Source: Acidaminococcus sp.
GTDB lineage: Bacteria; Bacillota; Negativicutes; Acidaminococcales; Acidaminococcaceae
Length of the DNA: 64,000 nt
NCBI GenBank assembly: GCA_022482815.1
Contig: JAKVOM010000001.1
Location: 1,694,946-1,758,945, forward strand
Reading direction: 5' to 3'
Part shown: positions 1 to 64,000 of the stretch, piece after piece
Numbering within the stretch: position 1 is the first letter of the stretch
Layout: each line of letters begins with the position of its first letter
Made by a program: the position numbers and the translations under genes
Notes under the pieces: generated by a model
The model's input: the letters and a program-made list of their open reading frames with translations, nothing else
What the model was told of the DNA's origin: nothing
The model's database searches: none

Positions 1-489
1 GCCGATACCATTGAAACGGGCGGCTTTACGCTGGCCCCCTATACATTGAAGCAAATCGCCGCAGCTTATGAAAAGCGCGGCATTATCATCATGACCGATC
101 CCGATGGGGCAGGGGAGCGTATCCGCCGCTACCTGACGGAACGTTTTCCCGAGGCGGGACAGGCTTTTGTGCCTAAGGCAGAAGCCCTGGCCCATCATGA
201 CGTGGGTATTGAGCAGGCTCAGCCGGAAGCTATCCGCAAGGCCCTTTCCAAGGTGCGCCATCGCGAGATGGTTCCGCAGCAGGAATTTACGGCACGGGAT
301 CTTTTTGATAACAACTGCTCCGGTTCACCGGAAGCTTCATTGCGGCGGGACAAACTGGGCGCTCTTCTGGGCATTGGCTACGGCAACGTGAAGAAAATGG
401 TGGAGCGGCTGAATCATTATGGCGTGACGCGTGAAGAATTTAATAAGGCCGTCGCCGCACTGGACGAAGAGGGGAAGGAACAAGACTGA
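1..489 (+). CDS. rnmV: Ribonuclease M5 (5S rRNA maturation), C-terminal part
   Basis: The reading frame is open from base 1, so the N-terminus lies outside the window. RNase M5 trims the 5S rRNA precursor in Firmicutes-type bacteria. The visible part begins inside the TOPRIM domain: the metal-binding D-x-D motif is in MTDPDGAGERIRRYL, about 30 residues into the fragment. The rest is the family's C-terminal region, with LGIGYGNVKKMVERLN near the end. The stop codon overlaps the rsmA start codon by one base (TGATG), implying translational coupling. The rnmV-rsmA order is a standard pairing, which supports the call over DnaG or another TOPRIM protein. The upstream catalytic glutamate cannot be checked. 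Confidence 0.9.
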   Translation, partial: ADTIETGGFTLAPYTLKQIAAAYEKRGIIIMTDPDGAGERIRRYLTERFPEAGQAFVPKAEALAHHDVGIEQAQPEAIRKALSKVRHREMVPQQEFTARDLFDNNCSGSPEASLRRDKLGALLGIGYGNVKKMVERLNHYGVTREEFNKAVAALDEEGKEQD

Positions 490-1355
490 TGGATGAACGT
501 GTACTGCATCCCGTGATTGCCAGCCGGGAAGTCACCCGATATATTTTGCAGACTTTCGGTCTGCATACCAAAAAGAAGTTCGGCCAGAACTTTCTCATTA
601 ATGAAAAGGTGGTGCGCGGAATTGCCGAAGCGGCTAAGATCGGCCCCGGAGACCTTGTCCTCGAAGTCGGACCCGGCATCGGCACGCTGACTCAGGCTCT
701 TGCCGAGACGGGAGCGGATGTGAGGAGCGTGGAGATTGACAAGACGCTGCTGCCCGTCCTTGCAAAGACGCTCGAGGGCTATGAGAATGTCAAAATCATT
801 CCGGGCGATATCCTGAAAGTAGACCTCAAGGAAATTACGGAAGGGCGTCCTTTTACGGTCGCCGCCAATCTTCCCTACTATATTACTACGCCGATTATTT
901 TTGCCCTGCTGGAACAGGAACTGCCTCTGAATCGTTTTGTCGTGATGGTCCAGAAAGAAGTGGCAGAACGCATGGTGGCAAAGCCGGGCGGCAAGGACTA
1001 CGGCCCGCTGTCGCTGGCTCTGCAGTATTATTCCGAGCCCAAGCTCGCCATCCCCGTACCGGCCCGCGATTTTATGCCGGCGCCGAAAGTGGATTCCATG
1101 GTCGTGGTCTGTGAAAAGCGCGAGAAACCTGCTGTCGACGTCAGCAGCAAAGTCTTCTTCAAAGTCGTGCGGGCTGCCTTCTCCCAGCGTCGTAAAATGC
1201 TTTCCAACTGCCTGAAATCCATTGTGCCGGAAGGCCATACGGCGGAAGAACTGCTTCTCAAGGCCGGCATCGACAAAAAGCGGAGAGGCGAATCCCTCTC
1301 CATGGAAGAATTCGGCCATCTTGCCAGGACCTACGAGGTGATGCTCCATGGGTAA
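489..1355 (+). CDS. rsmA: 16S rRNA (adenine1518/1519-N6)-dimethyltransferase RsmA/KsgA
   Basis: SAM-dependent enzyme that dimethylates two adjacent adenines in the 3' terminal helix of 16S rRNA, acting late in 30S assembly. The 288-residue length is normal. The substrate-binding lead KKKFGQNFL is at about residues 28-36, SAM motif I (LEVGPGIGTLT) at about 57-67, the acidic VEIDK at about 80, and the catalytic motif NLPYYITTPI at about 125-134. The C-terminal domain contains VRAAFSQRRKML, typical of KsgA rather than Erm methylases. It overlaps rnmV by one base and the following small gene by eight bases, so the three are probably one transcript. Confidence 0.96.
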   Translation: MDERVLHPVIASREVTRYILQTFGLHTKKKFGQNFLINEKVVRGIAEAAKIGPGDLVLEVGPGIGTLTQALAETGADVRSVEIDKTLLPVLAKTLEGYENVKIIPGDILKVDLKEITEGRPFTVAANLPYYITTPIIFALLEQELPLNRFVVMVQKEVAERMVAKPGGKDYGPLSLALQYYSEPKLAIPVPARDFMPAPKVDSMVVVCEKREKPAVDVSSKVFFKVVRAAFSQRRKMLSNCLKSIVPEGHTAEELLLKAGIDKKRRGESLSMEEFGHLARTYEVMLHG

Positions 1356-1602
1356 AAAGTATGATTACTTCAGCCATAAGGAATGCGAGTTCTTCCCGTG
1401 CCATAAAGGCGCCGATCCAGAGAATTTCAACTGCCTCTTTTGCTACTGCCCGCTGTATCTTGTAAAGGACTGCGGCGGGGCGTATACGTTTACAAAAGAA
1501 GGGATTAAGGATTGCTCCAGGTGCCTGTTCCCACATAAACGGGAGAATTATGGGACAGTTATACAGAAGTTAATGAAGGAAGTTAGGGAAAGGCACCCTT
1601 GA
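1348..1602 (+). CDS. Cysteine-rich small-domain protein
   Basis: An 84-residue protein with nine cysteines, several in closely spaced pairs (CEFFPC, CLFCYCPL, CSRC). This matches the family called cysteine-rich small domain, which probably binds metal. No enzymatic role is established for stand-alone members. The start lies eight bases inside rsmA, suggesting coupled translation. The protein has no signal peptide or membrane segment. The cysteine pattern (C-x4-C, C-x2-C-x-C, C-x2-C) would suit zinc or an Fe-S site, which is inference. It is the last gene of the rnmV-rsmA transcript; the next 1 kb is repeat DNA. Confidence 0.8.
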   Translation: MGKKYDYFSHKECEFFPCHKGADPENFNCLFCYCPLYLVKDCGGAYTFTKEGIKDCSRCLFPHKRENYGTVIQKLMKEVRERHP

Positions 1603-2510
1603 CGCTTTGGCGCTGTCGCGCTGTAGAAGCTGTGGCCGCCTGCGGCGGCTGGCCTGCGGCAGCGAGGAGCGCCTTCGGCACAAAATTATGATAGTACATG
1701 AGCTGTGAAGAAATGGTATTTCGTTTCTTCACAGCTTTTTTGGTAATTAAAACATTCTATCCTCCATCGCAAAAATATATAAAACCGCGGCCTTCGGCCG
1801 AATAGGAAGCTCACGCAGCTCCTTCTCGTCGCTACTTCTGAGAAACTTCGCGTCGACAACTCCCGCTGCGCTATGCTTGCGGATCGTTGGCGCTCAGTTC
1901 CGCTTCTCCTCCTTTCGACGCCGCGCAGCGGCGTGAAAGGAGGTCCAGACGTAGCCAATGCTTTGCATTGCCTGGAAAAAATTAAAAGAAGTGTGGAAAT
2001 TTACCGCGGCTCTTTTATATTTTCTTATTAGCAAACCTCCTTCGTCGGTTTGCCAAAATAAAATTAAAAATAGTTGCGGTAAATTTTTGTAGAGACCCTC
2101 TTTAAAACAAATGTGCAGTTTCGAAGGAAAAAACGAATTTTAGCCGGATAACAGGAATTGGTTCAATAGAAATGCTGTAAAATTCAAACCAGAATGCAAT
2201 ATAGTACACCTGGACCTCCTTTCAAGCCGCTATACGGCTTGGAAGAAGGTTCAGACGTAGCCAATGCTTCGCATTGCCTGAATATAAAAAAGAATAATAA
2301 GGGTCATCATCCACCGCAAAGCGGTCCCCCTTCCTCAATGTCGCGCAGCGACGTCGAGGAAGGTCTCTGCGGAGGAGGAGAGTTTTCTTCTTTCGCGCGA
2401 CAGCGCCACAGCTTTATAGCTTTCTTTTTGCGCGAAGCGCCACAGCGCTGCGCCGAAGGCGGCAGCGCCCTTTCTAAAGACAAAATCTTTGACTTTTTTC
2501 CTAAAAGGGG
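1603..2510. repeat. Mosaic block of short palindromic intergenic repeats
   Basis: No gene is supported here. The block is built of modules seen elsewhere in the window: a GC-rich unit around CCGCGGCCTTCGGCCG (1786-1940, related to 11280-11419 and 19345-19470), a GTAGCCAATGC..GCATTGCCTG unit (1950-1975 and 2247-2283), a GCAAACC..GGTTTGC hairpin (2032-2055), a GGATAACAGGAATTGG unit (2145-2195, related to 25272-25315), a CCGC..GCGG / TCGCGCAGCGACGTCGA unit (2312-2373), and GCGCGACAGCGCCACAG-like units (2393-2455). Each module is a small inverted repeat. Apparent reading frames through it consist only of repeat sequence. Confidence 0.75.
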
Positions 2511-2539
2511 TTGCATTTTTTTAGAAAGATGCTATTATT
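2511..2539 (+). promoter_or_regulatory. Predicted sigma-A type promoter of groESL
   Basis: A -35 box TTGCAT (2511-2516) and a -10 box TATTAT (2533-2538) are separated by 16 bases. The predicted start site falls just before or at the CIRCE operator, the usual arrangement for HrcA-controlled groESL. Confidence 0.7.
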
Positions 2540-2549
2540 AGTAATGTAG

Positions 2550-2576
2550 TTAGCACTCCTGTTAAATGAGTGCTAA
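2550..2576 (+). promoter_or_regulatory. CIRCE operator (HrcA binding site)
   Basis: A perfect inverted repeat, TTAGCACTC - 9 bases - GAGTGCTAA, exactly matches the CIRCE consensus. It lies between the promoter and groES, so HrcA repression of groESL and heat induction are expected from established knowledge. hrcA itself is not in the window. Confidence 0.97.
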
Positions 2577-2627
2577 TAAATCAAAAAGTTAATTTTGACA
2601 TAATGAAACGAAAGGGGATTATCGAGA

Positions 2628-2921
2628 ATGTTAAGACCTTTAGATGATCATGTTGTAGTTGAACCGATTGTGCAGGAAGAAAAGACCGAAAGCGGCATCT
2701 ATCTGCCGGACACGGCTCATAAAGACAAACCTCAGACCGGTAAGGTCATTGCTGTAGGTACCGGCCGTATGCTGGAAAACGGCACGAAGGTTCCTTCCGA
2801 AGTCAAGGTTGGCGAAACGGTTGTTTTTGCTAAGTACTCCGGCAGCGAAGTGGAACTGGACGGCAAGAACTACATCATCCTGAGAGACAGCGACATTCTG
2901 GCTGTGATTGAAGATAAGTGA
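2628..2921 (+). CDS. groES: Co-chaperonin GroES
   Basis: The 97-residue heptameric cap of the GroEL chamber; cytoplasmic. It opens with [14 protein letters not shown], carries the mobile loop at about residues 17-35 ([14 protein letters not shown]), and ends [13 protein letters not shown], all standard GroES features. The ribosome binding site is AAAGGGG ahead of the ATG. It is first in the groES-groEL operon, 65 bases upstream of groEL, under a CIRCE operator. Confidence 0.98.
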
Positions 2922-2959
2922 ATCGCCCCGTTTTACGTGGATTATCATTCACCATTTAA

Positions 2960-4612
<1,653 letters not shown>

Positions 4613-4680
4613 TTCCTGCCTCCCCATAAGATGTATATGTAAGCTGCGGTTTTGCCGAAGCTGACATAAGGAAAAGTATG

Positions 4681-4715
4681 AAAGACCTCCCACGTGAATG
4701 TGTGGGAGGTCTTTT
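4681..4715 (+). terminator. Intrinsic terminator of groESL
   Basis: A 13-bp stem (AAAGACCTCCCAC with GTGGGAGGTCTTT) and 8-base loop, followed by a T-containing tail, 69 bases after the groEL stop codon. Confidence 0.85.
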
Positions 4716-4889
4716 AGTTAAATCATAGCCAACCGACGCAGGATGTTGGCTTGCAGCGTGTGATGGACTACTCTGCCGAAGGCTGTTTCAACTGTTATTA
4801 CGGCTTTTTATTATTTTAGCCATTTAAAGAGTCAAAAATTATAAAATAAATATAAATAAAAATATTTTCTTAATTAATTAAAATAGTTA
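4716..4889. other. AT-rich spacer between groESL and tpx
   Basis: No gene is seen. It holds a small GCCAAC..GTTGGC hairpin (about 4728-4755), then a very AT-rich stretch leading into the tpx promoter. Confidence 0.5.
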
Positions 4890-4918
4890 TTTACAATTTT
4901 ATAACCGTATGCTATCAT
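4890..4918 (+). promoter_or_regulatory. Predicted promoter of tpx
   Basis: TTTACA (4890-4895), a 17-base spacer, and TATCAT (4913-4918). A partly dyad AT-rich sequence overlaps the spacer (TTACAATTTTATAA), but its match to a PerR box is weak. Confidence 0.55.
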
Positions 4919-4982
4919 ATGAGTGACGAAGAGATATCGTCAAATATGATGATTAACCTTATCCGTGAGGAGGAATAAATTA

Positions 4983-5498
4983 ATGCAAAAACGTGTTGGT
5001 GCCGTTACTTTTGGCGGCAGTCCTGTAACTCTTGCAGGGCCTGAAATCAAAGTGGGGCAGAAGGCTCCCGATTTTAAGGTCCTTGATAATAATCTTGCTG
5101 AAAAGAGCCTGAAGGATTACGAAGGGAAGATCAAAGTGATCTCGGTGGTTCCTTCCCTTGACACGGGCGTCTGCGATGCCCAGACTCGTTGGTTCAACAA
5201 AGATGTAACGGGTATTTCTTCCGACGTCGTCGTTCTTACAATCTCCATGGATCTTCCCTTCGCCCAGGCTCGTTGGTGCGGGGCAGCCGGTGTCAAAAAT
5301 GTGGTGACGCTCTCCGATCATAAAGATGCTTCCTTCGGAACCAATTATGGATTCCTCATGGAGGAACATCGCCTGGAAGCCCGCGGCGTCGTTGTCGTCG
5401 ATAAGAATGACACCGTACGCTATGTGGAATATGTACCGGAAGTCACTCACACCATCAACTTCGATGGCGTACTGGCTGCTGTGAAAGCTTTGCTCTGA
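4983..5498 (+). CDS. tpx: Thiol peroxidase (Tpx-type peroxiredoxin)
   Basis: Reduces hydrogen peroxide and organic hydroperoxides using a peroxidatic cysteine, recycled by thioredoxin; cytoplasmic. The active-site motif VPSLDTGVCDAQTRWFN holds the peroxidatic cysteine (about residue 60), and LSDHKDASFGTNYG (about 109-122) contains family-typical residues. The resolving cysteine is probably that in ARWCGAAGVKN (about residue 94). The start is set at 4983, where GAGGAGG (4967-4973) has correct spacing; an upstream GTG at 4965 would overlap the ribosome binding site. Length (171) is normal. It is monocistronic with its own promoter and terminator. Confidence 0.93.
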   Translation: MQKRVGAVTFGGSPVTLAGPEIKVGQKAPDFKVLDNNLAEKSLKDYEGKIKVISVVPSLDTGVCDAQTRWFNKDVTGISSDVVVLTISMDLPFAQARWCGAAGVKNVVTLSDHKDASFGTNYGFLMEEHRLEARGVVVVDKNDTVRYVEYVPEVTHTINFDGVLAAVKALL

Positions 5499-5538
5499 TT
5501 GTTCTCCACTTTTTCCCCAGTTTGATAATCCCTATTGG

Positions 5539-5572
5539 TCCTGTGGATCCCCATCCACAGGACACTTTTTTT
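5539..5572 (+). terminator. Intrinsic terminator of tpx
   Basis: A 10-bp stem TCCTGTGGAT / ATCCACAGGA with a CCCC loop and a following T-run. Confidence 0.9.
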
Positions 5573-5945
5573 GTGCCAAACCGTAAGGTTTGGCATCCTC
5601 TGGGACCTCCTTTCAAGCCGTTTTGTGGCTTCGAAAGGAGGGGAACCGCAGTCAGCACTGACGGTAGGAAGCGCTGACGATAGCGGTGGAGGATAGCTTC
5701 TTTTTCGTCCCCTCTGAAGGAGGAGGTGCCACGAAGTGGCGGAGGATAGCTCTTAAAAACGCTGGCCGCACGTCGCTGGTCGCTCGTGGAAGCCAAATTG
5801 CCGAGGAGACCTTCTTCAATGTCGCACAGCGACGTCGAAGAAGGTCTCTGCGATGAAGGATAGTTTCTTTCTCGCCGCCTTCGGCGGCCAAAGCGTCACA
5901 GCGGTTTTTCGCGCGATAGCGCCACAGCACGCTAACTTATTTTCC
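5573..5945. repeat. Mosaic block of short palindromic intergenic repeats
   Basis: Contains the GCCAAACCGTAAGGTTTGGC hairpin (from 5576), a GAAGGAGGAGGTGCCACGAAGTGGCGGAGGATAG-like unit (5717-5750, interrupted relative to other copies), the TCGCACAGCGACGTCGA unit (5820-5840), and CGCCGCCTTCGGCGG / GCGCGATAGCGCCACAGC units (5875-5930). The modules are shared with most large gaps in the window. No gene is supported. Confidence 0.7.
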
Positions 5946-6226
5946 GCTATCCACTACTCACTATCCACTTTTTTACTGCAACAACCGTCCATCCAATATA
6001 GAACTAATTCCATATTGGGTGGAGCCACTACAATCATAATTTTTACTTTCTTTACTGAGATAAAAAATAGGGACAGTAATTCTGCAAATCTGACAAATAA
6101 AATTAAAAATGTGTAACGGGTATGAAACGAAACATGGCATTATATGGTTACAATTTTAAAATAAATAGTAAATTCGTAAATTTTTGTAATTTCTGAAAAT
6201 ATGTAGATTTCTTTTGAACTTTTCTG

Positions 6227-6317
6227 TATAATGGGATGGAGACAGGGGAGAAGGCGGTAAATAACGGTCAGCAAAGAACGGGATCCCCGCCTGACCGTTT
6301 TCCTGCATGCCGCCTTC
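6227..6317 (+). promoter_or_regulatory. Promoter -10 and structured leader upstream of the AbgT gene
   Basis: TATAAT at 6227-6232 predicts a transcript start near 6239; no convincing -35 is seen. The leader then forms nested helices: outer GAAGGCGG (6250-6257) with CCGCCTTC (6310-6317), inner AACGGTCAG (6263-6271) with CTGACCGTT (6291-6299), and GGGGATCCCC-like self-pairing at the apex. No known riboswitch class is recognised. A further small hairpin (6342-6357) overlaps the gene's ribosome binding site. Confidence 0.5.
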
Positions 6318-6371
6318 TATCCCAAAATAGAACGGATAAAGTCCTTTATACTAAGGAGGTCTATCAAAAAA

Positions 6372-7973
6372 ATGCAGAAAGCTGCTCAAAAGAAGTCATG
6401 GATGAACAAGTTCATCGATACCATTGAGTATTGGGGAAATAAATTGCCCCATCCTTTTCTTCTCTTTGGCATCCTCGTCATTATCACAATGATTGGTTCC
6501 TGGATCCTTTCCCAGGCTGGCTGCAGCATTACGTATATGGCTGCTTCCCGTACCCCGGGAGAGCCCGAAAAGGCCGTGACGATTGCGGTTACAAACCTTT
6601 TGTCCGGCGATAATATCCGCTATCTCATTACGAAATATCCGGACATTTTCATTGGCTATCCTCCGATGAAACTCGTCCTTGTCATGATGGCAGCGACGGC
6701 CTTTATCGAAAAGACCGGTTTCTTCAGCACCCTCATGAAAAAGTACCTGCTCCGCGCACCCCGCAGCCTTGTTACTTTTGCCGTGGTGTTCGTCGGTGTC
6801 AACTCCAACCTGATGAGTGACGCCGGTACGCTCTTTGCTCTCACCATGGGCGGCATCATCTTTGCAGCCCTGGGGCGCAACCCTCTCATTGGTGTTATTC
6901 TCGGGTGGGCGAGCTCTTCCGGCGGGTTTACAGCTAACTTGTTCCTTGCCGGAACGGACGCGCTGCTTGCCGGCATTACGGAAGGCGTCGTCAAGGAAAT
7001 GGGCGTCCAGGTCGATATCAATCCGGCGATGAACTATTTCTTCATGGCTTCCGCGACCTTTTTCCTGTCCGTGACACTGACCCTTTTCACGGAAAAAGTC
7101 GTCTGCAGGATGGTCGGCGACGGCAGCGGCAAAGTAGACCTTGCCATGCTGGAAGAACATAAGTTGACCACCGATCAGGAAAAAGGCCTGCGCTGGGCTT
7201 TTTATGGATTCCTTTTCTTCCTTGCTGTTATCGCTGCCCTGACGGTTCCGTCCTGGGCTATTTTGCGGAATCCTCAGGGACGCTTCCTGCCTAAATCTCC
7301 ATTCTTCGCCGGCATCATTACCATTATCGCTTTCTTCTTCGTAGCAACGGGCCTGCCTTACGGCGTGGCAACGGGAGAAATCAAGAAATGGAAGGACATT
7401 CCGAGACTTGTTTCCGCCGGCCTTCGCGAGGCCATTCCGCTTCTTACCACGACGATGATGGCGGCGGTCTTTATCGATATGATGAACAAGTCGAACATGT
7501 TCAAAATCGTGGCTGTCGCGGGGGCTGAAGTCCTGCGGGGCGCCCATATCGGACTCCTGCCGCTTTGCCTCATGATTATCGTGGTTACGACCATCATCAA
7601 CCCGTTCATGACGAGCGGTTCTTCCAAGTGGCTCATCATCGCTCCGATGATTGTGCCGATGTTCACCATGCTGAATGTCCATCCGGCCTATGCCCAGCTG
7701 GCGTACCGCATCGGTGACTCGGCGACCAACATCTGCTCACCGCTGCAGGAACTGCTGCCTGTCATTATCGGCATGCTGACGCAGTATCAGGCAGAGGGGA
7801 AGATTCCTCTGAGGCCCGGTGAAACGGAGCATCGCAAAATCGGTATCGGAACTATCTTCTCCCTTACGATTCCGTATGCGATGGTCATTCTGCTCACCAT
7901 GACGGCCATGCTGATTGTCTGGCTGACCTTTGATCTTCCTATCGGACCGGGCGTCCCCATGCACATCCATTAA
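6372..7973 (+). CDS. abgT: AbgT-family transporter
   Basis: A 533-residue inner-membrane protein of the AbgT family, whose members import p-aminobenzoyl-glutamate or export sulfonamide-like antimetabolites. About a dozen hydrophobic segments are visible. Family-typical motifs include HPFLLFGIL near the N-terminus, GVNSNLMSDAGT (about 140), GWASSSGGFTANLFLAGTDALLAGIT (about 180-205, in two runs) and the late NPFMTSGSSKW / SPLQELLP segments. The ribosome binding site AAGGAGG (6354-6360) supports the start. The next gene downstream encodes an amidohydrolase, but a terminator separates them. No M20 peptidase (AbgA/AbgB) is nearby, so the real substrate is unknown. Confidence 0.88.
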   Translation: MQKAAQKKSWMNKFIDTIEYWGNKLPHPFLLFGILVIITMIGSWILSQAGCSITYMAASRTPGEPEKAVTIAVTNLLSGDNIRYLITKYPDIFIGYPPMKLVLVMMAATAFIEKTGFFSTLMKKYLLRAPRSLVTFAVVFVGVNSNLMSDAGTLFALTMGGIIFAALGRNPLIGVILGWASSSGGFTANLFLAGTDALLAGITEGVVKEMGVQVDINPAMNYFFMASATFFLSVTLTLFTEKVVCRMVGDGSGKVDLAMLEEHKLTTDQEKGLRWAFYGFLFFLAVIAALTVPSWAILRNPQGRFLPKSPFFAGIITIIAFFFVATGLPYGVATGEIKKWKDIPRLVSAGLREAIPLLTTTMMAAVFIDMMNKSNMFKIVAVAGAEVLRGAHIGLLPLCLMIIVVTTIINPFMTSGSSKWLIIAPMIVPMFTMLNVHPAYAQLAYRIGDSATNICSPLQELLPVIIGMLTQYQAEGKIPLRPGETEHRKIGIGTIFSLTIPYAMVILLTMTAMLIVWLTFDLPIGPGVPMHIH

Positions 7974-8087
7974 GAGGAATGTGGTCAAAAGCTTCAGCTT
8001 TCCTTTCACAACTTTCCGCTCGCAGGTTGCAGTCATTTGAAGCAGTCAGTAACTACAGATTGATTATGACCACTTTTTCCTAAAACA

Positions 8088-8123
8088 GGGCACATGCTTT
8101 ATCAAAGTGTGTGCCCTTGATTT
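8088..8123 (+). terminator. Intrinsic terminator of the AbgT gene
   Basis: GGGCACA (8088-8094) pairs with TGTGCCC (8110-8116), with an internal CTTT/AAAG extension and a T-rich tail. Confidence 0.75.
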
Positions 8124-8229
8124 ATATCTTTTACATACAGCTCACGACTCACAACTTATAACATATAGCATGCCTCATCTGGCAGTGCTATACTAAAAAT
8201 AACTTATCACTTGAGGAGGCTCATGTTCT

Positions 8230-9330
8230 ATGCTCATTCAGCATGCTCACATAGTAAGTCCCCATGTCGAAGAAGGGGACTATGATATTCGAATCCGGGA
8301 CGGTAAAATTGCCGAAGTCGGGGAGTCCCTTTCCGCAGAGGGGGAAACTCTTTTTGATGCCGCCGGAGCTTACGTCACACCGGGGCTCATCGATGCTCAC
8401 ACCCATCTGGGGCTCAAGGCCGACTCCCTTGGCGACTTTTATGCCGATCACAACGAAAAGAAGATGATTCTTGCTCCGGAAATGCGTGCTATTGACGCCA
8501 TCAATCCCCTGGACCGTACTTTTGAAGAGGCACGGAAGGCGGGGATTACGACCTGCGCCAGCGGCCCGGGCTCCCTCAACGTCATTGGGGGTCAGTTTGC
8601 CTGTATCAAGACGCGAGGCAAAATCATCGATGAAATGGTTCTTGATCCTTATTTTGCCATGAAGTGCGCCCTGGGAGAGAACCCCAAGAAGGGTTACGAA
8701 ACCACGAGAATGGGCATTGCTTCGACGCTTCGGGAATTTCTGCTGGCAGCCAAAGTTTATGCCGAAAGCAAGGTGCGGGATTATGACCGTAAATTTGAAC
8801 CCATGGTTCCCGTCATGCGCCGGGAAAAAGCCCTCAAGATTCATTGTCATGAAGCCCAGGATATCGTCACGGCCATTCGTATCTGTGATGAATTTCACCT
8901 CAAATTTACCTTGGATCATGTGACTTGTGGTACGGATATCATTGAATACCTGCAAAAAAGACCGGAAATTCCTCTGCTTATCGGTCCGAGCCTTGGCGCC
9001 CGCGGGAAGGTCGAGCTTCATGGCAAGGGCTTTGAAGGAGCAGCACGGCTGTCGGAAGGACGGGACATCTGCCTCATTACGGACGCACCGGTCATTCCGC
9101 TGCAGTATCTGCCCGTTTGTGCTGGCATTGCCATTAGTAAGGGTATGGATGAAAGAAAAGCCCTTGAAGCCATTACCATCAATCCTGCCCGTGTCATGGG
9201 CGTCGATAATCGCGTCGGGAGCGTGGAAGTTGGTAAAGATGCGGATTTGGTGTTCTATAAGGAGAAGCCGTTTAGGGTGATTCAGGATCCGCTCAGAGTG
9301 ATGATGGATGGGGAGTTTGTAGAGGACTGA
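8230..9330 (+). CDS. Metal-dependent amidohydrolase (imidazolonepropionase-like superfamily)
   Basis: A 366-residue amidohydrolase-fold protein that should hydrolyse a C-N bond with one or two metal ions. The N-terminal metal ligands are in LIDAHTHLG (HTH at 57-59). Further ligand motifs are IHCHEAQD (about 204) and LDHVTCGTD (about 232), and the catalytic aspartate is in ITDAPVIP (about 284). The C-terminal KDADLVFYKEKP closes the composite beta-sandwich typical of the superfamily. The start is set by GAGGAGG at 8213-8219. Substrate cannot be read from sequence. Its position after the AbgT gene suggests, weakly, an amide or dipeptide-like substrate. Structured RNA copy A starts 9 bases after its stop codon. 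Confidence 0.85.
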   Translation: MLIQHAHIVSPHVEEGDYDIRIRDGKIAEVGESLSAEGETLFDAAGAYVTPGLIDAHTHLGLKADSLGDFYADHNEKKMILAPEMRAIDAINPLDRTFEEARKAGITTCASGPGSLNVIGGQFACIKTRGKIIDEMVLDPYFAMKCALGENPKKGYETTRMGIASTLREFLLAAKVYAESKVRDYDRKFEPMVPVMRREKALKIHCHEAQDIVTAIRICDEFHLKFTLDHVTCGTDIIEYLQKRPEIPLLIGPSLGARGKVELHGKGFEGAARLSEGRDICLITDAPVIPLQYLPVCAGIAISKGMDERKALEAITINPARVMGVDNRVGSVEVGKDADLVFYKEKPFRVIQDPLRVMMDGEFVED

Positions 9331-9339
9331 CGGGGCAGG

Positions 9340-9572
9340 TTAAAGGCACCTGCCTTACCCGGGTGCTCGGCTGGCCTCGCACGCCTTGTAAGGCAGAGTT
9401 TTTTCTAAGGAAGTTTTTGATGTCCTTTGCAGAATCCATCTCCATCTGCTTTGTCAGGCGGGCACGTGACCCATCGAGGTACTATTTGTGTACATCTTCT
9501 GGGTCCCGTGCCCGTCTTTCGCGCATCTGGAGCCGTCTTGCAGCAGAGTCCATCAGAAACAATATAAAAAGA
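9340..9572 (+). ncRNA. Three-copy structured element, copy A, 5' part (interrupted by IS)
   Basis: Begins TTAAAGGCACC just after the amidohydrolase stop codon. Hairpin 1 pairs GCCTTAC with GTAAGGC and is followed by AGAGTTTTTTCTAAGGAA. Hairpin 2 is a long interrupted stem: CTTTGC/GCAGAG, CTCCA/TGGAG, GGGCACG/CGTGCCC, GACCCA/TGGGTC and an apical GTAC/GTAC. The helices are shared with copies B and C, with compensating base changes. An ISL3 element sits between hairpin 2 and hairpin 3; the remainder is at 11032-11091. Transcription and function are unknown. Confidence 0.7.
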
Positions 9573-11031
9573 GGTTCTTCACGGAAATTTGTGGACTAAA
9601 AGACATTTGACTATTGAAAAAGGACATTAACTCCTCCAAAATATAATCGTCGAAACCATACCTTGGGAGGAGAAAATGTCCTTTACTAATTACACTATTC
9701 AAAATAATGCAGAATGTCAAGATGTCTTTTACAATGTCTTCATGCCGGAAGACCCTTTTGATGACAGCCAGGAGATTGTTATTTGCAGTGAAAAGAAATA
9801 TACCGACTTCCGTTGTCCTAAATGTGGTCAGAAAATGTATTCTTACGAGCCATTTTCCACCTACTTGAAAAGTTTTCCTGCGTATCCTGAGCATACCAGG
9901 ATGATCCGCTTTGAAGGGCATCGCTTCCGTTGCTCCTGCTGCCATGCAACCATCACTGAGCCTATTCCCTTTAAATATCCAGGAACTCGCATTACCATGA
10001 GAGCTTCTCTCTGGATTGAGACGCTGCTTCGTAATGGAATCCCTGCCAATGCAATTGCCAAGATGTCAGGAATTCACTGGAGCACGGTTCGCTATGTCCA
10101 CAAACAGCTCATGGACGAATCTCTCGATAAATATGAAATGGAATTGGAGCTGACCTCTTACAAGCCCCGTTTCCTGGCCATCGATGAGTTTGCTATCCAT
10201 AAGGGACACACCTATGCCACTTGCGTCATGGATTTAGCGACAGGTTATATTCTCTGGGTTGGCAGAGGTCGGGCGATAGCTGACTTCGAGCATTTCTTCA
10301 AGGAATATGATCAGACAAAGCTGACAGAGGTCAAGGCAGTCGCCATGGATATGAACGCTTCCTACAACAAGCTGGTACAAGAACATCTGCCGCAAGCTAA
10401 GGTCGTGTATGATCGTTACCACATGCAGGCTCAATTCGGGAAGGAAGTATTAGGTGTAGTAAGACTTGATGAGGCCAGAATGCATAGGGATAAAGCCAAC
10501 GATATGCAAGAAGCATTAAAAGACGCAAGTGCTGAAGACAAGCCGGCTTTGAAAGAGCGGATATCCGAGGAAAAGAAGAACTACCGCACATTGAAGAAAG
10601 TCCGCTGGCCGTTACTCACCAATGAAGATAGGCTGAATCCTAAGAGCAAAGAAGCGTTGCAGGCCATCTTTGCAGAGCACGAGGATCTGGCAATATGTTA
10701 TTCCATGAAGGAAGAGATGGTAGCCCTCTATGAATTAAGGGACTATGACAAGGCTCTTGCAGGATGGAAGCGCTGGTTTAAAGCTGCACTAGGCAGCGGG
10801 ATTCCGGCCCTGGTTAGGTTTGCTAAGATTAAGCTGCCAAGGATAGACGGTCTGGTGAACCATGCCCTGTACCCGATAAACACAGGGAAGCTTGAAGGCT
10901 TCAACAACAAGATTAAAGTGGCCAAAAGAAGAGCGTACGGATACAGAGATGATGAGTACTTTTTCACGTTAATTCGCTACCTCTCAATTCCGACCGTAAG
11001 GGGTATACTCCCGAAAAAACCGTGAAGAACC
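9573..11031 (+). mobile_element. ISL3-family insertion sequence, complete
   Basis: 1459 bp, bounded by perfect 12-bp terminal inverted repeats GGTTCTTCACGG (9573-9584) and CCGTGAAGAACC (11020-11031). It is flanked by an 8-bp target duplication TAAAAAGA (9565-9572 and 11032-11039), the length usual for ISL3. The uninterrupted target can be read in copy B of the structured element at 17699-17706. One intact transposase gene is inside, so the element may still be mobile and the insertion is probably recent. Confidence 0.95.
9676..11025 (+). CDS. ISL3-family transposase
   Basis: A 449-residue transposase. The N-terminus has two zinc-binding cysteine pairs (RCPKCGQKM and RCSCCHATI at about residues 45-90). 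A helix-turn-helix segment follows (GIPANAIAKMSGIHWSTVRYV, in two runs). The DDE catalytic core starts at FLAIDEFAIHKGHTYATCV (about 165-183), has VAMDMNASYNK in the middle (about 228), and ends with GKLEGFNNKIKVAKRRAYGY, carrying the catalytic glutamate. The ribosome binding site is TTGGGAGGAG. The gene is intact. Its stop lies six bases from the right end of the element. Confidence 0.95.
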   Translation: MSFTNYTIQNNAECQDVFYNVFMPEDPFDDSQEIVICSEKKYTDFRCPKCGQKMYSYEPFSTYLKSFPAYPEHTRMIRFEGHRFRCSCCHATITEPIPFKYPGTRITMRASLWIETLLRNGIPANAIAKMSGIHWSTVRYVHKQLMDESLDKYEMELELTSYKPRFLAIDEFAIHKGHTYATCVMDLATGYILWVGRGRAIADFEHFFKEYDQTKLTEVKAVAMDMNASYNKLVQEHLPQAKVVYDRYHMQAQFGKEVLGVVRLDEARMHRDKANDMQEALKDASAEDKPALKERISEEKKNYRTLKKVRWPLLTNEDRLNPKSKEALQAIFAEHEDLAICYSMKEEMVALYELRDYDKALAGWKRWFKAALGSGIPALVRFAKIKLPRIDGLVNHALYPINTGKLEGFNNKIKVAKRRAYGYRDDEYFFTLIRYLSIPTVRGILPKKP

Positions 11032-11091
11032 TAAAAAGAGGTGTGTTATTAGGGCATGCGTTTCTAGTTGGGGCGTATGCCTCGTTTTTTA
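11032..11091 (+). ncRNA. Structured element copy A, 3' terminator module
   Basis: Continuation of copy A after the IS. It begins with the duplicated target bases, then AGAGGTGTGTTATTAGGGC, and a hairpin GGCATGCG/CGTATGCC followed by CGTTTTTT. The same module ends copies B (17716-17757) and C (31923-31967), with compensating changes in the stem. Confidence 0.7.
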
Positions 11092-11097
11092 TTGATT

Positions 11098-11419
11098 AAA
11101 AGATTCTATCATCCACCGCACTCGTCAGCCCTTCCTGTCGTCAGCGCTGACTGCGGTTCCCCTTCTTTCGAAGCCGCAGAGCGGCTTGAAAGAAGGTCTT
11201 TTTGAAGCAAACCTCCGGCGTCAATTTGCCAAAAAATGTAAAAGAAAAATATAGGGTCATCATCCACCGCAAAAAATATATAAAACCGCGGCCTTCGGCC
11301 GAATAGGAAGCTCACGCAGCTCCTTCTCGTCGCTGCTTCTGAGAAACTTCGCGGCGTGGATCGTTGGCGCTCAGTTCCGCTTCTCCTCCTTCCGAAGCCG
11401 CGCAGCGGCTTGAAAGAAG
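11098..11419. repeat. Mosaic intergenic repeats, left of the IS110 insertion
   Basis: Carries TCGTCAGCGCTGACTGCGG and a CTTTCGAAGCCGCAGAGCGGCTTGAAAG-type palindrome (11173-11193), a GCAAACC..TTTGCC unit, and the CCGCGGCCTTCGGCCG unit (11285-11415). The last palindrome is cut by the IS110 element at about 11419 and resumes at about 12905. No gene is supported. Confidence 0.65.
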
Positions 11420-11427
11420 ACTAACTA

Positions 11428-12672
11428 TCATATGTCAAGTACAATGTCCTGTGAATCGGAGCTAGTATTTATCTGCTTTTGAAGCATTAATTGAGCAGAT
11501 GTTTTGTATGTATTTCCTGTTGTCTGAAGTGCATAAATTAACCGTACCAACTTTTTGGCTGCATGAGAGATTGCTATGTAGTAATGCTTGCCTTCGTTTA
11601 GTTTCTTAGCTAAATATTCCCTGTAGGCTGGTTCGTACCGGCAGACGAATATCGCTGCGTTAAAGAGCGCAAATCGTAGATAACGTGACCCTCTTTTCTC
11701 CATGTGGGCGCTTCGACCTATCCCACTTCGGCGTCCTGATTGGTTCCTGGACGGTGCAAGCCCGGCATAAGCTAGAACTTTGTCAGGAGAAGAGAACTTG
11801 GAAAAATCCCCGACTTCCGCTAAAATTGCGGCTCCTGTGACGGCACCAATCCCAGGAATTGTAAGTAAAGGTTCCGGATGCTCGCTCAGCAGCTCCTTTT
11901 CCTCAGCCTCGATTTTGCGAATTTCTTCATCATAGTCCTCAAGAATCCGGATGTTCGCCCGCAATTCATGTTCATTGCCCAGATTGTTGTGTTTACCGAT
12001 AGATTTTTTTGCCTCGTCACGAATTTGTTCAGCCAAATCCTCATTTAAGCTGCCTCTGGATGCCTTGTGAATAATGTTTTTCAAGTGTTTCAAGTTGGCG
12101 TTTGCCAGCTCCTCGGGAGTAGGATATTCCATGAATATAGCGTGAGCAGTAGCAGAATTCAGGTTCATATATTTTCCTAGTTCAGGGAAGTTGAGAACCA
12201 CAAGCCGATCCACGTCTTGTTTAATCTTTGTTCTTGCCTGAACCATTCTGAACCGAGATCTGGTAAGTGACATGAGACGTTCATTGTGGTATTCTTTAGG
12301 AACGTAGGGTTTGAGATCCAAATCGGACATGAACATACAGGCTATGAAATGAGCATCAATGCGATCGGTTTTAGTTTTGCGAAGGCTATGACTCTTTTTG
12401 TATTGATCTGTCATCATGGGATTGAAGACATAAGTTGGTAGCCCGTTATTCAGCAGGAATCTGGTGATATTCTCGCTGTAAGGTCCGGTGGCTTCAAGCC
12501 CTACTTTTATGTTTTCTGCCGGTTGTTTGTAAGAGCATATCTGCTTCAGCAGAAAGTCAAAGCCTTCCCAATCATTGGTAATAGTAAATTGCTTGTACCT
12601 GGACTTATGCTCTGGGTCAAGAATGCAGCAGTCATGTTTGTCTTTGGACACATCAATTCCAACGTAGATCAT
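11428..12672 (-). CDS. IS110-family transposase (DEDD recombinase)
   Basis: A 414-residue recombinase. The N-terminal RuvC-like DEDD domain shows YVGIDVSKDKHDCCI (3-17), GLEATGPYSE (about 58) and KTDRIDAHFIA (about 100-110), giving the acidic residues. The C-terminal domain has LLTIPGIGAVTGAAILAEVG (about 270-289) and the SGRRSGIGRSAHMEKRGSRY segment with the conserved serine region. These elements are guided by a bridge RNA encoded in the non-coding end. The start is supported by AGGAGG on the minus strand. The gene is intact. Confidence 0.95.
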   Translation of the reverse strand: MIYVGIDVSKDKHDCCILDPEHKSRYKQFTITNDWEGFDFLLKQICSYKQPAENIKVGLEATGPYSENITRFLLNNGLPTYVFNPMMTDQYKKSHSLRKTKTDRIDAHFIACMFMSDLDLKPYVPKEYHNERLMSLTRSRFRMVQARTKIKQDVDRLVVLNFPELGKYMNLNSATAHAIFMEYPTPEELANANLKHLKNIIHKASRGSLNEDLAEQIRDEAKKSIGKHNNLGNEHELRANIRILEDYDEEIRKIEAEEKELLSEHPEPLLTIPGIGAVTGAAILAEVGDFSKFSSPDKVLAYAGLAPSRNQSGRRSGIGRSAHMEKRGSRYLRFALFNAAIFVCRYEPAYREYLAKKLNEGKHYYIAISHAAKKLVRLIYALQTTGNTYKTSAQLMLQKQINTSSDSQDIVLDI

Positions 12673-12904
12673 AATATAAAACCTCCTAAAAAATATGATG
12701 CTGAAACCACAGACTCTCTGCTATGTATCCTTGTTCTATATAAACCGTCTGGCGGTATCTAACTAATTAACATCGCTGCAAAGAGCTGTGGTTGGAGTCT
12801 TCTTCAAACCGTTAATCGGTAGGTCCTAAAACCAATCCACAGCATCTTTTACAGTGTAGCACTTTCCCCCAAAAAGAGGGTTAAAGTCCCAATACATATG
12901 ATAC
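12673..12904 (-). ncRNA. Candidate bridge RNA region of the IS110 element
   Basis: The non-coding end upstream of the transposase is where IS110-group elements encode the guide RNA that pairs with donor and target DNA. Read on the minus strand it contains GGTTTGAAGAAGAC, resembling the insertion target GGCTTGAAAGAAGGTC. A preceding ACCG/CGGT hairpin and an upstream AGGACC resemble the complement of the right target side (AAGACC). The exact RNA ends and loop structure were not determined. Confidence 0.5.
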
Positions 12905-13140
12905 AAGGTCTTTTTGAAGCAAACCTCCGGCGTCGGTTTGCCAAAAAATATAAAAGAAAAATAGTGGGCCATCATCCACCGCAAAGCGGTCCCCCTTCCT
13001 CAATGTCGCGCAGCGACGTCGAGGAAGGTCTCTTTGACTATCTTCTACAACCTCCTTCCACGCAGTCGGAAGGAGGAGGGGCCACGAAGTGGCGGAGGAT
13101 AGTTTCCTTTTTTCGCGCGAAGCGCCACAGCTTTCCTTCC
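12905..13140. repeat. Mosaic intergenic repeats, right of the IS110 insertion
   Basis: Contains GCAAACC..GGTTTGCC (12918-12944), the CCGCAAAGCGG / TCGCGCAGCGACGTCGA unit (12978-13032), the CCTTCCACGCAGTCGGAAGG and GGGGCCACGAAGTGGCGG pair (13052-13098), and TTCGCGCGAAGCGCCACAGC (13113-13132). The same module series occurs at 19500-19620 and, inverted, at 28430-28560. No gene is supported. Confidence 0.65.
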
Positions 13141-13181
13141 TCCCTTTACCTTATTTTTATACAAATTTTCTTATTCTATGC

Positions 13182-13330
13182 TATAATGAATTTATAAATA
13201 TAAAAAATTATTATAGATATAGTATAACTTTTAAAAACATACAATTCTGATAATAATCGGCCCCCAGCCGTTATTTTCAGGGGATAAAGAATATTTTGAG
13301 GGGAATATCCGGGGGAAAGAGGGGAATACT
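13182..13330 (+). promoter_or_regulatory. Candidate promoter and leader of the autotransporter gene
   Basis: TATAAT at 13182-13187 lies in an AT-rich region with only a poor -35 (TATACA at 13158-13163, 18-base spacing). The leader of roughly 135 bases ends with G-rich segments, of which AAGAGGGG just before the ATG is the likely ribosome binding site. Confidence 0.4.
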
Positions 13331-16300
13331 ATGCAAGATTTTACATCGCTGAATCAAAAGAGACTCGCGCGTCTTGTTCTTTTGGCACTTTGCACTTCGT
13401 CTTTAACGTTTTCGTGGATGAACGCGGCTCATGCCGATGCCTATGAGGAAGATTTCGCTTTTTCCGATGCACAAGCGGCTACGGGAGGGCCTGTTCTGTA
13501 TTACAACAGACAGAACACGGCAGGCACTCTTTCCATTGACGCGGATTCGGTGGATATTTCCGTGATGGCGCCGGTCAACAGTGCGACAGGCAGTGCTGCG
13601 TCCAATGTGTACGGATATGAAATGTTTAACGCATCCGGCAGCGGGGCTGCTGTTTCCATTTCCGGGCGCGATGGCGTCGTGCTTTCTTCCATTTCCAATC
13701 CGGTTTTGACAACTTCCAGCAGCGCGAATTATTGGCAGACGGATACAAAGGAGAAAAAGTCCGTGATCCTGGATGCCCGGAACCGCAGCCAGATTTCGGT
13801 GGATGCATCGGACGGTGATATCTCGCTGAATCTCGCCGACGAAATTCCGTCTGACACGCGGGATGGCTCTTTCAACTTGGTGAAAGATTTTTCCGACTCC
13901 TACAATCGCTCTAAATTGATTGCAGTCCGGGCATACGGCGGTGCTTCGGTTTCTTTGAGCGGAAAGAATGTCTCTATTTCCATTGCCGGAAAGGAAATGC
14001 CGGATGGGTCCCAGTATTATGATCCTCTGGTCAGATTTCAAAATGTGCAGGGCATTGTCGCAACTTCACGGAATTCCGAGGTCAATGTGACGGCGACGGA
14101 CGGTAATAACTCCATTACCCTCGAAAATACGGGCTACTATTCTAATAGGGTTGAAGCATTAACGAACTGTGTATACGCTAATGATGGTTCCTCTGTCAAT
14201 TTGAAGGCCCTCAAAGGCGATAACGTCCTTACCATACAACCGGGACAGGATACCGATGGCGGAAGGGACGACATCACCATAATGGAAAGCTGGGGCGGGG
14301 ATATGAACCTTGAAGGCATCAACAATATCCTCACTCTTGTCGGTACGAAGAATATAAGCGGCGGCAAAGGCATCCACGTGAATCGCAGCGGCGACGTCCA
14401 CATGAAGGCAACGCAGGATAACCGAATCAGTTTTTACACGCCTAACGGCGGTGCGAACTGGGGCATCACGACAGGCGCCACGAATGGCGTGGTCGATGTC
14501 TATGCGGAAAAGGGAAACAATATTATCTCCTTGACGTCGGATTCCCTGACTGCCAGTTTCATGGGAATCTATAACGACGGAGAGAGCGCGGTGGTGTCCC
14601 TGACTGCGCCGCAGGGCGATAACCGCATTCTGGCCGTCGCCGATGAAGCGGCGCAGAATCGTCTGATGGAAGCAGAAGGCGTCCAGCGCCCCAATGGAAT
14701 TTATTATAGAGGACTTCAGATTCTTGCCTCCAATGGAACCATCAATATGGATGGGCAGAATAATGATATAGAGGTTCTCCCGGTACGGAATAGGGGAGAC
14801 TTCCAAGTATACGGCATCCATTTCGGTTTTTCTTTTAAAGATCATATGGCCGCCAATCTGACGGCTGTCCATGATAACACGATTTACAGCAGTGGAACAG
14901 GCATCAACATGGAGGCTGCTAAATCCCACGTTAATATGGAAGCGCAGCAAGGGGACAATAAGATCTATGGCGGAGAGTACGGCATATACATCCCTAATTA
15001 TGACGATGTCCTCATGCATGCCGAGAAAGGTTCCAACTCGGTGACGAGCAATGGCACGGGCATTTATTCCGTCTATAACAGTGCTGTCACGATGCAGGCG
15101 GACGAAAAGGATAATACGGTCACCGGCGAGGAAAACGGAATCCTGACTGACAGAAACGGCAGCGTAACGCTTGACAGCCCGAAGGGCACCAACACGGTCA
15201 CAGGCGGAGAAAGCGCCATCCTGGCTCAAAAGGGCGGGAATGTAACGGTAAATTCTGCTGAAGGTACCAATACGATTGCTGCCGAAACGACAGCTGTCAA
15301 TATGAAAGATGGCGGGACAGGAATTGTTACCGTGGACGGCCAGTCACAGATCAGCGCAGAGACAGCTCTGCTGATTGACGGTACTTCGGGTGATTCCTAC
15401 GAAAGTTACAGGGGCGGCTCCATTAACGTCAACTATAGCGGCGACAGCTCGATTACGGGCGATATTTCGGCCCTGAACGAGGGCAACATTTCCGTCACTC
15501 CGAATGATCAGGGCAAAATGACCCTTACGGGAAATATCTATGCAGCCGACGAGTCTATTTCTCTTGAAAATTACGAGAACCTGTCCGCTTTTGATGCAGG
15601 TTGGTACTCTCTTACGGTAGGAGACGCATGGCAAAATCTGGCGACCGCAGGTGGAACAGTGGATGTACATCTTACCAGCGGAAGCGTTCTGACCGGCACC
15701 GCCGATACGGGCAAACGCTACGCCAAAACGCTGGCGGCCAAAAGAATTTCCACGTATGATGAGATGTTCGAAAAATCCTTCCAGAAATACAGGGATGCTC
15801 AGTATGAATATTTTATGGCATCGTATGGAGGACAGCCGACGGAAGAGGCCTTGGAACAGTTCAATCAGTACATGGAAAATGCGAAAAATTCGCTGCTTCA
15901 CACCTTTGATGAAGACACCTACACTTCTCAATTTACGGCTGACGGTGAAAAATACGGTACCGTCAACATTACCCTTGATGACGGCGCCCTGTGGGATATG
16001 ACGGGTTCTTCTTCTGTCACGACCCTCGGCGGCAGCGGCGGTACGGTGTACTATGAAAACGGCGGCGACGCCCTCGAAATCGGGACGCTGTCCGGCAGCC
16101 ATACCTTTGCCATGGACCTTGATGCGGACGACGGTTCGAACAGCGACATGCTCTACATAAACAACGGTACATCAGATGAACAGACCCTCGTTGTCAAGAA
16201 CCTGCAGACGCTGGACAGCCAGATGGACGATGGGGAAGCGGTTCGCTTTGCCACGGTCAGCAACTCTCAGGATGAATTCCGCAACGGCAAGACCGTCGGC

Positions 16301-17473
16301 TACTCGACGTATGGTATCTACCGGGATGCCTTTACAGTTGAGTATCGGGACGTGGCCACAGATCCGCTCAATACAGATGCCTACAACAAAGAATATAACG
16401 GCGATACGACGGACGGAATTCGCAAACCGACGACAGACTATGTGAATACCTATTACATCGACGGTTACGATGACCCGCAGAACGTCTACCTCGTGAAATC
16501 GACTGAAGCTTTGAACGATGGTGCAGTCACACCGGAACGCAATCGCGACCTTATCTGGCGCTACGTGACGGATATGGATACGTTTACGAAACGCGATGGG
16601 CAGTCCCAGTACTTTACGGACGACGGCAAGCGCGGCGGCTGGGTACGCCTGGGCTATCGCAACCTGGGCGTCGACGGCGTCGGCGAACTCGACGGCAATA
16701 CGTATGAACTGGGGTGGACGACGATTTCCCGCCAGAATGACGAGCGGAAACATCGTTTCAGTGCGTCCGTGGCCTATGGCAAGCCGAAAGGCCAGTTTGA
16801 AGGCTACGGCGGGAATCTCACCGTACGCGATTTTTCCGTGAACCTCTACGATACGCACGAATACTATCCGTCCGCCGAGGAGCTTGCCAACAAACCGGAA
16901 TGGAAGAAAGAGTCCCATGCTTACTGGGATAACTATCTGAAGTACCATCATGTGAAGACCGAATACGATGCCTATGATCACGTCGTGGGCACGAAGTATT
17001 CCGGCGATTACGACCAGAACGTATGGAACCTCTCCACGGAATACGGGCATAAGCTGATGATGAACGAAGACTGGTTCTGGGTACCGCAGGCACAGCTGCA
17101 GCTGTCTTATCTCGGCGGTTACGACTATGTAGACTCCCAGGGCCTCCACGTCGATGGCGACCACGACTGGAGCCTTATTGGAAGACTGGGCTTTGATCTC
17201 GTCCGTGATATCCATGACAGCCGCGACAGCAAGCTGTATTTTAAGGCCTCTCTCATGCACGAATTCCTCGACGGCAACGATGTTACCGTCCGTTACGACG
17301 GCGACCGCTATGTGAATGAAGGCGACCAGAGCGGCACGTGGGGCGTCGTAGGGTTAGGTTATAGTAGTAAGATCGGCAAGGAGCAGTACTTCTATATTGA
17401 CGCGGAAAGGTACTTTGGCAACGACTTTGAGAGGACGTACGATATTCGGGCTGGGATCAACTGGAAGTTTTAG
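13331..17473 (+). CDS. Autotransporter with beta-helix passenger and C-terminal beta-barrel
   Basis: A 1380-residue type V secreted surface protein. The N-terminus has a signal peptide: basic QKRLARL, a hydrophobic core, and probable cleavage after about AHADA (residue 36). The passenger (about 40-850) is rich in Asn, Gly, Thr and Val, with irregular repeats of the kind GDNxI..GIY and GTNTVTGG, as expected for a beta-helix. A linker with a short charged helix (about 805-860) precedes further repeats. The barrel begins near residue 1100 (RGGWVRLGYRNLG) and ends RAGINWKF with a terminal phenylalanine, the outer-membrane insertion signal. It shows the organism has an outer membrane. Adhesion is likely, but the ligand is unknown. 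Structured RNA copy B begins at the base after its stop codon. Confidence 0.93.
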   Translation: MQDFTSLNQKRLARLVLLALCTSSLTFSWMNAAHADAYEEDFAFSDAQAATGGPVLYYNRQNTAGTLSIDADSVDISVMAPVNSATGSAASNVYGYEMFNASGSGAAVSISGRDGVVLSSISNPVLTTSSSANYWQTDTKEKKSVILDARNRSQISVDASDGDISLNLADEIPSDTRDGSFNLVKDFSDSYNRSKLIAVRAYGGASVSLSGKNVSISIAGKEMPDGSQYYDPLVRFQNVQGIVATSRNSEVNVTATDGNNSITLENTGYYSNRVEALTNCVYANDGSSVNLKALKGDNVLTIQPGQDTDGGRDDITIMESWGGDMNLEGINNILTLVGTKNISGGKGIHVNRSGDVHMKATQDNRISFYTPNGGANWGITTGATNGVVDVYAEKGNNIISLTSDSLTASFMGIYNDGESAVVSLTAPQGDNRILAVADEAAQNRLMEAEGVQRPNGIYYRGLQILASNGTINMDGQNNDIEVLPVRNRGDFQVYGIHFGFSFKDHMAANLTAVHDNTIYSSGTGINMEAAKSHVNMEAQQGDNKIYGGEYGIYIPNYDDVLMHAEKGSNSVTSNGTGIYSVYNSAVTMQADEKDNTVTGEENGILTDRNGSVTLDSPKGTNTVTGGESAILAQKGGNVTVNSAEGTNTIAAETTAVNMKDGGTGIVTVDGQSQISAETALLIDGTSGDSYESYRGGSINVNYSGDSSITGDISALNEGNISVTPNDQGKMTLTGNIYAADESISLENYENLSAFDAGWYSLTVGDAWQNLATAGGTVDVHLTSGSVLTGTADTGKRYAKTLAAKRISTYDEMFEKSFQKYRDAQYEYFMASYGGQPTEEALEQFNQYMENAKNSLLHTFDEDTYTSQFTADGEKYGTVNITLDDGALWDMTGSSSVTTLGGSGGTVYYENGGDALEIGTLSGSHTFAMDLDADDGSNSDMLYINNGTSDEQTLVVKNLQTLDSQMDDGEAVRFATVSNSQDEFRNGKTVGYSTYGIYRDAFTVEYRDVATDPLNTDAYNKEYNGDTTDGIRKPTTDYVNTYYIDGYDDPQNVYLVKSTEALNDGAVTPERNRDLIWRYVTDMDTFTKRDGQSQYFTDDGKRGGWVRLGYRNLGVDGVGELDGNTYELGWTTISRQNDERKHRFSASVAYGKPKGQFEGYGGNLTVRDFSVNLYDTHEYYPSAEELANKPEWKKESHAYWDNYLKYHHVKTEYDAYDHVVGTKYSGDYDQNVWNLSTEYGHKLMMNEDWFWVPQAQLQLSYLGGYDYVDSQGLHVDGDHDWSLIGRLGFDLVRDIHDSRDSKLYFKASLMHEFLDGNDVTVRYDGDRYVNEGDQSGTWGVVGLGYSSKIGKEQYFYIDAERYFGNDFERTYDIRAGINWKF

Positions 17474-17758
17474 TTAAAGGCACCTGGCCCAATAGAGTCC
17501 TCGACTTGTCTCGGGCGTCTATTGGGCCAGAGTTTTTTCTAAGGAAGTTTCAGCTGTCCTCTGCAGAATCCAACTCCATCTGCTTTGTCAGGCGGGCGCG
17601 TGACCCATCGAGGTACTATTTGTGTACATCTTCTGGGCCCCGCGCCCGTCTTTCGCGCATCTGGAGCTGTCTTGCAGCAGAGTCCATCAGAAACAATATA
17701 AAAAGAGGTGTGTTATCGGGGCATGTGTTCCTTAATGGGGCGTGTGCCTTGTTTTTTT
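17474..17758 (+). ncRNA. Three-copy structured element, copy B (uninterrupted)
   Basis: Starts at the first base after the autotransporter stop codon. Hairpin 1: CTGGCCCAATAGA (17484-17496) with TCTATTGGGCCAG (17518-17530), then AGTTTTTT, a credible terminator. Hairpin 2 (about 17550-17690): CTCTGC/GCAGAG, CTCCA/TGGAG, GGGCGCG/CGCGCCC, CCCA/TGGG, apical GTAC/GTAC. Hairpin 3 (17716-17757): GGCATGTG/CGTGTGCC plus a T-run. Conserved unpaired blocks are CCATCTGCT, TGTCAG and GCATCTGGA. It may act as a terminator, a stable 3'-end RNA or a separate small RNA. Confidence 0.75.
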
Positions 17759-17822
17759 CCTTTTTTCGCCGCCTTCGGCGGCCACAGCGTCACGGCGATT
17801 TTTCGCGCGAAGCGCCATGGCT
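17759..17822. repeat. Short palindromic repeats after copy B
   Basis: CGCCGCCTTCGGCGGCCACAG and TTTTCGCGCGAAGCGCCATGG, both modules seen in other gaps (for example 5875-5930 and 13113-13132). Confidence 0.6.
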
Positions 17823-17983
17823 TTTACTATAGCACAAAGGTGCAAATAACAAATATTAATTATTCATTTTTAAATTACTTTAATTTAAAAAATTAATTTG
17901 TAAATGCGAAAGATATAAAAGTGTAAAAATTATCTTTACTAATAAAGAATATAGAGAATATCTTGCGTTTCAGAAATTTGTTG

Positions 17984-18020
17984 TTGAAATTTATGAGATG
18001 ATTATGTATAATTAAATTAT
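17984..18020 (+). promoter_or_regulatory. Promoter with overlapping dyad operator of the Fur/PerR-type gene
   Basis: TTGAAA (17984-17989), 17-base spacer, TATAAT (18007-18012). A perfect palindrome ATAATTAAATTAT (18008-18020) overlaps the -10, with a further GATAATAGTTAT just downstream. Its resemblance to the TTATAATnATTATAA PerR box suggests autoregulation (inference). Confidence 0.65.
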
Positions 18021-18088
18021 GATAATAGTTATTTGTTTGAAACGGGAGACCGGCGAAAGCTGGAAGAACAGTTGGGGAGATGATTTTA

Positions 18089-18520
18089 ATGTACACTGCA
18101 TCGGAGCTTGCAAAAATTTTGAGGGATAAGGGCTGCAAGGTAACCCCGCAGCGTCTTGTCGTTTATGATGTGCTGGCTCATTCTAAAGAACATCCGACGG
18201 CTGAAATGATTTATGATAAGGTTCGTGAAGATTATCCGACCATGAGTTTTGCTACGGTGTATAAGTCCGTGGAAATCTTCAGCAAACTGGGGATTATCCA
18301 AGTGCTGAACACGGGTGAAGACAGTTTCCGTTACGATGCGGATATCACGGTACATCCGCATATCAGATGCATCAAATGCGGTAAGGTCTGCAACGTATCC
18401 CACCTGGAAGCAAAAGCGGTAGAGAACATGGTATCCACGGAAACCGGTTTTGAAGTGCAGGGCCATCAATTCTATTTCTATGGTGTATGCCCTGAGTGCC
18501 AAGGTAAGAGCAAGAAGTAA
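18089..18520 (+). CDS. Fur-family metalloregulator, probably PerR-like
   Basis: A 143-residue winged-helix repressor. The N-terminal DNA-binding domain includes KVTPQRLVVYDVL (about 15-27) and MSFATVYKSVEIFSKLG (about 51-67). The regulatory site has FRYDADITVHPHIRC, with an aspartate at the position typical of PerR plus the HxH pair. Two CxxC motifs (CIKCGK and CPECQG) form the structural zinc site. PerR senses peroxide by oxidation of metal-bound histidines; Fur senses iron. The two cannot be separated with certainty here. The start at 18089 has correct spacing from GGGGAG (18074-18079); an ATG at 18080 would touch that site. tpx in the same window is a plausible target. Confidence 0.88.
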   Translation: MYTASELAKILRDKGCKVTPQRLVVYDVLAHSKEHPTAEMIYDKVREDYPTMSFATVYKSVEIFSKLGIIQVLNTGEDSFRYDADITVHPHIRCIKCGKVCNVSHLEAKAVENMVSTETGFEVQGHQFYFYGVCPECQGKSKK

Positions 18521-18532
18521 AGAGTTGAGATA

Positions 18533-18570
18533 AAAGAGGCTGTGACGAAATTCGCCACAGCCTCTTTTTT
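18533..18570 (+). terminator. Intrinsic terminator of the Fur/PerR-type gene
   Basis: AAAGAGGCTGTG pairs with CACAGCCTCTTT, with a T-run of six. Confidence 0.9.
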
Positions 18571-18724
18571 GCGTAGGAATAAAAGAAGGTCTCTTCGATA
18601 GAGGATAGAATCTTTCTGCCGCCAACGGCGGCTACAGCTTTCTTGACAACAACAGTTCATACGCGGTATGCTGATTTTGATTTGCAAGAAGAAATACACA
18701 CTACGACAAGAGAGGGATTCAGGC

Positions 18725-19105
18725 ATGGGAAAGACGTGGACGATGGAAGCGGTTGTAGATCTCATTGATGCGGCCATTATGGGGGCGCTGCGCGAGGTGT
18801 ATGAAAAGCGGGAGGATTGTGTCTATGATGTCCTCTGGGACAAGGAAACGCACAATCTCTGGACCGAAAAAAGAAAGGCTGATGAGATTGATGATAAGGG
18901 TGGGACCGTCATGAGTGTCTATACGGTCATGGAATACCCGGAAAATCTGGAACCGATTGAATACGACCTGAAGAAAAGCGGTGCAGCCGATGGGCTTTCC
19001 AAAGAAGATCTGGAAAACGAAGTGCTGGCACGGGCTTTCGGCCGCTATATCAGCCATGGGTATCGGAATGAATTCGCCAGGAAGATTGTGGAGAATATAA
19101 ACTAA
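18725..19105 (+). CDS. Uncharacterised small acidic protein
   Basis: 126 residues, MGKTWTMEAVVDLIDAAIM at the start. No family is recognised. It is soluble and acidic, with a predicted helix at the N-terminus (EAVVDLIDAAIMGALREVYE, 20 residues) and a C-terminal helix (EDLENEVLARAFGRYISHGY). No signal peptide and no cysteine cluster. The start at 18725 is preceded by AGAGAGGG at suitable distance. An in-frame ATG at 18668 would add 19 residues of repeat-like sequence and is less likely. It stands alone between a terminator and repeat DNA. Confidence 0.6.
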   Translation: MGKTWTMEAVVDLIDAAIMGALREVYEKREDCVYDVLWDKETHNLWTEKRKADEIDDKGGTVMSVYTVMEYPENLEPIEYDLKKSGAADGLSKEDLENEVLARAFGRYISHGYRNEFARKIVENIN

Positions 19106-19199
19106 AAAATTAGAAAATGCCTTCCGCCGCTTGTGGAGGAGTAAAAACACTGATTGTAACGGTAAGCGGTGAGGAATGGACTTTATATTTTTTTGATTA

Positions 19200-19925
19200 T
19201 TTGTAGCATTGTAGCCAAGGCTTCGCCTTGCCAGAATATATAAAAAAAGCTGCGGGCGTTTACCGCAGCGATTCGCTATTTTGTTTTAGCAAGAAAATAT
19301 AGGAAGTAAAAAAATAATAAAGGACATCATCCCCCGCAAAAAATATATAAAACCGCGGCCTTCGGCCGAATAGGAAGCTCACGCAGCTCCTCCTCGTCGC
19401 TGCTTCTGAGAAACTTCGCGACGACAACTCCCGCGGCGCTGCGCTTGCGGATCGTTGGCGCTCAGTTCCGTTCCCCCTTCTTCAATGTCGCACAGCGACG
19501 TCGAAGAAGGTCTCTTCGGCGGAAGATAGCTTTAAATCAGCCAAACCTTACGGTTTGGCTATCCTATGTCATCTCCTTCCACGTAGTCGGAAGGAGGAGG
19601 GGCCACGAAGTGGCGGAAGATAGAATCTATTTATCTAACATAAAGAAAAAAGAAGCTATCCCTCCATCGCAAGCGATTCTCCTCCTTTCGACGCCGCATA
19701 GCGGCGTGAAAGAAGGTTTTTCGTAGCCAAGGCTTCGCCTTGCCTGAATATATAAAAAAAGCTGCGGGCATTTACCGCAGCGATTCGCTATTTTGTTTTA
19801 GCAAGAAAATATAGGAAGTAAAAAAATAATAAGGGACATCATCCCCCGCAAGCGGGCCCCCTTCTTCAATGTCGCACAGCGACGTCGAAGAAGGTCTCTG
19901 CGGCGGAAGATAGCTTTTTTCAGCG
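19200..19925. repeat. Large mosaic repeat block with a 127-bp direct duplication
   Basis: Two near-identical 127-bp units run 19211-19337 and 19723-19849, starting GTAGCCAAGGCTTCGCCTTG and ending at CCCCCGC, with only a few differences. Between them are the CCGCGGCCTTCGGCCG unit (19345-19465), TCGCACAGCGACGTCGA (19485-19502 and again 19870-19888), a GCCAAACCTTACGGTTTGGC hairpin (19537-19556), and the GTCGGAAGGAGG / GGGGCCACGAAGTGGCGG pair (19575-19617). A diverged inverted copy of the 127-bp unit is at 32172-32292. No gene is supported in 19106-20141. Confidence 0.75.
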
Positions 19926-20048
19926 TACTAACTCACTACTCACTTTTCTCACAGAAGAGGCTAAAAGCCAGATGCCAAAAGCTAAAGGCGCCTTTTATAC
20001 TTTTTCCGCTACCTGCAGCTAACTGCTGCCTGCCATCTGCTATCTGCT

Positions 20049-20100
20049 CAAAAGGCAGCGAGCCGACACATCTTTCGATGCATCGGCTCGCTGCCTTTTG
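20049..20100 (-). terminator. Terminator hairpin at the end of the leu operon
   Basis: An 18-bp stem CAAAAGGCAGCGAGCCGA / TCGGCTCGCTGCCTTTTG with a 16-base loop. The symmetrical A/T ends would allow action on both strands; on the minus strand it lies 42 bases past leuB. Confidence 0.7.
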
Positions 20101-20141
20101 ACACACAATATAGGGAAAAAAGCAAATAGGGGTAAGTAAAG

Positions 20142-21209
20142 TTAGATCCTTGCCAGGATTTCTTCGGTCATACGGTTCGTATCGGCCTTCTTGAATCCTT
20201 CTTTGTAGAGGTCCGGTGTACGCCAGCCGTCAGCCAGGGCTTCATCAACAGCTCTTTCGATGGCGTCGGCTGCTTTGTCCTCGTTCAGGGAGTAGCGCAG
20301 CAGCATGGCGGCGGACAGGATGGTGGCACAGGGGTTGGCAATGCCTTTGCCGGCAATGTCCGGAGCGGAACCGTGAATCGGTTCATACAGGCTCGTCATG
20401 GCCCCGATGGAAGCGGACGGCATCATGCCGATGGATCCGCCCAGTACGGCAGCTTCATCACTCAGGATATCGCCGAAGAGGTTGCTCGTGACGATGACGT
20501 CAAACTGTTTCGGGTTCAGGGCAAGCTGCATCGCGCAGTTATCGACGTAGAAGTGATTCAGCGTGATGTCCGGATAGTTTTCGGCCACTTTGTTGACCGT
20601 GCGGCGCCACAGACGGGACGTAGCAAGGACGTTGGCCTTATCGACGGAAGTGACTTTCTTATGACGCTTCCGGGCGGCTTCCATGGCAAATTTGCTGATG
20701 CGTTCGACTTCGGGGACGCTGTAGTTTTCAAGGTCCCAGGCGCGTTCCACGCCGTTATGGATTTCCGATTCGCAGCGGTCGCCGAAATAGATGCCGCCGA
20801 CGAGTTCACGGACAATCATAATATCCGTTCCCGTCACGATATCCGGCTTCAGAGGAGAGTATTCGGCGAGCACGGGAGAAACCTTGACCGGACGCAGATT
20901 GACGTACAGGCCCAGATTTTTGCGCAGACCGAGAACGGCCTGTTCCGGACGCAGCTTCGGGTCTACGTTGTCCCACTTGTTTCCGCCTACGGCACCAAAC
21001 AGGATGGCATCGGAAGCCTTTGCCGTGTCAATCGTATCCTGGGGCAGGGGAGAACCGCACAGATCATAGGCGGTGCCGCCGGCCGGTTTGTATTCATAGG
21101 TGAGATCCAGTTTATATTTTTCGTCGACTTTCTTTAAGACTTCGACGGCGCATTCCGTAATTTCTTTCCCGATACCGTCGCCGGGAATGACTGCAATTTT
21201 TCTGCTCAT
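20142..21209 (-). CDS. leuB: 3-isopropylmalate dehydrogenase
   Basis: A 355-residue NAD-dependent decarboxylating dehydrogenase giving 2-oxoisocaproate, the third step of leucine synthesis. It has MSRKIAVIPGDGIGKEI at the N-terminus, ELVGGIYFGDR (about 135-145), the substrate-binding VDKANVLATSRLWRR (about 193-207), the metal-binding aspartates in SNLFGDILSDEAA (about 240-252), and EPIHGSAPDIAGKGIANP (about 276-293). The start overlaps the leuD stop by four bases. It is last in leuACDB on the minus strand. Confidence 0.97.
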   Translation of the reverse strand: MSRKIAVIPGDGIGKEITECAVEVLKKVDEKYKLDLTYEYKPAGGTAYDLCGSPLPQDTIDTAKASDAILFGAVGGNKWDNVDPKLRPEQAVLGLRKNLGLYVNLRPVKVSPVLAEYSPLKPDIVTGTDIMIVRELVGGIYFGDRCESEIHNGVERAWDLENYSVPEVERISKFAMEAARKRHKKVTSVDKANVLATSRLWRRTVNKVAENYPDITLNHFYVDNCAMQLALNPKQFDVIVTSNLFGDILSDEAAVLGGSIGMMPSASIGAMTSLYEPIHGSAPDIAGKGIANPCATILSAAMLLRYSLNEDKAADAIERAVDEALADGWRTPDLYKEGFKKADTNRMTEEILARI

Positions 21210-21697
21210 GCTTTCTGCTCCTTTACATAGTTGATTAATCCGCCGGCTGCCGCAATGTCCTGAATGAAGCCGGGCAGCGGAGCAGCCTGGAAGGTATCGC
21301 CGGTCGTTTCGTCCACGATTTTGCCGGTCGAAATATCTACAGAAAGGCGGTCGCCTGCGTGAATCTTCTTGACGTCGTCGCCGATTTCGAGGACCGGCAG
21401 GCCGACGTTGATGGCGTTGCGGTAGAAGATGCGGGCAAAGCTTGCCGCGATGACGACGGGAATGCCCGAAGCCTTGATGGCAATCGGAGCGTGTTCACGG
21501 GAAGAGCCGCAGCCGAAGTTCCAGCCGCCGACCATGATGTCGCCCTTCTTGACGTTCTTGGCAAAGCTTTCGTCGATATCCACCATGCAGTGGGTAGCAA
21601 GTTCTGCCGGATCAAAGCTGTTCAGATAACGCGCCGGAATAATAACGTCTGTATCGATATTGTCCCCGTAGTACCAGGTTTTTCCTTCAAATTTCAT
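21206..21697 (-). CDS. leuD: 3-isopropylmalate dehydratase small subunit
   Basis: The 163-residue small (swivel) subunit that completes the isopropylmalate isomerase active site with LeuC. YGDNIDTDVIIPARYLN (about 10-26) and the FGCGSSREHAPIAI substrate-binding motif (about 60-73) are clear. It is of the short LeuD type usual in anaerobes and archaea, matching its short-type LeuC partner. Two bases separate it from leuC, and it overlaps leuB by four. Confidence 0.96.
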   Translation of the reverse strand: MKFEGKTWYYGDNIDTDVIIPARYLNSFDPAELATHCMVDIDESFAKNVKKGDIMVGGWNFGCGSSREHAPIAIKASGIPVVIAASFARIFYRNAINVGLPVLEIGDDVKKIHAGDRLSVDISTGKIVDETTGDTFQAAPLPGFIQDIAAAGGLINYVKEQKA

Positions 21698-21699
21698 AA

Positions 21700-22959
21700 T
21701 CAGCGAACCTCCTTCGGAGCTGCAATCTTACCGAGAATAGCGCTGGCTGCCGCTACCTGCGGGCCGGCCAGATAGACTTCACTGTCGACGTGACCCATGC
21801 GGCCGCGGAAGTTGCGGTTCGTCGTGGATACACACTTTTCACCGGCAGCGAGGATGCCCATGTAACCGCCGAGGCAAGGACCGCAGGTCGGGCAGGAGAC
21901 AGCACAGCCTGCTTCGATAAAGGTATCAAGGTAGCCGGCATGCATGGCTTCCTGATAGACTCTCGGGCTGCCCGGGATAACGATGCAGCGGACATCGGGA
22001 TGAACCTTGTGGCCCTTCATGATGTCTGCGGCAATCTTCAGGTCTTCCAGACGGCCGTTCGTGCAGGAGCCGATGACGACCTGGTCAATCTTGATATCGC
22101 CGAAGGTACCGACTTCTTTCGTGTTGCCCGGCAGATGCGGGAAGGCAACGACCGGTTTCAGTTCGGACAGGTTGATTTCCACAGTCCGGCAGTATTCTGC
22201 GTCGGGGTCGGCCTTGACGATTTCATAATCTTCCGTGACGCGGCCTTTTTCGTATTCGATGGTCTTTTCATCGACCGGGAAAATACCGTTCTTGGCACCT
22301 GCTTCAATGGCCATATTGGCAATGGTGAAGCGGTCCGTCATATCGAGTTCGGCCACGCCGGGGCCGGTAAATTCCAGGGATTTATACAGAGCGCCGTCAA
22401 CGCCGATGCGGCCGATCAGGGTCAGCATGACGTCTTTGCCCGTAATATCCGCCGGTTTCTTGCCGGTCAGATGGACGTTGATGGCTTCCGGCACCTTGAA
22501 CCAGGCTTTGCCCGTAGCGATAGCAACGCCCAGGTCGGTCGAGCCGACACCGGTAGCAAAGCCGCCGACGGCACCGTACGTGCACGTATGGGAGTCAGCA
22601 CCGACAGTCAGGATACCCGGCATCACAAGGCCCTGTTCCGGCAGGATGACGTGTTCGATACCGGCACGGCCTTCTTCAAAGAAGTGGGTGATATGATGCT
22701 TCTTGGAAAATTCGCGGACGATTTTCGCGAGGCCTGCCGACTTGATATCCTTGTTCGGCATGAAGTGGTCCAGCACGAAAATGACCTTTTCCGGATCAAA
22801 GACCGGTCTGCCGATCTTGTTGAATTCGGCAATCGCAGGAGGCGCCGTAATATCATTGGCCATGACGCGGTCACAGCTGCAGGTGATGAGGTCGCCCGGT
22901 TTTACAAAATCTTTTCCGGCATGTTTAGCCAGAATCTTTTGAGTCATTGTCATTCCCAT
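21700..22959 (-). CDS. leuC: 3-isopropylmalate dehydratase large subunit
   Basis: A 419-residue aconitase-superfamily protein isomerising 2- to 3-isopropylmalate with a [4Fe-4S] cluster. The cluster cysteines are in [13 protein letters not shown] (about 299) and [14 protein letters not shown] (about 353-366). [20 protein letters not shown] (20 residues, about 117-136) is the usual substrate/cluster region. The length marks the short bacterial/archaeal homoaconitase-like LeuC, not the 460-residue E. coli type. Several in-frame ATGs occur at the start (MGMTM); 22959 is taken because AGGAAAGGAAG lies upstream. It belongs to the T-box-controlled leu operon. Confidence 0.96.
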
Positions 22960-22980
22960 ATTGTGGTCTTCCTTTCCTAA

Positions 22981-24723
22981 TTAATGTGCACTGGCATTCG
23001 CCTTGAATTCAGCAAGTTCGTCCGGATCGGCAATCAGGTGGGCTCCATAGACCCGGTCCTTGATATCCTTCATCCGGTTGACGGCGCAGATAAAGGCTTT
23101 GATGGAGGCCGTCATGGTATCCGTATCGACGCCGGCACCCCAGGTGGTGACGCCCTTGTCATCGGTCAGACCGAAGTAGGCGATACCGCGGGATTCGGCG
23201 ACGCGGTCGAGGTCGTGTTCACTGTAGGACAGGTCGGTAATCTTGATGCCGTACGCAGAGCAGATAGCGTCTTTCACGGCGTCCAGCTGCCCGTTGCCGG
23301 TGCCTTCCAGAATCACATTGCGGCCGGCGGCAATGACGAGTACCTTGCCCGTCCATGCGCCCTTGCGTTTCTTTAAGGTAAAGTCAATCAGCTCGATAGG
23401 GAGGTAGCGGTTGACGTAATTGTCTTTGAAGAGGTTGAAGATTTCATCCGGTTTCAGTTCTTCGTGGCGGTGGTCGGAGACTTCCTTGACGAAGTAGCTG
23501 AAGTCTTCGCGCATTGCCTTCGGCATATCGATGCCGTAGTTCTTTTCCATGATGAAGCCTACGCCGCCCTTGCCGGACTGGCTGTTGATGCGGATGACAT
23601 CGGCATCGTAGGTGCGTCCCACATCATGGGGATCGATATAAAGGTAAGGACAAGTCCAGTATTTTTCGTCGTGTTCTTCGCGGTAGCGCATCCCTTTGGC
23701 GATAGCATCCTGATGGGAGCCGGAGAAGGCGGCAAAAACGAGTTTGCCGGCGTAGGGCTGACGGTCATGGACGTGCATGCGGGTGACTTCTTCGTAGGTC
23801 TTGACGAGTTTCGGCATATCGGAGAAGTCGAGGCCCGGATCGATACCGAGAGCGTACATATTCATGCCGATGGTCACAATGTCGGCATTGCCCGTGCGTT
23901 CGCCGTTGCCAAAGAGCGTTCCTTCGACGCGGTCGGCACCGGCCAGCATGGCCATTTCGGCATCGGCTACGCCCGTCCCGCGGTCATTGTGGGGATGGAC
24001 GGAAAGGACGACGTTGTCGCGGTACTTTAGGCGCTGGGAAAGGTAAGCAACCTGGGAAGCAAAGACGTGCGGCATGGACATCTGTACGGTCGAAGGCAGG
24101 TTGATGATGGCCTTGCGGTCTGCCGTCGGCTGCCAAACGTCGAGCACGGCGTTGCAGACTTCCAGGGCGTATTCCGGTTCCGTACCCGTGAAGCTTTCGG
24201 GGGAATACTCGAAGCGATAGTTGGCACCGGCTTCTTCGGTGAGACGTTTCAGCATCTTGGCGCCTTCCACAGCGATTTCCTTGATTTCTTCCTTGGATTT
24301 CTTGAAAACCTGCTGGCGCTGTGCATAGGACGTGGAATTGTACACGTGAACGATGGCGTTCTTAACGCCCTTCAGCGCTTCAAAAGTCTTCTTGATGATG
24401 TGTTCGCGGGCCTGGGTGAGGACCTGGACCGTGACATCATCAGGAATCATATCGTGGTCGACGAGGTAACGGAGAAATTCATATTCCGTTTCGGAAGCGG
24501 CAGGGAAGCCGACTTCAATTTCCTTGAACCCGATAGCGACGAGCACCTTGTAAAAACGAATCTTTTCTTCCAGGCTCATCGGGATGATGAGGGCCTGGTT
24601 GCCGTCGCGCAGATCGACGCTGCACCAGATTGGTGCCTTATCGGGGGCGTCCTTTTGCGTCCAGGACATGTCGACGACGGGGGGCATGAAATACCCTTTT
24701 TTGTAATGTTCTACGTTTTTCAC
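22981..24723 (-). CDS. leuA: 2-isopropylmalate synthase (long, type 2)
   Basis: Condenses acetyl-CoA with 2-oxoisovalerate, the committed step of leucine synthesis. The 580-residue length, VDLRDGNQALI near residue 35 and ESFTGTEPEYALEVCNAV mark the LeuA2 type rather than the 520-residue E. coli form. The TIM-barrel metal site includes the HPHNDRGTGVADAEMAMLAG segment (20 residues) and GNGERTGNAD. The C-terminal regulatory domain (about 440-570) has GTGNGQLDAVKDAICSAYG and should confer leucine feedback inhibition. It is first in leuA-leuC-leuD-leuB, with a leucine T-box ahead of it. Confidence 0.96.
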   Translation of the reverse strand: MKNVEHYKKGYFMPPVVDMSWTQKDAPDKAPIWCSVDLRDGNQALIIPMSLEEKIRFYKVLVAIGFKEIEVGFPAASETEYEFLRYLVDHDMIPDDVTVQVLTQAREHIIKKTFEALKGVKNAIVHVYNSTSYAQRQQVFKKSKEEIKEIAVEGAKMLKRLTEEAGANYRFEYSPESFTGTEPEYALEVCNAVLDVWQPTADRKAIINLPSTVQMSMPHVFASQVAYLSQRLKYRDNVVLSVHPHNDRGTGVADAEMAMLAGADRVEGTLFGNGERTGNADIVTIGMNMYALGIDPGLDFSDMPKLVKTYEEVTRMHVHDRQPYAGKLVFAAFSGSHQDAIAKGMRYREEHDEKYWTCPYLYIDPHDVGRTYDADVIRINSQSGKGGVGFIMEKNYGIDMPKAMREDFSYFVKEVSDHRHEELKPDEIFNLFKDNYVNRYLPIELIDFTLKKRKGAWTGKVLVIAAGRNVILEGTGNGQLDAVKDAICSAYGIKITDLSYSEHDLDRVAESRGIAYFGLTDDKGVTTWGAGVDTDTMTASIKAFICAVNRMKDIKDRVYGAHLIADPDELAEFKANASAH

Positions 24724-24772
24724 TTACATTCCTCCTAACTTCATTCCCATTGTGTGTGTCAAAACAAGCAAT

Positions 24773-25048
24773 AAAAAAACCTTTCGACTCTAGTTAAGAG
24801 ACGAAAGGTTAAACTCGCGCGGTACCACTCTTTTTCATATCCGTAAGGATATACACCTCAGCGGGCACGGACTGTGACATCGATGCCCTCCTGTCTGCTA
24901 ACGGCCAGGCCCCGGCTCCACCTACTACCATGTTCAGCGAGCTGCTCGGAGATCAGTTCGGTTCCTTTCCACTGCAGCCTCACACCGTCCGGCTGCTCTC
25001 TGAAAATATCCGGGAACGTACTAGTTCTCTTCAATGCATTTGTCTTAT
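24773..25048 (-). promoter_or_regulatory. T-box riboswitch leader of the leu operon (leucine-specific)
   Basis: On the minus strand the leader has the T-box core AGTGGTACCGCG (complement of 24818-24829) and a terminator AACCTTTCG / CGAAAGGTT (24802-24810 with 24778-24786) ending in seven T's (24773-24779). Stem I contains GTTCC/GGAAC, with AGTA opposite GAA, forming the specifier-loop motif. The bases after GAA are CTG then A, so the specifier is read as CUG, a leucine codon (complement of 24954-24956). Uncharged tRNA-Leu should favour antitermination. The anticodon choice is inference. Confidence 0.92.
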
Positions 25049-25209
25049 TTGATTTACAAGGAGTATGTTAGCATAGCGTATCAAAAAAAGCAAGGAAAAA
25101 ATTCAAAGTGTATAGGAAATAAAGAAAATGGCAGATTTATAGGACAAGTGTATGTTTCAAATGTTACAAATAAAAAACATAGGCTATGCGTGATAGTAAA
25201 ATTGATGCA

Positions 25210-25885
25210 CCAGCCCTCTTGTTTTTGATAAAAAAATAAGAGGGGGGACCGCTTGCGGTGGGTATTCAGTGGGATAACAGGAATTGGTCCGATAGAAACG
25301 CTGTAAAATCCACACCATCACCCCAATTGAGGTGAGACCCTCTTCGACGTCGCTCCGCGACATTGAAGAGGGAGGACCGCAGGAAGGCCGGATGGCATCA
25401 GGCCTTCCGATTAGCGGTGGGTGATGTCCCTTATTATTCCTAAACTCTCTGTAACTATTCGATGAGACGAAAATGTATAAAAGTGTGGTAAGTTTTTGTA
25501 GTTCTTTCATGAGTATTGGCAATGTGTAGCATTGCATACTCATGAAACTTACTTTGACGTCGCCTAAGTTAAGCCAAACCGTAAGGTTTGGAATTCCTCT
25601 GGGACCTCCTTTCGACGCTGCGGAGCGGCTTGAAAGAAGATCCCAAAGAAGCAAACCTCCTATGTCGGTTTGCCAAAAATAAAATAAAAAAGAAAATATA
25701 GGGTCATCATCCCCCGCAAAGCGGGCCCCCTTCTTCAATGTCGCTTTGCGACGTCGAAGAAGGTCCCTGCGATGGAAGATAGCATTTTCACTCTTTCACT
25801 CCGCTGCAGACGAACAAAGCCTCACAGCCTTAAAAGCCGGACGCCAAAGGCGGCGCAAGCCGTCGACGCAGTCGACCATAGCGAA
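25210..25885. repeat. Mosaic intergenic repeats between leu and nfn operons
   Basis: Contains GGATAACAGGAATTGG (25272-25287, as at 2147), an inverted TCGACGTCGCTCCGCGACATTG unit (25348-25370, in overlapping runs), a GGAAGGCC..GGCCTTCC hairpin (25383-25410), GCCAAACCGTAAGGTTTGG (25574-25592), GCAAACC..GGTTTGCC (25652-25676) and a CCGCAAAGCGGGCCCCC / TCGCTTTGCGACGTCGA pair (25714-25756). No gene is supported between 24724 and 25934. Confidence 0.65.
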
Positions 25886-25888
25886 CCA

Positions 25889-25926
25889 TAAAAAAATGAC
25901 TGCCACAAACGTGACAGTCATTTTTA
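25889..25926 (-). terminator. Intrinsic terminator of nfnAB
   Basis: AAAAATGACTG pairs with CAGTCATTTTT around a CAC..GTG extension; the T-run on the minus strand lies just past the nfnB stop. It is symmetric enough to work in both directions. Confidence 0.85.
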
Positions 25927-25934
25927 TGGTTCTA

Positions 25935-27323
25935 TTACTTCCCGAGCATATACTTTGCCATAGATTCAGCGGCTTTCTTGCCGGCACCCATAGCGAGGAT
26001 AACGGTAGCAGCGCCCGTAGCTGCATCGCCGCCGGCAAATACGCCGGGGATAGAGGTAGCCAGGGTGTCATCGTCAGCCTGTACGCAGCCTTTCTTCGTC
26101 TTCACGATATCGGTGCCTTCCGTGCTCATCGGGTTCGGACGGGTACCGAGCGCCATGATGACGAGGTCGCACGGGATGTCGAATTCACTGCCTTCGATAG
26201 GAATAGGACGACGGCGGCCGGAAGCATCCGGTTCACCGAGCTGCATCTTCACGCAGGTTATTGCGCAGACGCGGCCGTTTTCGTCGCCTTTAATGGCAAC
26301 AGGGTTCGTCAACAGATCGAAGATAATGCCTTCTTCTTTAGCGTGGAGTACTTCTTCACGACGAGCCGGCAGTTCTTTTTCACTGCGGCGATATACGATA
26401 TGGGATTCGGAACCCATTCTGCGTGCGCAGCGGGCCGCATCCATGGCAACGTTGCCGCCGCCGACGATGACAGCCTTCTTGGCTCTCAGAATCGGGGTTT
26501 CACTGTCGGGCTGGTAAGCCTTCATCAGGTTGATACGGGTCAGGTATTCGTTAGCGGAGTAAACGCCGACATGGCCCAGACCAGGAATATCCATGAACAT
26601 CGGCAGGCCGGCACCGGAAGCGATGAATACGGATTCATAACCCTGTTTCATCAGTTCAGGAATGGTAGCTACCTTACCGATAACCATATCTGTACGGAAT
26701 TCAACGCCCAGATCCTTCAGACCGTCAACTTCCTTGGCTACGATGGCTTTCGGCAGACGGAATTCAGGAATGCCGTAGGTCAGCACGCCGCCTTCTTTGT
26801 GGAAAGCTTCGAATACGGTGACATCAAAGCCTTTGCGGGCCAGTTCGCCGGCGCAGGTGAGGCCGGCAGGGCCGGAACCGATGATGGCAGCCTTATGGCC
26901 ATTTTTCGGAGCAGCCTTCAGGGTTTCAATACCGTGTTCGGCAGCCCAGTCAGCGACGAAACGTTCCAGACGGCCAATGCCGACCGGTTCGTTCTTGATA
27001 CCGCGGACGCATTTGCCTTCGCACTGGTTTTCCTGCGGGCAGACACGGCCGGAAATACGCGGCAGTGCGTTTGCGTTGGAAACAATTTCAAAAGCGCCTT
27101 TGAAGTCGCCTTGAGCGACCTTGGCGATAAACTCAGGAATAGGAATGCCGACAGGGCAGCCCGTGACGCATCTCGGGTTCTTGCAGTTCAGGCAGCGTTT
27201 TGCTTCGTTGATAGCCTGTTCTTCCGTATAGCCCAGTGCAACTTCCTTGAAGTTCGTTCTACGCACGTCCGGTTCCTGGGACGGCATCGGCGTTTTTTCA
27301 GCCTGCATATTTACATTACTCAT
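25935..27323 (-). CDS. nfnB: NfnB-type NADPH-dependent flavoprotein (glutamate synthase small-subunit family)
   Basis: The 462-residue large subunit of the NADH-dependent ferredoxin:NADP+ oxidoreductase, an electron-bifurcating flavoenzyme; SudA and GltA are other names for the family. The N-terminus has Fe-S cysteine clusters CLNCKNPRCVTGCPVGIPIP (20 residues, about 42-61) and CPQENQCEGKCVRG (about 96-109). FAD binding is at AAIIGSGPAGLTCAGELARK (about 150-169) and the NADPH fold at AVIVGGGNVAMDAARCARRM (about 287-306). The start overlaps the nfnA stop by four bases, which favours Nfn over a stand-alone glutamate synthase subunit. No gltB-like large subunit is nearby. Confidence 0.92.
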   Translation of the reverse strand: MSNVNMQAEKTPMPSQEPDVRRTNFKEVALGYTEEQAINEAKRCLNCKNPRCVTGCPVGIPIPEFIAKVAQGDFKGAFEIVSNANALPRISGRVCPQENQCEGKCVRGIKNEPVGIGRLERFVADWAAEHGIETLKAAPKNGHKAAIIGSGPAGLTCAGELARKGFDVTVFEAFHKEGGVLTYGIPEFRLPKAIVAKEVDGLKDLGVEFRTDMVIGKVATIPELMKQGYESVFIASGAGLPMFMDIPGLGHVGVYSANEYLTRINLMKAYQPDSETPILRAKKAVIVGGGNVAMDAARCARRMGSESHIVYRRSEKELPARREEVLHAKEEGIIFDLLTNPVAIKGDENGRVCAITCVKMQLGEPDASGRRRPIPIEGSEFDIPCDLVIMALGTRPNPMSTEGTDIVKTKKGCVQADDDTLATSIPGVFAGGDAATGAATVILAMGAGKKAAESMAKYMLGK

Positions 27324-28168
27324 TTGCGTACCTCCCCGGTCAGACGGCAGATATGTTCTTCCCGTTTTTTGTCTTCAAATGCTTTGTACGTACGATTACG
27401 TGCAATGGCTTCATCGAAATCGACCTTGTAGCCATCAAAGTCCGGACCATCGACGCAGGCGAATTTGATTTCGCCGTCAACAGTAACACGGCAGCAGCCG
27501 CACATACCGGTGCCGTCGATCATCAGCGGGCACATACTGATCATGCAGGGAATGTTGTATTTCTTTGCAGTCAGCGTAGCAAACTTCATCATCGGCATCG
27601 GCCCGATGGCAAATACCTGATTGAATTTAACACCGCTCTTGATGAGGTCTTCGAGCTTGTTGGTGACAAAACCATGGAAGCCGTAGGAACCATCATCGGT
27701 ACAGGTGTGCAGATCCGTGCAGGCAGCCTTCATTTCTTCCTGCAGGATAATGCGGTCTTTGTTGCGGAAACCGGCGATCAGGTCAACTTGGTTGCCTGCT
27801 TGATGGAGGCCTCTCGCGACAGGCAGTGCAATAGCGCAGCCCAGACCACCACCGAGGACAGCGACGCGGCCGTACCCTTCCACAGGGGTCGGTTTACCCA
27901 GAGGGCCCGCCATATCAGCGAGGCAGTCGCCTTCGTTCAGCTGATCCAGATCCATCGTGCCGGCGCCGGCTTTCTGGAAAATGACCGTAATCAGGCCATT
28001 GTCATGGCTGGAAATAGTCAGCGGAATACGTTCTGCGTTTTCATTGGAACGCAGAATGATGAATTGGCCCGGTTTTGCCTTTTCGGCAATCCACGGTGCG
28101 TAGACCGAGATCTGGCTCATTTCCGAATTCAAAACTCTCTTGTGAACAATCTCAAATCTCTTCGGCAT
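27320..28168 (-). CDS. nfnA: NfnA-type ferredoxin-NADP+ reductase subunit
   Basis: The 282-residue small subunit partner of NfnB. The N-terminal FAD domain has GQFIILRSNENAERIPLTIS (20 residues, about 40-59) and the nucleotide domain VAVLGGGLGCAIALPVARGL. C-terminal cysteines MCPLMIDGTGMCGCCRV hold the [2Fe-2S] cluster. Together with NfnB it couples NADH, reduced ferredoxin and NADP+, balancing cofactors during amino-acid fermentation. The start at 28168 follows AAAGGAG; an ATG nine codons upstream lacks such a site. It is first in the two-gene operon. Confidence 0.93.
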   Translation of the reverse strand: MPKRFEIVHKRVLNSEMSQISVYAPWIAEKAKPGQFIILRSNENAERIPLTISSHDNGLITVIFQKAGAGTMDLDQLNEGDCLADMAGPLGKPTPVEGYGRVAVLGGGLGCAIALPVARGLHQAGNQVDLIAGFRNKDRIILQEEMKAACTDLHTCTDDGSYGFHGFVTNKLEDLIKSGVKFNQVFAIGPMPMMKFATLTAKKYNIPCMISMCPLMIDGTGMCGCCRVTVDGEIKFACVDGPDFDGYKVDFDEAIARNRTYKAFEDKKREEHICRLTGEVRK

Positions 28169-28262
28169 TGCTTCTCCTTTTGACGACCCCTTCAACAGTT
28201 ATGTAAACCAGGTTCCGAGGAACAGGCCAAGCTGTCAATTGTCATCATGAATAAAAAGATTA

Positions 28263-28313
28263 AACGTGAAACACGTTCCTATCTATTCTACCCTTTTTGT
28301 TAGAATTTCGCAA
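28263..28313 (-). promoter_or_regulatory. Promoter and palindrome of the nfnAB operon
   Basis: On the minus strand TTGCGA (complement of 28308-28313), a 17-base spacer and TAGAAT (28285-28290) form a good promoter. Just downstream, at the predicted start site, lies the palindrome AACGTG-AAA-CACGTT (28263-28277), probably an operator. The regulator is unknown; it does not match the usual Rex box well. Confidence 0.6.
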
Positions 28314-28399
28314 CAATTTAGGTGATTCGTGAAAGTCGCATTGCGTCGGGGAGTAAACGAATTGTATTAGTTTTCAGAAAACTTATCTTCTGCGGCATT

Positions 28400-28760
28400 T
28401 GGGACAGGAAAGGCGGCTTGTCGCCGCTGTGAAGCTGTGGCGCTTCGCGCGGAAAGATGCTATCCTCCGCCACTTCGTGGCGCCTCCTCCTTCCGACTAC
28501 GTGGAAGGAGGTGACAGAGGATAGTCAAACCCGACGGTTTGACTGAATTAAAGCTGTGGCCGCCGAAGGCGGCGTGGAGGATGACCCTTATTTTTCTTTT
28601 TTATTTATTTTTGCGATGGAGGGATAGCTTCTTTTGTTTTTTCTGACGGTCAACGTTTTTAGCCTTCGGCAGAAAGGGACATCACCCACCGCAAGCGGTC
28701 CTCCCTCTTCAATGTCGCACAGCGACGTCGAAGAGGGTCTCACCTCGATTGGGGAATTGG
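28400..28760. repeat. Mosaic intergenic repeats upstream of ald
   Basis: Inverted versions of GCTGTGGCGCTTCGCGCG (28429-28446), CCGCCACTTCGTGGC with CCTTCCGACTACGTGGAAGG (28468-28508) and AAACCCGACGGTTTG (28526-28541), followed by CCGCCGAAGGCGGC and the CCGCAAGCGG / TCGCACAGCGACGTCGA unit (28689-28730). Apparent reading frames are repeat-only. Confidence 0.65.
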
Positions 28761-28851
28761 TTTGGATTTACCCGCGACCGGCGTGTTTTTCCCCATTCTG
28801 TCTCATTTTCAACAACCTGGGGTGCGTTGTTTGATGCGCTAAAGTTTTATA

Positions 28852-28879
28852 TTGATTATCTCACTCAATCATATATAAT
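28852..28879 (+). promoter_or_regulatory. Promoter of the ald-gltS operon
   Basis: TTGATT (28852-28857), 16-base spacer, TATAAT (28874-28879). The predicted transcript starts near 28886, giving a leader of about 190 bases before ald. Confidence 0.75.
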
Positions 28880-28976
28880 GAAGACGATGTGAAGATCTTT
28901 CCTATTTTTAAGCGATTTCCGTCGCTCCGGGATGACAATTTTATCTTGTTTCAGGGGTTTATGTGTACGTTGTTGT

Positions 28977-29013
28977 GACATGCCCGTTGACGACTTTCGG
29001 GCATGTCTTTTTA
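28977..29013 (+). terminator. Intrinsic terminator inside the ald leader (candidate attenuator)
   Basis: A 10-bp perfect stem GACATGCCCG / CGGGCATGTC with an 11-base loop and TTTTT tail lies between the promoter and ald, with no gene upstream to terminate. The only transcript it can stop early is that of ald, so it is read as an attenuator. The upstream 90 bases could hold the sensing structure; no known aptamer class is recognised. Confidence 0.65.
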
Positions 29014-29075
29014 TATTACAGCCGCTGCACAGGGTGATTCACACCGTAGTATCAATTTTTAAGGAGGAGTTTTAT

Positions 29076-30242
29076 ATGAAGTTCGGGATTTTGAAAGACA
29101 TCAAAGATGGGGAATACCGTGTCATTGCTACGCCTGCCGAGGTCGCAACGCTGGTCCAGGACGGCAACGAGGTCTATGTGCAGCGCGGAGCCGGCGAAAA
29201 AGCAGGCTTTGATGATGAAGAATATGCCGCTGCAGGCGCCAAGTTCTACGATACCAAAGAAGAAATCTATGCCAACTGCGAATTTGTTGCCAAGGTCAAG
29301 GAATTTGAACCGTGCGAATATGACCTGATCCGTGAAAATCAGATTGTCTTCACCTGTATCCATCCTGCCGCTCATCCGGAAGAAGTCCAGGCTCTCTTAA
29401 AGAGCAAATGCATCGCCATTACGGCCGAAGACTCCCACCGCTACGGCTCTCCGAACTGCGAAGCCGCCGGCAAGCAGGGCGCTCTGTTCGGTCTGGAATC
29501 CCTGCTCTCCATTAACGGCGGCAAAGGCAAATGCGTCAGCGGGCTCGGCGGCGCTCCCGGCATCACCGCACTTGTTATCGGCGGCGGTACCGTAGGCCGT
29601 GCCTGCACGAGCGTACTCCACGCCCTCGGCGCCAGAGTCACCGTCATGGACATCAACATCGGCTGCCTGCGTGAAATCGGCAGACAGTTCAACGAAGAAG
29701 TCGATACGATGATTTCCAATAAATATAACCTGACCAAAATCCTGCCGCACACCGATGTTGTGTACAACTGTGTAAAATGGCCGAAAGATTCCAAGGAATT
29801 CATGATTACCCGCGAAATGGTGCGCTCCATGGAAAAGGGCTCCGTCATCGTCGATATCAGTAACGACTACGGCTGCATCGAAACCTTCCATGAAACGACC
29901 CACGCTAACCCGCGCTACATCGAAGAAGGCGTCGTACACTACTGCGTCAGCAACATTCCGGGCGCCATTGCCCAGTCCACGTCCATTGCCTACGCCGCAT
30001 CCGTACTGCCGCATTTCCGCAGCATTGCCAAAAACGGCCTCGCCGAAGCCTGCGTCCGCGATGGTTTCCTGAGAAGAAGCCTCACGACCTATAAAGGCTA
30101 TCTGACCCATGAAGAAACGAGTGCCCTGCAGAATATTCCCTGGATCCGTCCGGAAGACATTCTCGGCATTGCCGACCGCAAACTGGATCCGGCACCGCAC
30201 GCCACGACGACCGTTTCCACCAATTTCCTTACGCTTAAGTAA
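29076..30242 (+). CDS. ald: Alanine dehydrogenase (AlaDH/PNT family)
   Basis: A 388-residue NAD-dependent enzyme interconverting alanine and pyruvate plus ammonia. The N-terminal MKFGILKDIKDGEYRVIATP carries the family's E-x-R-V-x-x-P pattern (20 residues). Substrate-binding K and H are in FVAKVKEFEP and CIHPAAHP. The NAD-binding loop is ALVIGGGTVGRACTSVLHAL (about 167-186), followed by VTVMDIN. The C-terminal half has SNIPGAIAQSTSIAYA, where classical alanine dehydrogenases have VxNMPGAVPxTST. N5-carboxyethyl-ornithine synthase is a related alternative. The start is set by AAGGAGGAG. It is first in an operon with gltS. Confidence 0.8.
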   Translation: MKFGILKDIKDGEYRVIATPAEVATLVQDGNEVYVQRGAGEKAGFDDEEYAAAGAKFYDTKEEIYANCEFVAKVKEFEPCEYDLIRENQIVFTCIHPAAHPEEVQALLKSKCIAITAEDSHRYGSPNCEAAGKQGALFGLESLLSINGGKGKCVSGLGGAPGITALVIGGGTVGRACTSVLHALGARVTVMDINIGCLREIGRQFNEEVDTMISNKYNLTKILPHTDVVYNCVKWPKDSKEFMITREMVRSMEKGSVIVDISNDYGCIETFHETTHANPRYIEEGVVHYCVSNIPGAIAQSTSIAYAASVLPHFRSIAKNGLAEACVRDGFLRRSLTTYKGYLTHEETSALQNIPWIRPEDILGIADRKLDPAPHATTTVSTNFLTLK

Positions 30243-30249
30243 TAGGGGA

Positions 30250-30290
30250 GCGGCCCGGAATCACGGGGAAGTTATTTCGGGCCGCCTTTT
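30250..30290 (+). terminator. Hairpin between ald and gltS
   Basis: GCGGCCCG (30250-30257) pairs with CGGGCCGC (30278-30285), followed by CTTTTAT. The T-run is short, so it may only reduce readthrough into gltS. Confidence 0.5.
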
Positions 30291-30307
30291 ATGAGGGGTG
30301 ATTCATT

Positions 30308-31675
30308 ATGACAGTAACAGACTTTTTGATGGACTTTGCCATTGCTTCCGTGTTCATCCTGATAGGCCAGCTCATCCGGGCTAAGCTCAAGGTGATGCAG
30401 CGGTTCTTCATTCCGGCCAGTATGATTGCTGGTTTCCTGGCACTGGCCCTCGGCAAACAGGGCGCCAACATCCTGCCTTTTTCCAAGTCCATCGGTTCTT
30501 ATGCCGGCATCCTCATCATCATCGTCTTTGCGGCCGTCGGCATGAATGGTTTTTCCGTCAACAAGAGCAACTTCAAGGCCGAACTGGACCGCGTCGGTTC
30601 GTATTTTTCCTACAAAGTCCTGGCGCAGGCCATTCAGTTCTGCCTCGGGCCGCTTTTCTCGATTCTCGTCATTTCCAAGCTCTTTCCGCAGATCAGCTAC
30701 GGTTTCGGGCTGTGCCTGGCAGCCGGTTTTTCCGGTGGTCACGGTACGGCAGCCGCTGTCGGTTCCGCCTTTAAGAAACTCGGTTTTGCCGATGGCATGG
30801 ATATTGCCATGACGTGCGCTACCGTCGGTATCCTGACCGGTATTTTCGGCGGGCTGTTCTTTATCAACCTCGCGACGAAAAAAGGCTGGACCAAGTACAT
30901 CAAGAGCTTTTCCTACATTTCCGGCGACCTCAAGACGGGTCTTATTAAGGAAGAAAACCGCAAGCCCATCGGCAAGGAAACCATTTCTTCCATGGTGCTC
31001 GACCCGATTGCCTTCCATCTGGCCATCCTGCTTGCGGCTTCCGGCGTGGGCATCGTGCTCAATAAGTACATTGATAAGACTTTCCATCTCGATCTGCCGT
31101 CTTATCTGCTTTCCTTTATCTTTGCGTTTATCCTGTACATCATTTTCCGCAAGACCGGTGTTGAAAAATACGTCGATACGAACATCATCAACCGTCTGAG
31201 CGGTACCGCGACGGACTACCTCGTCTTCTTCGGCATCGCGTCGATCAAGATTCCTATCATCATCAAATATGCGGTTCCGCTGCTGCTCCTCATCCTGGCG
31301 GGCTTTGTCATCGTCTTCCTGACACTGATGTATTTCGGCCCTGCCATGAATAAAGGCAGCTGGTTCGAACGGTCCATCTTCGTCTTCGGGTATTCGACAG
31401 GCGTCTTTGCCATCGGGTTCATCCTGCTTCGCATCGTCGATCCCGAAAACAAGTCCAAGACGTTGAACGATACGGCTCTCGCCGGACCGCTGACGACACC
31501 GTTTGAAATGTTCGCCTGGTCCTTCGGCCCCATGATGCTGCTGAACGGCCAGCACTGGAAATTCATCGGCATTTACCTGCTGCTTACGGTTGCTTGCGTT
31601 ATTTTGAACAAGATTTGCAAGTGGTGGTTGGGGCTGCCTTTGGACAGACCAGCGTTAGGTGAGGAAGAAAAGTAA
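30308..31675 (+). CDS. gltS: Sodium/glutamate symporter GltS
   Basis: A 455-residue inner-membrane protein with about ten to twelve hydrophobic segments. The GltS (ESS family) reentrant-loop signature AGFSGGHGTAAAVG is at about residues 139-152, and the second repeat has its counterpart in FGYSTGVFAIGF (about 357). It imports glutamate or a related dicarboxylate with Na+. GAGGGGTG precedes the ATG. It lies 65 bases after ald on the same strand, probably one transcript. Structured RNA copy C begins three bases after its stop codon. Confidence 0.9.
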   Translation: MTVTDFLMDFAIASVFILIGQLIRAKLKVMQRFFIPASMIAGFLALALGKQGANILPFSKSIGSYAGILIIIVFAAVGMNGFSVNKSNFKAELDRVGSYFSYKVLAQAIQFCLGPLFSILVISKLFPQISYGFGLCLAAGFSGGHGTAAAVGSAFKKLGFADGMDIAMTCATVGILTGIFGGLFFINLATKKGWTKYIKSFSYISGDLKTGLIKEENRKPIGKETISSMVLDPIAFHLAILLAASGVGIVLNKYIDKTFHLDLPSYLLSFIFAFILYIIFRKTGVEKYVDTNIINRLSGTATDYLVFFGIASIKIPIIIKYAVPLLLLILAGFVIVFLTLMYFGPAMNKGSWFERSIFVFGYSTGVFAIGFILLRIVDPENKSKTLNDTALAGPLTTPFEMFAWSFGPMMLLNGQHWKFIGIYLLLTVACVILNKICKWWLGLPLDRPALGEEEK

Positions 31676-31678
31676 TCA

Positions 31679-31970
31679 TTAAAGGCACCTGGCCCAATAG
31701 AGCCCTCGACATGTCTCGGACGTCTATTGGGCCAGAGTTTTTTCTAAGGAAACTTTTTCTGCCCGGCGCAGAAATATGAGCCCATCTGCTGTGTCAGACC
31801 GAATTGTGACCACTCGACGTACGTTCTTTTGTACGACTTCGTGGCCCCAATCCGGTCTTCCTTGCATCTGGACTCATCTTCTGTGCCGTTCATAAAAAGA
31901 AAATAAAAAAGAGGTTTGTTGTCGGGGCATACGTTTCTGAATGGGACGTATGCCTTGATTTTTATTTTAT
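31679..31970 (+). ncRNA. Three-copy structured element, copy C (divergent sequence, same fold)
   Basis: Begins TTAAAGGCACC three bases after the gltS stop. Hairpin 1 is almost identical to copy B. Hairpin 2 is strongly diverged but keeps the helices: CGGCGCAGAA/TTCTGTGCCG (10 bp), TGAG.CCA/TGG.CTCA, GACCG.ATTG/CAAT.CGGTC, CCAC/GTGG and CGTAC/GTACG. Hairpin 3 is GGCATACGT/ACGTATGCC plus T-run. Unpaired blocks CCATCTGCT, TGTCAG and GCATCTGGA are unchanged. This copy supplies most of the covariation evidence. Confidence 0.75.
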
Positions 31971-31974
31971 TAAA

Positions 31975-32350
31975 AGAAGCTATCACTCCATCGCAAGCGA
32001 TTCTCCTCCTTCCGAAGCCGCGGGGCGGCTTGGAAGAAGGTTTCTCTGAAGCCAAACCTCCTGCGTCGGTTTGCCAAAAGAAAATAAAAAAATCGCTGCG
32101 GTATATTCTTTAGGGACCTTCCTCGACGTCGCTGCGCGACATTGAGGAAGGGGGACCGCTTGCGGTGGATGATGACCCTTATTGTTTTTTTTTACTTCCT
32201 ATATTGTCTTGCTAAAACAAAATAGCTAATGGCTGCGGTGAATGCTCACACCTTTTTTATTTCATTCAGGCAAAGCAAAGCATTGGCCACGTTGAATTTG
32301 TTGTTGTGTAAAAATGTTAAATTATAACACCTGTTAAGGCAGATACTCAG
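31975..32350. repeat. Mosaic intergenic repeats upstream of the LysR gene
   Basis: Contains a CTTCCGAAGCCGCGGGGCGGC palindrome region (32007-32030, in parts), GCCAAACC..GGTTTGCC (32052-32080), an inverted TCGACGTCGCTGCGCGACATT unit (32127-32148), an inverted diverged copy of the 19211-19337 unit (32172-32292), and CACCTGTTAAGGCAG (32328-32342), also found near 48472. No gene is supported. Confidence 0.6.
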
Positions 32351-32433
32351 TAACGGAGCGCATAAAAAGGAAAATTAATCCGCTAACAGATGATCAATAC
32401 TTAACGCATTTGTAATGATTCAGCACACAAAAC

Positions 32434-33405
32434 CTACTTCAACACTTCCTGGTCTTCCTCATTAAGTTTAGAAACCGCTTCCCGCAATAAAACGATGAAG
32501 TCGCTGGCGTAGGGCGGCATGTCATAGTCGCGGTGGTAGGCAAGGACGAGGCGGTGCTGCAGCAGTTTGCCATTAGAAAGCAGCGGGAAAATATGTGCTT
32601 CCGGCATAACTTTGTAGAGCTCCGGCAGGCGGGTCTGCGTCAGAAAGAGGGCTCCAAAGTGGTAAGGGAAAAGGGAGATAAGGAGTTCCGACGTCGTCGA
32701 TTCCAGAAAGATCTTGGGTGAGATTCCGCTCTCTTTGATGCAGTTGTCAATGGTCATGCGGAGACGGGACGTACCTTTCTGCAGAAGGAAAGGCATATTT
32801 GCGAACGGTTTCAGCGTGGTTCCGTCTTTCTCGAGAGTCTTAATTTCTTTCGGAGTGAGTGTCGTATAGCGCTTCAGCAGTTCGTCCGTTGCCACCAGGT
32901 AGATGAGGTCGTTCATCAGTGTCGTCATATGCAGGGCCGGATCATTGTTGTATTTGATTCCGATAAATAAATCAAGCTGGTTTTCGAAAAGCATCTTTTC
33001 TGTTTTGTCCGAGCTTTCATCGACGAATTCAATCGTTACATTTGGCCACTTGGTATAAAAGCGAGGCAGTACGTAGGGCAGCAGGATGTTGCCGCGGTAC
33101 GTCGGAATGGAAATGCGCAAACGGCCGAGGCCCTTTTCGGAAAAGGCCGTGAATTTATTGACGATAAGGTCTTCTTCATTCAGCATCTTAACGGCCGAGC
33201 GGTAAAGCTGCTCGCCGGCAAGCGTCAGGGCCATTTTCGGCTTCCGTTCAAAAAGTTTGACGCCGTAGTGGTCCTCCAGCTTCTGCACATGCTGACTCAA
33301 GTTTTGCTGCGTAATATAGAGTTTCTGTGCCGCCCGCGTCATGTGGAGCTCCTTGGCAAGCACCGTAAAGTAGTAGAGGGATAACAGGTTTAAATTGCTG
33401 TTCAT
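32434..33405 (-). CDS. LysR-family transcriptional regulator
   Basis: A 323-residue regulator. The N-terminal winged helix shows LYYFTVLAKELHMTRAAQKL (20 residues) and ITQQNLSQHVQKLEDHYGVK, a standard LysR helix-turn-helix. The C-terminal substrate-binding domain has LRISIPTYRGNILLPYVLP (about 95-113). The start at 33405 follows GGAAGG at proper distance; further in-frame ATGs upstream are less well placed. It is divergent from the dehydrogenase at 33621, and its likely operators in the shared gap recur upstream of the RraA-like gene at 34907. That makes it the presumed regulator of both transcription units. The inducer is unknown. Confidence 0.9.
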   Translation of the reverse strand: MNSNLNLLSLYYFTVLAKELHMTRAAQKLYITQQNLSQHVQKLEDHYGVKLFERKPKMALTLAGEQLYRSAVKMLNEEDLIVNKFTAFSEKGLGRLRISIPTYRGNILLPYVLPRFYTKWPNVTIEFVDESSDKTEKMLFENQLDLFIGIKYNNDPALHMTTLMNDLIYLVATDELLKRYTTLTPKEIKTLEKDGTTLKPFANMPFLLQKGTSRLRMTIDNCIKESGISPKIFLESTTSELLISLFPYHFGALFLTQTRLPELYKVMPEAHIFPLLSNGKLLQHRLVLAYHRDYDMPPYASDFIVLLREAVSKLNEEDQEVLK

Positions 33406-33470
33406 GAGTTCACCTTCCATCCTCAAATATCCGAATTCATTTACAAATAAATCATACAACACTTATCATT

Positions 33471-33560
33471 TCTCCACAATGATTTGTTGTAGAAATTGCC
33501 TAAATAGCTTGTTGGAATTTTCTAACAACTTCCTTTATGCTATAAGTGTCAAAAGAAAAT
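33471..33560 (+). promoter_or_regulatory. Promoter/operator region P1 (duplicated at P2)
   Basis: Contains GATTTGTTGT (33481-33490), AGCTTGTTGGAATTTTC (33506-33522), the -10-like TATAAG (33541-33546) and GTCAAAAGAAA. The same blocks in the same order and spacing appear at P2 (34761-34850). GTTGGAATTTTCTAAC is a dyad suited to a LysR protein. Confidence 0.7.
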
Positions 33561-33620
33561 TACCACTGAACAACATATGAGCGAAAGCTTTGGAACTGAA
33601 TTTCAAGGAGGTTATTACAA

Positions 33621-34649
33621 ATGGGATGGAAAATTTTACTGCCGCAGGAAATTATGGAAGAAGGCCGTGAACTCCTGGAAAGCCACGGTCACACCCTGAT
33701 CAAGGGCCGCGGTTTTGAGACGGCCGATGTGTTGGCAGATTTCAAGGAATATCAGCCGGACGCCATGATTGTCCGCATTACCCCGATTACCCGGGAAGTC
33801 ATTGAATCCAATCCGAACCTCAAGGTTATCGTTCGCCACGGTGCCGGGTTTGATGCGCTCGACGTCAAGGCCTGCCATGATAACGGCGTACAGGCACTGT
33901 ATGCACCGGTTGCCAACAGCACGTCCGTTGCGGAAACGGCTATGCTCCTGATGCTGGAATGCAGCCGCAACGTTACGGTACTGCACAAGACCTGGGTGCA
34001 GGACTTCTATAAGGCAAAACTGAAAGTGCGCAAGAATACCCTCTCCGGCAAGACCCTCGGCATCGTCGGCTGCGGCAACATCGGCAGCCGTGTCGCGACT
34101 AGAGCCCTTGCCATGGAAATGAACGTCATGGCCTATGACCCGTATAAACCGGCCAAGGATTTCCCTGAGGGAGTAGAGGTTGTCCGTGATCTGGATCGGA
34201 TCTTCAAGGAAAGTGACTACGTTTCCCTCCATGCACCGAATACACCGGTCACTCGTGACATGGTCGATAAGAAGCGTCTTGCCATGATGAAACCGACGGC
34301 ATTTCTCATCAATACGGCCCGCGGCGCCCTTGTCGTGGAACAAGACCTGTACGAAGCCTGTCGTGACGGCGTCATCGCCGGTGCAGGGCTGGATGCCATC
34401 CGCAAGGAACCGGTCGATCCGAAGAACCCGCTCCTGACACTCGATAACGTCATCATTTATCCGCATATCGGCGGCAATACGACGGAAGCAGCTCACAGAG
34501 CATCGTACTTCTCCGCCATGGGTATTGAAGAAGTCTACGAAGGCAAGCAGCCGACCTGGCCAATCCATGATATTGACTACAAGACGGCCAAGACCTATAC
34601 GGATACCAGACCGTCCGGCAGAAAACCTATGGGCATGTTTGATTATTGA
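33621..34649 (+). CDS. D-isomer-specific 2-hydroxyacid dehydrogenase
   Basis: 342 residues. NAD(P)-dependent reduction of a 2-oxoacid to a D-2-hydroxyacid, or the reverse. The Rossmann motif GIVGCGNIGSRVATRA is at about 149-164. The catalytic arginine is in NTARGALVVE (about 234), the glutamate in IRKEPVDPKNPLL (about 263) and the histidine in YPHIGGNTTEAA (about 283). The N-terminal domain has VRHGAGFDALDV, as in phosphoglycerate-dehydrogenase-like proteins, but there is no ACT domain, so biosynthetic SerA is unlikely. It is transcribed alone from P1 to the terminator at 34701. Catabolic context suggests a hydroxy-dicarboxylate or related substrate. Confidence 0.88.
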   Translation: MGWKILLPQEIMEEGRELLESHGHTLIKGRGFETADVLADFKEYQPDAMIVRITPITREVIESNPNLKVIVRHGAGFDALDVKACHDNGVQALYAPVANSTSVAETAMLLMLECSRNVTVLHKTWVQDFYKAKLKVRKNTLSGKTLGIVGCGNIGSRVATRALAMEMNVMAYDPYKPAKDFPEGVEVVRDLDRIFKESDYVSLHAPNTPVTRDMVDKKRLAMMKPTAFLINTARGALVVEQDLYEACRDGVIAGAGLDAIRKEPVDPKNPLLTLDNVIIYPHIGGNTTEAAHRASYFSAMGIEEVYEGKQPTWPIHDIDYKTAKTYTDTRPSGRKPMGMFDY

Positions 34650-34700
34650 TGGCAAGACAGGTGTACCTGTTTCCATACCTATTATCACCCCTTCAAAAGA

Positions 34701-34745
34701 AAAATCGGGACACGATTATGCTGTGTCCCGGTTTTCTTTTTTTTG
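34701..34745 (+). terminator. Intrinsic terminator after the first dehydrogenase
   Basis: CGGGACAC (34706-34713) pairs with GTGTCCCG (34723-34730), with flanking A/T pairs and a long T-run. Confidence 0.9.
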
Positions 34746-34760
34746 TATACAAGGCCTATT

Positions 34761-34850
34761 TTCAACAACGATTTGTTGTGGAAAAAACGGAAAAAGCTTG
34801 TTGGAATTTTCAAACAATTTCAGTTATTCTATAACCGTCAAAAGAAAGTG
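34761..34850 (+). promoter_or_regulatory. Promoter/operator region P2 (near-copy of P1)
   Basis: CGATTTGTTGT, AGCTTGTTGGAATTTTC, the -10-like TATAAC (34830-34835) and GTCAAAAGAAA repeat P1 in order and spacing. Only the segment between the two GTTGT-type blocks differs appreciably. P2 should drive the RraA-like gene and the symporter under the same LysR regulator. Confidence 0.7.
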
Positions 34851-34906
34851 CGGTAAAAACCTACCGCGTTAAACGGAAAAGATAATCATTCAGGAGGTTG
34901 AGAGTC

Positions 34907-35611
34907 ATGTCAGTAGGAAAGAGAATTTATTTAAAGAGACATATGCCGGATAAAGCGATTATGGAACAGTTCAAAGAAATCCCGGCTTCAAATGTAGCAG
35001 ATGTCATGGGCCGCAGCTGCGCCATGAATCCCAGAATTCACCTGATGAGCAGCCCGAAAGCCCAGATGGCCGTCGGTGCCGCCCTTACGGTCAAGGCCCG
35101 CGGCGGCGACAACCTGGCCCTGCATGCAGCCCTTAACATGGCGCAGGAAGGCGACTTCATCGTTGTGTCGAACGAACACGATACGACCCGTGCCCTGATG
35201 GGCGAAGTCATGATGGCGTACCTGTACAAGGTCAAGAAGATTGCCGGCATCGTTCTCGATGGACCGATGCGTGATATCGATGAAATCGGTCATTGGGACT
35301 TCCCGGTGTACGCAACCGGAACGACCCCGGGCGGCCCTTACAAGGAAGGCCCCGGCGAAGTCAATGTACCGGTTTCCTGCGGTGAAGTGAGCGTCAATCC
35401 CGGCGACATCATCCTGGCGGATCCGGACGGTGTCATCGTCATTCCGAGAAAAGACGCGGCACAGATCCTGAAAGACGCCCAAGCTTTTAAAGCCAAGGAC
35501 GGCGGCAAACTGGAAGCTACCCTGAACGGGACAATCAACCGCTCCTGGGTAGACAAGCTGATCAAAGAAAAGGAATTTGAGATTATCGACGACGTGTATG
35601 ATAACGATTAA
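34907..35611 (+). CDS. RraA-like protein, probable 4-hydroxy-2-oxoacid (HMG/CHA-type) aldolase
   Basis: A 234-residue protein of the RraA/HMG-aldolase fold. The metal-site signature is in GIVLDGPMRDIDEIG (about 117-131), with the arginine and aspartate that in HMG/CHA aldolases bind the divalent metal and pyruvate. GDFIVVSNEHDTTRALMGEV (20 residues) is the preceding conserved stretch. RraA itself inhibits RNase E and is about 160 residues; this length and the catabolic neighbours favour an aldolase or a carboxylase. The start at 34907 follows AGGAGG (34892-34897). It is first in the P2 operon, 31 bases before the symporter. Confidence 0.8.
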   Translation: MSVGKRIYLKRHMPDKAIMEQFKEIPASNVADVMGRSCAMNPRIHLMSSPKAQMAVGAALTVKARGGDNLALHAALNMAQEGDFIVVSNEHDTTRALMGEVMMAYLYKVKKIAGIVLDGPMRDIDEIGHWDFPVYATGTTPGGPYKEGPGEVNVPVSCGEVSVNPGDIILADPDGVIVIPRKDAAQILKDAQAFKAKDGGKLEATLNGTINRSWVDKLIKEKEFEIIDDVYDND

Positions 35612-35642
35612 AACCAATTAGGGAAAGGCTGAGGTGACAATA

Positions 35643-36974
35643 ATGACAATTCGAGCGCTGATGAATTCAATGCTGCTGCTCTCCTTCTTTATGCTGGTGG
35701 GCTTCTTTCTTAGAGAAAAAATCAAGATTTTTCAAAAGTTATTCTTGCCATCGTCCCTGATTGGCGGCGTCCTGATGCTTATCCTGGGCAAACAGGTGCT
35801 GGGTGTCCTCGAAGTTCCGGCTGCTTTCAAATCCATGCCGGGCGTCCTGATTGATGTCGTTATGGCTTCCCTGGTCTTCGGCGTGACGTTCAACAAAGAA
35901 CGGCTCAAGGGTTATCTCGATTATGTGTGCGTCCCGATGCCGGCTTATGGCCTGCAAATGGGATTAGGTACGGTCATCGGCGCGGTGCTGACGAACTTCT
36001 GGCCCGATCTGCCGAAAGGCTGGGGCGTCATGGGCGTGTTCTCTTTCCACGGCGGGCATGGTACGGCCGCTGCTGCCGGTGCTTCTTTTGCCAAGTACGG
36101 TATTGAAGGCAACATGGCCATGGGCATGGTACTTTCCACGCTGGGTCTGATTATTGCTATGGTTGTCGGTATGGCGCTCGTCAACTTTGGTGTCCGCAGA
36201 GGCTGGGCGACCTACGTAAAGGAACCGAAAGCACAGCCGGCGTACTTCTACGGCGGTCCGCTGCCGGAATCCGAAAGAAAGCCGACCGGCCACCTTGTGA
36301 CAACGAGTATCAGCATCAACCATCTGGCGCTGCAGTGCTCCTGGCTTCTGTTCTCCGTCCTGATTGGTAAATATATCTTCACCGGTCTTGGTATGATGTG
36401 GGCTGGCTTTAAAGTCCTCCCGAGCGTACTTCACGGCGTAATCGGCGGTGCGGTGCTTTGGAAACTCATTGAAGTCTTCCATCTTGAAAAGTATGTCGAC
36501 ATGAAGACCATTAAGATGCTCAGCGGTTTCTTCCTGGAACTTGTAGTCTTCACGGCAATGGCTACGCTGAATTTGAAATTTGTGTCCACCTTCGCAGTAC
36601 CTATCATCATCTACACCATTATTCTTGTCACACTGACCCTGCCCCTGGTTGTTTTCTGTGCCCATCGCTTCTGTGCGGAAGAATGGTTTGAAAAGGCCTG
36701 CATGGCTTTCGGCGCTGCTACCGGCAACACCTCTACGGGCCTTGCCCTGGTACGTGCCGTCGACCCGGATTCCAAGTCTTCTGCCGGTGACAGCCACGGC
36801 GTTTATTCAACGCTGATGAGCTGGAAGGATGCCTTCGTCGGTCTGACTCCGCTCTGGCTCATGAGCGGCATTACGCTGACCGCCGGTGTCGGCTTTGGCA
36901 TCATGATTGCCTTCCTGGCTATCGGATTTATGTTCTTCAATACCCATAGATCTTTCTCCGGTAAGGTAAAATAA
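35643..36974 (+). CDS. GltS-family sodium/dicarboxylate symporter (paralogue)
   Basis: A 443-residue membrane protein of the GltS (ESS) family, with the signature FSFHGGHGTAAAAG (about 131-144) and second-repeat counterpart FGAATGNTSTGLAL (about 357). It differs clearly from the gltS at 30308 and sits among aldolase and dehydrogenase genes. It therefore probably imports the substrate of that pathway, perhaps a hydroxy- or methyl-substituted dicarboxylate, rather than glutamate (inference). GAGGTG precedes the ATG at 35643; a GTG at 35634 is inside that site. A GCAGG..CCTGC hairpin without a good T-run follows (about 36982-37014). Confidence 0.85.
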   Translation: MTIRALMNSMLLLSFFMLVGFFLREKIKIFQKLFLPSSLIGGVLMLILGKQVLGVLEVPAAFKSMPGVLIDVVMASLVFGVTFNKERLKGYLDYVCVPMPAYGLQMGLGTVIGAVLTNFWPDLPKGWGVMGVFSFHGGHGTAAAAGASFAKYGIEGNMAMGMVLSTLGLIIAMVVGMALVNFGVRRGWATYVKEPKAQPAYFYGGPLPESERKPTGHLVTTSISINHLALQCSWLLFSVLIGKYIFTGLGMMWAGFKVLPSVLHGVIGGAVLWKLIEVFHLEKYVDMKTIKMLSGFFLELVVFTAMATLNLKFVSTFAVPIIIYTIILVTLTLPLVVFCAHRFCAEEWFEKACMAFGAATGNTSTGLALVRAVDPDSKSSAGDSHGVYSTLMSWKDAFVGLTPLWLMSGITLTAGVGFGIMIAFLAIGFMFFNTHRSFSGKVK

Positions 36975-37115
36975 AAATAGAGCAGGGCTGTCGTTACAAG
37001 CGGCAGTCCTGCTTACTGCGTCATAAAACAATTGATTTTAAGGCAAGACAATCTTGCCGATTTCCTCTAACCTTTCCTAATCTATCGCAAAATGAGCTGT
37101 AAAGGAGTGTGGATG

Positions 37116-38129
37116 ATGCTCAAACTCATGGACTGCACACTACGTGACGGTGCTAACGTGGTCGGCAAAGGCTTTGATGCCGAACTGACCAACCTGATGT
37201 TACAAGGTCTCACGGAGTCCCACGTGGATTATATTGAAATGGGCAATGCCGGCGGGGCAGGGGCCTATGAAGTGGCCGGCTTTACCAAGGCACTGCCGGA
37301 TGAAGAATATTTAAAAATTGCACAGCCCTATCTGCATAAAGGAAGTCTCATCGGCATGTTCCTCAATGCCAAGCGGTACCGCGAAGCATACGTGGAACGG
37401 GCGGCTAACGGGGGTCTGGATTTCTTACGGATCGGCCTTGATGCCGATGAAGTGGAGCCGGCACTGGCCCCGCTCAAAAAAATCAAAAGCCTGGGGCTGC
37501 GGGCCTTTTATTCAGCTATGAAGGCCTATCTCGTGAAGCCGGAACAACTGGCGGAAACGGCTAAAAAGCTCGAAGCAGGCGGACTTGATGAATTTACAAT
37601 TATGGATTCGGCCGGCTGCATGCTGCCGGATGATGTGGCCCGTCTCGTGGAGACACTGAAAAAAGCGGTGCAGATTCCGATTGCCTTCCATGGCCATAAC
37701 AATCTTTCTCTGTCGGCTGCCAACGCACTTGCCGCCTATCATCATGGCGCGGATATCCTGGACTGCGGGCTCATGGGCATGGCAAGAAGCGCCGGCAATA
37801 TGCCTACGGAAGTCTGCACGGCACTGATGCAAAAGCACGGCGAACTCTCTCATGTGGATCTGTACAAGCTGCTGGATTTCATTGACGGTAAGCTCGAACC
37901 GGCAATGAAGGAAAAATACGATTATCATGACCCCATCACGGCCTTTGACCTCGCCTTTGGTATGACGGGCCTCCATTCTTCCAAAGGAAAACTCTTCAGG
38001 AAAGTAGCCGCCGAAACGGGTGTCAATGTCTTTAGACTGATGGTAAAGACGGCCGAACAGGATATCAAGAACCCATCGGAGGCACTTATGAACAAGATTG
38101 CCGCCGCGCTGCAGAAGGAGGGAAAGTAA
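37116..38129 (+). CDS. HMGL-like (DmpG-related) aldolase
   Basis: A 337-residue TIM-barrel protein of the HMG-CoA lyase-like superfamily. The N-terminal MDCTLRDGANVVG carries the catalytic Arg-Asp, and AFHGHNNLSLSAANALAAYH (20 residues, about 190-209) the metal-binding His-x-His. FTIMDSAGCMLPDD is the central motif. DmpG-type 4-hydroxy-2-oxovalerate aldolases share this layout but are partnered by an acylating dehydrogenase, absent here. Retro-aldol cleavage releasing pyruvate is therefore the likely reaction, with the co-product unknown. AAAGGAG sets the start at 37116 or 37113. One base separates it from the next gene. A close relative begins at 63395. Confidence 0.82.
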   Translation: MLKLMDCTLRDGANVVGKGFDAELTNLMLQGLTESHVDYIEMGNAGGAGAYEVAGFTKALPDEEYLKIAQPYLHKGSLIGMFLNAKRYREAYVERAANGGLDFLRIGLDADEVEPALAPLKKIKSLGLRAFYSAMKAYLVKPEQLAETAKKLEAGGLDEFTIMDSAGCMLPDDVARLVETLKKAVQIPIAFHGHNNLSLSAANALAAYHHGADILDCGLMGMARSAGNMPTEVCTALMQKHGELSHVDLYKLLDFIDGKLEPAMKEKYDYHDPITAFDLAFGMTGLHSSKGKLFRKVAAETGVNVFRLMVKTAEQDIKNPSEALMNKIAAALQKEGK

Positions 38130-38130
38130 A

Positions 38131-39087
38131 ATGCTGAACGTCATCCTGGCAGGAACTTATCCCGAAGGAACCCTGGAAAAATTTCAACAGGCCGTAGCCG
38201 GTCTGGATATTGCCATCCGCGCCGCTGTCACGCAGGAAGAATTTGATAAAGAAAACAGGGCCGATGCCATTATTCTGCGCATACTCAAAATGCCGCGTCC
38301 GGTCATTGAAAGATTTGCACCGGGGCTCAAGATGATCATGCGCTGGGGCGTAGGGTATGATTCCGTGGATATCAAGGCGGCGAGGGAACATGGCATTGAC
38401 GTCTGCAACACGCCCGGGGCCAACGCCTTTGCCGTCAGTGAACTGGCCGTTCTCTTGATGCTGGCAGTCGGGCGCAATCTCCTGTGCCACGAAGAAAAAC
38501 TTCATGCTGGCATCTGGAGCCGCGAACTCTTTACCAAGACGACCCAGTCCCTCAATCGCAAAATCGTAGGCATCGTCGGCGGCGGGAACATCGGCCGCCA
38601 GGTGGCAAGAAAAGTACAGGCCTTCGGAGCCAGCGTCCAGTACTATGACCCGTTCCGCCTCAGCCCGGAAAGAGAAAAAGAATTTGCCATGACCTATGTC
38701 GACTATGATACACTGCTGCGGACATCCGACGTCATTTCTTACCATGTACCTTTGACCGATGGCACCTTCCATATGCTGAACCGGGAAAACATCAAACAGG
38801 TAAAAGAAGGTGCTATCATCGTCAACACGTCCCGGAGCGGCATCATAGAAGATGCCGCCATTGTAGAAGCCGTAAATCAGCACAAGATCCTCGGTGCCGG
38901 TCTGGACTGCACGGAAGAAACACCGATTACCAAAGAAAACCCGCTGCTCGGCAATCCGAACATCATCGTGACACCACATGTCGGCGGCACCACAAACGAC
39001 ATTGCTGGCAGCATCATGCCGATGATTGAAGAAAATCTGAAACTCCTGGCACAGGGTGAGCCGTTGAAATATGTTGTGAATAAGTGA
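38131..39087 (+). CDS. D-isomer-specific 2-hydroxyacid dehydrogenase (second)
   Basis: 318 residues, NAD(P)-dependent. The Rossmann motif GIVGGGNIGRQVARKV is at about 150-165. The catalytic arginine is in VNTSRSGIIED (about 236), where the usual NTARG is changed to NTSRSG but the arginine is kept. The glutamate is in CTEETPITKENPLL (about 265) and the histidine in TPHVGGTTNDIAG (about 284). MLNVIL at 38131 follows AGGAGGG. It is translated directly after the HMGL-like aldolase, so it may reduce a 2-oxoacid from that cleavage. It is distinct from the 33621 enzyme, so the locus has two such activities. Confidence 0.88.
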   Translation: MLNVILAGTYPEGTLEKFQQAVAGLDIAIRAAVTQEEFDKENRADAIILRILKMPRPVIERFAPGLKMIMRWGVGYDSVDIKAAREHGIDVCNTPGANAFAVSELAVLLMLAVGRNLLCHEEKLHAGIWSRELFTKTTQSLNRKIVGIVGGGNIGRQVARKVQAFGASVQYYDPFRLSPEREKEFAMTYVDYDTLLRTSDVISYHVPLTDGTFHMLNRENIKQVKEGAIIVNTSRSGIIEDAAIVEAVNQHKILGAGLDCTEETPITKENPLLGNPNIIVTPHVGGTTNDIAGSIMPMIEENLKLLAQGEPLKYVVNK

Positions 39088-39098
39088 AAAGAGTGTTA

Positions 39099-39142
39099 TC
39101 AAGGCATACGTTTCTAAATGGGGGCATATGCCTTGATTTTTT
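39099..39142 (+). terminator. Terminator module related to hairpin 3 of the structured element
   Basis: TCAAGGCATA (39099-39108) pairs perfectly with TATGCCTTGA (39127-39136), then TTTTTT. The preceding AAAAGAGTGTTATC and the loop TTTCTAAATG match the final module of copies A-C, but hairpins 1 and 2 are absent. Confidence 0.9.
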
Positions 39143-39248
39143 ATAATGGCAATTGAGTACGAAAAAGCGTACTGCCATGAATCTGGGACAGTATAAGTCT
39201 TGACTCTCTAAAATAAAAAGCCCATGATTATGTGGGGAGGCGAGAAAA

Positions 39249-39587
39249 GTGAAAAGAAAATATAAAAGAGTTCTGTTCCACAGTGCAGGAAAGACAGTCA
39301 TGTTCGAAATGGAAAATGGCTGGTTTTATAATGTGGATATGAGGCAGCATAAAATCTTTGTTTTCTGGCTTCCGGACTTTTGCATTAAATTCAATCCGTA
39401 CGTTGAAGATGACGTCCCGGAAGACGTAAAACAGAAGGCAATTAAACTGCTAGACGTATTACCACTCGAAACTGCCATGATTGGCAGATTATACGAGAGA
39501 AAATACGGCAGAAAGTACATCGAAGGAACCCCTAACCTCGACCGCATCGACGCTCGAAAGAAAGGTTTATTAAAACCGGGATTTTAG
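39249..39587 (+). CDS. Uncharacterised basic protein
   Basis: 112 residues, rich in Lys/Arg and aromatic residues, no signal peptide. A beta-rich N-terminal half (VLFHSAGKTVMFEMENGWFY, 20 residues) is followed by a helical, charged C-terminus. The start codon is GTG at 39249, placed by GGGGAGGCGAG just upstream. It marks the start of the accessory region and is followed 41 bases later by another small gene. The pairing could be a toxin-antitoxin or immunity unit, but no family is recognised. Confidence 0.6.
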   Translation: MKRKYKRVLFHSAGKTVMFEMENGWFYNVDMRQHKIFVFWLPDFCIKFNPYVEDDVPEDVKQKAIKLLDVLPLETAMIGRLYERKYGRKYIEGTPNLDRIDARKKGLLKPGF

Positions 39588-39628
39588 AGATGCTGTCATG
39601 AGCGTAATTTGATTAATGAGGAGGTCGC

Positions 39629-39916
39629 ATGATCACCGAAGAAGATATCAAACGCATAGATCCTCTTGGAATGAGTGATATTGATTGCTCACTGGAACAA
39701 TTTGAAAAAGAAGTGGGCCAGGTAATAAAGGAAATGCTTGAAAGAGAACCGGAGTATTGGAAGAAACAGCCAAAGAAGATTGTCAGGAAATATGCCATAG
39801 ACGAAGTATGGGCCAGACATTCAAAGCATTATCGGCATAAATTTTGCGAGAGTGGTGCTCCGGACGAAATCTTTAATGAGGATGGTACTCCATATATTCC
39901 AGATGATGATGAATAA
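39629..39916 (+). CDS. Uncharacterised small acidic protein
   Basis: 95 residues, acidic C-terminus (EIFNEDGTPYIPDDDE), with a central basic helical part (EYWKKQPKKIVRKYAIDEVW, 20 residues). GAGGAGG lies eight bases before the ATG. It is probably cotranscribed with the preceding basic protein; the opposite charges would suit partners, which is speculation. No homologous family is recognised. Confidence 0.6.
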   Translation: MITEEDIKRIDPLGMSDIDCSLEQFEKEVGQVIKEMLEREPEYWKKQPKKIVRKYAIDEVWARHSKHYRHKFCESGAPDEIFNEDGTPYIPDDDE

Positions 39917-40036
39917 GTTCATATACAAGTTAAGCCACCTGAACAGGGTGGCTTTTGTTTTAAAAAGTGTCAAGAGACAACAAGACGAGATGAAAATCGT
40001 TGCGAAGAAACTAAGGCGCTGAATAGGTGTAGGCAC

Positions 40037-40550
40037 CTAGCTATTGATATGTTGGATATTATAAATGCCTTTCTTGGCTTTGCCAGTCTTTAACTGCACA
40101 AGGTCAATGCCATTGGCATTTGTAAATCTCACATAGGAGTTCATCTTGTCCGTAACAAGAGTGGAATTGGTCTTAATCCTACCATCATAAATATGATGTA
40201 AATCTCTTGTAGAAACTCTACCAGTATTCGTAATCTTGGAGATAGACAAGCCATTCCTATTAACCGCACAAGGAACACATACCTTTTCTTGGGACAAGCC
40301 TCTGATATGTGTAGAATGACCACGCTTATGAGCCTTGCGTGGCATAGCAAATGTCTTACTCTTGCTATGATTGCCCTTGTACGAGATGGCGAAAAAAGTT
40401 TCGTCAGCCTCAATAATGCCGTCAAGGGTAACATCGTCTGCCATATTCTGAAGTGCATCCAAAATCTTGTGTCTCCAAAGGAATGCGGTGTTTCTGTGAA
40501 TCCCACAAGCAACAGCAGTCTTACGAATGGATAAGCCAAATAAAAAAATC
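40037..40550 (-). pseudogene. IS1595-family transposase fragment (both ends missing)
   Basis: The readable frame runs from SIRKTAVACGIHRNTAFLWR (20 residues) through EADETFFAISYKGNH to QLKTGKAKKGIYNIQHINS. It contains the IS1595 helix-turn-helix and the start of the DDE domain (DGIIEADETFF). The N-terminal zinc ribbon is missing: upstream sequence runs into a hairpin at 40542-40574. The frame also stops just after HINS, where family members continue for about 100 residues. No terminal repeats are found. It is an old remnant at the border of the accessory region. Confidence 0.8.
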
Positions 40551-40574
40551 TGCCGTCTAGGGGCGGATTTTTTT
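40542..40574 (+). terminator. Hairpin with T-run at the transposase remnant border
   Basis: AAAAAAATCTGCC pairs with GGCGGATTTTTTT with one T-G pair. Symmetric A/T ends allow function on both strands. It may have been brought in when the IS1595 gene was truncated. Confidence 0.6.
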
Positions 40575-40783
40575 ATTTATTATTCAATTGTCGCTTTTTC
40601 GATGACCTGATTCCTGTTTTGGAAGATTATAACAAAATCAGAGTAAAATTCCTGACCGAATCACGATGCCAGGGCGTGAATGCATTGTGATTTCATTTTT
40701 CAGAGTATATAATTATTTATTATGAAACGGGATTTACACTGTATTGGGAAAAGGGTTTATTAAAAAGTTGGAGGAGAATGTGT

Positions 40784-43450
40784 ATGGCTAACACAACTGG
40801 TAAACAACAATTTTCTTGGGTTCCATTCTACATGGAATTCGCTGACAAGCTCGTTGATTTTGAGAACAGGCAGCCTGAACTGATTGACACGCTTGAACAA
40901 GTATTTAAAGATGCATTTCCGGATCAGGATTCATCCGAGGATGATCAAAATCTACCCGAGGATGAAATACTACCTAAGCTTGATAGTAAGGAACCTTATG
41001 AAAATATAGACCCTTTTACTGTTTGTGCACTATTTAACAGGGGATATAAGGACGAAAACCGACTTGAATTATGCAAAGAGATAAAGAAAAAATTCGGAAT
41101 CACAGCTGAAGTTCCTGAGTCGTTTGCGGGGATTCCAACGGTACAAAATTATAATACCGTTTTCTATCCATTTAGTAATGACTCAAATAGAAAAGGAAAC
41201 GAAATTTCTAACTTATGGTCAATGTTTAAAGCTGCTCTGAATTTGGATAAACAGGATTCAGCGGGGAACCGTCAGACCTTTATGAACGAATACGATACAT
41301 GCCAGAAGCAGAAGCGAATTAAATTCAATTTGACGATGGGGCTTTTTTGGATTCGACCGTATTTATATTTAAGCCTGGACAGTAAAAATCGGTGGTTCTT
41401 AAGTCGCTATGGTAATTTTTCTTCAGACCTATCTGCAAAAGCTCAGAATTTAAAGATTAGTGGAAAAGATAGTGACAAAGTGCCGTCGGCAGAGGAGTAT
41501 CTTTCTCTTTCTGACATTGTGAGGAAGATGATAGATCAGGGAAATAATGAATTCCGTAGTATTCCGGAAATATCTTATGATGCCTGGAAGACGGCCGGTT
41601 ATGTTAATTCCATTTTTAGCAACATTGCGGATAAGAAAGGAATGAGCGAACCGCAGAAAGTAGATGCACTGCAGAAGTACAAAGAAGAAATATCGTGGGT
41701 AAAACCTGTCATCCAGGTGCTGCAGAAAACAGGCAAACCTACAATGACCAAGGCAATTGAGGACGCACTTCGTAACGATTCAATGTATAGCAGTCAAATT
41801 CCTGACGGAACTTGGAAAGAGACGAACTTGAATCTTTTTTCTGCTCTGATTTTTTTCACCTTGGAACTATTGGAACATAAAAAATATATAGAAAGGGAAA
41901 ATTCATCTGCGGAATGGAAACTTACAGAAAAAGGAAAGATCACTGATTTAGATAAACTGACAGGCGCTGATTTGGTCTTGGATGTCAAACCCGAAGATTC
42001 CACACAAGTGCATTACTGGACTTTCTCTCCCGGCGAAAACGCGGCCCTCTGGGATGAATGTTACGAAGACGGTGTCATGCGGATTGGCTGGGATGATATG
42101 GGTGATTTGAACCAGTATAAATCCCAGGCTGACACAAAGAATAAGATGAAGGAGCTTTATGGTGGGAATCCTACTAACGACGCTCTGGCGGTGTGGCAGT
42201 TTGTCCATGATATGAAAATCGGAGACATCATCATTGCCAAGAACGGAACTACGGAAATCGTCGGTATCGGCAAGGTAATTTATCGCTATGAATTTGATCC
42301 TAATCCGCATTATGCTAAATATAAACATGTGCGGCGTGTGGAATGGCTGAAAAAAGGAAATTGGACACTCACTGGAAAAGACCAATTTGCCCAAAAGACA
42401 TTGACGGATATAACGGACTCGTCCGATTTTATCAACCGAATTCTTGAACTTGTGAAGAAACCTTCTGAATCTTCTGCTTCTCTTGAACCTCCGGCAGCTT
42501 CTGCAAACCCGGCATATAATAAATCCAACTTCCTCAAAGAAGTCTACATGGACGAATCCGTTTATGATGACTGCGTGGCTGAGCTCGAAGAAAAGAAAAA
42601 TATCATTCTCCAGGGACCTCCGGGAGTAGGGAAGACTTTCGCAGCCAAGCGCCTTGCCTATGCCATGATGGGAGAAAAGGACGAAAGCCGGGTGGCTATG
42701 ATTCAGTTCCATCAGAGCTATTCCTACGAAGATTTCATCATGGGATTCCGTCCTGTTGCAAGTGGTTTTAAGCTGCAAACAGGCGTGTTTTACGATTTCT
42801 GTAAGAAAGCGGCCATAGATCCGAAAAAGAAGTATTTCTTTGTCATTGATGAAATTAACCGCGGCAATATCAGTAAGATCTTTGGCGAGCTTTTCATGCT
42901 GATTGAGGCAGATAAGCGCGATAAGCGCGATAAGCGCGATAAGCGCAGAGAGTCTGTCCAACTGCTGTACAAGAAGAATGAATCTTTTACGATTCCGGAG
43001 AATCTGTACCTCATCGGGACCATGAATACGGCTGACCGGAGCCTTGCCATGCTGGATTTTGCCCTGCGCCGCCGTTTTGCCTTCATTGATCTGAAACCGG
43101 GATTTGATATCAAGAGTTTTACGGATTATCAAAAAGCCCTGGGCAGTGGACAACTGGACCGTTTGATTGAAAAGGTGAAAGAACTAAACGATGTCATCGC
43201 AAAGGATGATTCCCTGGGCGAGGGATTCTGCATCGGTCATAGCTTCTTCTGCAATCTGACAAAAGAAACAATCAAAGACGGTGTCCTTAAGCGCATTGTG
43301 AAGTACGAACTCATTCCGCTCCTCAAGGAATATTGGTTCGATGAATCAAATAAATTTTCCGATTGGAGTGAAGAGTTGCTAAATGCTTTACAGCCGCCGA
43401 CTGCAACGCAGCCGGTTACACCGTCAACGGGCACGGAACAAAAAGGATAA
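40784..43450 (+). CDS. mcrB: McrB-type AAA+ GTPase with EVE/PUA-like domain
   Basis: The 888-residue motor subunit of a McrBC modification-dependent restriction system, which cleaves DNA carrying methylated or otherwise modified bases. The N-terminal half (about 1-400) is a variable recognition region. A PUA/EVE-like domain follows (about 405-560; VHYWTFSPGENAALWDECYE, 20 residues), a fold used to read modified bases. The AAA+ module has Walker A GPPGVGKTFAAKRLAY (about 608), FFVIDEINRGNISKIFGEL (about 687) and the McrB hallmark MNTADRS (about 746). Four tandem 9-base repeats encode (DKR) units at about 710-721. The start at 40784 fits GGAGGAG; ATG 40778 is too close to it. mcrC follows after six bases. 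Confidence 0.93.
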   Translation: MANTTGKQQFSWVPFYMEFADKLVDFENRQPELIDTLEQVFKDAFPDQDSSEDDQNLPEDEILPKLDSKEPYENIDPFTVCALFNRGYKDENRLELCKEIKKKFGITAEVPESFAGIPTVQNYNTVFYPFSNDSNRKGNEISNLWSMFKAALNLDKQDSAGNRQTFMNEYDTCQKQKRIKFNLTMGLFWIRPYLYLSLDSKNRWFLSRYGNFSSDLSAKAQNLKISGKDSDKVPSAEEYLSLSDIVRKMIDQGNNEFRSIPEISYDAWKTAGYVNSIFSNIADKKGMSEPQKVDALQKYKEEISWVKPVIQVLQKTGKPTMTKAIEDALRNDSMYSSQIPDGTWKETNLNLFSALIFFTLELLEHKKYIERENSSAEWKLTEKGKITDLDKLTGADLVLDVKPEDSTQVHYWTFSPGENAALWDECYEDGVMRIGWDDMGDLNQYKSQADTKNKMKELYGGNPTNDALAVWQFVHDMKIGDIIIAKNGTTEIVGIGKVIYRYEFDPNPHYAKYKHVRRVEWLKKGNWTLTGKDQFAQKTLTDITDSSDFINRILELVKKPSESSASLEPPAASANPAYNKSNFLKEVYMDESVYDDCVAELEEKKNIILQGPPGVGKTFAAKRLAYAMMGEKDESRVAMIQFHQSYSYEDFIMGFRPVASGFKLQTGVFYDFCKKAAIDPKKKYFFVIDEINRGNISKIFGELFMLIEADKRDKRDKRDKRRESVQLLYKKNESFTIPENLYLIGTMNTADRSLAMLDFALRRRFAFIDLKPGFDIKSFTDYQKALGSGQLDRLIEKVKELNDVIAKDDSLGEGFCIGHSFFCNLTKETIKDGVLKRIVKYELIPLLKEYWFDESNKFSDWSEELLNALQPPTATQPVTPSTGTEQKG
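42911..42946 (+). repeat. Four tandem 9-bp repeats within mcrB
   Basis: GATAAGCGC occurs four times head to tail (42911, 42920, 42929, 42938) without mismatch, coding for DKR repeated. Gain or loss of units would keep the frame and change the linker length between Walker B and the MNTADRS motif. Confidence 0.97.
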
Positions 43451-43456
43451 TGCGCT

Positions 43457-44518
43457 ATGATTCCGATTCAGAATGTTTATTACATGCTGGCCTATGCCTT
43501 CCGCACACTCCGGGAAAAAGGGTATCAGAAAGTAGGCATGGAAAGCTTCGAGCATGTCCTTGATCTTTATACAGCGCTTTTATGCAAAGGAACTGCCAAT
43601 CAAATTAAATGGGGACTGTCGCGGGAATATCTCCCACTGGAGGAGAGCACCGGAGCGCCCCATGGAAAGATCCTGCTGAGCGAATCCCTGAAGAGACGGT
43701 CGTTATTAAGAAAACAGATTGTCTGTACGTATGATGAGTTTTCGGCAGATGCCTATCTGAACCGTATTCTTAAGACGACGCTGACACTGCTCCTCAAGGC
43801 AGACATTTCCCAGAAAAACAGGCACAACATCCATCACCTGCTGCCGTACTTTGAAGGCGTGACACTCCTTGATGCGCGGCGCATTAAATGGCACCGGAGA
43901 TATAACCGGAACAATCAGACCTACCAGATGCTTGTCGGAATCTGTTATATGGTGATCCACGGCCTTCTGCAGCATCAGGAGGAAGGAAACACCAAGTTGA
44001 TAGTATTTTCCGATGATCAGGCGATGAGCAGACTGTATGAGAGCTTTTTACGCGCGTACTACAAGGAGGAATATCCGACAGCCAGGGTCAGCGCGAGCGA
44101 AATTAAGTGGGATGTAGAAGCAGGCGATACTTCGCTCCTTCCGGAAATGAAATCCGATGTGACGATTGACGCCAGGGAGAAGATTCTTATCCTGGATGCC
44201 AAGTATTACCAGCATATGCTGCAGGAGCACTGGAAAAAGAAAACAGTGCATTCCGCCAATCTTTACCAGATTTATGCCTACGTAAGGAACAAAGAAGCAG
44301 AGCTTCGAAAAGCAGGCAGGAATGCAGAAGTGTCGGGCATGCTGCTCTATGCCCAAACGGATGAGGGCGTTGTTCCGGACGTAGAATGTAAGATCAGCGG
44401 TCACTGGTTCCGCATCCGCGGGCTCGATCTGATGTGTGATTTTCAGGAAATCAAGAACCAGCTTGATAGGATTGCGAAAGAGATTTTGGGAATTAAAAAA
44501 TCAGACATTGAACTTTAA
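43457..44518 (+). CDS. mcrC: McrC-type nuclease subunit
   Basis: The 353-residue partner of McrB. The N-terminal part includes MIPIQNVYYMLAYAF, typical of the McrC/5-methylcytosine restriction subunit family. The PD-(D/E)xK nuclease core is LLPEMKSDVTID...ILILDAKYY (about 232-257), where the aspartates and D-A-K form the metal site. It is translated six bases after mcrB, as the complex requires. Both genes appear intact, so the system may restrict foreign DNA with modified bases. The resident DpnII-type methylation (adenine) should not trigger cytosine-directed members, but specificity here is unknown. Confidence 0.93.
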   Translation: MIPIQNVYYMLAYAFRTLREKGYQKVGMESFEHVLDLYTALLCKGTANQIKWGLSREYLPLEESTGAPHGKILLSESLKRRSLLRKQIVCTYDEFSADAYLNRILKTTLTLLLKADISQKNRHNIHHLLPYFEGVTLLDARRIKWHRRYNRNNQTYQMLVGICYMVIHGLLQHQEEGNTKLIVFSDDQAMSRLYESFLRAYYKEEYPTARVSASEIKWDVEAGDTSLLPEMKSDVTIDAREKILILDAKYYQHMLQEHWKKKTVHSANLYQIYAYVRNKEAELRKAGRNAEVSGMLLYAQTDEGVVPDVECKISGHWFRIRGLDLMCDFQEIKNQLDRIAKEILGIKKSDIEL

Positions 44519-44595
44519 AGTGATTAGTGAATTGATAGATTTCAAAAGTGCTGCCAGTCAAGAAATTTGACTGGCATTTTTTATTTGTTTTACTC

Positions 44596-44727
44596 TTATC
44601 CACAGCCACAACACCTTTCCGAGTACTATACAACGTACTCTAGATGTATTGTGTTGTTGTTTTAATCTTATCTTATCTAATCTTATCTTATCTAGCGGCG
44701 TTACATAACGTTACGGTTACGTTACGC
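44596..44727. other. Candidate replication origin: DnaA box and iteron-like repeats
   Basis: TTATCCACA (44596-44604) is a perfect DnaA-box consensus. Downstream are a GAGTAC..GTACTC hairpin (about 44619-44638), tandem AATCTTATCTTATCT repeats (about 44662-44692) and several GTTAC repeats (about 44699-44725). The cluster lies directly behind the replication-initiation-like gene at 44735-45808. The combination resembles a phage or plasmid origin. Confidence 0.5.
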
Positions 44728-44734
44728 AAATCCA

Positions 44735-45808
44735 TCAGCTGAATTGGAGTGACTGTTCCGGTGAAATTTCCGCAGGTTTCAAGATTTCACCTTTGCCGTG
44801 GCAAACGGGACATCGATGGGCAAATTCATGGCCATCTTTTTCTTCGACCACAAATCCGCCTCGGCAATTCGGATTCGTGCACGCGATATATTCTGACTGC
44901 TCCTTTTTTATGGCACCGTTGCGAATGAGCGCAATCAGATACGCTGGCGGGTTTGTAATATACCTTTTATCCACGGAAGTGCGGAAATACTGTACCGCGT
45001 TTTCGACGGCCTGCGTTCCGAACTCATGAATGAGGTCGTCTGCCATCTTGGGACTGATTTGGTAGGCGGCAAGAGTAGCAATGAGGCCTGACGTTCCTTT
45101 GTCTGCAAGTTTCTTCCTGGTTGTGGTAAAGGCCGGCCTCGTGAGAGCAGGCGTACTCCCGGCCTTCTGCGCTGCTGCCTCAGGACGGTGTTCCGGTGCA
45201 GCCTTTTTTTGCTCATGGGAAGCGCAGCAAGTTTCTGGCTGCGGAGCCGGAGGCTCTTTTTCGCCGCTTACTTCCATCGGTTCTTCCGGGCACGCATGGA
45301 CCTCTTCACAGAGCTCTGATGCTGCATTTTCCGGCGCAGGTTCTTCGCTCTTTTTCTCTTCTGCAGCCTGCATCTCATTTGCCGCGTCCTTTTCTTCTTT
45401 GCGGCGGGCTCCACGGAATCTTCTCTGGCGTTCCGCGTTAGATTCCTGGTATTTCTTTAATTTTTCGATGGCTTCTTCGTGCTGGTAACGGCCCCAGTTT
45501 TTTAACGTAATTATGCCGTGGTCCACGGTAATCATTTTCATTTCTTTAAAAAGGATCAGCGCTTCCTTGACGTCCGTTTCGGAACATTTCCAGATCAAGC
45601 TCAGATCTTCCGACGAGTAGGGGACGTCGTCAGTCAGTTCGATTCTCCCGTTTTTGTTGATTTTTCCGGCTAGTACCATGAGCTTGATCCAAAGGAGGGA
45701 GTAAAGCGCTCCCTTGGGCTTGGATGCAAGAATGATCATCTTGGGATGGTCAAAAATATTAAGCATCAAATTGATATATTTTAATTCCACTTTCGCAGTA
45801 CATTTCAT
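44735..45808 (-). CDS. Phage replisome-organiser-like replication protein
   Basis: 357 residues. The N-terminal 120 match the phage replisome organiser N-domain: KYINLMLNIFDHPKMIILAS (20 residues) and VPYSSEDLSLIWKCSETDVK, a winged-helix used for origin binding. A low-complexity Glu/Ala/Pro linker (about 140-215) follows. The C-terminal part has a helical domain (ISPKMADDLIHEFGTQAVEN, 20 residues) and a zinc-ribbon-like CTNPNCRGG..CPVCHG at about 320-345. GAGGAG supports the start. It probably belongs to an integrated phage or plasmid remnant with the two upstream minus-strand genes. Iteron-like repeats and a DnaA box lie just past its end. Confidence 0.72.
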   Translation of the reverse strand: MKCTAKVELKYINLMLNIFDHPKMIILASKPKGALYSLLWIKLMVLAGKINKNGRIELTDDVPYSSEDLSLIWKCSETDVKEALILFKEMKMITVDHGIITLKNWGRYQHEEAIEKLKKYQESNAERQRRFRGARRKEEKDAANEMQAAEEKKSEEPAPENAASELCEEVHACPEEPMEVSGEKEPPAPQPETCCASHEQKKAAPEHRPEAAAQKAGSTPALTRPAFTTTRKKLADKGTSGLIATLAAYQISPKMADDLIHEFGTQAVENAVQYFRTSVDKRYITNPPAYLIALIRNGAIKKEQSEYIACTNPNCRGGFVVEEKDGHEFAHRCPVCHGKGEILKPAEISPEQSLQFS

Positions 45809-45835
45809 ATTTCTCGTTCTCCTCTATCATCGGAA

Positions 45836-45869
45836 TCCGATGCCTTTTACGGCACCGGATTTTTTTTGC
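45836..45869 (+). terminator. Plus-strand terminator antisense to the replication gene cluster
   Basis: AATCCGATGCC pairs with GGCACCGGATT (one mismatch), followed by a T-run of eight on the plus strand. The flanking genes are on the minus strand, so it could only stop an antisense transcript. Confidence 0.6.
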
Positions 45870-45870
45870 C

Positions 45871-46416
45871 TCAAAATTGATCTTTCAGTGCGGCTCTTAA
45901 GTCCCTGAGCAGCCTTTTGATCTGGTAGTGTACTTTACTTTTTGAGATGTGGTATTCGTGAGCAATTTCGTCCATGCTTTTATTTTCTCCGTAGTAAGCG
46001 ACGAGCAGCTTCCGCTCGTAGGGATATAAGTGCTTCAGAGCGAAATGGAGCGCTTTGTGGCCTTCCCAGTCGAAGGCAGTCTCCATGGTATAGGCTTCTT
46101 CCACAGGCTCCTGGGCAGCTTTTTCCTTTGTTTTCCGGATGTACTTCTCCGCGTCCTGGTAGTCGCCGGCACAATGGACAAGACACTTCCTGATATACCC
46201 CGGAAATTTCGCCGCATCCGTACCTTCGTACTTTTTCGTCTTCTCGAGCAATTTCAGCACAAGGTAAGAATGCATATCTTCCTTATTGCAGGGAATGAAT
46301 TCCCAGCGCAGGAGGGAGCGGATGAGGGGCTCGAAAGCCTCTATCAACGTCATCTGGGCTTCCTGCTGCCCTTTTTTGACGAGCGGCAGGAGCCTGGCAA
46401 AATCGATCTTACGCAT
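45871..46416 (-). CDS. Sigma-70-like regulator (region 2 and region 4 type)
   Basis: 181 residues. The C-terminal ALKHLYPYERKLLVAYYGEN and SMDEIAHEYHISKSKVHYQI (20 residues each) form a sigma region 4 helix-turn-helix. The N-terminal part (GQQEAQMTLIEAFEPLIRSL) is compatible with a short region 2. Such proteins occur in phages and alongside YvrJ/DUF2922 clusters in Firmicutes. The ATG at 46416 overlaps the end of the upstream XRE gene (GATGCGTAAG), so translation is coupled. Target promoters are unknown; the amidase-DUF cluster on the other side is an obvious candidate. Confidence 0.7.
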   Translation of the reverse strand: MRKIDFARLLPLVKKGQQEAQMTLIEAFEPLIRSLLRWEFIPCNKEDMHSYLVLKLLEKTKKYEGTDAAKFPGYIRKCLVHCAGDYQDAEKYIRKTKEKAAQEPVEEAYTMETAFDWEGHKALHFALKHLYPYERKLLVAYYGENKSMDEIAHEYHISKSKVHYQIKRLLRDLRAALKDQF

Positions 46417-46720
46417 CAAAACATACACTTTCACAAGGAGCTTCGATGCACGCAATATCGGAAATCTGGCAGCCGAGGGCGATGCAGATCCTTTCCAAAA
46501 TCAGGCAGTTGGGAAGGGCGCGTGCATATTTGGGCATAGATAAACCGGACAGATGTCGCAATCGCGAAATCGTGGTTGGATGCAGTCCGGCTTTCAGGGC
46601 TAACTCCTTCTGGGAGATATGACGTTGTTTCAATAATTCAAAAAGGGGAGAAAAACTAAGCATTTCAGTATAACTCTTTCTATTGAGAATTTTATTGGGT
46701 GTGAAAAATTTGAACCTCAA
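46409..46720 (-). CDS. XRE-type helix-turn-helix regulator
   Basis: 103 residues. The DNA-binding motif ISQKELALKAGLHPTTISRL (about 35-54) is a standard XRE/Cro helix-turn-helix, and LILERICIALGCQISDIACI is the dimerisation-like tail. A shorter start at MLSFSPLFELL (46663) would leave the domain intact. It overlaps the sigma-like gene by eight bases and probably represses the minus-strand replication genes from the AT-rich gap at 46721-47010. Confidence 0.8.
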   Translation of the reverse strand: MRFKFFTPNKILNRKSYTEMLSFSPLFELLKQRHISQKELALKAGLHPTTISRLRHLSGLSMPKYARALPNCLILERICIALGCQISDIACIEAPCESVCFDA

Positions 46721-46935
46721 TTTTCATAAAAATTCCTAACTTGGAAAGATTAATGAGATTCTCGTTTTCCTGGGGGTAGCTATTACTTTAGATGTGAGAA
46801 GAAACATGATGTAGAGCGTAACTGTTTTTTATACTAGCAAGATAAAAACAAAAAATCAACCACATTTTTCTATATTTTACAAAAACACAAACAAATTAGT
46901 ATTTCGTTCAAAAATATATAAGAAAAAACTTATAA

Positions 46936-46998
46936 AATTAGCAAATCTGCTAATTTTTTGGACAAAACCCCATTTTTTGACACTTATATAGTGTAGGG
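46936..46998 (+). promoter_or_regulatory. Hairpin and promoter-like sequence upstream of the amidase gene
   Basis: AAATTAGCA / TGCTAATTT with a T-run (46936-46962) would terminate transcription from the left. It is followed by TTGACA (46976-46981) and the dyad CACT-TATAT-AGTG (46981-46993). Spacing does not give a clean sigma-A promoter, so an alternative sigma factor is possible. The rest of 46721-47010 is AT-rich without a gene. Confidence 0.45.
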
Positions 46999-47010
46999 GG
47001 TGCGAGAAAC

Positions 47011-47574
47011 ATGATGTACGTAACGAGAAAAGATGTCTATCAGATGGGCCTTCGGGCCCGGGGTAAGGTCAACCGTATTTATGTCCACTGGACAGCCGGC
47101 CGGTATGACCAGCCTTTCAAGGATTATCACCTGAACCTGACGGATGTCGGCCGGGCCTATGCGTCCTGTGAAGAATTCACGACGACGCTGGCCCACACCT
47201 GGCACCGGAACACCGGCGCCATCGGCCTGGCTCTTTGCTGCGCCAAAGATGCCGTAATGTATGCCGACGGGTCTTTTGACCTGGGCGATTATCCACCAAC
47301 ACCGATGCAGATTGAAGAGACAGCTATCTTATGCTTTATTCTTTCTGAAGCCTTGGGAATTCCTATCGACCCCGAGCATATCATGACCCATGCGGAGGCG
47401 GCAGATCTTGACGGATACGGGCCAGCCTTGGCGGGAACGTCCCGTTTCGAACGCTGGGATCTGTACAAATTGCTGGATTTTGACGGTGTATGGCGGAGCG
47501 GGGGCATGATCTTCCGCGGAAAGGCGCTCTATTACCAGCAGCATGCTTCTTCCGTGCTCTCTTATTTGATGTAA
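47011..47574 (+). CDS. Amidase_2/PGRP-like protein (probable peptidoglycan amidase)
   Basis: 187 residues. VNRIYVHWTAGRYDQPFKDY (about 19-38) carries the first zinc histidine motif (HWTAG) of N-acetylmuramoyl-L-alanine amidases. HIMTHAEAADLDGYGPALAG (about 128-147) carries the second histidine, and RFERWDLYKL follows as in phage endolysins. No signal peptide is seen, so as a phage-type lysin it would need a holin or other exit route. A run of G's before the ATG serves as ribosome binding site. It leads a small plus-strand set with DUF1659, DUF2922 and YvrJ proteins. Confidence 0.8.
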   Translation: MMYVTRKDVYQMGLRARGKVNRIYVHWTAGRYDQPFKDYHLNLTDVGRAYASCEEFTTTLAHTWHRNTGAIGLALCCAKDAVMYADGSFDLGDYPPTPMQIEETAILCFILSEALGIPIDPEHIMTHAEAADLDGYGPALAGTSRFERWDLYKLLDFDGVWRSGGMIFRGKALYYQQHASSVLSYLM

Positions 47575-47729
47575 GTATCACACCAGGATGCGGGAGCACC
47601 GGAAGGCGCATCGGTTTTGGTTTCTATTATTTTGTCCCAATGGGTGCGCAGGCCTTAAAGGGAAGCTGAAGCTGGTGATACCGGAAGGACTTCCGCCGAA
47701 CTTTTCAACATTTAAAGGAGGAACCACAC

Positions 47730-47945
47730 ATGAACATTGAATCTCTGACTCTGCAGCTTGAAAGTGATTACATGGACGGCGAAAAAGTAAAGACCAGAAA
47801 GACTACTTTCTCCGGTCTGCGTCCGGATGCAGCGGACGACAAACTGCTGGAAATGGGCCACGCCGTGGCAGAACTGATGTCTGCCCAGCCTACGGCTATG
47901 TACGCCATCAAACGCGAACTGCTCGTAGCGGGCGCTAAGGAGTAA
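47730..47945 (+). CDS. DUF1659-like protein
   Basis: 71 residues, one domain, strongly resembling the small DUF1659 proteins that in Firmicutes lie beside DUF2922 and YvrJ genes. LTLQLESDYMDGEKVKTRKT is the N-terminal strand region. No biochemical role is known. AAAGGAGGAACC gives a strong ribosome binding site. It is followed 86 bases later by the DUF2922 gene. Confidence 0.75.
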   Translation: MNIESLTLQLESDYMDGEKVKTRKTTFSGLRPDAADDKLLEMGHAVAELMSAQPTAMYAIKRELLVAGAKE

Positions 47946-48031
47946 GCCCTTGCGCTTTTTGCAGTAAGTGACTGCCGGCATGATTCCGGCAGCCAGCCCA
48001 TGATTTTGTAACTTGATAAGGAGGATAACTT

Positions 48032-48250
48032 ATGAGCAACACTCTCGAACTGACTTTCAAACTGACGAACAACAAAACGAAGAGCATCAGCATCACCAAC
48101 CCGATCATGAACCCGACCCGCGATAAGGTTGAACCGGTCATGAAGAAGCTCCTGGCCCTCAACCTCTACGGCGGCGATGGTGTCGATATGGCATCCATCA
48201 AAGGCGCAAAGGTACGCCAGACTGAAGTAGTCTTCGACGCGGAAGACTAA
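48032..48250 (+). CDS. DUF2922-family protein
   Basis: 72 residues. LELTFKLTNNKTKSISITNP (20 residues) and the ending AKVRQTEVVFDAED match the DUF2922 family, of unknown function. AAGGAGGATAAC precedes the ATG. Two bases separate it from the YvrJ gene, so they are cotranslated. The trio is a recurring small cassette. Confidence 0.8.
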   Translation: MSNTLELTFKLTNNKTKSISITNPIMNPTRDKVEPVMKKLLALNLYGGDGVDMASIKGAKVRQTEVVFDAED

Positions 48251-48252
48251 TC

Positions 48253-48405
48253 ATGGATAACTTTTCCGTCTTGCTCGGCCAGGCGGCCCAGTACGGTTTT
48301 CCTATGGTGATCAGCTGGTATTTGCTGGTGCGTATGGAAGACAAACTGGAACAACTTACGCTGAGTATTGACTCGTTAAAAGATATTCTTATGCATAGGG
48401 CATAA
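48253..48405 (+). CDS. YvrJ-family protein
   Basis: 50 residues, MDNFSVLLGQAAQYGFPMVI followed by SWYLLVRMEDKLEQL. A single N-terminal hydrophobic segment and a charged amphipathic tail match the YvrJ family, which in B. subtilis lies beside the sigma-O regulatory genes. It is probably a small membrane protein, and a holin-like role for the neighbouring amidase is conceivable but unproven. The start directly follows the DUF2922 stop. Confidence 0.8.
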   Translation: MDNFSVLLGQAAQYGFPMVISWYLLVRMEDKLEQLTLSIDSLKDILMHRA

Positions 48406-48407
48406 CT

Positions 48408-48447
48408 AAAAACCGCTGCAAGTGATTTTTCGCTTGCAGCGGTTTTT
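48408..48447 (+). terminator. Intrinsic terminator of the amidase-YvrJ cluster
   Basis: AAAAACCGCTGCAAG pairs perfectly with CTTGCAGCGGTTTTT over a 10-base loop. Confidence 0.92.
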
Positions 48448-48459
48448 GTGTTAAATTAT

Positions 48460-48650
48460 GGCACCTGTTAAGGCAGGTACTCTGTATCGGAGCACACCAC
48501 GCCTTCTTGTGCGCGAGATATATTGAGCGCATAAGAAGGGGAACCGCAGTGACCGTCAATTGACTTGGCAATTGCGGTCACGTTTGCGGTGGAAAATCAG
48601 TTTGATAACAGGAAACCGAACATGATCGCACCACTGCGATTATCGCCTGC
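48460..48650. repeat. Intergenic repeat modules upstream of the DpnII operon
   Basis: CACCTGTTAAGGCAG with CGGAGC (about 48471-48502) matches 32328-32362. It is followed by a GACCGTCAATTGACTTGGCA / TTGCGGTC hairpin region (48552-48583) and GATAACAGGAA (48604-48614). The rest of the gap up to 48858 is AT-rich and geneless. Confidence 0.55.
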
Positions 48651-48793
48651 TCAAACATCAACGTACCTGTAACGGCCCGCAATATCTGCATAAAAGCAAC
48701 TGATTTCTTTATTCTGACCGAATATTTACACATATAAAGCATAAATTAACATATACTGCTCTATGCAGGTATGTTATAATTTAACAAGAAAAA

Positions 48794-48832
48794 TCCCCCT
48801 TATTGGATTGTCCATACCAGGGGGAATTCTTT
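48794..48832 (+). terminator. Hairpin in the leader of the DpnII operon
   Basis: TCCCCCT (48794-48800) pairs with AGGGGGA (48819-48825), followed by ATTCTTTT. It lies 27 bases before dpnM and may attenuate the operon or end upstream transcripts. Confidence 0.5.
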
Positions 48833-48858
48833 TAATTAAAGTTTGAGGAGATTCATAT

Positions 48859-49695
48859 ATGTTTGCGAAAACGCATCCGTTTATAAAATGGGCTGGTGGG
48901 AAAAGACAATTATTGGATCGTCTGATTCCACTGATACCTAAAGAATATAACAGATATTTTGAGCCGTTTATAGGCGGAGGTGCGCTTTTACTGGCTGTTC
49001 AACCAGAAAAGGCAATTATCAATGATACAAACGAACAGCTTATTAATATTTATCGGCATCTCCAAAAGGATGTTGATAAAATTATTTCCTTGATTGAAGA
49101 ATTTGATTCTGTTTCTTGTGATAAAGAGCGATATTTAGCAATGCGCTCCAGATATAATGAGAAAATTAAAAATCATGAACTCGATTATGAATGTGCCGCA
49201 TTGATGATTTGGATTAATAAACATTGCTTTAATGGGTTGTACAGGGTCAACTCAAAAGGTCTTTTTAACGTGCCCTATAATAACAAGACGAGTGGAGCAT
49301 CGATTGAACCAGACAATTTGCGGACAATAGGTAACTATTTCAAAAATTGCAACGTAGAGATCCGCCAGGGCGACTTTGAAAAAGCTTGTTCGGACGTCCA
49401 GGCAGATGATTTTGTATATTTTGATTCTCCTTATGTACCTGTGAGTGAGACTGCTTATTTTACTAGTTATACAAAAGATGGTTTTTCGCTTGATGATCAT
49501 AAAAGACTCGCAGCACTTTTTAGAAAACTGGATGCCAAAGGGACAAAAATTATGTTAAGCAATCATAATGTCCCATTAGTTCATGAACTTTATGAAGGAT
49601 ATCATATTCACGTAGTAGATGTTAGACGAGCTATTAATCGAGATGCAGCAAAACGAACCGGAGAAGAAGTCATAGTAACAAATTACGAAATTTAA
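48859..49695 (+). CDS. dpnM: GATC adenine-N6 methyltransferase, DpnM/Dam type
   Basis: A 278-residue alpha-class (D12) methyltransferase. Motif I is FIKWAGGKRQLLDRLIPLIP (about 8-27) and the second SAM part FEPFIGGGALLLAV (about 34-47). The catalytic motif is FVYFDSPYVPVS (about 186), with DSPY in place of the common DPPY. HCFNGLYRVNSKGLFNVPYN (20 residues) is typical of GATC-specific members. It modifies double-stranded GATC to protect against the endonuclease two genes on. The base composition is distinctly AT-rich relative to the leu or chaperonin genes, indicating transfer. Confidence 0.93.
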   Translation: MFAKTHPFIKWAGGKRQLLDRLIPLIPKEYNRYFEPFIGGGALLLAVQPEKAIINDTNEQLINIYRHLQKDVDKIISLIEEFDSVSCDKERYLAMRSRYNEKIKNHELDYECAALMIWINKHCFNGLYRVNSKGLFNVPYNNKTSGASIEPDNLRTIGNYFKNCNVEIRQGDFEKACSDVQADDFVYFDSPYVPVSETAYFTSYTKDGFSLDDHKRLAALFRKLDAKGTKIMLSNHNVPLVHELYEGYHIHVVDVRRAINRDAAKRTGEEVIVTNYEI

Positions 49696-49705
49696 GAGGT
49701 AAATC

Positions 49706-50506
49706 ATGAACGAATATTTTAAAACTCAAATTACTCCTTATTACACCAGTGAAAATTCTGTATTGCTTCTTGATGATACCTTTCATGCTTTGCAAAATAT
49801 TCAAGATGAATCTGTTGATATGATTTTTGCAGACCCTCCATATTTTTTAAGTAATGATGGAATTACTTGTCAGGGAGGAAAGCAAGTTTCTGTAAATAAG
49901 GGAGAATGGGATAGAGCTGGAACTTTTGAAGAAAAACATGAATTTAACAGACAATGGATTCGCTTGTGCAAAAGAATTCTAAAGCGAGACGGAAGCATTT
50001 GGATTAGCGGCACATTGCATAATATTTATAGTATTGGTGTGGCGTTAGAACAGGAAGGATTTAAAATCATTAATAATATTACCTGGCAGAAAACCAATCC
50101 TCCTCCTAATTTAGGTTGCAGGTGTTTTACACACAGTACGGAAACAATTTTATGGGCTCAAAAAAATGATAAAAAGGCTCACCATATTTTTAATTACCTG
50201 GAAATGAAAGAGGAGAATGGTGGAAAGCAGATGAAAGATGTTTGGACAGGACCTTTAACTCCTCAAAATGAAAAGAAGTTGGGAAAGCATCCAACACAGA
50301 AACCTCTCTATCTTTTGAACCGTATAATTCGCGCATGCTGTCAGAAAGGAAATGTTGTCTTGGATCCTTTTTGCGGTAGTTCTACAACAGGTGTAGCTGC
50401 AATACAGAACCAGTGCAAATATATCGGTATAGATAGTAATGAGGAATATCTAGAATTATCTAAAAGACGTCTCCAAGAGGTGGAACAGTATGAGAGACTT
50501 TTCTAA
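49706..50506 (+). CDS. dpnA: Second adenine methyltransferase of the DpnII system, DpnA type
   Basis: A 266-residue beta-class methyltransferase, with the catalytic DMIFADPPYFLSNDG near residue 44 and the SAM motif VLDPFCGSSTTGVAA near residue 217, the order diagnostic of the beta class. NPPPNLGCRCFTHSTETILW (20 residues) matches DpnA-type enzymes. In the pneumococcal DpnII system DpnA also methylates single-stranded DNA, protecting incoming transforming DNA. It begins 10 bases after dpnM, and its end overlaps the endonuclease gene by 17 bases. Confidence 0.93.
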   Translation: MNEYFKTQITPYYTSENSVLLLDDTFHALQNIQDESVDMIFADPPYFLSNDGITCQGGKQVSVNKGEWDRAGTFEEKHEFNRQWIRLCKRILKRDGSIWISGTLHNIYSIGVALEQEGFKIINNITWQKTNPPPNLGCRCFTHSTETILWAQKNDKKAHHIFNYLEMKEENGGKQMKDVWTGPLTPQNEKKLGKHPTQKPLYLLNRIIRACCQKGNVVLDPFCGSSTTGVAAIQNQCKYIGIDSNEEYLELSKRRLQEVEQYERLF

Positions 50507-51416
50507 ATGGTTGGGAACCATGAGAAAAAGCATTAATCAGTATGACTACTATGTTGATTTTGATAAAGTATATGGAAATGTAGAAAAAATAAAAGTTGAA
50601 CTGAACATGCTCAATTCTCTTATAGGTTCTAGGAATATTGAGGATGATCTTCGGCAGATTATATCTAAATACCCGGATGTAATTCATTGTATTCCTATCT
50701 TGCTGGCTGTCAGGGAATCTGAAATTTATGCTCAGGATGAAGACGGGGCCTATACTTATAATTTTAAAAAATTAAATTGTACTGTAGATGAGTATATTAC
50801 CTTTATGAGAAAGACTGGACTTTTGGATTTAATATCTAATCATCTGATCGCTAATCTCTATGACTATGCCATGGGTGTTGAAACTGGCTTAGATAGTAAC
50901 GGACGCAAAAACAGAGGCGGCCATCAGATGGAAAATCTAGTAGAACATTTTATCGAAAAGTCAGGAGCAGAGTATTATAAGGAAATGTACCTGACAGAAA
51001 TTGAGGATAAGTGGGATGTAGATTTGTCAGCTATTTCTGCAGAGGGAACGTCAACAAAGCGATGGGATTTTGTCGTAAAAACTTTGCAAACTATCTTTGT
51101 GATTGAAACTAATTTTTACACAGGCGGCGGGTCAAAACTAAATGAAACGGCAAGAAGTTATAAAATGCTTGCAGAAGAAGCTAGTACTGTGCCTCATTTG
51201 AAATTCGTATGGGTAACCGATGGTGGCGGATGGGTTTCAGCAAGAAGAAATTTAAAAGAAACGTTTGACACGATGGATACTCTCTACAATATCAAAGATT
51301 TGGAAGATGGAGCATTTGACAGATTGTTTAAAGAGAGAAATAATCTGAAGCTTGATTACGGGAGAGTAACTAGAGAGATGGGGAAGGCTGCTGAACACCA
51401 TATTGGGGAGAAGTGA
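50490..51416 (+). CDS. dpnB: DpnII-type GATC restriction endonuclease
   Basis: A 308-residue type II endonuclease for unmethylated GATC. IEDDLRQIISKYPDVIHCIP and GRKNRGGHQMENLVEHFIEK (20 residues each) are family-typical. The nuclease core is KRWDFVVKTLQTIFVIETNF (about 190-209), where D and E-x-N stand at the PD-(D/E)xK-like site. The start overlaps dpnA and follows AGAGGTGG, so expression is coupled. With dpnM and dpnA it forms a complete DpnII cassette. The window DNA in this strain should therefore carry N6-methyladenine at GATC. Confidence 0.93.
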   Translation: MRDFSKWLGTMRKSINQYDYYVDFDKVYGNVEKIKVELNMLNSLIGSRNIEDDLRQIISKYPDVIHCIPILLAVRESEIYAQDEDGAYTYNFKKLNCTVDEYITFMRKTGLLDLISNHLIANLYDYAMGVETGLDSNGRKNRGGHQMENLVEHFIEKSGAEYYKEMYLTEIEDKWDVDLSAISAEGTSTKRWDFVVKTLQTIFVIETNFYTGGGSKLNETARSYKMLAEEASTVPHLKFVWVTDGGGWVSARRNLKETFDTMDTLYNIKDLEDGAFDRLFKERNNLKLDYGRVTREMGKAAEHHIGEK

Positions 51417-51621
51417 TCTCCGTACTTTGTCCTTAAAATTTAAATAACTCATAGCGAGTTTTGCTATGAGTTATCTTTTTGAGAATAGGATGTGACTTAT
51501 GAAAAGCAAAAAAACTGCTAACGAAGATGCATGGGAAAAATTATTTGAAGAATATAACATTATTGAAAAAATAAATAAAGATGGAATCTTTCAAATTAGT
51601 GCAGACCAAATAAAAGAGCAC

Positions 51622-53062
51622 GGGAGTGTAAAATGAAGTGTGTAAGTTACCGGTAACCAATTTACTAACTTACGCACTTCATTTTTTTGTCGAGGTGCGG
51701 TACACTATCAGAAAGCAGGTTGAAAGGAATTGAGTACAGCACTGATGAAGAAACGTAGAAACCCGAGTGAGAAAGGCCAGGCAATCGCCAAGCTCATCAT
51801 GGAACAATACCAGCCGAAGACGCAGGAAGACATGCAGATAGCGCTGAAGGACGTGTTCGGTCCTATCTTCGAAGCTATGCTGCAGGGCGAGATAGATAAC
51901 CATCTCGGGTATAGCTCCAATGATCATAGCAAGAAGGAAACCTCCAACCGTCGGAATGGCTATACGGAGAAAACCATCCAGACTTCGGTCGGCGAGGTCC
52001 CCATCCGCGTCCCACGGGACCGCGAATCTACCTTCGAGCCCCAGGTAGTCCCCAAACGCACCAAGGATGTCACAGGGATCGAGAGCAAGGTACTGGCCAT
52101 GTATGCACGCGGCATGAGCCAGCGGGATATTGCCAAGACGATTGATGACATCTATGGATTCGAGCTGTCCGCAGAGAGCATCTCGAACATCACAGACCGA
52201 GTGATGGACGAAGTCCAGCATTGGCAGACACGTCCTCTGAACCCCTTCTACCCCTTCTTGTTCGTAGACTGCCTGTACGTCTCTGTACGCAAGGATTATG
52301 AGACCAAGAACCACGCTGTCTACGTCATCCTCGGCTATGACATCAATGGCTCGAAGGATGTCCTGGGCCTTTGGATGAACGAGACGGAGGGCAAACATAA
52401 CTGGATGCAGATATTCGATGAGCTGAAGGCCCGTGGCGTTGAAGATGTCGGATTCATCTGCATGGATGGTGTCTCCGGTTTGGAAGAGGGAGCAAAGTCC
52501 ATCTTCCCCCAGGTGGTCGTGCAGCGCTGCATCGTCCATCTGATCCGCAACTCCATCAAGTACATCCCATCCAAGGATTACAAGGCCTACACGACCCAGC
52601 TCAGGAAGGTCTATGGAGCCGTGAACCTGAAGAGTGCTGAGACCGAATTCGAGCGGTTCAAGCAGGCCTGGAGCCAGTACCCCGGTGCAGTAGAAACATG
52701 GAAGCGGAACTGGCAGCATGTCCAGCAACTATTCAACTATGGCAGTGCCGTAAGGAAGGTGATGTATACCACCAATGCGATAGAGAGCGTGAATTCCAGC
52801 TTCCGAAAAGTCACCAAGAAGGGCTCGTTCTCCAGCGAGGAATCTGTCTTCAAGGTTCTCTATCTCAGGGTAAAGGAACTCTATGCCAAGTGGGAAGGGC
52901 ATCATATCCAGAACTGGGCGATGGTCAGAAACCAGTTGGCTATGGATGATAAGCTGCAAGCTCGTATCCTGAAATACGAGAAATTTTAAAGCCAGCAATC
53001 ACTGGTAACGCATCTTCTTTTATGATACCTAAAAAAACTTACACACTTAACTTGACAAACCC
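51622..53062 (+). mobile_element. IS256-family insertion sequence, complete
   Basis: 1441 bp. Imperfect terminal inverted repeats of about 27 bp share AAGTGTGTAAGTT: left from GGGAGTGTAAAATG (51622), right ending CAAGTTAAGTGTGTAAG when read inward from 53062. It is flanked by the 8-bp direct repeat AAGAGCAC (51614-51621 and 53063-53070), as expected for the family. One intact transposase gene is inside. Confidence 0.95.
51730..52989 (+). CDS. IS256-family (mutator-type) transposase
   Basis: 419 residues. The catalytic DDE residues lie in FLFVDCLYVSVR (about 177), ICMDGVSGLEEGAKSIFPQV (about 244-263) and MYTTNAIESVNSSFRK (about 345-360). YTEKTIQTSVGEVPIRVPRD (20 residues) is the usual N-terminal segment. 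Start is uncertain: TTG at 51730 is close behind AAAGGAA, whereas ATG at 51745 lies farther from it. The gene is intact, so the element may move. Its GC content is much higher than that of the gene it splits. Confidence 0.94.
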   Translation: MSTALMKKRRNPSEKGQAIAKLIMEQYQPKTQEDMQIALKDVFGPIFEAMLQGEIDNHLGYSSNDHSKKETSNRRNGYTEKTIQTSVGEVPIRVPRDRESTFEPQVVPKRTKDVTGIESKVLAMYARGMSQRDIAKTIDDIYGFELSAESISNITDRVMDEVQHWQTRPLNPFYPFLFVDCLYVSVRKDYETKNHAVYVILGYDINGSKDVLGLWMNETEGKHNWMQIFDELKARGVEDVGFICMDGVSGLEEGAKSIFPQVVVQRCIVHLIRNSIKYIPSKDYKAYTTQLRKVYGAVNLKSAETEFERFKQAWSQYPGAVETWKRNWQHVQQLFNYGSAVRKVMYTTNAIESVNSSFRKVTKKGSFSSEESVFKVLYLRVKELYAKWEGHHIQNWAMVRNQLAMDDKLQARILKYEKF

Positions 53063-54473
53063 AAGAGCACCGTGAACCGAGACTAATGGCTAAGTTTGAT
53101 CATTCAATTAATCTTCCTGAAATTTTTCACCAAAATCATTTATCCATATTACCTATTACTCGAGGCTACTATGTAATTGCACCTATTAATACGTATGCAA
53201 AATTTGAGACTACGCATCGAAATATTACCCATTTGTCCTTACCTGACTCTATTGAAAGTCTTAGTGCAACTAATATTCCTACGGAAACAATCGCTATAAA
53301 TTGTGCTTACGCCTCAGGAATATTATCTGATTTTTTAGAAGAGCCCAATTTAATGCCTACCGTGAGTGGACGGATGGGTTCCGAGAATTTTAGCTTTTTT
53401 ATTAATGATACTCGTAAAGATGGAAAGTTTAAAATTGAGGTTGATAGCTCTCAAATAGAAATTGATGCGGCATATGAAGGAGGTCGGAGTTTAAATCTCA
53501 TTGAAGCAAAACGTGATATTGCCGATGATTTTTTAGTTCGTCAGCTTTATTATCCTTATCGTACTTGGAATGGGAGAATATCTAAAACAGTTCGTCCTAT
53601 CTATCTTGTGTACTCAAACGGGATATTTATGCTTTATGAATACGTATTTAAGAACCCTGATTTTTATAATTCCTTAGAATTAGTGAAACAGAAAAATTAC
53701 TCGATAGAGGATACTGCAATTGGGATTAATGAAATCGAAGAGATTGTACATAACAAGCGGGTTCAAAAAGAGCCGGAGATTCCATTTCCACAAGCAGATA
53801 GTTTTGAGCGAGTAATTAACCTTTGCGAATTGTTGGATGGAAATAATAGTTGCCTTACTAGGGAAGAAGTAACGGAAAATTATGCTTTCGATGTCCGGCA
53901 AACAAACTATTATACCGATGCCGGACGGTATTTAGGATTGATTGATAAGAGCAAAAATGATTCGGGAGATCCTTGCTACTTTTTGACCACAGAGGGACAT
54001 CGAATTATGAGACTCCCATTCAGAGAACGTCAACTGGCTTTCTGTAGTAAAATTTTAAAGCATCGCATTTTTAAGGACATTTTTAAAATTTACCTCAGTC
54101 AAGGGTCTTTACCAGATCGAAATGCAATAATAAAGAAAATGGCGAAAGCAAAGTTGTATAACGTTGGAAGTATTAGCACTATGGCTCGCCGTGCGTCTAC
54201 AATTAGAGGATGGTTGAATTGGATTGTTGAGCTTACTCAAATGTAGTTTTTACTCGCTTTTTTCGGCTTGAGAAAGTATACGAAAGTAAAAAATCAGATC
54301 TCCTTGTGAGGGTCTGATTTTTTTGTCCTACGTTTAGGAGACGGCGGTAACAAGGAGTTATCGTCTATAAGCGAACTATCCTTTCGACGTATTTACCGAT
54401 TTATTTTCTTGACATCTCATTCCGATCCTTGCTACGATCCATATTGAGTTTACATCCGAAAGGTGGGAATACT

Positions 54474-55238
54474 ATGAGTTGGGAAGACGACCTGCAGCGG
54501 TATGATCTGGAAGGATATCCGCAGGAGATGGAGGCGGAGGTCAAGCTGAAGGCGATGCTGCTTCGGGAAGCGGGGATTCCGACTTTTTCGGAGTTTGCGG
54601 AAGGGTACACCGATGAATTTGGCCTGGGACCGGACCTGCGCACGCGTTACCGTGAGATGTACGGGCAGCAGATCCAGGCGATTTGCCACGAGGCGACGCG
54701 CCGTATCGATGCGGACCGGACGCTTGCCATGATTTCGATTGCGGAAGATCAGGCGTATAACATCTATGATAAATGGATGGCGGTGGAGTTTGGCGCGGCG
54801 GAAAGCTACAATGCCTATGCCGAGCATGCCCATTTGCCGCTCGTGATCATAGACCACGGTGACTATCTGTATCTAAACGAGTATTTATCTTTTGATGAGC
54901 TCGTGGTGGCGCTGCGGGTGCATGTGGACATGAAGGAATTCATGGAGTTTGTAGTGTATCATGAGTATCCGCAGACGAAGGAACTGATTGCCTACGTGGA
55001 AGGGGACAATGCCCATCCACGGCAGAAACCGTATAAGCATCCGGAAAAGGACATCCCGCGGCAGGGTGAGTTCTGGCTGCTTGGAAACCAGACCTTGGTC
55101 AAGATCGAGGCCTGCCCGGTGGAGCTTGCCGGGGACGGGAGTCTTTGCGTCGTCTATATGGACTTTGATAACAATAAGCTCATTGCGGAACGGCTGGATA
55201 CGTTTCTTGCCACGTCCCATCGGATATATGAGAGCTGA
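54474..55238 (+). CDS. Uncharacterised protein with DUF1653-like C-terminus
   Basis: 254 residues, acidic, no signal peptide. The N-terminal 170 residues are helical (MEAEVKLKAMLLREAGIPTF, 20 residues) and unrecognised. The C-terminal PRQGEFWLLGNQTLVKIEAC onward aligns by eye with the small DUF1653-like protein at 56564 (KAGEIWLHFKNKRYKIVACP), suggesting a shared SH3-like beta fold. AGGTGGG sets the start at 54474. It stands between the restriction island and two tandem secreted-protein genes. Confidence 0.6.
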   Translation: MSWEDDLQRYDLEGYPQEMEAEVKLKAMLLREAGIPTFSEFAEGYTDEFGLGPDLRTRYREMYGQQIQAICHEATRRIDADRTLAMISIAEDQAYNIYDKWMAVEFGAAESYNAYAEHAHLPLVIIDHGDYLYLNEYLSFDELVVALRVHVDMKEFMEFVVYHEYPQTKELIAYVEGDNAHPRQKPYKHPEKDIPRQGEFWLLGNQTLVKIEACPVELAGDGSLCVVYMDFDNNKLIAERLDTFLATSHRIYES

Positions 55239-55374
55239 AGTTGTGAGTTTTGAGTTGTGAGGCTGAGGTGACGTCACCTCACTATTTATGGTATTTTCGG
55301 CCGGTTGCTGCCCTCCTGCGAGGATGGTATGATGTTAGAAAAGGCATCTGCATCTTCAAAGGAGGGTTTATTTT

Positions 55375-55875
55375 ATGTGGAAACGTACCTTATCCCTTGT
55401 TCTTGCCCTTGTTTTGTCTCTGACGGCCCTGTGCTTTGCTAGCAGGATCTTTCTTCCCGATGACGAAGCTGCCATCGGCGGGGTGCCGCTGGGAGCCGGC
55501 ATGAGCTATGTCCGCAGCATTTATGGCGCCCCGGACGGCCGCACCTATGGCTACGATTCATTTCATCAGAAAGTGACCATTTATAGCTACGGGAAATCTT
55601 TCTTCCTGTATGCCTACGAGGGCAATGGCCAAAGCTCCGTCGGTGAACTTCTTTCGACGGCCGATAACGGGCTCAAGACCCCGATGGGCGTCACGGTGGG
55701 CATGACGGAGGACGAAGTTTTCCGTATTTACGGACAAAAAGAGCCGGAGAACACTTCTTATAGGACAAAGGAATATGTGTATACGACGGAATTAGGCCTT
55801 CACATTGAACTCACTATGCGGGAGAGGAAAGGTGTTTACCGCGTTTCCCGCATCCATATGAGATATGCAGGCTGA
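55375..55875 (+). CDS. Secreted protein, first of a tandem pair
   Basis: 166 residues. The N-terminal signal peptide MWKRTLSLVLALVLSLTALC ends with cleavage near FA-S, so the product is periplasmic or exported. The mature part has two similar segments: EAAIGGVPLGAGMSYVRSIY and TPMGVTVGMTEDEVFRIYGQ (20 residues each). Both read gxxvGMxxxxVxxxYG, a motif seen in SmpA/BamE-like and copper-amine-oxidase-adjacent repeats, though the family is not identified. CAAAGGAGGG lies before the ATG. A -10-like TATGAT occurs at 55328. It is 64% or so similar by eye to the next gene. Confidence 0.7.
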   Translation: MWKRTLSLVLALVLSLTALCFASRIFLPDDEAAIGGVPLGAGMSYVRSIYGAPDGRTYGYDSFHQKVTIYSYGKSFFLYAYEGNGQSSVGELLSTADNGLKTPMGVTVGMTEDEVFRIYGQKEPENTSYRTKEYVYTTELGLHIELTMRERKGVYRVSRIHMRYAG

Positions 55876-55975
55876 GTGCAGCGCACCCGTACTGCGTTTC
55901 CGGCTATTTCCCGCCGCCTTTGAAGGTGGTATGATGTAAAGAGAGGCACCTGCATCTTAAAAGGAGGGATTGCTT

Positions 55976-56476
55976 ATGTGGAAACGTATGTTATCTCTGG
56001 TATTTGCCTTTGTGATGTCACTGTCGGCCTTGTGCTTTGCTGAACAGATTCCGCTCGGCACTGACGAAGCTGCTATCGGCGGGGTGCCGCTGGGGGCCAG
56101 TATGGGATATGTGCGCAGTATTTACGGCGTCCCGACCGGGCGCACCAATGGCACTGACACCTTCCGCAACAACGTAACCATCTACAACTACGGCGACAGT
56201 TTCTACCTGTATGTATATGAAGATGGCGACCGGAGTTACGTCAACGAACTCCTTACGACGGCGAATAACGGCCTTAAGACCCCGAAGGGCGTCACGGTAG
56301 GAATGTCGGAAGCCGAAGTCTTTAAAATCTATGGACAAATCAAGCCGAGCAGAGTCTCGTATAAAACGAGGGAATATGTGTACCTGACGGATAAAGGCAT
56401 GCATATCGAGCTCACCACGAAAGAGAGCAAGAAAGTGTATTACGTCTCCCAGATCCATATGAGATTTGAAGGCTGA
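55976..56476 (+). CDS. Secreted protein, second of a tandem pair
   Basis: 166 residues, a clear paralogue of the 55375 gene over its whole length. The signal peptide is MWKRMLSLVFAFVMSLSALC, cleaved near FA-E. The repeated motif appears as GVPLGASMGYVRSIYGVPTG and GVTVGMSEAEVFKIYGQ. The upstream region is also duplicated (GGTATGATGT, CATCTT, AAAGGAGGG), so each gene has its own promoter. ATG 55976 is chosen since the upstream TTG lies in the ribosome binding site. The pair arose by local duplication; function is unknown. Confidence 0.7.
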   Translation: MWKRMLSLVFAFVMSLSALCFAEQIPLGTDEAAIGGVPLGASMGYVRSIYGVPTGRTNGTDTFRNNVTIYNYGDSFYLYVYEDGDRSYVNELLTTANNGLKTPKGVTVGMSEAEVFKIYGQIKPSRVSYKTREYVYLTDKGMHIELTTKESKKVYYVSQIHMRFEG

Positions 56477-56563
56477 GAGAGCAGGTAAGTTGTGAGTTTT
56501 GAGTCGTGAGTTGTGGGGCCGGCCGCTGCATGCTGCCCGATTACAAAGAAAGGAATCTTTTCC

Positions 56564-56803
56564 ATGAATCGTCCATTACCCAAAGCCGGAGAAATCTGGC
56601 TGCATTTTAAAAATAAACGGTATAAAATTGTAGCCTGTCCGGTCATCCATACAGAGACCAGGGAACTCTACTGCGTGTACGAAGCCCTGTACGGCGACGG
56701 CGGCATCTACTGCCGGCCCCTCGACATGTTCATGTCAGAAGTGGACCACGTGAAATATCCTGACGTGAAGCAGAAGTTTAGGTTTGAGAAAATTGATAAA
56801 TAA
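56564..56803 (+). CDS. DUF1653-like small protein
   Basis: 79 residues. GEIWLHFKNKRYKIVACPVI and LYCVYEALYGDGGIYCRPLD (20 residues each) match the DUF1653 pattern (G-x-Y-x-H-F-K-G ... V-x-Y-x-x-L-Y-G ... R-P), a small beta-barrel of unknown role, possibly ligand-binding. GAAAGGAA precedes the ATG at 56564. An upstream in-frame start at 56513 lies in repeat-like sequence and is less likely. Confidence 0.75.
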   Translation: MNRPLPKAGEIWLHFKNKRYKIVACPVIHTETRELYCVYEALYGDGGIYCRPLDMFMSEVDHVKYPDVKQKFRFEKIDK

Positions 56804-56953
56804 ACACAGGTTTGACCAAAACTGGTAAACCAGACTGGGTTGAAGTAATCGCTGTTTTCATTTATCATAAGAAACAAGTAGTGATTCGGAATTGACTATC
56901 AAATGGTTTTGAGAGATAAAAGATACTGAATTAGTTTGTGTATTGGGGGTACG

Positions 56954-57655
56954 GTGGCTGTGGTAGATAAAGATGAGGAATGTAAGGATTCCAAACAGAA
57001 TAAATCCAAGAGTACTTTCAAGGAACAAGCATACGAAAAAATGAAGAATGCAATCTTGTTCAACCATTTTCGAATCGGGGCTATTTATTCGCAGGAGAGT
57101 ATTTGCAAGGATTTGAATATCAGCCTTACTCCCCTCAGAGAAGCCATGTTGGAACTTCAGAATGAGGGTTATGTTTCCTATTGTCGTGGCAAAGGTGTCC
57201 TGATCAAACCAGTTAGTCGGGAAGAAGCAAGAAATATATTGCAAGCCAGGTTATGGATTGAAAAATTAACAGCCGGAGTAGCTGCTCAGAAAGCCACAGC
57301 ACAAGACATAGAGGAAATGAGAAAACGGATTGATGAGCTGCAGGAAAAACTGGAAACAAGAGATGCCCAGAATTTGTATCGGATTGATCATGGGTTTCAT
57401 AAAGCAATAGCCTACAGTACTCACAATCCTTATATTTACCGATTCTGTTGTTCGTTGTTAGACCATTATCTGCGCTTTGAGGTAAAGTCTGTCTACAGTA
57501 ATTCAATTGATGCTAGACATGTATTTGAGGAGCACTTTAATATTTTTAAATGTATTGAAGCTCATAAGGCGACAAAAGCAGAGGAAATGATGGTAAAGCA
57601 TTTAAATAATTCTTTCGAGCGTACTTTGTCGATGTATTGGGGTGAGCACCAATAA
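56954..57655 (+). CDS. GntR-family (FadR-type) transcriptional regulator
   Basis: About 233 residues. The winged helix includes AYEKMKNAILFNHFRIGAIY and ISLTPLREAMLELQNEGYVS (20 residues each), typical of GntR. The C-terminal FCD-type helical ligand domain has RLWIEKLTAGVAAQKA and DHGFHKAIAYSTHN, with D/H residues that bind a metal in this class. A GTG start at 56954 follows GGGGGTAC; a TTG at 56936 is possible. It is upstream of, and co-oriented with, the symporter-gamma-glutamyltransferase operon. A 10-bp inverted repeat at 57913-57946 is a likely operator. Confidence 0.85.
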   Translation: MAVVDKDEECKDSKQNKSKSTFKEQAYEKMKNAILFNHFRIGAIYSQESICKDLNISLTPLREAMLELQNEGYVSYCRGKGVLIKPVSREEARNILQARLWIEKLTAGVAAQKATAQDIEEMRKRIDELQEKLETRDAQNLYRIDHGFHKAIAYSTHNPYIYRFCCSLLDHYLRFEVKSVYSNSIDARHVFEEHFNIFKCIEAHKATKAEEMMVKHLNNSFERTLSMYWGEHQ

Positions 57656-57700
57656 GGGTGCATCAGAATTTAACAATTTGCTATTCCCGTATGAGATTAT

Positions 57701-57734
57701 AAAGGAGCTGTCACATTCGTTGACAGCTCCTTTT
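57701..57734 (+). terminator. Intrinsic terminator of the GntR gene
   Basis: AAAGGAGCTGTCA pairs with TGACAGCTCCTTT over a 7-base loop, with a short T-run. Confidence 0.9.
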
Positions 57735-57818
57735 GTAATATATGAAATAGAAATTTGTATCAATAGTAATATATTACTTAATTGCATTATTAATTAAAAA
57801 CAATATTTTTATTTTTAA

Positions 57819-57946
57819 TTGACAATTCTTATATCCTACTATATCCTTAATATAGAACGAATAATTCAATAAACTTTTCCATTATCTCCGTACTTTAATT
57901 TAAACTTAAATTATTACGTTCGGGAAAAATAATAAACGAACGTAAT
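57819..57946 (+). promoter_or_regulatory. Promoter region and operator of the symporter-ggt operon
   Basis: The AT-rich gap 57735-58027 has no gene. TTGACA at 57819-57824 is a good -35, but the -10 is poor. A perfect inverted repeat ATTACGTTCG (57913-57922) / CGAACGTAAT (57937-57946), 14 bases apart, is the probable GntR operator. Confidence 0.55.
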
Positions 57947-58027
57947 GAGAAATATATTATATACTTTTAGCCCTCATATCGAAATGGGAACAAAAGTATA
58001 TCCGGATAGCTCTGAGGAGGGTTTGTT

Positions 58028-59401
58028 ATGCTGGTAGCAACATGGATTATTACGTTCTGCTTGATTATCGGTATTGGTGTGTATGCCGGTACCAAAATTA
58101 AGTCATCGAACCAATGGTCCGGCGGCGATAAAACGCTGGGGGCTTGGTCTCTTGGGTGCGTTTTTGCTGCTTGGCAGATTGGTGGTATGGCTATCGTAGG
58201 GGCAGCCCAAAATGGGTATAATTTGGGAATTGCCGGTTCGTGGTATTCTATCGCTGGTTCGTTTTATTTTATTTTTCTTGCCATCTTTGCCAAGATTATC
58301 CGTGAAAACATGCCTGGTCAGTCTGTTCCTGAATATTTGCAGGCTAAATATGATACAAAGACAACACGTCTATATTCCTATGCTTGGATTATATACGGGT
58401 TCCTTTATATTCCTATTCAGTTAAAAACGGTTTCCAGTATTATTCAAATTGTTTTACCGGGACTTAATTTGAGTCTTGCCATGCTGATCGGCGTTACGAT
58501 TGCTGTCGTTTATACAAGCTTTTCCGGCATGCGCGGCGCCTCTGCCGTTGGACGTGTTGTTTGTATCGGTATTTATGTACTCTTAATTGGCTTTGTGGCA
58601 ATCAATCTTCCTAAAATGGGTGGTTATGGTGGTCTTCTCCAAAAGTTACCTCCGCAGTATAGCAATGTCTTCAATATGCCGACCCATAGAATCATTGCCT
58701 GGATTTTTGGCGGATGCATTAGTACCGCTGTAATGCAGTCCGTATTACAGCCGTTACTTTCTGCAAAAGATCCGGATGCGGCTCGTAAAGGTTCTATCCT
58801 GGGGTACGTACTGGCTGCCCCGATTTGTATATTGACAGCTCTTTGCGGTATGATGTCCAAGGCTTCCGGCGCCAACCTGGGCAACGGGACTACGGCTTTC
58901 GCATACGCAATCAGAACATATTCCAATCCTTTGTTTGCGGGTATCGTTTTCGCATTTGCAACTATGATCATTGCTGCTACGATGGCAACGATGATGCTGG
59001 CAACTGGTACGATTATTACCAACGTATATAAAACTCAGATTAATCCCAATGCTTCTGACGAAAAGATTCTTAAGATTTCTAAGATTATTACGTTTGTGTT
59101 TGCTTACCTTACGCTGATTCCTGCGAATATTATTCCGAGCAACTCGTTGACTAACTTGTTCCTGACGCTTCAGCACGTAGCGGCAGCTCCTGTAAGCTTC
59201 TCCATTTTGGCAGGACTGATGTGGAAGAAAACCACGAAACAGGGCGCCTTTTGGAGCATGCTGTGTGGTATGATTGTTGGTGTCTGCTGGATGCTGTTTG
59301 GTTTGACGGATATGTTGGAAGCAGTTTATCCGGTCATCATCGTTACTTACTCTATAGGTATCATTGTTTCTGAGATGACATACAAGAAGGTGGAAGCATG
59401 A
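58028..59401 (+). CDS. Sodium:solute symporter (SSS family)
   Basis: A 457-residue inner-membrane protein with about twelve or thirteen hydrophobic segments. WSGGDKTLGAWSLGCVFAAW (about 29-48), GQSVPEYLQAKY (about 98) and the YTSFSGMRGASAVGRV segment (about 163-178) are typical of the SSS/PutP/PanF group. It imports a solute with Na+. The substrate is unknown; coupling to gamma-glutamyltransferase (four-base overlap of the genes) suggests a gamma-glutamyl compound or glutamine-like molecule. GAGGAGGG precedes the ATG. Confidence 0.88.
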   Translation: MLVATWIITFCLIIGIGVYAGTKIKSSNQWSGGDKTLGAWSLGCVFAAWQIGGMAIVGAAQNGYNLGIAGSWYSIAGSFYFIFLAIFAKIIRENMPGQSVPEYLQAKYDTKTTRLYSYAWIIYGFLYIPIQLKTVSSIIQIVLPGLNLSLAMLIGVTIAVVYTSFSGMRGASAVGRVVCIGIYVLLIGFVAINLPKMGGYGGLLQKLPPQYSNVFNMPTHRIIAWIFGGCISTAVMQSVLQPLLSAKDPDAARKGSILGYVLAAPICILTALCGMMSKASGANLGNGTTAFAYAIRTYSNPLFAGIVFAFATMIIAATMATMMLATGTIITNVYKTQINPNASDEKILKISKIITFVFAYLTLIPANIIPSNSLTNLFLTLQHVAAAPVSFSILAGLMWKKTTKQGAFWSMLCGMIVGVCWMLFGLTDMLEAVYPVIIVTYSIGIIVSEMTYKKVEA

Positions 59402-61119
59402 CGGGGGAGAAAAAGAAAATCTATATGTGGCCTTCCTGTTGGGGAAAACCGGTTGCACACGGCCCGGAAGGCGCAATCAGCAGCAATAATGTGTATGCTA
59501 CGCGTGCGGGTCTGTCTATCTTGGCCTCTGGAGGCAATGCCTTTGATGCAGCTGTAGCTGTTTCTATGGTTCTTTCTGTGGTAGAGCCTCACCATTCTGG
59601 AATTGGCGGTGGATGTTTTGGCTTGCTCTACGATGCAAAGAAAAATAAAGTGATAGCTATCGATGGTCGTGGTATTGCTCCTAAAAAGGCAACAAGAGAC
59701 TTGTTCATTAAGGACGGGGAAGTCCAGGACGAATGGAAGGATTTAGGAGGGCAGTCTGTAGCCCTTCCGGGTCTTTTAAAGACAATGGATGAAGTATTAA
59801 AAAAATATGGAACGATGAGTCTGGAGCAGGTGATGGCACCAGCTATCAAGTGTGCTCGTGAAGGTTTTGGTACGAGCTATACTGGGGCTTTGACAATGTA
59901 CGATGATTCCGTGGAACGCAAACGCAGACTTTCCGCTCCGTTTCGTAAATTGTATTTGAAACCAGACGGCTCCTTCTACAAGTTCGGAGAAGTTCAGAAG
60001 AATCCGGAGATGGCCGATTTATTGGAACAAATTGCAGCTCAAGGTGTTGATTACTTTTATAAGGGAAAAGTCGCTAAGAAGATAGTCGATGTCATCAACG
60101 AACGAGGTGGTTGCTTTACTATCGAGGATATGGAAGACTATGCCCCCAAATACCGGGACACGGTGAAAACAACTTACCATGGGAATGAAGTCGTTTCTTT
60201 CGGTCCGCCTAGTGGTGGCTGTGCTGTGGTTGAGATGTTGAACATCATCGAAAATGCAGATGTTCGTAAGACAGGACATAATTCCGCAGCAACGATCCAT
60301 AAGCTGGCTGAGGCGATGAAACTGGGATTCGCAGATAGGAGTGTAGCCTTGGCCGATCCTGATTTCGTGCAGATTGATACGGAAAGATTAGCTAGTAAGA
60401 AATTTGCTGCAGAACGTTATTCTCTCATCGGAGAAGAAGCAAAAGAGTTTGCATCTGCGGAAGGAATTGAAGCCAAGGAATATCCTGGCAACACTTCTCA
60501 CTTTGCCATTATGGACAAATATGGTAACGCCTATTCTCAGACGCAAACAGTCAGAGATTGGTTCGGCAGCGGGATTGTTGTAGAAGGATATGGTTTTGTG
60601 CTCAACAATGCAATGTCGGATTTCTCGGCGGCAGTAGGTGCTTTGACCAGCCAAGGTCTGACTTATGGCAATGCCAATGCAATTGAAGGTGGTAAAACGC
60701 CGCTTTCCAGCATGGCACCCACGATGGTATTTAAAGATGGGAAACCTTTCTTATCCATTGGTGCGGCAGGTGGGCCTAGAATCATAACAGGCATTGTGCA
60801 GGGTATCATTAACGCCGTTGATTTTGGTATGACGCCTGAAACCTTGGTAAATATGCCTTATATTAATTGCTTGACGAAGGGGCAAGGCTTGGAGGTTGAA
60901 TGCGGTATTTCGATAGATACACTGAATTTACTGAAGGCGAAAGGGCATAAAATTGTTCAAGTACCTATTGATCAAGCAATGAGCACGATGCTAAATAGTG
61001 TTATGTATAAAGATGGCGAGTACTACGCAGCCGGTACGAAGCGAGTTGATGGTTGCGGCGGCGCCTTGGTAAACGGAAATCATATCGTTCTTGAAGGTGT
61101 AAGCCAGGAAAATCTTTGA
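59398..61119 (+). CDS. ggt: Gamma-glutamyltransferase without signal peptide
   Basis: A 573-residue Ntn-hydrolase that cleaves gamma-glutamyl amide bonds or transfers the group. It should self-process at the threonine of NTSHFAIMDKYGNAYSQT (about 361-378); T-S-H replaces the common T-T-H, and the N-terminal threonine is retained. PLSSMAPTMVFKDGKPFLSI and GAAGGPRIITGIVQGIINAV (20 residues each) give the serine and glycine residues of the active site. Unlike the periplasmic enzymes, the N-terminus (MTGEKKKIYMW) has no signal peptide, so the protein should be cytoplasmic. The ATG overlaps the symporter stop (ATGA). Confidence 0.9.
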   Translation: MTGEKKKIYMWPSCWGKPVAHGPEGAISSNNVYATRAGLSILASGGNAFDAAVAVSMVLSVVEPHHSGIGGGCFGLLYDAKKNKVIAIDGRGIAPKKATRDLFIKDGEVQDEWKDLGGQSVALPGLLKTMDEVLKKYGTMSLEQVMAPAIKCAREGFGTSYTGALTMYDDSVERKRRLSAPFRKLYLKPDGSFYKFGEVQKNPEMADLLEQIAAQGVDYFYKGKVAKKIVDVINERGGCFTIEDMEDYAPKYRDTVKTTYHGNEVVSFGPPSGGCAVVEMLNIIENADVRKTGHNSAATIHKLAEAMKLGFADRSVALADPDFVQIDTERLASKKFAAERYSLIGEEAKEFASAEGIEAKEYPGNTSHFAIMDKYGNAYSQTQTVRDWFGSGIVVEGYGFVLNNAMSDFSAAVGALTSQGLTYGNANAIEGGKTPLSSMAPTMVFKDGKPFLSIGAAGGPRIITGIVQGIINAVDFGMTPETLVNMPYINCLTKGQGLEVECGISIDTLNLLKAKGHKIVQVPIDQAMSTMLNSVMYKDGEYYAAGTKRVDGCGGALVNGNHIVLEGVSQENL

Positions 61120-61140
61120 TTAGAGTTCTGGCGCATGTAA

Positions 61141-61178
61141 AAAAGCTCTCTCAGGTATTTAATCTGAGGGAGCTTTTA
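61141..61178 (+). terminator. Intrinsic terminator of the symporter-ggt operon
   Basis: AAAAGCTCTCTCAG pairs with CTGAGGGAGCTTTT (one T-G pair) over a 9-base loop. Confidence 0.9.
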
Positions 61179-61239
61179 AATTTTCTGTTGTGGTTCCTAG
61201 GCTGCAGGTTGGGCTGAAAGCCAAAGGCGCTTTTTGTTT

Positions 61240-61400
61240 TTTCATTCTGCCGAAGGCTGATTAATTCGCCGCCTCCGGCGGCCAAAGCTTTAATTCAGTC
61301 AAACCGAAGGTTTGGCTATCTTCTATAATCTCCTTCCACGCAGTCGGAAGGAGGAGGGGCCACGAAGTAGCGGAGGATAGTTTCTTTTCGCGCTCCAGCG
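61240..61400. repeat. Mosaic intergenic repeats before the nitroreductase gene
   Basis: CGCCGCCTCCGGCGG, AAACCGAAGGTTTGG, CCTTCCACGCAGTCGGAAGG, GGGGCCACGAAGTAGCGG and CGCGCTCCAGCGCCAAAGC follow one another, the same module order as 19537-19620 and 13052-13132. Confidence 0.7.
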
Positions 61401-61409
61401 CCAAAGCTT

Positions 61410-61904
61410 TTACTCTACCCATTTCACCCATTCCTCATGATACCGTTCTTCCGGCCCTTTTTCTTCGGCAGGGTAGCCAAGAGCGACCATGGCAAAGGGG
61501 ATTTCTTTTTTAGAGAGGGAGAGAATTTGCTGGATTTTCTTAGCGCGTTCGGGGCGGGGATAGACACCCATCCAGACGCCGCCGAGTCCCTGGGCATCGA
61601 TCTCTATGAGGAGATTTTCCGTAGATGCGCTGAGGTCGATGGGCGCAAATTCCGGCACCAGGCAGTCACTGCGGAAGAGGGGAACAATAATGACGGGAGC
61701 GTCTTTGGCAAAGACGGAATATTTGCTAACTGCCGCAAGCTGCGCGATTTTGGTCTTGTCAGTGACGACGCAAAAGCGCCAGGGCTGCTGGTTGCAGGCA
61801 GAAGGCGCTGCCATGGCAGCTTTCAGGATAGCAGTGATTTTTTCTTTTTCTACAGGTTTATCCATATATTTCCGGATGCTCCGGCGATGAAATAAGTTTT
61901 CCAT
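61410..61904 (-). CDS. Nitroreductase-family flavoprotein
   Basis: A 164-residue FMN-dependent oxidoreductase. The N-terminal FHRRSIRKYMDKPVEKEKIT (20 residues) and APSACNQQPWRFCVVTD (about 33-49) are the FMN-binding segments; LGGVWMGVYPRPERAKKI and ALGYPAEE complete the fold. These enzymes reduce nitro, quinone or enoate compounds with NAD(P)H. The short length fits the subgroup common in anaerobes. It has no operon partner, and its substrate is unknown. Confidence 0.9.
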   Translation of the reverse strand: MENLFHRRSIRKYMDKPVEKEKITAILKAAMAAPSACNQQPWRFCVVTDKTKIAQLAAVSKYSVFAKDAPVIIVPLFRSDCLVPEFAPIDLSASTENLLIEIDAQGLGGVWMGVYPRPERAKKIQQILSLSKKEIPFAMVALGYPAEEKGPEERYHEEWVKWVE

Positions 61905-62091
61905 GATGGGATTTTCCTTTCATATAATGCTCCTATTTTAGAATAATTGTAGTTCAGAAAGATGGGGAGGGCAAGGAGAGCGAAGATATGAGTTTTGAGT
62001 TGTGAGAAGAAAGTTGTGGGTTGCTGGCCGCGGGTCGCTCTATAGATAGCAAAACAACAAGTGGTTTGCAGCGAATGAAAAATAAAAGAAC

Positions 62092-62126
62092 AAAAATCGG
62101 ATCCCTTACGGGGTCCGATTTTTTTG
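62092..62126. terminator. Bidirectional terminator between nitroreductase and LysR genes
   Basis: AAAAATCGGA pairs with TCCGATTTTT, with T-runs on both strands. On the minus strand it lies 60 bases past the LysR stop. Confidence 0.8.
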
Positions 62127-62186
62127 TAGCTGAAAGCTATGAGATATGGGTAGTCATGGCCTCTGGATCAAAAACCACGACTCATC

Positions 62187-63119
62187 TCACCAATTTTCTT
62201 TTTTGGGGAACAGTTCGGCCAGGAGAGCTTGGACAGCATGGCGTTTTTGATGAAGATACTGCGTCAGACGCCGTTTGAACAGAGTAATTTCATAACGGCG
62301 CAGTTTTTCATTTTCTCTTTCTGTTGCAAGATATACATCATATGTAGGGTTTGTACCGCCAAGACATGCAACTGCGCAGGATTCGCCCTTTGCCTTTTGG
62401 TCCATCAAGAAACAGACTGGTGCAAAGAACCAGTAGTCTTTTTTCATGAGACTCCAGGCAAATTGGTAGGAGTCCACTGCATATGTGGGAGAAACACCTT
62501 CCGGTACATAGCGCTGGTACCATTTGCGAAAACTGTAGCCGCTGTTGATATAAATCATTTTTTCCATATTAAGTTCCACCGGAGTCAGAACTTTTTTGTG
62601 GTGGATTGGTTTGGCACTTAAGATTAGCAGCGGCTCGGTGTAAATGAGTTTCGTATTAATGCCGTTTGTCAGACGTTCCTCAAGGCACATGCCTACATCA
62701 ATATCACTCATTTGCAGTTCTTCATAAATCGTCGGGGTGTGAGTAGTCCGGATATTGATGTTCCACTTTCTGGTATCTGATCCGAGCTGCAGAAAGAAAT
62801 CCCGGAGCAGGAAATTATTAATGCTGTTTGTACTTCCGACTTTAATATCCAGCGTATCTTTATGGCTGGCAAAATTTTCCAGCGCCGTGTCCGTATTCAT
62901 CCAGGCCTGAGCCAGCGGCAAAAAGCGCCTGCCATTCGTGGTCAGCATGGTTTGTCTTGAACCTTTGCTGCGTTGAATCAGCGTTGTGTTCAGCTTTTTT
63001 TCCAATAATTTCAAACGGTAGCTGACAGTCGCCTGGGAGACAAAGAGAAGACGAGACGCCTTGCTGACATTCTGGACTTTGGCGACAATAAGGAAGGTTT
63101 CGATTAGCTCTTTTTCCAC
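62187..63119 (-). CDS. LysR-family transcriptional regulator (second)
   Basis: 310 residues. The N-terminal ELIETFLIVAKVQNVSKASR and LLFVSQATVSYRLKLLEKKL (20 residues each) form the LysR helix-turn-helix; IKVGSTNSINNFLLRDFFLQ opens the ligand domain. It is divergent from the HMGL-like aldolase at 63395, mirroring the arrangement at 32434/33621, though the two regulators are only distantly similar. A dyad at 63269-63291 in the shared gap is the likely operator. Confidence 0.9.
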   Translation of the reverse strand: MEKELIETFLIVAKVQNVSKASRLLFVSQATVSYRLKLLEKKLNTTLIQRSKGSRQTMLTTNGRRFLPLAQAWMNTDTALENFASHKDTLDIKVGSTNSINNFLLRDFFLQLGSDTRKWNINIRTTHTPTIYEELQMSDIDVGMCLEERLTNGINTKLIYTEPLLILSAKPIHHKKVLTPVELNMEKMIYINSGYSFRKWYQRYVPEGVSPTYAVDSYQFAWSLMKKDYWFFAPVCFLMDQKAKGESCAVACLGGTNPTYDVYLATERENEKLRRYEITLFKRRLTQYLHQKRHAVQALLAELFPKKENW

Positions 63120-63268
63120 GGCAGACCCTCGCTTTGACTGCTAAATTATTAAAAGTATTGATATCTCCATCATCATACCACTGATAATTCAAACTTACAA
63201 TTCTTTTCTGAAAATTAAAATCCCGATAAATAGGGGGTTAGAGATGTTGCTCGTAAACAAAAAAATTT

Positions 63269-63291
63269 AAATATTAATCTGCTTAATATTT
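63269..63291. promoter_or_regulatory. Inverted repeat between the second LysR gene and the aldolase
   Basis: AAATATTAA-TCTGC-TTAATATTT, a perfect 9-bp dyad with 5-base centre, is the size expected of a LysR operator. The rest of 63120-63394 is AT-rich with no gene. Confidence 0.55.
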
Positions 63292-63394
63292 TTGCGATTC
63301 GATATTTGTTTTTTATTTCTTTAAAGACCTTGTAAACTCTGAAATATAGAAATTGTTAGACAAGTGCGACGATGTTTTGGAGGAGGTTTTGATA

Positions 63395-64000
63395 ATGAAA
63401 ATCATGGATTGCACGCTTCGTGATGGAGCTAATGTAGTAGGTGCCGGTTTTTCTAAAGAATTGACACGCCTGATGCTGCAAGGTCTCGTTGAAAGTCATA
63501 TTGATACGATCGAAATGGGACACTGCACTGGTCTGGGCAGCATGAAACATGGCGGCAAGGTTGCTCCCGTTACCGATGAAGAATATTTAGATGTCATGGC
63601 GCCTTTTGCGAAGAAAGCACACATTGGTATGTTCCAGTCTGCTGCTAATGCTGATGAAGAACTCATTGCCCTGGCTAAGGAAAAAGGACTTTCTTTTCTG
63701 CGTGTCGGCATCAATGCCAGCGATGGGAAAAAGGCAGAAAAGGCCGTGAAAATGGTTCGCAAGGCTGGCTTGGAAGCTAAGTTCAGCCTGATGAAAGCGT
63801 ATGTTTCTACACCGGAAGAATTGGCCGAAGAAGCCAAGATGTTGGAATCCTTCGGCGCTCAGGCGATTACAATTATGGACTCGGCCGGGTACATGTTCCC
63901 GGATCAGGCGGCTGCTTACACAGAAGCGATGGTCAAAGCAGTTTCCGTTCCTGTCGGATTCCACGGTCACAGCAATATGGGACTTGCCATTGCCAACGCC
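63395..64000 (+). CDS. HMGL-like (DmpG-related) aldolase, 5' part
   Basis: The frame is open to the window end (202 codons seen). MKIMDCTLRDGANVVGAGFS opens it, almost the same as the aldolase at 37116. ITIMDSAGYMFPDQ and VGFHGHSNMGLAIANA give the central and metal-binding motifs. GGAGGAGG lies nine bases before the ATG. The TIM-barrel HMGL fold and the R-D and H-x-H residues point to metal-dependent aldol cleavage releasing pyruvate (inference). Downstream partners lie outside the window. Confidence 0.82.
   Translation, partial: MKIMDCTLRDGANVVGAGFSKELTRLMLQGLVESHIDTIEMGHCTGLGSMKHGGKVAPVTDEEYLDVMAPFAKKAHIGMFQSAANADEELIALAKEKGLSFLRVGINASDGKKAEKAVKMVRKAGLEAKFSLMKAYVSTPEELAEEAKMLESFGAQAITIMDSAGYMFPDQAAAYTEAMVKAVSVPVGFHGHSNMGLAIANA

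Follow-up and report, generated by a model that had tools for sequence, protein, structure and literature searches.

Elements in the window

The window (the whole stretch of DNA that was analysed, 64,000 nt) carries three copies, A, B and C, of a hairpin element with a common layout: first a short hairpin 1 directly after a stop codon, then a constant linker that leads to the long hairpin 2, and finally hairpin 3 with its T-run. Features of the three copies and the genes before them (assigned with Pfam) are given below, together with matches to two models, R1 for hairpin 1 and R2 for hairpin 2 (153 positions).

8230-9330: gene before copy A, amidohydrolase
9341-9404, no strand assigned: hairpin 1 of copy A, variable stem, T-run on the gene's strand; R1 match 9341-9432, 105.7 bits
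9410-9562, - strand (better folding): hairpin 2 of copy A; R2 154.3 bits on -, 39.4 on +
9575-11031, + strand: ISL3-family insertion sequence within copy A, ends placed by eye; transposase ORF 9676-11025 (PF01610, E 1.7e-56)
11032-11091, + strand: linker and terminator-like hairpin 3 of copy A, severed by the insertion; blastn match to the 3' part of copy B
13331-17473: gene before copy B, autotransporter
17475-17538, no strand assigned: hairpin 1 of copy B, 1 nt after the stop; R1 match 17475-17566, 106.3 bits
17544-17696, - strand (better folding): hairpin 2 of copy B; R2 167.6 bits on -, 41.2 on +
17717-17758, + strand: hairpin 3 of copy B with T-run, terminator-like by its terminator score
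30308-31675: gene before copy C, Na+/glutamate symporter
31680-31743, no strand assigned: hairpin 1 of copy C, 4 nt after the stop; R1 match 31680-31771, 98.4 bits
31749-31902, - strand (better folding): hairpin 2 of copy C, with a different basal stem type; R2 156.0 bits on -, 48.0 on +
31921-31970, + strand: hairpin 3 of copy C with T-run, terminator-like by its terminator score

The sequences, stems and constant unpaired blocks of the three copies are as the earlier note had given them. Its statement that each copy starts 0-9 bases after a stop codon, in the orientation of that gene, holds for B and C, where the R1 model starts 1 nt and 4 nt after the stop; copy A measures 10 nt.

Copy A is in two pieces because an ISL3-family transposase gene (PF01610) lies inside it, and by eye the insertion is flanked by TAAAAAGAGG at 9565-9574 and 11032-11041. 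A second copy of the repeat (G000:C1:2939786) shows, also by eye, the same ISL3-type end at the corresponding point of the linker behind hairpin 2, so that this insertion sequence may favour the repeat. An IS110-family transposase is encoded at 11428-12672 (- strand), ~340 bases past copy A. Downstream of hairpin 3 a recurrent stretch of the form AGAAGCTATC..TCCATCGC..GAAGCCGC..GGCGGCTT was recognised by eye (e.g. window 31970-32060); it trails several copies, including some that have no hairpin 3. The sole Rfam match at gathering score in the window is a T-box leader at 24794-25043 (- strand).

Copy number and modular organisation

The element had first been described as present in three copies. 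Instead, the genome that carries the window (3.06 Mb; own genome below) holds 52 strong R1 matches (at least 74 bits; 58 at 48 bits or above and 69 at E <= 0.1) and 54 R2 matches at E <= 0.001. BLAST with copy B as query returned 59 matching pieces in the own genome and zero matches in 60 relatives.

Comparison of the copies by eye revealed a modular make-up. The copies are mosaics: between constant flanks, hairpin 1 has one or another of several unrelated stems, and hairpin 2 has three basal stem types (16, 12 and 7 among 35 simple copies). The basal type agrees on both arms in all but one of these 35; the exception, C1:228532, was judged mismatched by eye and retained among them. By eye, an additional long hairpin or partial repeats are present in some copies, and a second subtype with unchanged loops stands in tandem at 1,628,162-1,628,989, a similar type being found in the congener G005. 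Certain unpaired letters recur across all subtypes while the stems swap. The gene-proximal end of the repeat is sharp and its far end heterogeneous.

Five own loci with copies, compared with Rfam, gave group II introns only. These introns, with Rfam catalytic matches, lie at L036:3439-5868 and also in L039, L057 and L037. Their units are near-identical, ~666 bases apart and back to back, with four D1-D4 matches in L036, and intron-like units recur at many further places in the genome.

Position behind genes

With ORFs called mechanically, the start of 47 of the 52 strong copies falls in the span from 3 nt inside to 51 nt past the stop of an ORF of at least 60 aa on the same strand, and 39 of the 52 begin no more than 14 nt after the stop. 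In a coarser test on the own genome, the gene-side end faced a stop in 48 of 51 copies and, under a wider limit, the far end did so in 21 of 51. The upstream genes are unrelated: of 47 ORFs found, 20 were scanned and 19 of these match diverse Pfam families, including sigma-54, phosphoglucose isomerase, M18 peptidase, aromatic amino acid lyase and autotransporters. The element lies at one and the same distance from the stop behind two autotransporter genes, at window 13331-17473 and at G000:C1 before 1880742, whose 3' ends are similar.

A similar polarity is seen in other genomes, where a stop (here one that closes an open frame of at least 80 codons, no start being required) lies within 60 nt of the 3' end of the folded strand in 46 of 56 hits and at the other end in 16 of 56; these 56 are a non-random set, namely hits with flanking sequence, three of them from G005. 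Among 66 foreign rows, 12 were excluded from the 56 (six second hairpins beside counted ones and six duplicate places or complementary strands), as were two partial G005 rows. Among these second tandem hairpins, a gene stop is present by the 3' end in one and missing in five. Under a 120-nt limit, 32 hits gave 31 and 12 with a stop at the respective ends. The repeat unit consists of one or more long hairpins, mostly placed directly after the stops of unrelated genes.

Terminator-like features accompany this position. A T-run of at least 5 follows hairpin 1 in 40 of 52 copies, hairpin 1 itself receiving no call from the terminator scanner; for copies B and C, scoring of the gene's strand marks hairpin 3 as a terminator. 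Thirteen congener loci with orthologues of two own genes gave neither R1 nor R2 matches, and several of them show by eye a plain hairpin-plus-T terminator behind the stop. Relatives of the element elsewhere frequently lack hairpin 1 and its T-run (by eye).

Folding, covariation and strand

Both strands of B and C fold far better than shuffled sequences, with z of -6.5 (B) and -8.6 (C) on the + strand and of -9.1 (B) and -12.5 (C) on the - strand; 0 of 200 shuffles equalled the native fold in each of the four tests. Covariation is very strong in larger alignments. For hairpin 1 (34 distinct sequences), 93.5% of the cells are paired, 16 of 25 pairs are altered on both sides and the covariation score is 0.548, against at most 0.139 when slid; for hairpin 2 (35 sequences) the values are 95.9%, 27 of 37 and 0.550 (at most 0.098 when slid). 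An alignment of 38 sequences from other genomes (A4), fitted to the model's structure, gave 94.1%, 39 of 44 and 0.555 (at most 0.086). In all three, 0 of 500 shuffles matched the percentage paired, the both-side cells or the score, although the resulting p-values are too strong because the copies and genomes are interrelated and independence is overstated. Weaker measures were reached by shuffles: in hairpin 1 the number of both-side pairs in 29 of 500 and that of pair types in 20 of 500, and in hairpin 2 the number of pair types in 288 of 500.

In 34 of 35 own copies, the opposite strand gives hairpin 2 a more stable fold than the gene's strand does, by a mean of 16 kcal/mol, and in other genomes the strand picked by the model folds better in 55 of 56 examined copies. 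G-U pairs outnumber A-C on this opposite strand, 74 to 10 in own copies and 98 to 27 in the others; on the gene's strand both number 29. The conserved "mismatches" of hairpin 2 read as tandem G-A pairs on the opposite strand (first position G-A in 33 of 35; next position A-G in 23 of 35, with G-C instead in 9). DNA parameters also favour that strand in 34 of 35, so that the strand alone is no proof of RNA. Hairpin 1 gives a mixed picture: by energy the opposite strand is preferred in 40 of 52, and on the gene's strand G-U exceeds A-C by 56 to 8, two outer pairs supplying 38 of the 56.

The selection on RNA shape put forward in the earlier note is upheld as to the folded shape; the strand given there is probably wrong for hairpin 2. 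If our reading (below) is correct, strong covariation combined with a sense-strand position can mislead about the strand.

Turnover at matching gene ends

In the congeners G002, G004, G006 and G007, hairpins are common to the ends of the same genes. Over 17 overlapping copy pairs, all from five gene ends, base pairs were changed on both sides in 137 cases and on one side in 28, and broken in 42, with 59-88% identity in the unpaired columns. Both-side changes far exceed one-side changes, as if whole hairpins had been swapped, and the pattern fits whole-hairpin exchange better than stepwise compensation.

Distribution

The model search of the class proposed earlier was run with R2 and found relatives of the element in 39 of 380 class genomes and 15 of 102 genera, and in 7 of 398 phylum genomes (own genome included in each). 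A closer search of 11 genomes gave 54 matches in the own genome, 0, 8, 7, 4, 7, 13, 10 and 0 in eight congeners, 16 in one class relative and 5 in one phylum relative. Distribution and copy numbers are lower bounds, because R2 was built from own copies and because, wherever more than 40 genomes were searched, the filters were strict and few candidates were scored per genome.

In exact-pattern scans of the genome collection the stricter pattern matched 0 stretches and the looser pattern 7, of which a single Acidaminococcus MAG contributed 4; scans of viral contigs returned 0. Three pattern hits outside the genus (L122, L123, L125) had no R2 match. Plasmid and phage collections gave zero blastn matches to copy B, as did the plasmid collection to the element of the class relative. 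With R1, single weak matches were seen in each of G001 and G004, and two in G008 were rejected as plain terminators (by eye). The family is greatly amplified in its own species, with fewer or undetected copies in relatives, and is found in part of the class and sparsely beyond it. Geobacter-like genomes contain palindromes that may be similar.

Interpretation

We give about even chances to the reading that these elements are a dispersed, strand-polar family of long palindromic repeats, comparable to an oversized REP/BIME element. A trans-acting protein would recognise the folded single strand, DNA or RNA, of the strand opposite the gene, and the copies would spread and be kept alike as hairpins are transferred or converted in their entirety. 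Hairpin 1, which in this reading resembles the gene's terminator, could with its T-run, and together with hairpin 3, replace the gene's own terminator, and gene ends might tolerate copies for this reason. Effects on the host mRNA (termination, 3'-end protection, ribosome slowing near the stop) would be secondary. In favour of this reading are the copy number (54, against 0-13 in eight congeners), the unrelated upstream genes, the position behind stops, the 13 congener loci with no match, the covariation, the strand preference of hairpin 2, the polarity in other genomes, the excess of both-side changes at matching gene ends and the E. coli REPs close to stops. Against it, no mobilising enzyme and no target duplications were found, REP tags are rare and the length exceeds that of REPs. 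The occupation of the same gene ends in congeners could point to a selected host function, which also counts against this reading, as do the mixed strand preference of hairpin 1, the identity of no more than 59-88% in unpaired columns at matching gene ends, and the five of six second tandem hairpins with no gene stop by the 3' end.

A further interpretation, to which we lend tentative and somewhat less credence, is that of an undescribed strand-specific hairpin class in part of one phylum. Here the folded strand with tandem G-A loops, mostly facing a stop, would be recognised by machinery that installs or replaces entire hairpins at the 3' ends of genes; the stems would therefore turn over, and site, polarity and recognition letters would persist.

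It is rather unlikely that the opposite strand yields a structured non-coding RNA, tail-to-tail at the gene's stop, whose internal loops bind a protein or constitute an RNA motif. The better folding of that strand of hairpin 2 (34 of 35 copies in the own genome and 55 of 56 in others), its excess of G-U over A-C (74 vs 10 and 98 vs 27) and the tandem G-A pairs are consistent with such an RNA. However, no promoter-like site was found on the - strand at B or C, DNA parameters prefer the same strand, and the differences in copy number and the unrelated neighbours fit a repeat better.

Action in the sense mRNA seems similarly doubtful: the element would serve as a combined 3' UTR and terminator, ending transcription, guarding the 3' end or holding up ribosomes at the stop. 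This would accommodate the start of 39 of 52 copies within 14 nt of the stop, the T-run behind hairpin 1 in 40 of 52, the terminator score of hairpin 3 in B and C, and the G-U excess of hairpin 1 on the gene's strand (56 vs 8), and the available text of PMC12306157 offers a precedent in the E. coli REPs. Hairpin 2 nevertheless folds more weakly in sense, by the mean of 16 kcal/mol given above, relatives elsewhere often have neither hairpin 1 nor the T-run (by eye), and a 150-nt hairpin with conserved loops is superfluous for a terminator.

The original proposals can be revised in the same light. That of a 3'-end element stands as far as its location is concerned, but other readings account better for the data than an RNA at the sense 3' end does, because hairpin 2 folds better on the opposite strand and the element is modular, present in many copies and placed after genes that are unrelated to one another. 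A single sRNA, like a 6S-like long hairpin, was rejected because dozens of copies follow unrelated genes. Shape selection and the gene 3'-end position hold, and the earlier interpretation as a whole is partly supported.

We attach little probability to a partly mutational origin of the covariation, by which template switching within hairpins would match both arms with no selection on shape. The ratio of both-side to one-side changes at matching gene ends (137 vs 28) would fit, but identical non-Watson-Crick internal loops persist across subtypes and species, and palindrome correction would erase them. Least probable of all are integron-like recombination sites (attC), a reading that is largely refuted: place and strand agree with attC and some clusters share one orientation, but the sites lie behind dispersed chromosomal genes, no R/L boxes were seen by eye, and an integron integrase above the cut-off was found in 0 of 15 genomes, weaker matches occurring in all 14 controls as well.

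Comparison with known systems

None of the 4227 Rfam families matched the repeat at or above gathering score, and the earlier note had likewise recognised no known family. Copy B at E <= 10 gave sub-threshold matches only, and ten loci, nine of them from other genomes, gave two tRNAs only. A published description of the hairpin family was not found in the available text of open-licence literature, including PMC12306157, PMC2267715 and PMC3733652.

Insertion of the MITE or transposon type with target-site duplication was rejected, the longest shared words averaging 6.24 against 6.40 in shuffled pairings. Retro-insertion with 5' truncation, considered because of the sharp gene-proximal and heterogeneous far end, is unsupported, target duplications being absent.

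Sites of the attC type are located after a stop codon, fold on the bottom strand and keep structure over sequence. The repeat likewise sits after a stop and folds on the opposite strand; it differs in that no cassette arrays were seen and the end boxes are others (by eye). Matches to TIGR02249 above the cut-off were absent from all 15 genomes, with weaker ones in 15 of 15 and in 14 of 14 control genomes, and integron attC sites were rejected on the absence of an integrase above the cut-off.

Intrinsic terminators share with the element the T-runs behind hairpins 1 and 3, and plain terminators fill the same slot in several congeners (by eye), whereas hairpin 2 lacks a T-run, far exceeds a terminator in length and has its better fold on the other strand.

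In the broad sense of REP/BIME, the repeat is likewise a high-copy palindrome mainly downstream of coding regions. According to the available text of PMC3733652, REPs are high-copy palindromes of 20-40 bp, mostly downstream of coding regions and hypothesised to be mobile. Of the 4,072 REPs predicted in E. coli, 446 are no more than 15 nt away from a stop, and REPs so placed are reported to lower translation or slow ribosomes (available text of PMC12306157). The RAYT-associated GTAG and CGTC super-families are 20-40 bp long, as against ~150 nt for hairpin 2 alone, and are unlike the repeat in its preferred polarity toward the stop and its conserved internal loops. With no chance control, GTAG was seen at 2 and CGTC at 6 of 25 foreign hairpin ends, and at 2 and 3 of 52 own gene-proximal ends. 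R2 had zero matches in 10 stretches around 9 Y1 transposase genes, including all six of the own genome; one own copy lies ~3.3 kb from a Y1 gene, beyond the searched stretch, and G006 has 13 copies and no Y1 match. A classic REP with RAYT was rejected, given the rare tags and the lack of copies by the searched Y1 genes.

The bcr1 repeats of the Bacillus cereus group and the BOX repeats of Streptococcus are confined to particular lineages, lie between genes, have a structured and modular build and show signs of mobility. The present repeat resembles them in being lineage-restricted, structured, modular and intergenic. It differs in spanning several families and more than one class of a phylum, and in mostly abutting stops with one polarity. 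If our reading is correct, these repeats would mark the ends of genes in a preferred orientation and swap whole hairpins while certain unpaired letters are kept, unlike REP/RAYT, and would provide a test case for the spread of palindromic repeats without a linked transposase.
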